From positions 1 through 21,892 of the forward strand of contig JAIXMF010000231.1 in NCBI GenBank assembly GCA_025201365.1: a stretch of DNA of 21,892 nucleotides, written 5' to 3'. This stretch comes from Syncephalis plumigaleata (taxonomy: Eukaryota; Zoopagomycota; Zoopagomycetes; Zoopagales; Piptocephalidaceae). Below, piece after piece: positions 1 to 21,892 of the stretch. Each line of letters opens with the position of its first letter. Positions within the stretch are counted from its first letter, which is position 1. Made by a program: the position numbers and the translations under genes. The notes beneath the pieces are model-generated. The model had not been told where the DNA came from. It worked only from the letters and a program-made list of their open reading frames with translations, and did not search any database.

Positions 1-186
1 AAGAAGAGTATAGTGGAATGCATAGAATAGTATAGGAATGAGCAGTAGAATGAGTGAATAAAGGGTTGTTTATAGAGAGTGAAGTGAGAAGCAACAAGGA
101 ATGGTGTGTAGTAATGAGCAAGCAGTTAGCATAGCAAAGAGTAGATAGAACAGCATGTAACATACGTGGAATGAAAGAGCGTTGGA
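1..186. other. Purine-rich AT-biased intergenic DNA
   Basis: This stretch is rich in GA and AT and contains loosely repeated GGAATG/GAATGAG-like words, but no open frame with protein-like composition, no RNA gene and no clear promoter. I see nothing assignable in it. It may be the distal flank of a gene to the left of the window. Confidence 0.4.
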
Positions 187-300
187 TTGTTTTTCTTTTT
201 CTTTTTCTTTTAATGCTCCCGTAGCATATTTTATTATAATAAACCTATTTGACAACATTCAAATGAATGGCACTTATTCCATTAGTTATTACTAGACAAT
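187..300 (-). repeat. Dispersed retroposon 3' tail, copy 1
   Basis: On the minus strand this reads as a short sequence ending in an interrupted poly(A) (189-211 on the plus strand is a T run broken by single Cs). Next to the T run is a hairpin-forming word (ATGCT/AGCAT, about 213-226) and then TTTATTATA (230-238), which contains a minus-strand AATAAA. The same arrangement recurs at 1553-1650 and at the end of the SINE at 7773. Similarity to the 1553 copy continues to about position 300, including shared CAAATGAA and ATTACTAG words. No tRNA-like head is visible, so it is either a 5'-truncated retroposon or the polyadenylated end of a reverse-transcribed RNA. Confidence 0.55.
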
Positions 301-329
301 ATGTTCCATCTCCCTTCATCAATATCCAC

Positions 330-336
330 TATAAAA
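330..336 (+). promoter_or_regulatory. Possible TATA box of the 518 gene
   Basis: TATAAAA occurs 182 nt before the ATG at 518, followed by a CA-rich stretch (about 380-405) that could hold the transcription start. The motif is common in AT-rich DNA, so this is only positional support. Confidence 0.3.
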
Positions 337-517
337 GCAATGCAATTCTTTGCCATTATCCATAGTAACCATCATATCGCACTTATACGCACACACTCGC
401 ACATATTGTCAACTAATACTTTCAAGTTCAACAGCAACTGAAATAGCCTAGGCAATTTACACGCTACAACTCATCAATTTATTCAAGTAATCCAATTCTC
501 GCGACTATAATTTCAAT

Positions 518-985
518 ATGCATTTCTTCAACCCAACTACCGTTGCTCTCACCGTCACCATAACTGGATTTATGGTCGCTACAACTGATGCTGCAATTAC
601 TCCTACCAATGTCGGCAGGGCAACTATGCGTGAAGTCGATTCACTCGACAATGTCAATCATCAACGTCACCTTTTCACTCGCGACAACAGGGCCACCTGG
701 TCCATTCCATTCGTTGATAGATGTACCGGCAAGGCAAATTCAAGTAAGGACATGATTGCTGCGCTGAGTAAAGAGTTATACGGTGATGTAAGTAAGGTAT
801 CGAAATACTGCGGCAAATGCGCTCACGTGAAGGGACCAATAGGATTAGTGGTCGTGAAAATCGTTGATGCCTGCCCAACGTGCGAGAAGCACTCACTTGA
901 TCTTTCGAGATCCGCATTCGAACGTATTGCTCCTCCTAATGATGACAATGTCCCTATTGAGTGGTCATGGGGTTCATGCAATTAG
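518..985 (+). CDS. Secreted RlpA-like / expansin-like double-psi beta-barrel protein
   Basis: A 155-aa single-exon protein. Residues 1-25 form a signal peptide: a hydrophobic stretch with a likely Ala-rich cleavage site around residue 25. A short low-complexity linker follows, then a double-psi beta-barrel (DPBB) domain at about residues 66-154. The domain shows the family landmarks: an Asn-Ser pair with an ALS.LYGD-like helix (about 74-90), a CGKC pair (C98, C101), a VDACPTC strand (D117, C119, C122), LDLS.SAFE (127-135) and a terminal W-S-W-G-S-C. Six cysteines (69, 98, 101, 119, 122, 154) fit three disulphides. In fungi such stand-alone DPBB proteins are exported to the wall or the surroundings; related proteins bind or loosen wall polysaccharide, but enzymatic activity is not established for most. 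The start is the first ATG of the frame and gives a good signal peptide. A GTAAG-like word inside the domain (about 789) is not used, because the frame reads through with conserved residues. Confidence 0.85.
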   Translation: MHFFNPTTVALTVTITGFMVATTDAAITPTNVGRATMREVDSLDNVNHQRHLFTRDNRATWSIPFVDRCTGKANSSKDMIAALSKELYGDVSKVSKYCGKCAHVKGPIGLVVVKIVDACPTCEKHSLDLSRSAFERIAPPNDDNVPIEWSWGSCN

Positions 986-1250
986 CCTCTTATAAATGAT
1001 GATGTTGCCAAATTATAATTTGATAAAATAATATTATGTGTCACATTACCAGATATGATGTATTGCTTACGATAAATGTGTTCATTAACAACCATCAATG
1101 ATTCAAATAGATTAAAACGAATTAGTCCATTGGAATATCACTACTACTATCACTCGATAACTACCACTCTACTAGTACTGCTATTGATATCATTTATCTT
1201 TTATCGTTTGATAGTGCTTTTCACTTAGTGACTATTAGCAATACATTATC
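986..1250. other. Intergenic, no feature seen
   Basis: This 265-bp AT-rich spacer lies between the DPBB gene and the small ORF at 1251. It has no exact AATAAA close to the stop at 985, only AT-rich AATAATATT-like words near 1028. It has no RNA gene and no repeat that I can recognise. Confidence 0.4.
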
Positions 1251-1481
1251 ATGGCGCATGTAGGCTTGCGGATAGCATCACTTTATGTATCGAGAACAAC
1301 TGCTACAGCCGCGACACTTGGCATAGCACCTCTCGCCATTCATACAACTCATCGAGAAGCATCGAATTCGTCAGGGAGCAATAACAACACCAACAACCAT
1401 ACTAGCGGTTCTTCTTCACGACGTGCCTCTTCATCACACAGCAATGCATTCGAGAAAATAGTGCTACGCTCTCTGCAATAA
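1251..1481 (+). CDS. Small hypothetical protein, Ser/Asn-rich, possible mitochondrial presequence
   Basis: A 76-aa open frame with no family I recognise. In its favour: the ATG sits in a reasonable context (ATC-ATG-G). The first 35 residues contain no acidic residue but several Arg/His and hydrophobic positions, as in a mitochondrial targeting peptide. An AATAAA lies 7 nt after the stop (1488-1493). The second half is low-complexity Ser/Asn (about residues 37-64) and the protein ends in an amphipathic FEKIVLRSL-like segment. Against it: short length, simple composition and no homologue in mind. It could be a lineage-specific gene or a chance ORF. Confidence 0.3.
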   Translation: MAHVGLRIASLYVSRTTATAATLGIAPLAIHTTHREASNSSGSNNNTNNHTSGSSSRRASSSHSNAFEKIVLRSLQ

Positions 1482-1552
1482 CCGATTAATAAATACATTT
1501 TTAATGAGTGTATTTACATTTATTCGCTCCCATTAACCGTAATCTTGTCGTT
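1482..1552. promoter_or_regulatory. Possible poly(A) signal and 3' flank of the 1251 ORF
   Basis: AATAAA at 1488-1493 directly follows the stop codon of the small ORF. The remainder is AT-rich with no other signal. The call depends on the ORF being real. Confidence 0.25.
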
Positions 1553-1650
1553 CTTCTTTTAACATTGCCGTAGCATACTTTATTATAATGAAGCTTTTTA
1601 TGCAATGCTCAAATGAAATGATTAATTACTAGTTAGCAATAGCGCTTCTC
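1553..1650 (-). repeat. Dispersed retroposon 3' tail, copy 2
   Basis: This is the same tail as at 187-300 and at the SINE end. On the plus strand it is a pyrimidine/T-rich start, AACATTGCCGTAGCA (1561-1575), TTTATTATA (1579-1587), then CTCAAATGAA and ATTACTAG words aligning with copy 1. ACATTGCCGTAGC is shared exactly with the SINE tail. Read on the minus strand, the AATAAA-like signal and A-rich end face left. There is no tRNA-like head, so it is probably 5'-truncated. Confidence 0.55.
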
Positions 1651-1812
1651 GAGCGGTGTTGTGCACGGTATTTATGCGATATTTTTGTGTTGTTACACGA
1701 ATTATACACGTAAATTATATACATTATTTCGTTCAATCTTTATTACCGTTTTATTATATGCTTATACTGCTCTTATATTACTTACTATACTCTACGAGCA
1801 TCATAGTATACG
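1651..1812. other. AT-rich left flank of the LINE insertion
   Basis: AT-rich DNA without a recognisable gene. Long overlapping open frames on the plus strand are rich in Tyr/Leu/Ile because of base composition alone and run across the retrotransposon junction, so I do not call them genes. Confidence 0.4.
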
Positions 1813-1829
1813 AATTAACCATAAAAAAC
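1813..1829. repeat. LINE target-site duplication, left copy (3' side of element)
   Basis: AATTAACCATAAAAAAC is repeated exactly at 8166-8182. It directly abuts the T run at 1830-1839, which is the element's poly(A) on the minus strand. A 17-bp perfect duplication flanking a poly(A)-ended unit is the signature of target-primed reverse transcription. Confidence 0.93.
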
Positions 1830-2018
1830 TTTTTTTTTTCTTGTTAGAACATTTGGCTATACGCCTTCTTTATTATATCAAAGCATTAAACCAGATTTGT
1901 AATAAAAAAATTAGTAGCACATAGCTAATGCCCACGGAGTGAAATGTGTATAGCAGAAAAGGGACTAACTTATATGCTGCAGTACACGGTTAATAGCTGT
2001 GAAGAAGTTCGCGTGGTT
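1830..2018 (-). other. LINE 3'UTR and poly(A)
   Basis: This segment lies between the ORF2 stop and the target duplication. Its terminal part contains GAACATT (1847-1853 on plus), a small GGC-TATAC-GCC hairpin (about 1855-1865) and TTTATTATA (1869-1877), and ends in ten A residues on the minus strand. The order and spacing of these words match the end of the nested SINE at 7773-7820, so this is the likely recognition region for the element's own reverse transcriptase. Confidence 0.75.
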
Positions 2019-5000
2019 CTATGTCGGGCTGATGGTAGGCGGCTGTTGGCCGAATGTCGTTAGATTACTATTAAATAATATTCTACCGAATCTGGCTACA
2101 GCTCCACCAGGATCATATGTAAACCACTGGCATGGAGGCGAGGTCCAGCACTGTTCGAACTTGTTCATAGTATTAGTAGTTTTGGCATGATAAAGATCGG
2201 CTCGAATCCGCCTTGTGATCTCGCTTTGCCAACGGGTGAATATTGTGAAGGCACTGACAATCTTGTCGTCCCACCTCGCTTCCGTGTGTGCTCGATAGAT
2301 TTGCCAGACTGCCAACGCATAGAGACAGACAGTATTCGGAACTACCTTCTTCCACCTCAGAAACCCGTTGAAAACCACTGGGGCTTCCATTCTGGTTGGA
2401 GTGGATGGTGATTCCTGCATGATGCTATCCATGAACCGGCCTACCAGTGTCCAGTACTCCTTCACTCGCGGACACTCGTAGAAGTAGTGTCGTAGAGTCT
2501 CGGTAGCCGCCCTGCAGACACGGCATTGGTCGGTCGAATCTGGTATTACATGAACCATGCGTCTTGCCGTGGCCACTGCATTGTGGTGCATAAGCCATAG
2601 TAAGGATTGATGTTTCGGTTCAATGCGATTGGAGAAGACTTTTGACCATGTCAACATGCTGTTGCCGGCCTCCAGTTCGTCCGAGTTGTACCATTCCCTG
2701 GCGTTTGGCTCCATTACCCGCTCGCCCTGTATGAAGCTTCGACCAGTTTTTGGCTTGTAGTCGCTTAACTTTTGGTCTCCGATACGAAGATGCGCAAAAG
2801 GTAAGAAAGGTGGACCCGTCGTTGGGCTAACACGAAATGGCCGCAGGTACCTGCGAACCACTGGTGCCAGGCACCACCATGTGCGCCTTCTGTGATCACT
2901 AGTGACCACTCTAACTGCTGGGGTGTCGCGTGTGCAGTATATCTGCCGTTCGCTATCCCAGTGCCAGACGTCGCCAATGGTAGATATGCCTATTCTCTGC
3001 CATTGTTTTTTGCGCGCTGAAGGCAAGTAAGTAGTAAGGGTGGCTGCTGTGCCAATTAATGGCAGCGAGAAGATTTCGAGCGGATGCCACGTATCGTTCT
3101 CCTTCACCTCTATACATTGACCGTTCATTTTGGCCCAGAACTTCAGTGCTCGCTCCCAGAAGACGCGGTGTGGACCTGCGCGTAATTTCTGTCGTCGTTC
3201 GGCCTTTAAGCATAGTAATGAATGGTGCAGTTTGTTGGTTTCGAGTGTGTGCTGTAGTAGTGCCTGTGCCGCGGGCGACCAGTCTGGACGACCAGTTTCC
3301 GCTAGCATTTGCGTCACCCATACACCGAATATTGCAAGCGATTGCTCCCGTATTGGCAATAAACCTAAGCCACCCTCCGCTTTCGGCCGGGTGATTTTGT
3401 CTTCTGCTACACGGTTGAAGTTGCTTTTCCAAATGAATTTTTTGATCCGTTTGCTAACACTGCTCATAAAGGCGTCCGAGAACGGTACGATATGCGCGGC
3501 GAACCACACTTTCGCTAGTAAGCAAGAGTTGGCTAATAGCACACGGCCCATGAGCGATAGGTGACGGTCCTGCCATCTGTTAGCAGTGGTGTCAATACTT
3601 GCTAACAAACGAGCCTCCATCGTCTCTGTCGCTATTCCGGTTGTGGTGTAGTAAATACCTAGGTATCGTGTTGGTTCTCGTTCTCCCAGAGGTGGATACG
3701 GTAACTCAAACGACGGGCTACCTATTGGTATTAAAACAGTCTTTGATTGGTTGAGTTTAGCGGCGGACGCGGACTCGTATAGCGTAATGCTATCCTGGTA
3801 GTTTGAAACGTCCTCCGAGGAGCTGACAGCGACGGCCACATCGTCCGCGAAGGCTAGCGTCTTCATCGGGCGTCCAGATAACTGTATCCCGGCTAGCCGA
3901 TCTCGCAACATACATAGCAATGGCTCCAAGGTGAAGCTGTATAATAATGGCGATAGTGGATCTCCTTGGCGTAGACCTTTTTGTATTGGAATCCATTGGG
4001 ACAGCAATGGCCCAATTCTGACCGCGCCACGAGCACCGTCACCCATCATGGTCAACCACTGACGAAACCGCGGTCCAATGTTGAAAGCCTCCAGACATCG
4101 GTCCATGTATTTCCAGTCAACGCGGTCGTATGCTTTTTGTTGATCCAATAGCATTACCGCTCCGCTCACTTCCTCAGGTCTGATGATGCCGTGTTGGATG
4201 GCGAAGTGTAGCGTGTGGATGTTGTGGAAGATTGACCTTCCTTTAATGAAGCCCGCCTGCGTTTCGTCAATACACACCTGTGCCGCCGCTTGCATACGCA
4301 TCGTGAGGACTCGAGTGAGGATTTTGATGTCGCAGTCGGATAACGCAATCGGTCGCCAATTGGCCAGCGATAGTAAATCGCCTTTCTTTGGTAACAGTAT
4401 GATGTGCGTTCGTTTGAAAGATATAGGGAAGTGGCCGGCCCGTGCACACTCGTTGTATAAACGAACAAGTATTGGTGCAAGCTCATCTCTAAATCTTTTG
4501 TATAATTCATAGGAGATTCCGTCTGGTCCGGGCGCGCTGTTAAGAGGGGCCTCGTTAATGGCCTCGATCACCTCCTCTACCGCTATCTCAGCCTCCATCC
4601 TAGCACGCATGCCCTCGTCTACCCTTCGGCGGACGTGTTGTAATAGTGTGTCCTGGGCTTCTCTATTTGTGGAGACTTCCTCAAATAACCCGGTATAATA
4701 ATCACACACTACCCCAAAAATTCCTTCTGGGTCTCTCACTTCTCTTTCATCTCTACCTCTCAATTCTCGCAACCACTCGAATTGTTTCTGTCCTTTCATA
4801 CAGCGGTAGAAATATCTAGTTGATCGTTCGCCTTCTTCCGTCCAACGTGTGCGTGATCGAATCCTTCTTCCCTCCAGGCGATTTCTTACAGAGGTAGTGA
4901 TCTCATCTTCAAGCTGCGCACTCTTTTGAACCCAGGCCGTTACTTCGGTCGAGTTCTCCAGATAGTTGGGAGGTCGCGCCTGTAATGCGCGAAGTTTGGT

Positions 5001-5969
5001 AATGTTGGCCGTGAGGTTGTTGTCCAATCTACGCTTACGGGCACCTGCGTAGGCGGTCGATTGTCCACGAACGGTGTCTTTGAACAACTCCCATTCCGTA
5101 ATGGTTTGCTGTATGTGTGTACCGTCCTCACTCCATTGCAGTAAGCTGCTTTTAAGGTTGAATATCCATCGCTCGACCAGGTGCAGGTACTCGTCGTCCT
5201 TCAGTAGACTTACGTTCAGACGCCATACCGCGCGGCCTGGGAGCTTTGGTGTTGGGGGCGCGATCTCGGTTACTACCGGGTAGTGGTCGGATCGTGGCCC
5301 GTGCAATATAGTGGAGGGTGTGCAGCGCCTGGCCACCTGATTAGTCGTCAGAATGTGGTCGATACGTGAGAGGCACGCTCGTCCAGCATTACGCCACGTG
5401 AATACACCGGTATTCGGGTGGTGATTCCTAACCAAATCTACTAGCGCGCACCTTTCCATTAGCAGTTCATATTGGTCCCATTCTCTACGTGGACGTGCCG
5501 GTGGTGGCCAGCGGTCGAGCATAGGGTTTGGGGCGGCGTTGAGATCGCCTAATAACATAACGTGCGCTCCGGGTTGTATCAGCGTATCCAATTGTTCTAT
5601 AAATATAGCACGTTCGGTACAATCTACGGGAGCATAAATACAATAAATAAGAATAGAAGGAAATATTAACTTGTCGCCTTTAATCTCGGCAGCCAGAACG
5701 CGGCCATCGAGGTAAGCAACAGGTGGATTAACGAATGATAATAATGAGTTTGCGCTGAGCAGGATACCGGTGTGTTGAGTCCATACTGCTGGTCCTCCCC
5801 AGTGTTGCGTCCAATTAGCATGATCGCTATCATTGGCGTGGGTTTCCTGCAAAGCTATGATGTCTAGGTTTTGATCCTTTATATATGCGATCACGTTCCT
5901 GCGGTGAGTATCCATCTGAATACCTTGCACATTCCATGTCGCTACTTTGATCTTTTCCTTACTCATCAT
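2019..5969 (-). CDS. LINE ORF2: endonuclease and reverse transcriptase polyprotein
   Basis: A 1316-aa protein. Residues about 5-235 are an apurinic-type (exonuclease III-like) endonuclease: N13 in TWNVQG, E42 in LQET, D142/N144 in LLGDLN, D204 in SRIDHI, and S227-D228-H229. The reverse transcriptase lies at about 475-830: SAPGPDG, the LLPKKGD and NWRPIAL blocks, QAGFIKGRS, motif A catalytic D609 (LLDQQKAYD), GLRQGDPLSP, and the catalytic FADD pair D709/D710. C-terminally, C1149-x2-C1152-x8-H1161-x4-C1166 is a zf-RVT-like zinc motif. Together the enzyme would nick the target and prime cDNA synthesis there. No RNase H motif is evident. The start is an ATG-ATG pair 3 nt downstream of the ORF1 stop and in the same frame, pointing to reinitiation or readthrough. 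No stops or frameshifts are seen. Confidence 0.95.
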   Translation of the reverse strand: MMSKEKIKVATWNVQGIQMDTHRRNVIAYIKDQNLDIIALQETHANDSDHANWTQHWGGPAVWTQHTGILLSANSLLSFVNPPVAYLDGRVLAAEIKGDKLIFPSILIYCIYAPVDCTERAIFIEQLDTLIQPGAHVMLLGDLNAAPNPMLDRWPPPARPRREWDQYELLMERCALVDLVRNHHPNTGVFTWRNAGRACLSRIDHILTTNQVARRCTPSTILHGPRSDHYPVVTEIAPPTPKLPGRAVWRLNVSLLKDDEYLHLVERWIFNLKSSLLQWSEDGTHIQQTITEWELFKDTVRGQSTAYAGARKRRLDNNLTANITKLRALQARPPNYLENSTEVTAWVQKSAQLEDEITTSVRNRLEGRRIRSRTRWTEEGERSTRYFYRCMKGQKQFEWLRELRGRDEREVRDPEGIFGVVCDYYTGLFEEVSTNREAQDTLLQHVRRRVDEGMRARMEAEIAVEEVIEAINEAPLNSAPGPDGISYELYKRFRDELAPILVRLYNECARAGHFPISFKRTHIILLPKKGDLLSLANWRPIALSDCDIKILTRVLTMRMQAAAQVCIDETQAGFIKGRSIFHNIHTLHFAIQHGIIRPEEVSGAVMLLDQQKAYDRVDWKYMDRCLEAFNIGPRFRQWLTMMGDGARGAVRIGPLLSQWIPIQKGLRQGDPLSPLLYSFTLEPLLCMLRDRLAGIQLSGRPMKTLAFADDVAVAVSSSEDVSNYQDSITLYESASAAKLNQSKTVLIPIGSPSFELPYPPLGEREPTRYLGIYYTTTGIATETMEARLLASIDTTANRWQDRHLSLMGRVLLANSCLLAKVWFAAHIVPFSDAFMSSVSKRIKKFIWKSNFNRVAEDKITRPKAEGGLGLLPIREQSLAIFGVWVTQMLAETGRPDWSPAAQALLQHTLETNKLHHSLLCLKAERRQKLRAGPHRVFWERALKFWAKMNGQCIEVKENDTWHPLEIFSLPLIGTAATLTTYLPSARKKQWQRIGISTIGDVWHWDSERQIYCTRDTPAVRVVTSDHRRRTWWCLAPVVRRYLRPFRVSPTTGPPFLPFAHLRIGDQKLSDYKPKTGRSFIQGERVMEPNAREWYNSDELEAGNSMLTWSKVFSNRIEPKHQSLLWLMHHNAVATARRMVHVIPDSTDQCRVCRAATETLRHYFYECPRVKEYWTLVGRFMDSIMQESPSTPTRMEAPVVFNGFLRWKKVVPNTVCLYALAVWQIYRAHTEARWDDKIVSAFTIFTRWQSEITRRIRADLYHAKTTNTMNKFEQCWTSPPCQWFTYDPGGAVARFGRILFNSNLTTFGQQPPTISPT

Positions 5970-5972
5970 AAA

Positions 5973-7565
5973 TTATTGATTTTCATGTGTCCCCTCCATC
6001 ATATCATCCTGATCTGGTGGTGGTGACGATGTAGGTGCGTGTTCACTTGTTGTACTTCCGGTCACTTCCGCCATCTGTGCATCCATGGGTTGTGAATTGG
6101 GTACTGTTAGTGTCAACTGCGTGGAATGACCTTTCTCGGTAGGTATAGTATGAGTGAATACGAATTCTTGCAGGACGCGACCGTTGGGATCGTCACTGCC
6201 ATTATCATTCGTTTCCATAAGTGTGTTGTTTGGCTGGTGTTCACCTAGCTCGCCTCCATCAAATCCAGCCTCCCTGGGTCTATTGACGTCCACAGCCCCC
6301 TCCGGCCCCGTAGCTGATGGAGTTTCCTCCATAGCCTGTCCGGCGCCATCCGAGCTCGCAAGACTGCCATTTCTGACATCCGTTCGCTCTTCCAGCGTGA
6401 CTATCTCCGTCTCACCGCTCACATTTGTGGGTGCTGGTAATGAATTTGTTGAGTGATCCTTCTGAGTAGCAGCTTGTTTGCTTTGTGCTCGTGTGATCCT
6501 CATAGGTAGTTGAGTATCTTCGTAATTGCGCTTGGTTTTACGACGCTTGGCGAGTTCCTCACTTTCCGCTTCTGGCGTTTCAGTTGTAGATTGGGAGGAT
6601 GCGTTGGTAAGTAAAGCAAATGGATTTTGACTAGCAATATCTATTGCTTTGGGTGTTGTGGTAGCTTTAGCTGTTGCTGTTGCTCTTGGTGGTGCCTGAC
6701 GGCGCGTAGTAGCATCATCGTCTTTAAGTGTCTTTGGTTGCTTCCTCCTATCTTCTTTTTCATTCTTTGCTGCCAATGCGGGACATTTGTCAATACGATG
6801 GCCTGTCTTGCGGCAGTACCGGCATGCTGGTTCGCAGTCTGTCCAGTAGAGTCTGGCCAGCTCGTTGTTGATTGTTATGTTTTCCGGTCGTCCAGTGTCG
6901 ACCTCCGACGTATTAGTATCGATTGTGACCTCGGCTCGACGCATGGGAAGTTTGTATGTACCGCTCACATATAGGGCTGTGTCGACCACTCGTCCATAAG
7001 GTGAGAAAACTTTAATGAGTTCTTTGGTGATAGCAACTGGACAGGTATAGTCGAGGTTGATCACAGTAATTTTAACTAATCCCCCGGTGGCGCAGTACTG
7101 GCGTGTCACGGGGATTTGTTGATTTTTATAATGGACTCCATCCTGAATTATTTCCAATAAAATTTTTTCCTCTTTTATTGACACTAACATGGATTTGGAG
7201 CTGGTATTGTAGTCCACACCATTCGCTTTGGTACCAATTGTATGCAGAATCTTGAGTGCATCGGGCCTCCATCCTTCCCCTAAACACGATAGATCGCAAT
7301 GGAGGGCATTTTTGTAGGCAAACGTTGCTACCCTAGGAGCTGGAAAGTCGCCCAATGGGGTTCCTTCCTCCGCATCCCTAAGATGAAATGAACTAATTTT
7401 AGTGTAAAGTGGCGTAGCTGTACTACCAGGGGTAGATACTTTGTTTTTTTTCTTTCGAAATGCTTTTTGCTTTTTTGCTCCATCGCCTTTGACCATAGCG
7501 CTGTATGATACTGGGGGTGGAGGGTTAGAGGGCGGTGGCGTACCACCATCGGATGTAGTTGCCAT
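5973..7565 (-). CDS. LINE ORF1: RRM-like, CCHC zinc-knuckle RNA-binding protein
   Basis: 530 aa from the first ATG (7565); an in-frame TTG lies three codons earlier but I prefer ATG. Residues about 13-45 are Pro-rich then strongly basic (KKQKAFRKKKNK). A beta-alpha-beta RRM-like segment lies at about 163-215 (LVKITVINL ... ELIKVFSPYGRVV ... RRAEVTI). One Gag-type knuckle, C-x2-C-x4-H-x4-C (CRYCRKTGHRIDKC, about 248-261), follows. The C-terminal half is low-complexity, rich in Thr/Ser/Glu/Pro. Proteins of this kind coat the element's RNA and act as nucleic-acid chaperones in the retrotransposition particle. It ends with TAA at 5975-5973, immediately before ORF2. Confidence 0.9.
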   Translation of the reverse strand: MATTSDGGTPPPSNPPPPVSYSAMVKGDGAKKQKAFRKKKNKVSTPGSTATPLYTKISSFHLRDAEEGTPLGDFPAPRVATFAYKNALHCDLSCLGEGWRPDALKILHTIGTKANGVDYNTSSKSMLVSIKEEKILLEIIQDGVHYKNQQIPVTRQYCATGGLVKITVINLDYTCPVAITKELIKVFSPYGRVVDTALYVSGTYKLPMRRAEVTIDTNTSEVDTGRPENITINNELARLYWTDCEPACRYCRKTGHRIDKCPALAAKNEKEDRRKQPKTLKDDDATTRRQAPPRATATAKATTTPKAIDIASQNPFALLTNASSQSTTETPEAESEELAKRRKTKRNYEDTQLPMRITRAQSKQAATQKDHSTNSLPAPTNVSGETEIVTLEERTDVRNGSLASSDGAGQAMEETPSATGPEGAVDVNRPREAGFDGGELGEHQPNNTLMETNDNGSDDPNGRVLQEFVFTHTIPTEKGHSTQLTLTVPNSQPMDAQMAEVTGSTTSEHAPTSSPPPDQDDMMEGTHENQ

Positions 7566-7754
7566 TGATGCCAACGGCGGTACGACGTTGGTGTCAGTGG
7601 CAAGCTCAGAAGCTACTAGAAAATAAAAGCTCAGAAGCTACTAGAAAATAAAAGCTCAGAAGCTACTAGAAAATAAAAGCTCAGAAGCTACTAGAAAATA
7701 AAAGCTCAGAAGCTACTAGAAAATAAAAGCTCAGAAGCTACTAGAAAATAAAAG

Positions 7755-7772
7755 CTCAGAAGCTACTAGAAA
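7755..7772. repeat. SINE target-site duplication, left copy
   Basis: CTCAGAAGCTACTAGAAA is repeated at 8105-8122. Because the site lies inside a tandem array the repeat is less diagnostic than usual, but the copy at 8105 is out of phase with a simple insertion and is best explained as an 18-bp duplication (or a coincident 7-nt loss). Confidence 0.7.
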
Positions 7773-8104
7773 TTTTTTTTTTTTTTCTTTTTGAACATTG
7801 CCGTAGCTTATTTTATTATAATAAACATGTTTATACAAACTGGGCATGTCCACAAGTGAAGACATCGCATATCCTATTTCTTGGAAATCGATGGGAGAAG
7901 TCGGCCGTTGGTTAAGACGTCCTGGAAAACCGCACGCGGGTGAAAGAACCAACCTAGTTATTATTATGGTTGGGTGAAGACATTTTTAAAGCTGCCTATA
8001 CTTTTTTGATACCTTTTTTCCTCTTGAAGGGATTGGCAGGAATCGAACCCAGGACCCCTACGGTCCGAGGACGGGCGCCGTACCACTAGGCCACGGCACC
8101 GCCT
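7773..8104 (-). mobile_element. tRNA-derived SINE nested in the LINE 5' region
   Basis: On the minus strand the 332-nt element begins with a tRNA-like head (A box TGGCCTAGTGG, 8093-8083; B box GGTTCGATTCC, 8049-8039). It continues through an unrelated body of about 240 nt and ends with an AATAAA-containing tail and a poly(A) (plus-strand T run 7773-7786, then C and TTTTT). It is flanked by an 18-bp duplication. It has no protein-coding potential. The body contains an inverted repeat (AACCAACC 7947-7954 with GGTTGGGT 7968-7975). The tail shares GAACATT and TTTATTATA, in the same order and spacing, with the LINE 3' end. This is the usual layout of a Pol III-transcribed SINE mobilised by a partner LINE. 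Confidence 0.82.
8029..8104 (-). ncRNA. tRNA-like head of the SINE (Pol III promoter)
   Basis: Perfect matches to the eukaryotic A-box and B-box consensus stand 33 nt apart. A D-arm (GCC...GGC) and a TTCGATT T-loop can be drawn. The acceptor ends do not pair well, the anticodon stem is poor, and the T-stem has a mismatch, so I read this as a tRNA-derived promoter and not a working tRNA gene. A CGG or TCG anticodon-like triplet is present but the loop geometry does not settle an identity. Confidence 0.7.
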
Positions 8105-8165
8105 CTCAGAAGCTACTAGAAAATAAAAGCTCAGAAGCTACTAGAAAATAAAAGCTCAGAAGCTC

Positions 8166-8182
8166 AATTAACCATAAAAAAC
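8166..8182. repeat. LINE target-site duplication, right copy (5' side of element)
   Basis: An exact copy of 1813-1829. The uninterrupted ancestral site would read across 1812 to 8183 with a single copy. The nicked primer strand would end in ...AAAAAAC, which cannot anneal to a poly(A) tail, so priming here did not depend on T:A pairing. Confidence 0.93.
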
Positions 8183-8249
8183 GCAATCTCGGCGTTTTTT
8201 GGCCATTTTGTAATGAATAGAATACCAATCACATAGCTGAAAAACTCAC

Positions 8250-8368
8250 AACTACGTTCATAGCGCCTGAAAAGCACCGGATCCCGTCCGATCTCCGAAG
8301 TTAAGCCAGGCCGCGCCCCCTTAGTACTGCGGTGGGAGACCACGCGGGAATCTCGGGTAATGTAGTTT
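8250..8368 (+). rRNA. 5S ribosomal RNA
   Basis: The gene has canonical fungal 5S blocks: GCACCGGATCCCGTCCGATC, GAAGTTAAGCCAGG, GTACTGCGGTGGGAGACCAC, GCGGGAATCTCGGGT. The terminal helix closes between 8250-8258 and 8359-8367 with a single G-U pair. Length is about 119 nt, normal for 5S. TTTT at 8366-8369 overlaps the end and can serve as the Pol III terminator. The internal control region is intact. Confidence 0.96.
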
Positions 8369-8375
8369 TCAACAT

Positions 8376-8446
8376 GCGTAGTTGGTTTAGTGGTATAATT
8401 ACCGCCTGCCACGCGGTAGACCGGGGTTCGATTCCCCGACTACGCA
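8376..8446 (+). tRNA. tRNA-Gly (GCC)
   Basis: A 71-nt intronless tRNA. The acceptor stem GCGTAGT pairs with ACTACGC, with discriminator A; the D-arm contains TTTAGTGGTATAA; the anticodon loop CTGCCAC gives GCC; the T-arm is CGGGG-TTCGATT-CCCCG. A Pol III T5 terminator follows at 8453-8457. It starts 7 nt after the 5S gene. Confidence 0.97.
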
Positions 8447-8452
8447 CTGATC

Positions 8453-8457
8453 TTTTT
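8453..8457 (+). terminator. Pol III terminator of tRNA-Gly
   Basis: TTTTT begins 7 nt after the discriminator base, the normal position for RNA polymerase III termination. Confidence 0.75.
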
Positions 8458-8549
8458 GCTTTTGCTACATCTGAATTGCATGTAGATTACATGAGTAGTA
8501 ACATTTTTATTGTTATTGAATAGACAGTGAGAATGTCAAGAGTAAACAT

Positions 8550-8555
8550 TTTATT
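8550..8555 (-). promoter_or_regulatory. Poly(A) signal of the IVD gene
   Basis: AATAAA on the minus strand, beginning 11 nt after the stop codon of the isovaleryl-CoA dehydrogenase gene. The resulting 3'UTR would be short and would end within about 100 nt of the tRNA-Gly gene on the other strand. Confidence 0.55.
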
Positions 8556-8565
8556 AGCTGCTGTG

Positions 8566-10611
8566 TTATTGTGAGCCAAACTCCTTATTAAGTTCGCGAC
8601 CGATCAACATGCGACGAATCTCGCTGGTACCAGCACCAATCTCGTATAATTTAGCATCGCGTAGAATGCGTCCCGTATCAAAGTCATTAATGTAGCCATT
8701 GCCACCTAGAGCGGATAAAATACCAAGTTATTGCTACAGGTAATAGTAATAGTGATATCGCCGCTTACCTAAACATTGAATAGCATCCAATGCTACTTCG
8801 GTGGCACGTTCTGCCGCGTAGAGAATAGCACCGGCACAATCCTAAGCGTATTACAAGCAACATATAGATTTAGCAAGCTATCTCTTCTATTTTGACATTA
8901 TATATTCGCGAGCGCTTACCTTGTTGCTAATATTTCCATTGTCGCATGCACGAGCCACGGCATACGTGTAGGCACGAGAGGCACTTAGTTTCGTGTACAT
9001 ATCAGCCAGTTTACCTTGTATCAACTAAGCGAGAATGAGTACGATATAGCGTAACATAATAGAGTAAATAAAATATCTACCTGAAAGTGGCCAACAGGTT
9101 TACCGAATTGTTTACGTTCATGCACATAATTAGCAGCAATATCCAGGCTAGCCTGCATCAATCTAGATGATGATGATGGTGATTACTATTGTTAGCATCA
9201 TTCATAATAATAATCATAGTGATATTATTACCCGATGGGACCAGCAGATAATACGAGACGTTCCAGGTCGAGTCCACTCATTAGTACGTAGACGCCCTTT
9301 CCCTCCTTACCGAGGATGTTTTCAGCTATTAACATGCCGTGTTAATGGTAAATACAAGTGCGTAATTTAGTAATAATGCGATTACCTGGTACTTCACAAT
9401 CCTCAAACACTAGTTCGCATGTATTCGAGCCACGCATACCAAGTTTATCGAGTTTCTGCGAGGTACTGAATCCCTTCATACCCTATGAGCACGTCACTAT
9501 AGGTTAATCAATCTATTCGTGCTATCATTGTCAATATCCATTGCCGTACCTTCTCCACAAGAAAGGCTGTAATACTATTAGAGCCTGCATTTGGATCGGT
9601 TTTAGCGTATACGACGAGTACATTTGCATCAGGACCATTGGTAATCCACATCTTGGTGCCGTTAAGAATGTATTTATCGCCTACATTGATCATGCTTGAT
9701 TAGTATTTGCTCTAATCGCTTGTATCTATCCATCTACCTTCACGCTTAGCTTGCAATCTCATAGAGACAACGTCAGAACCGGATCCTGCCTCGCTCATGG
9801 CCAAGGCACCCACATGCTCACCAGATATCAACTATGCTCGTCAATTAGTACATGTACACTTGATTAGATGGGTGCATAACAACCTTTGGCAAGTATTTCT
9901 CCTTTTGTTCCTCGTTGGCATTGCGAACAATCTGATTCACGCAAAGATTCGAGTGGGCACCGTAGCTTAGAGCGACAGAGCCTGAGGCACGCGATAATTC
10001 CTCCATAGCAATGACATGGTGCAAGTATCCCATACCCATACCGCCGTACTTCTCTAATAGTGTATGCATACATGTAAATTTAGGGATACAAGTAAGTCAG
10101 TTGGCTTTTTTATTTCCACTTACCGGGCGCTGTAATACCGAGCAAGCCCATATCGCCCATTTTACGCCACATATCCTGTAGATGCATCGATTAGCATTGG
10201 TTATCCTTTATTTACATTAATATTTGTGGCATGGCCATTATTGATTAGAGATATACCATTGGAAATTGATTCTCTTTATCGATGGCAGCGGCACGCGGAG
10301 CTAGTTCACGCTGAGCGAAGTCATTGACAGCAACTTGAAACTAAACAATATTCGCGGTTAGTATGTCTATTCAATAATATAGGATAAGGTATACGCTTAC
10401 TTGCGATTGTTCTTCCGTAAGACCGGCAACATGCGCATTATACGTGCTAGTTGCCATAGTGGCACGAGGCAATGGCTATTAGCAAGTATGGTACAGTTGA
10501 GTAGTGAGTATTGCGGTGTATGTGTATATTGTCAGTCATGCTTACCCGACTAGTGGCCACTACTCGTCGCAGCAGAGTAGATTGACGGCAGAGTGTACGC
10601 GCTATAAACAT
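8566..10611 (-). CDS. IVD: Isovaleryl-CoA dehydrogenase, mitochondrial (13 exons)
   Basis: Spliced protein of 420 aa, the usual length. Exons in coding order: 10611-10546, 10475-10401, 10340-10257, 10175-10124, 10053-9884, 9831-9738, 9680-9550, 9482-9386, 9325-9232, 9162-9081, 9024-8920, 8841-8769, 8705-8566; every junction keeps frame with GT...AG. It is an FAD enzyme of the mitochondrial matrix that oxidises isovaleryl-CoA to 3-methylcrotonyl-CoA in leucine breakdown, passing electrons to ETF. The N-terminus ([18 protein letters not shown]) is a basic presequence without acidic residues. Landmarks: MSEAGSGSD (161-169), the FEDCEVP strand, and [12 protein letters not shown] (395-406). The position that holds the catalytic Glu in most acyl-CoA dehydrogenases is Gly/Ala-like here. 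Instead Glu278 in LDLERLVL occupies the isovaleryl-CoA dehydrogenase-specific site, which separates this from short- and medium-chain enzymes. Intron 5 has a weak GTTGTT donor. A longer in-frame start upstream was rejected because the chosen Met gives a good presequence. Confidence 0.95.
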
Positions 10612-11092
10612 GTTGTTAGTAGTTACGAGGGGGGATAGAAGAAGGAAAAAGGCAGGTAAAGCGAGAGGCGAGCTTGAATTGAATCCTACGTTTATGGGGA
10701 TTTTTCCCACCATCAAGAATGGGCCTGACAACGACGAGTTGGCTAGGATACGCGAATATACCTAATTGATAACAGTAGAACTGAATTCAACTCTGACGTA
10801 TATGATTACCATCATCACTATTATTATATTAACTGCTTAATAACAAGAATAGAACATTATATACAGTTTATTGATTATTGTTTGTTTTATAATGTATTTG
10901 ACGATGCACTATAAGGTACTTCATTTGTCGTCATTACCGGTTACAAAAAACGACAGTTTATGCTGTCATTTACAGATTTCGTCAGAATAGGATAGAACCT
11001 TTCTCGTACCGCGACACTTTTCACAACCACCATTCTTTTCCCTTCTATATTCTAGGCTCTTGTTGCAATTCAATCGAATACTAAAGAAAACC
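10612..11092. promoter_or_regulatory. Divergent promoter region (IVD / KDEL protein)
   Basis: This 481-bp spacer lies between two divergently transcribed genes, so both promoters must lie here. The last 60 nt before the ATG at 11093 is pyrimidine-rich (TTCTTTTCCCTTCTATATTC), a common fungal initiation context. GACAG/CTGTC forms a small inverted repeat at about 10951-10966. A TGACGTA word at 10794-10800 resembles a bZIP half-site but is one base off the unfolded-protein-response core. I see no other gene. Confidence 0.45.
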
Positions 11093-11861
11093 ATGTTGAA
11101 ACGCGCGTTACTCGTCACTCTAGTGGCTGCAGCTACCTTGTTGGCTGTCGTGTCTGCTACTGGTGAGTATTAGTTTAAATTACAGTGGTGACACTACTAA
11201 TTTATTGTTAGATGATACGACAACCACTAAAGAGGCCGCATTGACTCGCGATGATGTTGCCAAATGGCCTATTAAGAAGCTAAAGCAATTCTTGACTGAA
11301 CGCGAAGTAACCTGTGAAGGTTGTGCCGAAAAGAGCGACTTTATTGATATGGTGGTGAAGCATGTGGATACACCCACCAAAGAAGAGTTGGCAAAGAAGG
11401 AAGAGAAAGTGAAGGAAGAAGAGGAGAAGGCAGAAGAGGAAAAGGCAGAAGAAGCAGAAGAGGAAAAGAAAGAAGAAGCAGAAGAGGAAGCAGAAGCAGA
11501 TAAGAAGCAAGATGACGAGGAAGCAGAGGATGTCGAAGACGAGAAAGTAAAGCCCAAGGAGAGTGGCGAAAAGTTCCAGCTAACAGATGAAATGTTTGAA
11601 CTCATTCGAGATGCCATGTCCAAGGAGGAAGGTATGGGTGACATTAAACGAGAGGATATGGAAAAGATATTCGAAATGTTCCCTGCAGATATGGCTGAAG
11701 AGATGGTCAAGGGATTCGTTGAAGCTGGCAAGAATCCACCCGAGGCGAACACTGCTGAAACGAACGAGGAGAAGAAGGAAGAGGAAGAGGAAGAGGAGGA
11801 AGCCACACCTGCTGCTGAGGAAGAAGAAGACGAAGACGAAGAAGTTAAAGATGAACTTTAA
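11093..11861 (+). CDS. ER-resident acidic protein with MANF-C-like SAP domain and KDEL tail
   Basis: Two exons (11093-11162, 11212-11861; 49-nt intron GTGAGT...TTAG) give 239 aa. Residues 1-22 are a signal peptide. Residues about 36-76 form a SAP-like helical domain (DVAKWPIKKLKQFLTERE) followed by C58-E-G-C61-AEKSDFI, which closely matches the CxGCAEKSDxI signature of the C-terminal domain of the ER stress factors MANF/CDNF. Residues 77-145 are a Glu/Lys-rich likely coiled or single alpha-helix. A second conserved-looking helical segment lies at about 150-205 (LTDEMFELIRDAM ... MAEEMVKGFVEAG). A Glu/Asp-rich tail ends in KDEL, the ER retrieval signal. It is therefore a soluble ER-lumen protein, probably a Ca2+-binding or chaperone-associated factor; the redox role of the CxxC is inference. 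The MANF N-terminal saposin-like half is absent. The start at 11093 is required to supply the signal peptide. Confidence 0.82.
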
Positions 11862-11908
11862 ACGCGGTGGTATAGTCTATACGCCTATGTTAATTGCTTA
11901 CTCGTCAT

Positions 11909-11914
11909 AATAAA
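11909..11914 (+). promoter_or_regulatory. Poly(A) signal of the KDEL-protein gene
   Basis: AATAAA starts 48 nt after the stop codon, a usual distance for a short fungal 3'UTR. Confidence 0.5.
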
Positions 11915-11953
11915 CAATCTTTAGTAATTAGTTGTCTATTAAATTAATCATGT

Positions 11954-11979
11954 TATATATATATATATATATATATATA
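11954..11979. repeat. (TA)n microsatellite
   Basis: About 13 uninterrupted TA units lie between the KDEL-protein gene and the Mus7-like gene. The rest of 11862-12303 is AT-rich spacer that must hold the Mus7-like promoter, without a motif I can name. Confidence 0.9.
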
Positions 11980-12303
11980 CTAACGAGCAACTAGTTCCAA
12001 TATGCTTTTATTGCATATGCATTAGTTAGCAGCATAAATAGAATGAATCAACTGGATAGTATAACATTATTGAACTATTAGATATGAATGTACAGTCTCG
12101 CTGTAGGTGTATATCTGTAATGGTAATGATGGTATGGTAAAAGTCATCGTGACATTTTTCTATCTTTTTCCTTTTATAATTTGTAGATTTATTTATTTTA
12201 CGAGCACTAGTAGATATCACTGCTATTTCTATAGTGGTATTTATTAACGTTCTACTGTGTACTTGCTACAATCACTGTTACGCTACTTGTATTTGTTGTC
12301 TCT

Positions 12304-15300
12304 ATGCGTAATCACACGTCTACTGCTAATAATACGCAGAATAGTAGACGTGTTAATCGTCAACGCGTAAATCAATTTCGCGTGCAATTTCTACAAACAG
12401 ACGCGTCACCACCGTGTATTACACCAAAACCAACAACTGAACCATTCCTAGTAGCTTCGACTAGCGATATAGATAGGCGTATTCACAACGATACTGGTAA
12501 TTATTTATTTATGCATATATACATGTATATGATATTAACTTGGCTTATAGTATTTGAATCACCCACTAAAGCACAACGATATCACTATCCATCGCTATTC
12601 CTACCGCGACTTATCCTAGATGAAGACACGAATGAAGAGTATCGAGTATACAATGAACTATTAGCCAGTCATGCTAGGGAGGATATTCGCGATGATTCTA
12701 TAGTACATCAATCAAATCAGCGTGTATCTGTACTTGTTACCACCACTAATGAGATATCGCGTAATAACCAGGAACATGACAATAGAAACCATCCAGAGAA
12801 TGATGAAGGGACATCGACAATTGTGACTACACCTAGAGATGATCTTGACACGACATCTAGTGAAAATCTCGCCTTGTTACTAGCGAGACAGGAACAGCAT
12901 CAGTATCCGCTTAGACAACGTAAAGCCATTTCCCTATTTCCTTACACGCTTAATACATGGACACGATCCGATGATATATCAAGCAGAGATGTACTCGATA
13001 GAAGCATACTCTATGAACCTATGGAGGACATAGAAGTGCCGGAAGGTATGCAGCATGACCCCGAATTTGATCTTACAATGGAACAGCCAAACATCGATTA
13101 TACCGCGCCATCACCATCGACATTATCAGCACGTAGCGAGGTTCGTCATAGGAAACGAGCAAAGAAATCATCTACAACACCATTGTTGTCTAGCTCTAAT
13201 AGTATAGAAAGCGATAATGACCATGAAGATACACCGCTACTTGAATTGATTGCTCGACGTTTAGCGGAACGTGCCCAGAATAAGCAACAAACTGGACAGC
13301 CATCGCCGATTAGCACTACACCAAATACGAATGACGTAGCTAGCTCCTTGGAAATGGACGAGACACCGCTAAACACCATGATCTCGAATGATGCAACTAT
13401 TACTGTACTATCATCCAGCGAGGAAGATGCACCACAATCTACCGGATTGAGTCGTCGTACAAAGCGGCGTATTCTCGAGTCAAGCGATGAATCGGATGGT
13501 GCCATATCGGCATCAGAGAATGAAGATGGTCATGCAACGAGTATGCCACGCTATAAGGTACCTCGTAAAGTGACTGCAGGTGCTCTTCGTGGCAAATTAC
13601 CAGCATCATTCATTAGAATCAATCGATTGGAGCAATGGCGATCAAATCCTACACTAGCACAGAACAAACCACCTAGCAGTAGATCACATAATGACAGCTA
13701 CAATACAGCGAGTTCAAATGACACAGCAACCTCTACAATTCGTATATCATCCACACCACCACCTATGGATAGTTTGATCATATCACATAATGATGTATTT
13801 GCTCAAGAGGAACCAGATTCTATTGATTTCTATAATGATGATAACAATGATTATCCATTGGCATCATCGCTAATGCAAGTCGAAGAGTTGGCAAGTCAAC
13901 AACAACAACAACATTACAACATCCCATCTGACTCATCATCAAGTGATATTGAAGATAACACTTTTCATCCTGGCTATTTTCCTTCAATTAAATCAAATAC
14001 ACCTACTCGTAGAAAGAAGCAACATCCATCAAATACACGATCGCGATCAACGACATCTGCTCGTTCTAGTCGTAAACGAAATACAACAAGAAATCCATCA
14101 TCACGCTCGAGTGCATATCGACCACGTAGCACATCTACTCGACAACTTCGTCGTTCATTGACCAATAATCCATTCCTACGTAATTATCATCGGAATATCG
14201 TGGAGGATAAGCGGGAACGAACATCTGAAACAGCCATGCCTCATTTTCTCCATATTGCTCATAGGCAGTTCTGTCGACCGATATCCATAAGCAAGGCATT
14301 GCAATTTGATCGACCTCGACAAAAGTTAATTCATATACAAGAGCCAGCTGTAAAACGTAATGCCAAGCATAAGCGAGTGAATAAAGCGACAACACGGTAA
14401 GAGACCAGCTCATATATATATTTATGTATATATTCTAATGTCTTTTGTAGGAGAACATTCGTTGAACCTATGGAATCCGATTACATTCACCATAGCTATA
14501 ACGATATACAGGATCATTTCGATGAACAACAATCAGATCTAGTTAATGTATTACCACGTCCTCCCGACTTGCTGACATTTACCGGATTAGCCAATGGTTA
14601 TAAGGAGGAGGGTAGTGAGATGAGTCTGGAGCAACCATGGCATTGTATGGGACATACTGTACAGTTTTCTAATGTTGAAGAGGTGCTTATTATACTGCCA
14701 ACATTACTTGCACGTATTACCCGACACATGAGCATTCTATTGGGTGTGTCTGATGAAGTCACGTATCATGAGGATAGAATAGATGAAGCAACTTGTCATC
14801 AATTGTTTTGTAGAATATTCCTATTCATAGAGCGATTCTTTGTATTGTCAGACAATCTACCATCTGCCGAACACTATAAGCTTCTTCTAACTAGTATAGA
14901 GCAACTATTTGTAATCACACTGGAATGGGAGAGCAATAATCGACTCGGATATCATAGGGATAACATATCAATTATTGCGCTGTTTATTGAAATGCGAATA
15001 GCCATGATTCTATGGCTTGATCTTTTAGCTAGACCTGCCAGAGATGAAATGTCCTTGCATGTTGATTGCTCATCTGTATGTAATGATACGCTCAATCTAT
15101 TACTACGTATGATACAGCATCAAATGACGTATCTCCTTAGTTTCGATGTGACATTTACGATTGAAGCATTGAGACAACTTTATTCGCGGAATACATTCAA
15201 TACGAGTAATGATATTGGTTATTGGTTACTTTGCAGTTGGTGCACCATTGTACAAGTAACTGGACCAAATGAGTTCTGGCAGGAATTCAATATGATGCTG

Positions 15301-18300
15301 ATGCACAATGTGACACCTCAACAAAATGTACGTCATCAACCGACCGCCACTTGGTCACTCGATAATGTCGACTTGGATGATCGACAACGCTTACAAGCAT
15401 GGATTATAGTAGCCAGTCATCTACAACATTTATCTATACGAATTAGTAGGAATACAATGAATACACATGAGGAATACTCTGGTTGGCTATTACTACAACT
15501 GCTAATGAATACGGCAATCAATCAATCACATACAGCAGTCATTAATACTTTGCTTACTACAAGTTGGCAATGTGTAACTTGGTTTAATTGGTCAGCTTCT
15601 GTCCCATTACTTCGACTAGTATACTCGTATTTCGATAGTATGCAGTTAATGTGCAGTGCCAATGCCATTGAATTGTCCAATTTCCTTAATCTACTTGGTG
15701 CAAGTATGAAATCGTTAGTTAATCGGTGAGTAGCATAATTTATTATTACGATTGATGACTAATCTAATGGACACTAGTATTGAATTAATAGAAACGGAAA
15801 CAGATCGTTTACGAGAGACACGAGTATTGTCTGCACTTGTGTCTCGTTTTCTACCTACACGTATTATACGATTTCCAATGAATAACAATGATATCACGAG
15901 TTATGGCGAATCTATTGAACAGCGACGAGATCAATTGCATCATCATTGTAATCTAGTAGTTACACTGGCAAATGCTACCATTCCTCTGGTGGACAGACCT
16001 TATGCAGATTTACTATTCCGTTTCTTACCACCAGATACGCGTGATCTAGTGGCTAGACGTATTTGTCTACGTGAATGTCTAAGTCTGGCTCGTGTCTATT
16101 GTCGACATGGTCGTCAACCTGTAGAGGTGATTGCTAGATTGACACAAGAATTGGAGCAAGCATGTCAACATTACGAGTCAACCTCATCGACACTCGATTG
16201 TTCCATGCTGAATATGCGATGGAAAACGGAACAAGAACAGAGGACACGATGGATCAACGAGATACTACGAACGTTGTCACATCTCATTGATGAAGTGAAT
16301 CGATCATCACCGGGAGATTTGCACGCCATTTCATGTATATTATTGAATCAAGGTAAATGAAATGATATAATAGTTATGTAATATAGTTAATACGAACTGT
16401 GTATTCACTTGTTAATATTTGATTACAGGATGGTATCGTTTAGCAGTAGTGACATCGTATCGTTATCCCATGCTAATACGTGAAGAAGCGCATAAACTTG
16501 TACGAAATATGTTGGATTGTTGGTTGAAAGCCATACCTATCACGTCAACTACATCTATGGATTTACGTAAGTGCTACATTACTATTACGCATTCATAGTA
16601 ATTCACTAATGTATTGCATTGTATAGAAAATAAGGAAACTGCTATACAAAAGGTAAAGTGCATAACGGATATATATACACATTAACTTATGCTATGATAG
16701 ATGATTGATCAGCATTTACTAGCACCGCTACATCAACTATTAACACGAGTGTCCATTCATAGTAAGCACTTATTATTATTATTATGTCGTTTGTTTACTA
16801 ACATGTATGCAGATCTACTACCTTTGGGTGAGGATAAAACAATCAAGGAAACCCTACTAGAACAGTTGACCGAGTTATTCGCCCAATGTACATGGACAAT
16901 GGTTCGTCGTCATGCAAAGGTAAATGTTTATTATCAAGCAACTCGATTCTATACTCTTATTAACGAGTGTTCTAGTCATGGGAGAGTTTCCTATTCGATT
17001 ATAGTAAATATTCGTTAATGTTGATCAGTTCAACCAAGTCGCGTAACTCCATTCTATTAATATACCTAAATCGTCTACTCGTACTTGATCATACCCTCTT
17101 GATTGTAAGTATAATAGTTGCATTATTGCCAACATATAGATAGACTAATCGTGAGTATACTAGCTATTTGATGATGTACTACTAGATATATGGTTCAAGA
17201 GTATAGGTGCACCAGATACTTCATCGTCCCTTTATCGCTACACCAATACATTATCATCGATGGCGCGTGAACATCCACGACTATCAGCCTTTTACAATGT
17301 TACTACTCGATGGCCTATTACAAATGAAGCATTTGGATCATTACGTGAATCATTACTAATAGGTAAATAGAGAAAGTGAACCATTCATTAATGAACTACG
17401 CTTACTTATTCATTACTACTAGCTGTCATAAAACAGATGGGACAACTACACTGGACGACTGTTCCCGATGCATTACAGATTCGTAAGGATACACATTATA
17501 TTAAATCGTTACTGATTAGTTTAAAGGATTATTATCAGGTAATATGATAGCTGATTCGAGTAAATCTGAATTGATAGCTTACTATTATTACTGTTTGTAT
17601 AGTCGATTGAACCAACACGCAAACTCACGTATGCCACAACAATCCAACGTATCATTACGGCCATTACTAAACATGGTGCGGTATTCTTAGCGGATAGTGT
17701 TAGTCATCGAATTCATTTGAATGAATTGGTATTCTTTACACAAGCAGAGTTCAAAGTATCCTTAAGGTGAGTACTAGTACTACTAGCAGCAATTTATTCA
17801 TACTATGATTGACACCATACTCTCCTTCTATATCCATTATAGTGATCGATGGAGTGTTATACAACGAATTCGTCATTTACCACAGGATCAAGTGGCTACT
17901 TTAGTATCTATCCTGACCGATCGATATTTCCCCTATGTTAAAATGGATGCATGTGGTCAATTATGTATTACGGATAAAGCGGTGCTAGTAGCATCTCTTA
18001 GGAATACTTTACTAGAGGATAATGATGAAGCTATAGAAAATCGACAGAATAGAATGATCTGGCAAGTACTCAAAGAGAGAGAGAGAAATTGTTTTTATTC
18101 TAATCAATTATCCTCTTTACGTGTAATATAGGCAATCAAATATAGCAAATTTACGTATACGCTTACTTGAACAATCGTACAAGTTCACTTGGCGTGAACG
18201 TGCAACATTACTCATCATTTATACGGATATTATTCGTACATGGCCATCCGATTGGTTATCACTAGGCATGCATCATAGGAGTAAGGCGTGTAAGCATTTC

Positions 18301-19035
18301 TACTTGGAAGCCACCTACACCGTACAACTAATCATTCGTAATCTAGCCTGTATTATGGTTAGTAGTCATTATTAACGTATATCTATATATCTATATACTC
18401 ATATATGTGTGATTAGAATGATATCTCACCTACTACTCTATGGCTATGGAGTAATCTATTAACATTTATTACTACATGGATTGAAACACATCAAGCATTA
18501 ACCATTCAATATGATCTATCAAGTGAGTAGTCATCATTGATATGTATATCATTCTTGCCAATTAACTATTGAATAGATCAATGCAATCATGTACTCATTA
18601 CTTTCTGGTGTAAATTAATACCGCTAACAGCTCCATTAGTAGAATCTAATGAATCATCTAATCTATTAGAAACAGATATGTCATCATTATTAGATGAATT
18701 ACAAGTAATAGAACAGAAGCTATGGCAACTATTACAATGTCGTCCATTTAATCCACCATCTCTAGTAGTAGATCAATCTAATTGGTCATCTATGATTAAC
18801 AATAATGCCATTGATCTATCACAAGTAAGTAAACAATGAATGTATTCATATAACTGCACTCATATGATAATGAATGTGTATCTAGTTGAGACAACATATT
18901 CATATGCAAGTACAAACACTCTATCAATTGGGTAAGCGATGGAATCGTTCACTTTCTGTACCAGCATCACTCGATAAGAGTATCGCATTATCCGGTTTGG
19001 ATTATCTCTATCCTACGAGAACTTTTTTATTATAA
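12304..19035 (+). CDS. mus7: Mus7/Mms22-family DNA replication-repair protein (16 exons)
   Basis: Exons: 12304-12496, 12551-14396, 14451-15725, 15778-16352, 16429-16566, 16627-16652, 16701-16919, 16976-17104, 17164-17362, 17423-17538, 17603-17766, 17843-18090, 18146-18357, 18417-18522, 18577-18824, 18886-19035. They join in frame to 1947 aa, close to fission yeast Mus7. Mms22/Mus7 works with Mms1 and the cullin Rtt101/Cul8 to rescue stalled or alkylated replication forks. The N-terminal third is disordered, acidic and Ser-rich with a basic Arg/Ser block (about residues 550-605). It carries two short conserved-looking motifs, YPLRQRKAISLFPY (about 182-196) and GALRGKLPASFIRI (about 408-421), which resemble family signature peptides. 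The rest is all-helical, compatible with a HEAT-like fold. TITVLSSSEED (about 346-356) looks like a SUMO-interaction motif with CK2 sites. The family call rests on motifs, size and layout, not a search. The intron with a GTTTTT donor (18091-18145) is the weakest junction. Confidence 0.68.
12497..12550 (+). other. 54-nt phase-preserving intron inside the first Mus7-like exon block
   Basis: GTAATT...TTAAC...TATAG, 54 nt, has no stop in the reading frame, so an ORF caller would translate it as a hydrophobic, transmembrane-like 18-residue insert (YLFMHIYMYMILTWLIV). Length, AT content, donor, branch-like TTAAC and TAG acceptor match the other introns of the gene. Splicing joins DTV to FESPTK. Confidence 0.75.
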
Positions 19036-19237
19036 AGCATTTATTTCCAAAAAAACAATATCAATTTGATATGATGACGAGTTAATGATGTTGTAATATC
19101 GGCTTAAAGAAGGCAATATAACTTGCAATCAAGTGACGATGAAGCAAGCATTATTAGAGGGTAAGCATCATTAGGATGTGATATACTATTAATTAATTAA
19201 TTCATATATATATATATATGTATATATGTATATCCTA
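19036..19237. other. Convergent 3' spacer with AT microsatellites
   Basis: This 202-bp spacer separates the stop codons of the two convergent genes. It contains (AATT)n at about 19188-19202 and a (TA/TATG)n stretch at about 19204-19232. No clear AATAAA is seen for either gene; TTTATTT and ATATACATA-type words may serve. No RNA gene is visible. Confidence 0.5.
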
Positions 19238-21892
19238 TTAAAGGTAACCCAATCGAGTAAGGGTGGCTCGTTTATCAACATCCAATGATCCTAGTAATTT
19301 ACGACCCATTTCACCTGCTTCCTCTGATACCATCTTCTTTAGCATGTCATGCATTTGATGACATATCTCTGAGGGAAGAAAGTCTAACGATAACACATCA
19401 GTGAATATCTTGCCTAAATGCAAAAAGATATGTTCATGATTGACTGGCAATGCCGGATGTTGTCTAATGATGAATAGTTAGTAGATTAATCGTGATAGTA
19501 TAGATAAGAGTATATCATTACTTACGCATTTAATAATGACAATAGGAACGTGTAAGTCAAAGGAGCTTCTTCGTAATCCTCTAGCATGGGAAGAGCACCA
19601 AACCAGATTGGCAGGATGGCATTAAGATCCAATTGGCTAGGAGCAAACTTGCATATCTTTGTTAATGCTGCCACTGCACTCTCGGTGGCATACACGTTCT
19701 CTTCATCACGAGCATTAGGCGCCTGCACTACTTTAAGTAGTTGAGGTACAGCCGCTATTATATTGATGACATGTTATTAGATAATTGTTCTATTGATTAC
19801 ATACATACACACAGATAGTAAAGTTCACTTACCTGTACATGCTTCGTGATAGGGTGGCCCACCAAATTGAGCACATACACCAATGCCATAAGCACCCGCT
19901 TGACGTATATTCTCATCTAGTATTATCAGTTAATACTGTTATATATATCTCTAATTGTCATCTATTAGTGTTACTACATACTATCATCAGTAATGGCTTG
20001 TATCAATTGTGTAAGGAAATGAGATTGATAATGCCATGATGCTGCACCAGTAAATTCAACAATATCATCCACTAGACATAATGCCCATTGACGTGATGAT
20101 GGATTACTATTAATCTAGAATGTAGATTGACACATATTAGTCATTGTAGTCATTTACTTAGTTGACAATTACTTACAAGGAATCCATCAACAAATGGTAG
20201 TAATTGCTCGAAATAAGGGAAGAATGCATCTCTATGCGTTTTAAGGATCACATGTAGTGTTTTCGACATCTAGTTGAAATAGTAGACATGTTTGTTAATG
20301 TAGTTATACTATAGATTATAATAGATCATACCTCAGCTAGCATGGCATCATCCTCTTCTTCCTCTAATGTAAAGGCATCGTCATCTTCATTCTCGTATCC
20401 TTGCAGTTCTCGTTCCTCTGTATTCATTAGTTAAAGTGTGAATATTCTATCTGTAATGTATACATATCTACTCGTCATTACCTTGTCGTGTCTTTAATCG
20501 TTGGCAGTATTCTTTCAATTGTGATTCAAGAGCATTGGTGAATAGTCCCAATTGTTCCACTGTCATACAGTTATCGCCTAATTCTTCAACACACTAATGA
20601 CACACACTATTAGTATGTAGTGGATATGGTAAATCATTCACTTACATCGCTATAAGAGGCGAACAATTGTTGAAGGAAGCTTGGATCTGCCTCGCTAAAG
20701 GTAACCTCGTTCAATCGTTGACATATCATTGTCCATAATTGTTGTACTGTAGCCACATCGCCTATATAATTATATAGTTTATATTTAGCAGGGTTGTCAT
20801 TTCTTGTTTGTAACTTGTATGCTTACGTGGTTCTGTTTGGGAAACACAGCATAATAGCATGGGTATAACGGTGGCTGCTGCAAATCGGACACCTTCATGG
20901 AAGTAGAACTTGAGTAATGGCAATACAATATCGAGTACTTGTTCAACGTAGGGTCGGAATACCGGGCCGAGTTCACGAGCGTAACAGACGAACATCTCGA
21001 CAGCGGCGCATTTCTCGTCAAGAACCGTGGTCTTTATACCGAACTGCTGACCATCAATGCCTACAAACTCCCATCCATCCTCGGGGGAGAAGTTCTTTTC
21101 TGCGTCTTCTTCTCCTAGCATAAAAGACATTATGCAAATTAGCACATGATATGTATATGTATATGTATACCATAGCAGTATTAGCTACTCACCATCAACA
21201 ATAGTGAAATCAGGCTTGAGTTGTGCAGATCTCACTAGTGGTGGCAGTACCACTTGAAGATAGGGAGCAAAATCAGGACCGAGTACCTTACAGATACGTG
21301 CCCATGATTGTAGCAAATAGTAGGAGAGTGGATCATCAGAATCCATTATTGTTTCTATTTATATAGTGTATATAGTATATATATTAGTTGCAATTCTACA
21401 AATGATCATACTCGTACCTTGCATCTGGATCATTAAATTGATTAATGCTTGAGCATGAGCGGCAAACACCTTCTTGCCTACAGCTAGGGCTATTATAATA
21501 GTTGAATGAAATTATTAATAATGTATAACTATGATAACAATAATCACTTACCAATGAGTGTGGCACACTCTAGTGCTTTACCACGAAGTGTGCGATATTC
21601 ACGAGTAGCAGCTTGTACCAATATATTCATTAATATTGGCATAATGGTTCCATAGAACTAGTCAATTGTATAAACAACAATAGTAATGATGATGATAATA
21701 TTAATAAGCATACTAAAATGATAGACAGCAATGCTCTTTGTATAAATACCTTCACAAATCGATCTTGCGCACTATCAGCAATCGTGGCAATAGTAGTGAT
21801 GGCTTGTTCCTGCATGTACATCTTGTTCGTGTTCAATATAGCCATCAACTTCTCTAATATAGCATCCATGTATGGTTCAAGTATCTCTTTGT
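19238..21892 (-). CDS. KAP121: Importin beta-3 / karyopherin Kap121 (IPO5), C-terminal part, 5' end outside window
   Basis: Thirteen exons in coding order: 21892(beyond)-21750, 21657-21552, 21489-21418, 21354-21193, 21114-20827, 20761-20646, 20593-20482, 20417-20332, 20269-20177, 20114-19982, 19916-19833, 19754-19526, 19463-19238. All junctions keep frame and yield 615 C-terminal residues, a little over half of the usual roughly 1090. This HEAT-repeat nuclear import receptor binds ribosomal proteins, histones and other basic cargo and releases them on Ran-GTP. Family landmarks: [65 protein letters not shown], the acidic loop [51 protein letters not shown] and [16 protein letters not shown]. 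These match Kap121/Pse1/IPO5 over other karyopherins. The N-terminal Ran-binding part lies beyond the right edge. Confidence 0.93.

Follow-up and report, generated by a model that had tools for sequence, protein, structure and literature searches.

Introduction

SINEs whose 3' ends match those of a LINE have been described in several fungi, as in the pairs Mg-SINE/MgL of Magnaporthe and SINE2-1_BG/Tad1-24_BG of Blumeria (PMC3747384), and in Aspergillus the tail of AfuSINE2-1a resembles that of I-1_AF (PMC5063351); LINE/SINE tail sharing by itself is already known, fungi included. The portions of these two papers drawn on here make no mention of Pol III-gene targeting for the fungal pairs. L1/SINE pairs with poly(A) are described from plants and green algae, among them maize ZmSINE2/3 and Chlamydomonas SINEX-3_CR (PMC3747384), and stringent tail recognition by LINEs is the subject of PMC4176376. 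Insertion beside Pol III genes is illustrated by the TRE elements of Dictyostelium: TRE5 elements lie 40-54 bp upstream of tRNA genes, or 37-41 bp in the case of 5S genes, in opposite orientation, and TRE3 elements lie 40-150 bp downstream in the same orientation (PMC5911963). In the part of that paper available to us, the table entries for non-LTR elements that target Pol III genes all come from social amoebae, and Pol III targeting is expected to feature among fungal retrotransposons; a limited search of the open-licence literature recognised neither a fungal nor a SINE case.

Here we report on two such LINE/SINE pairs in Syncephalis plumigaleata, studied in the window, a 21.9-kb contig, and by searches of the 32.6-Mb genome. 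The gene content agrees with a fungus: there are 16 Fungal_trans matches, from a search whose 14 controls are all prokaryotes, and an eL40 protein whose best-matching chains are those of fungal ribosomes. An earlier note on the window had observed that a LINE and a SINE share the layout of their 3' tails, and had proposed that this LINE, or a relative, moves the SINE. Our reading, to which we assign a probability of roughly 0.7, is that each SINE is mobilised by the LINE whose tail it matches and shares the insertion address of that LINE.

Results

The window LINE and its relatives

The LINE of the window, LINE-A, is a full-length element whose parts are collected in Table 1. Its ORF2 aligns with human L1 ORF2p (residues 5-870, E 5.5e-78), and its match to R2 proteins is confined to the reverse transcriptase; ORF1 has no Pfam match at E 0.001, and by eye it contains a CX2CX4HX4C zinc knuckle. 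The window SINE, SINE-1, is nested in the 5' repeats of LINE-A and is therefore the younger of the two; because its probable target duplication is sited in these repeats, the duplicated sequence is not unique. Long tandem-repeat arrays open both LINE-A, with a 25-base unit, and LINE-C, with a different and longer one, and recall the promoter monomers of mouse L1. Two stretches of the window (187-340 and ~1813-1830) recur nearly identically at C223:1687437-1689069. Both loci have a LINE-A upstream of paired 5S and tRNA-Gly genes, full-length at one locus and truncated at the other, and C148 is possibly a duplicate or an alternative haplotype.

Table 1. Features of the window, with related repeat arrays elsewhere in the genome.
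Feature	Position	Strand	Remarks
LINE-B 3' end, truncated, diverged	193..269	-	~90%
LINE-B-like 3' end, truncated, diverged	1551..1605	-	~84-88%
Target-site duplication of LINE-A, 3' side	1813..1829		AATTAACCATAAAAAAC, 17 bp
LINE-A, full-length non-LTR retrotransposon	1830..8165	-	ORFs, Pfam domains, poly(A), matching target duplications
LINE-A poly(A)	1830..1839	-	T10 on + strand
LINE-A 3' tail, last 48 nt	1840..1887	-	homologous to SINE-2 tail, weakly similar to SINE-1 tail
LINE-A tail word CTTGTTA	1840..1846	+	
LINE-A tail word GAACATT	1847..1853	+	
LINE-A tail word TGGCTATACGCC	1854..1865	+	
LINE-A tail word TTC	1866..1868	+	
LINE-A tail word TTTATTATA	1869..1877	+	
LINE-A ORF2	2019..5972	-	Pfam: endonuclease PF03372, reverse transcriptase PF00078, zf-RVT PF13966
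LINE-A ORF1, open frame	5973..7634	-	likely start is the ATG of MATTSDGG
LINE-A 5' region, tandem 25-base repeats	7602..8165	-	interrupted by SINE-1; overlaps start of ORF1 open frame
5' repeat arrays of LINE-A and LINE-C	window 7602-8165; C290:51900-52616; C1:239372-241000		
Probable target duplication of SINE-1, 3' side	7755..7772		CTCAGAAGCTACTAGAAA
SINE-1	7773..8104	-	tRNA-like head, A-/B-box-like words, body without match, LINE-B-like tail, poly(A)
SINE-1 T run, T14	7773..7786	+	
SINE-1 3' tail, 40 nt before poly(A)	7787..7826	-	closest to LINE-B 3' end
SINE-1 tail word CTTTTT	7787..7792	+	
SINE-1 tail word GAACATT	7793..7799	+	
SINE-1 tail word GCCGTAGC	7800..7807	+	
SINE-1 tail word TTAT	7808..7811	+	
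SINE-1 tail word TTTATTATA	7812..7820	+	
Probable target duplication of SINE-1, 5' side	8105..8122		
Target-site duplication of LINE-A, 5' side	8166..8182		identical 17 bases, AATTAACCATAAAAAAC
5S rRNA gene	8250..8368	+	LINE-A 5' end 84 bp upstream, head to head
tRNA-Gly(gcc) gene	8376..8447	+	

A genome-wide search with the LINE-A 3' UTR found at least 41 places, comprising at least 13 LINE-A copies at 93-100%, at least two remnants of 50 nt (96%) and at least 26 places at 78-79% over ~119 nt, those read among the latter being a second SINE, SINE-2. The 50-nt matches at C90/C32 were considered as a third SINE and rejected, since they are a 5'-truncated LINE-A insertion with near-identical flanks. 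Searching with the SINE-1 tail returned at least 47 places, including at least five whole SINE-1 copies that are 98-100% identical. Among 42 matches outside SINE-1, the 25 that were read are similar to it over about the last 50 nt only, and in nearly all of these the shared tail is preceded by CATTCATTTGAATGTTGTCAA, exactly or with slight variation; they represent another LINE, LINE-B, whose ORF2 is 45-51% identical to that of LINE-A at the amino acid level over matched stretches. Within 400 bp at C199:6493-6853, pieces of the LINE-B tail form a cluster of at least four, with both orientations represented. For LINE-C, at least five long ORF2 frames encode 1262-1266 aa and share 55% identity with LINE-A over the first 961 residues; its 3' end reads TTTATTAAATAAAATTAGGCTACGGCCCAGGATTATAATA followed by poly(A). 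LINE-D is a distant LINE, 25-29% identical to the LINE-A ORF2.

Both SINEs have the attributes of tRNA-derived SINEs, namely a head that resembles a tRNA and bears Pol III A and B boxes, and dispersed non-coding copies with target duplications (at least 31 copies for SINE-2). The B box GGTTCGATTCC was found by script in SINE-2 and by eye in SINE-1, where TGGCCTAGTGG is A-box-like, also by eye, all box calls being made against the consensus. ARAGORN calls the SINE-2 head tRNA-Pro(cgg); the SINE-1 head is called neither by ARAGORN nor by Rfam at gathering score. By script, an exact repeat of 14-23 nt flanks 19 of 22 SINE-2 copies, with A-run overlap making up part of the longest; one copy has a repeat of 7 nt and two have none. 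A diverged SINE-like head (77%) at C44:19116-19205, ~100 bp from a tRNA-Arg(tcg), is perhaps a third, older SINE family. Downstream of tRNA-Lys(ctt), C380:13276-13452 holds a tailless stretch resembling the LINE-A 3' UTR, and this locus and C79:104023-104292 share a similar leader; the two stretches are possibly the remnant of a tRNA-Lys-headed SINE.

Two SINEs carry the tails of two LINEs

The words and coordinates that the earlier note had given for the two window tails are correct, with GAACATT and TTTATTATA in the same order; the T runs are the poly(A) tails of the minus-strand LINE-A and SINE-1, the words being read on the opposite strand. Tails were aligned over the last 48 nt before the poly(A), anchored at the poly(A) end, and compared with 2000 dinucleotide shuffles, either full or with AATAAA held fixed, and with 1476 windows at other AATAAA sites of the DNA examined, taken at five offsets. 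The LINE-A and SINE-1 tails (score 38, 35 matches in 53 columns) did moderately better than the shuffles, 1/2000 full shuffles and 5/2000 with AATAAA fixed reaching their score, and better than every one of the 1476 windows (maximum 31). SINE-1 with LINE-B scores 69 (42/50 columns; 94% across 50 nt, ~10 of them A residues of the poly(A)) and LINE-A with SINE-2 scores 63 (41/51 columns; 79% over 119 nt including ~10 A), neither score being reached by any of the 2000 AATAAA-fixed shuffles or the 1476 windows. The likeness between LINE-A and SINE-1 is real, but weaker than that within these two pairs, in which the known habit of SINEs of borrowing the 3' tail of a LINE, invoked in the earlier note, is seen in this genome.

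Of the remaining comparisons, SINE-1/LINE-C (score 34) and LINE-B/LINE-C (score 41) were matched by 0/2000 shuffles. The LINE-A/LINE-B score of 30 was reached by 89/2000 shuffles with AATAAA fixed, so the tails of the two LINEs are not clearly homologous by the alignment test. Nor is homology clear for SINE-1/SINE-2 (score reached by 212/2000 shuffles), LINE-B/SINE-2 (240), LINE-C/LINE-A (134) or LINE-C/SINE-2 (score 22, reached by 510/2000). The word GAACATT is not diagnostic, because some LINE-B copies read AATGTTA, one base from the AATGTTC of SINE-1. SINE-1 has GTTCAAAAAG where the majority of LINE-B has ATTAAAAG, so that the search did not reach the precise subfamily that donated the tail.

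Such tails could in principle arise by chance, or from generic poly(A)-signal context of the host, a source of error that the earlier note had itself foreseen. In keeping with this, TTTATTATA complements TATAATAAA, a poly(A) signal, and the LINE-A/SINE-1 result weakens when AATAAA is held fixed; but the AATAAA windows nowhere reach the score, both of the stronger pairs stand clear of all shuffles, and LINE-D, inspected by eye in three copies, has no such tail and no poly(A). Host context or chance is hardly credible as the source of the likeness.

The tail likeness resides in the primary sequence. A small GC hairpin, which the earlier note had placed between the shared words of both tails, occurs in LINE-A only, as GGC(GUAUA)GCC; the SINE-1 tail has no fold at that place, and the folding of either tail is no better than that of its shuffles (z -0.39 for LINE-A and -0.42 for SINE-1), so that the conserved stem-loop it envisaged finds no support. 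With one sequence folded per family, the five tails have no fold in common of the kind associated with stringent LINEs. LINE-C has a small hairpin, GGC(UACG)GCC, that is no better than shuffles (z 0.15), SINE-1 and LINE-B favour an upstream pairing (z -0.42 and -1.88), and SINE-2 favours a different one (z -1.20). The lowest of these values, that of LINE-B (about -1.9), belongs to a hairpin absent from LINE-A and LINE-C and is equalled by 8/200 shuffles.

SINE-2, LINE-A and LINE-C share a slot upstream of tRNA and 5S genes

Pol III genes near the insertions were located by ARAGORN and a 5S search of the element loci, and all distances were recomputed. A search of 20 loci with Rfam for further Pol III genes gave six matches in five loci, all of them tRNA or tRNA-Sec genes already known from ARAGORN, and no other Rfam family at gathering score. 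The counts leave out fragments cut off at the ends of the stretches analysed, cross-matches to the SINE-1 head, the outer halves of split SINE-2 copies, and a tailless LINE-A/SINE-2-like fragment lying 35 bp downstream of a tRNA-Lys on the same strand (C380).

SINE-2 was examined at 31 of at least 32 places (C2:421126 was left out), and 19 of the 31 5' ends face, head to head and at 75-106 bp, a host gene for tRNA Ser, Val, Glu, Ile, Ala, Gln, Phe, Leu, Asn or Cys, or for 5S. Seven more follow immediately on a copy of LINE-A or LINE-C, in the manner of a stack, and five do neither (C2:414474, C322:7000, C351:74823, C46 at 175 bp and C65 at 591 bp). Nine of 16 LINE-C 5' ends away from contig or stretch edges lie 72-99 bp upstream of a tRNA or 5S gene, again head to head; among the other seven, one belongs to the composite described below, two follow immediately on a SINE-2, one faces the head of a SINE-2 at 79 bp, head to head (C351), and three have no Pol III gene in reach. 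In four cases (C341, C290, C351:79224 and C1:239073) the nearby tRNA was known before selection, and without them the counts become 17/29 for SINE-2 and 7/14 for LINE-C. The chance expectation for a 35-bp slot is 0.03 in 31, even if all 956 tRNA candidates of the first look are genes.

For LINE-A the slot is occupied by three of 15 copies, at 83-90 bp and head to head: the window copy, 84 bp from the 5S gene, the C223 copy, 83 bp from a 5S gene, and the C92 copy, 90 bp from a tRNA-Tyr. One further copy, on C322, faces the head of a SINE-2 at 96 bp, head to head, and three are directly behind SINE-2. The remaining eight, including a full-length copy in coding-like sequence on C35, are at neither a slot, a SINE-2 head nor a direct stack; LINE-A is not strictly targeted to Pol III genes.

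Two loci exemplify such stacks. On C1, a SINE-2 lying 105 bp from a tRNA-Ser is followed by LINE-A and another SINE-2, and the target duplication, TAGATTTGATCACGTG, is found again between these elements; on C290, the LINE-C 5' end is 80 bp from a tRNA-Thr, a LINE-A lies 302 bp past the LINE-C 3' end and a SINE-2 is directly behind that LINE-A. These arrangements fit repeated use of one slot, in which newcomers would push older copies outward.

A sequence-specific target, TAGATTTGATCACGTG, was also considered and set aside, as this word lies in a stretch that is repeated beside several tRNA genes and by eye resembles the end of an LTR element. The stretch CACTTTAACGAATCTCCACCTAGATTTG occurs beside several tRNA genes next to LTR-element-like sequence (C88, C373, C322, C1 and C290), which suggests that in this genome the flanks of tRNA genes serve an LTR retrotransposon as well.

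LINE-B and SINE-1 insert elsewhere

The upstream slot holds none of 30 LINE-B copies and none of five SINE-1 copies (Fisher, SINE-2 vs LINE-B 7e-8 and SINE-2 vs SINE-1 0.016); the LINE-B count covers copies whose 5' end could be used, without C38 and C328, and includes several tandem neighbours. Some copies of both families lie instead 74-93 bp downstream, on the same strand, of a tRNA gene or of the tRNA-like head of a SINE-2, a slot that we spotted post hoc: two of five SINE-1 copies (74 and 87 bp) and six of 30 LINE-B copies, at 79 (C351), 80 (C112), 86 (C123), 88 (C223) and 93 bp (C380) and, measured by hand with an intervening SINE-1 discounted, ~90 bp (C35:130935). Six of these eight cases are in SINE-2 copies and two at host tRNA genes (Arg, Lys). 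Within 30-110 bp downstream the other three families have 0/62 copies (Fisher, 8/35 vs 0/62, 1.6e-4). Outside the downstream slot are 24 of 30 LINE-B copies and three of five SINE-1 copies, including that of the window. Scanning for B boxes upstream of 20 LINE-B/SINE-1 insertions added little to this slot, with good boxes at C380 and C79, where the tRNA-Lys was already known, and weaker ones at C24 and C112:782799. Two short LINE-B copies lie 248-259 bp upstream of tRNA genes, head to head (C212:2411 and C81:16666), for which we found no reason.

These positions bear on whether LINE-A, the LINE of the window itself, mobilises SINE-1. The ordered words GAACATT and TTTATTATA, a tail score above that of all AATAAA windows and the physical nesting of SINE-1 in LINE-A speak for such a role; against it, LINE-B fits SINE-1 far better (69 vs 38), LINE-A already has a better-matched SINE in SINE-2, the SINE-1 copies are missing from the 72-106-bp upstream slot, and the nesting in the LINE-A 5' repeats is one event of five. 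We regard LINE-A as a very unlikely mover of SINE-1, and of the earlier proposal that this LINE or a relative moves the SINE, it is the relative, LINE-B, that we retain.

A composite of SINE-2 and LINE-C

At C1:239073-246982, an A-run joins a SINE-2 without its last 31 nt to the 5' end of a LINE-C, the middle of which (241000-246800) was identified from its ORF2 match. The sequence GATATCGCGTTTTTTA precedes the SINE-2, recurs past the LINE-C poly(A), and is absent at the SINE-2/LINE-C junction. The simplest reading is that the composite is a candidate single insertion with a template jump, in which the LINE-C poly(A) would have been primed first and the reverse transcriptase would then have passed onto SINE-2 RNA. 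Read in this way, the composite suggests machinery shared by SINE-2 and LINE-C, and offers sequence evidence that a LINE of the LINE-A/LINE-C group may copy SINE-2 RNA. Weighing against our explanation, the LINE involved is LINE-C, whose tail is far less like that of SINE-2 than the LINE-A tail is, and the SINE-2 of the composite is itself tailless.

The missing tail would sit comfortably with a relaxed, poly(A)-recognising machinery common to all families, as in mammalian L1, under which the tails would be inherited and unused for recognition. Poly(A) follows the tails of all five families (LINE-A, LINE-B, LINE-C, SINE-1 and SINE-2), and the tails share no stable conserved stem-loop, as such a machinery would allow. 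Yet the tails kept by the two SINEs belong to different LINEs, and the insertion slots sort with the tails, a sorting that a common pool would not yield. We consider a relaxed machinery unlikely, though less so than the mobilisation of SINE-1 by LINE-A, and favour tail-matched mobilisation.

Discussion

The tail homologies, the target duplications, the insertion positions and the single SINE-2::LINE-C composite are all features of the genome sequence itself, and from them we propose the following model of mobilisation. SINE-1 would be a passenger with a tRNA-like head and, in its last ~40 nt, a copy of the LINE-B 3' end; the LINE-B protein probably recognises this tail together with the poly(A), and SINE-1 would be copied by target-primed reverse transcription. 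LINE-A, or its relative LINE-C, would likewise mobilise SINE-2. Transcription of the SINEs by Pol III and targeting of the insertions via the Pol III machinery are, we infer, further parts of this scheme. As the LINE machinery picks the site, each SINE should inherit the address of its partner: for SINE-2, LINE-A and LINE-C this would be ~90 bp upstream of tRNA and 5S genes, antisense, and for SINE-1 and LINE-B it would be elsewhere, in part 74-93 bp downstream of tRNA-like genes, in sense orientation. The association of tail pairing with address is firm in the case of SINE-2, LINE-A and LINE-C, and tentative in that of SINE-1 and LINE-B. A broader picture, for which we see about even odds, is that the borrowed tail sets both the copier and the landing site, giving two LINE-SINE pairs with two Pol III addresses, and that SINE-2, itself a Pol III gene, hosts the other pair, so that stacks grow beside tRNA genes.

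What is new here is that SINE-2, in which the only detected LINE part is a tail of ~110 nt, shares a Pol III address with the LINEs, and thereby provides a natural experiment. With no more than this LINE-derived tail at the address of the LINEs, targeting would sit in the LINE proteins and host Pol III factors, and the RNA tail would act as a ticket. If true, the non-LTR elements that target Pol III genes would gain an example from a fungus, with SINEs involved.

As far as the consulted portions of the literature describe them, the known fungal pairs are like those reported here in that the 3' end of a tRNA-headed SINE matches that of a LINE in the same fungus, and unlike them in that here one genome has two SINEs paired with two LINEs and the pairs differ in insertion site. 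The L1/SINE pairs of plants and algae likewise combine tail homology with a terminal poly(A); the portion of PMC3747384 at hand reports for monocot L1/SINE tails a stem-loop supported by base changes, and none is supported here.

The closest parallels in position come from Dictyostelium, as presented in the part of PMC5911963 available to us. TRE5-A has, like LINE-A, an ORF2 with endonuclease, reverse transcriptase and zinc finger, an oligo(A) tail, and a place upstream of tRNA and 5S genes in opposite orientation. LINE-A has the same three ORF2 domains, and the orientation is that of TRE5, but at 72-106 bp the distance here lies outside the 40-54 bp of TRE5; unlike TRE5-A, moreover, the present LINEs reside in a fungal host and have a tRNA-headed SINE as partner. 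TRE3-A differs in that a downstream position is taken here by only 8/35 LINE-B/SINE-1 copies, six at SINE-2 heads and two at host tRNA genes. By analogy, the arrangement as a whole resembles that of TRE5 and TRE3 in Dictyostelium, but in a fungus and with SINE passengers.
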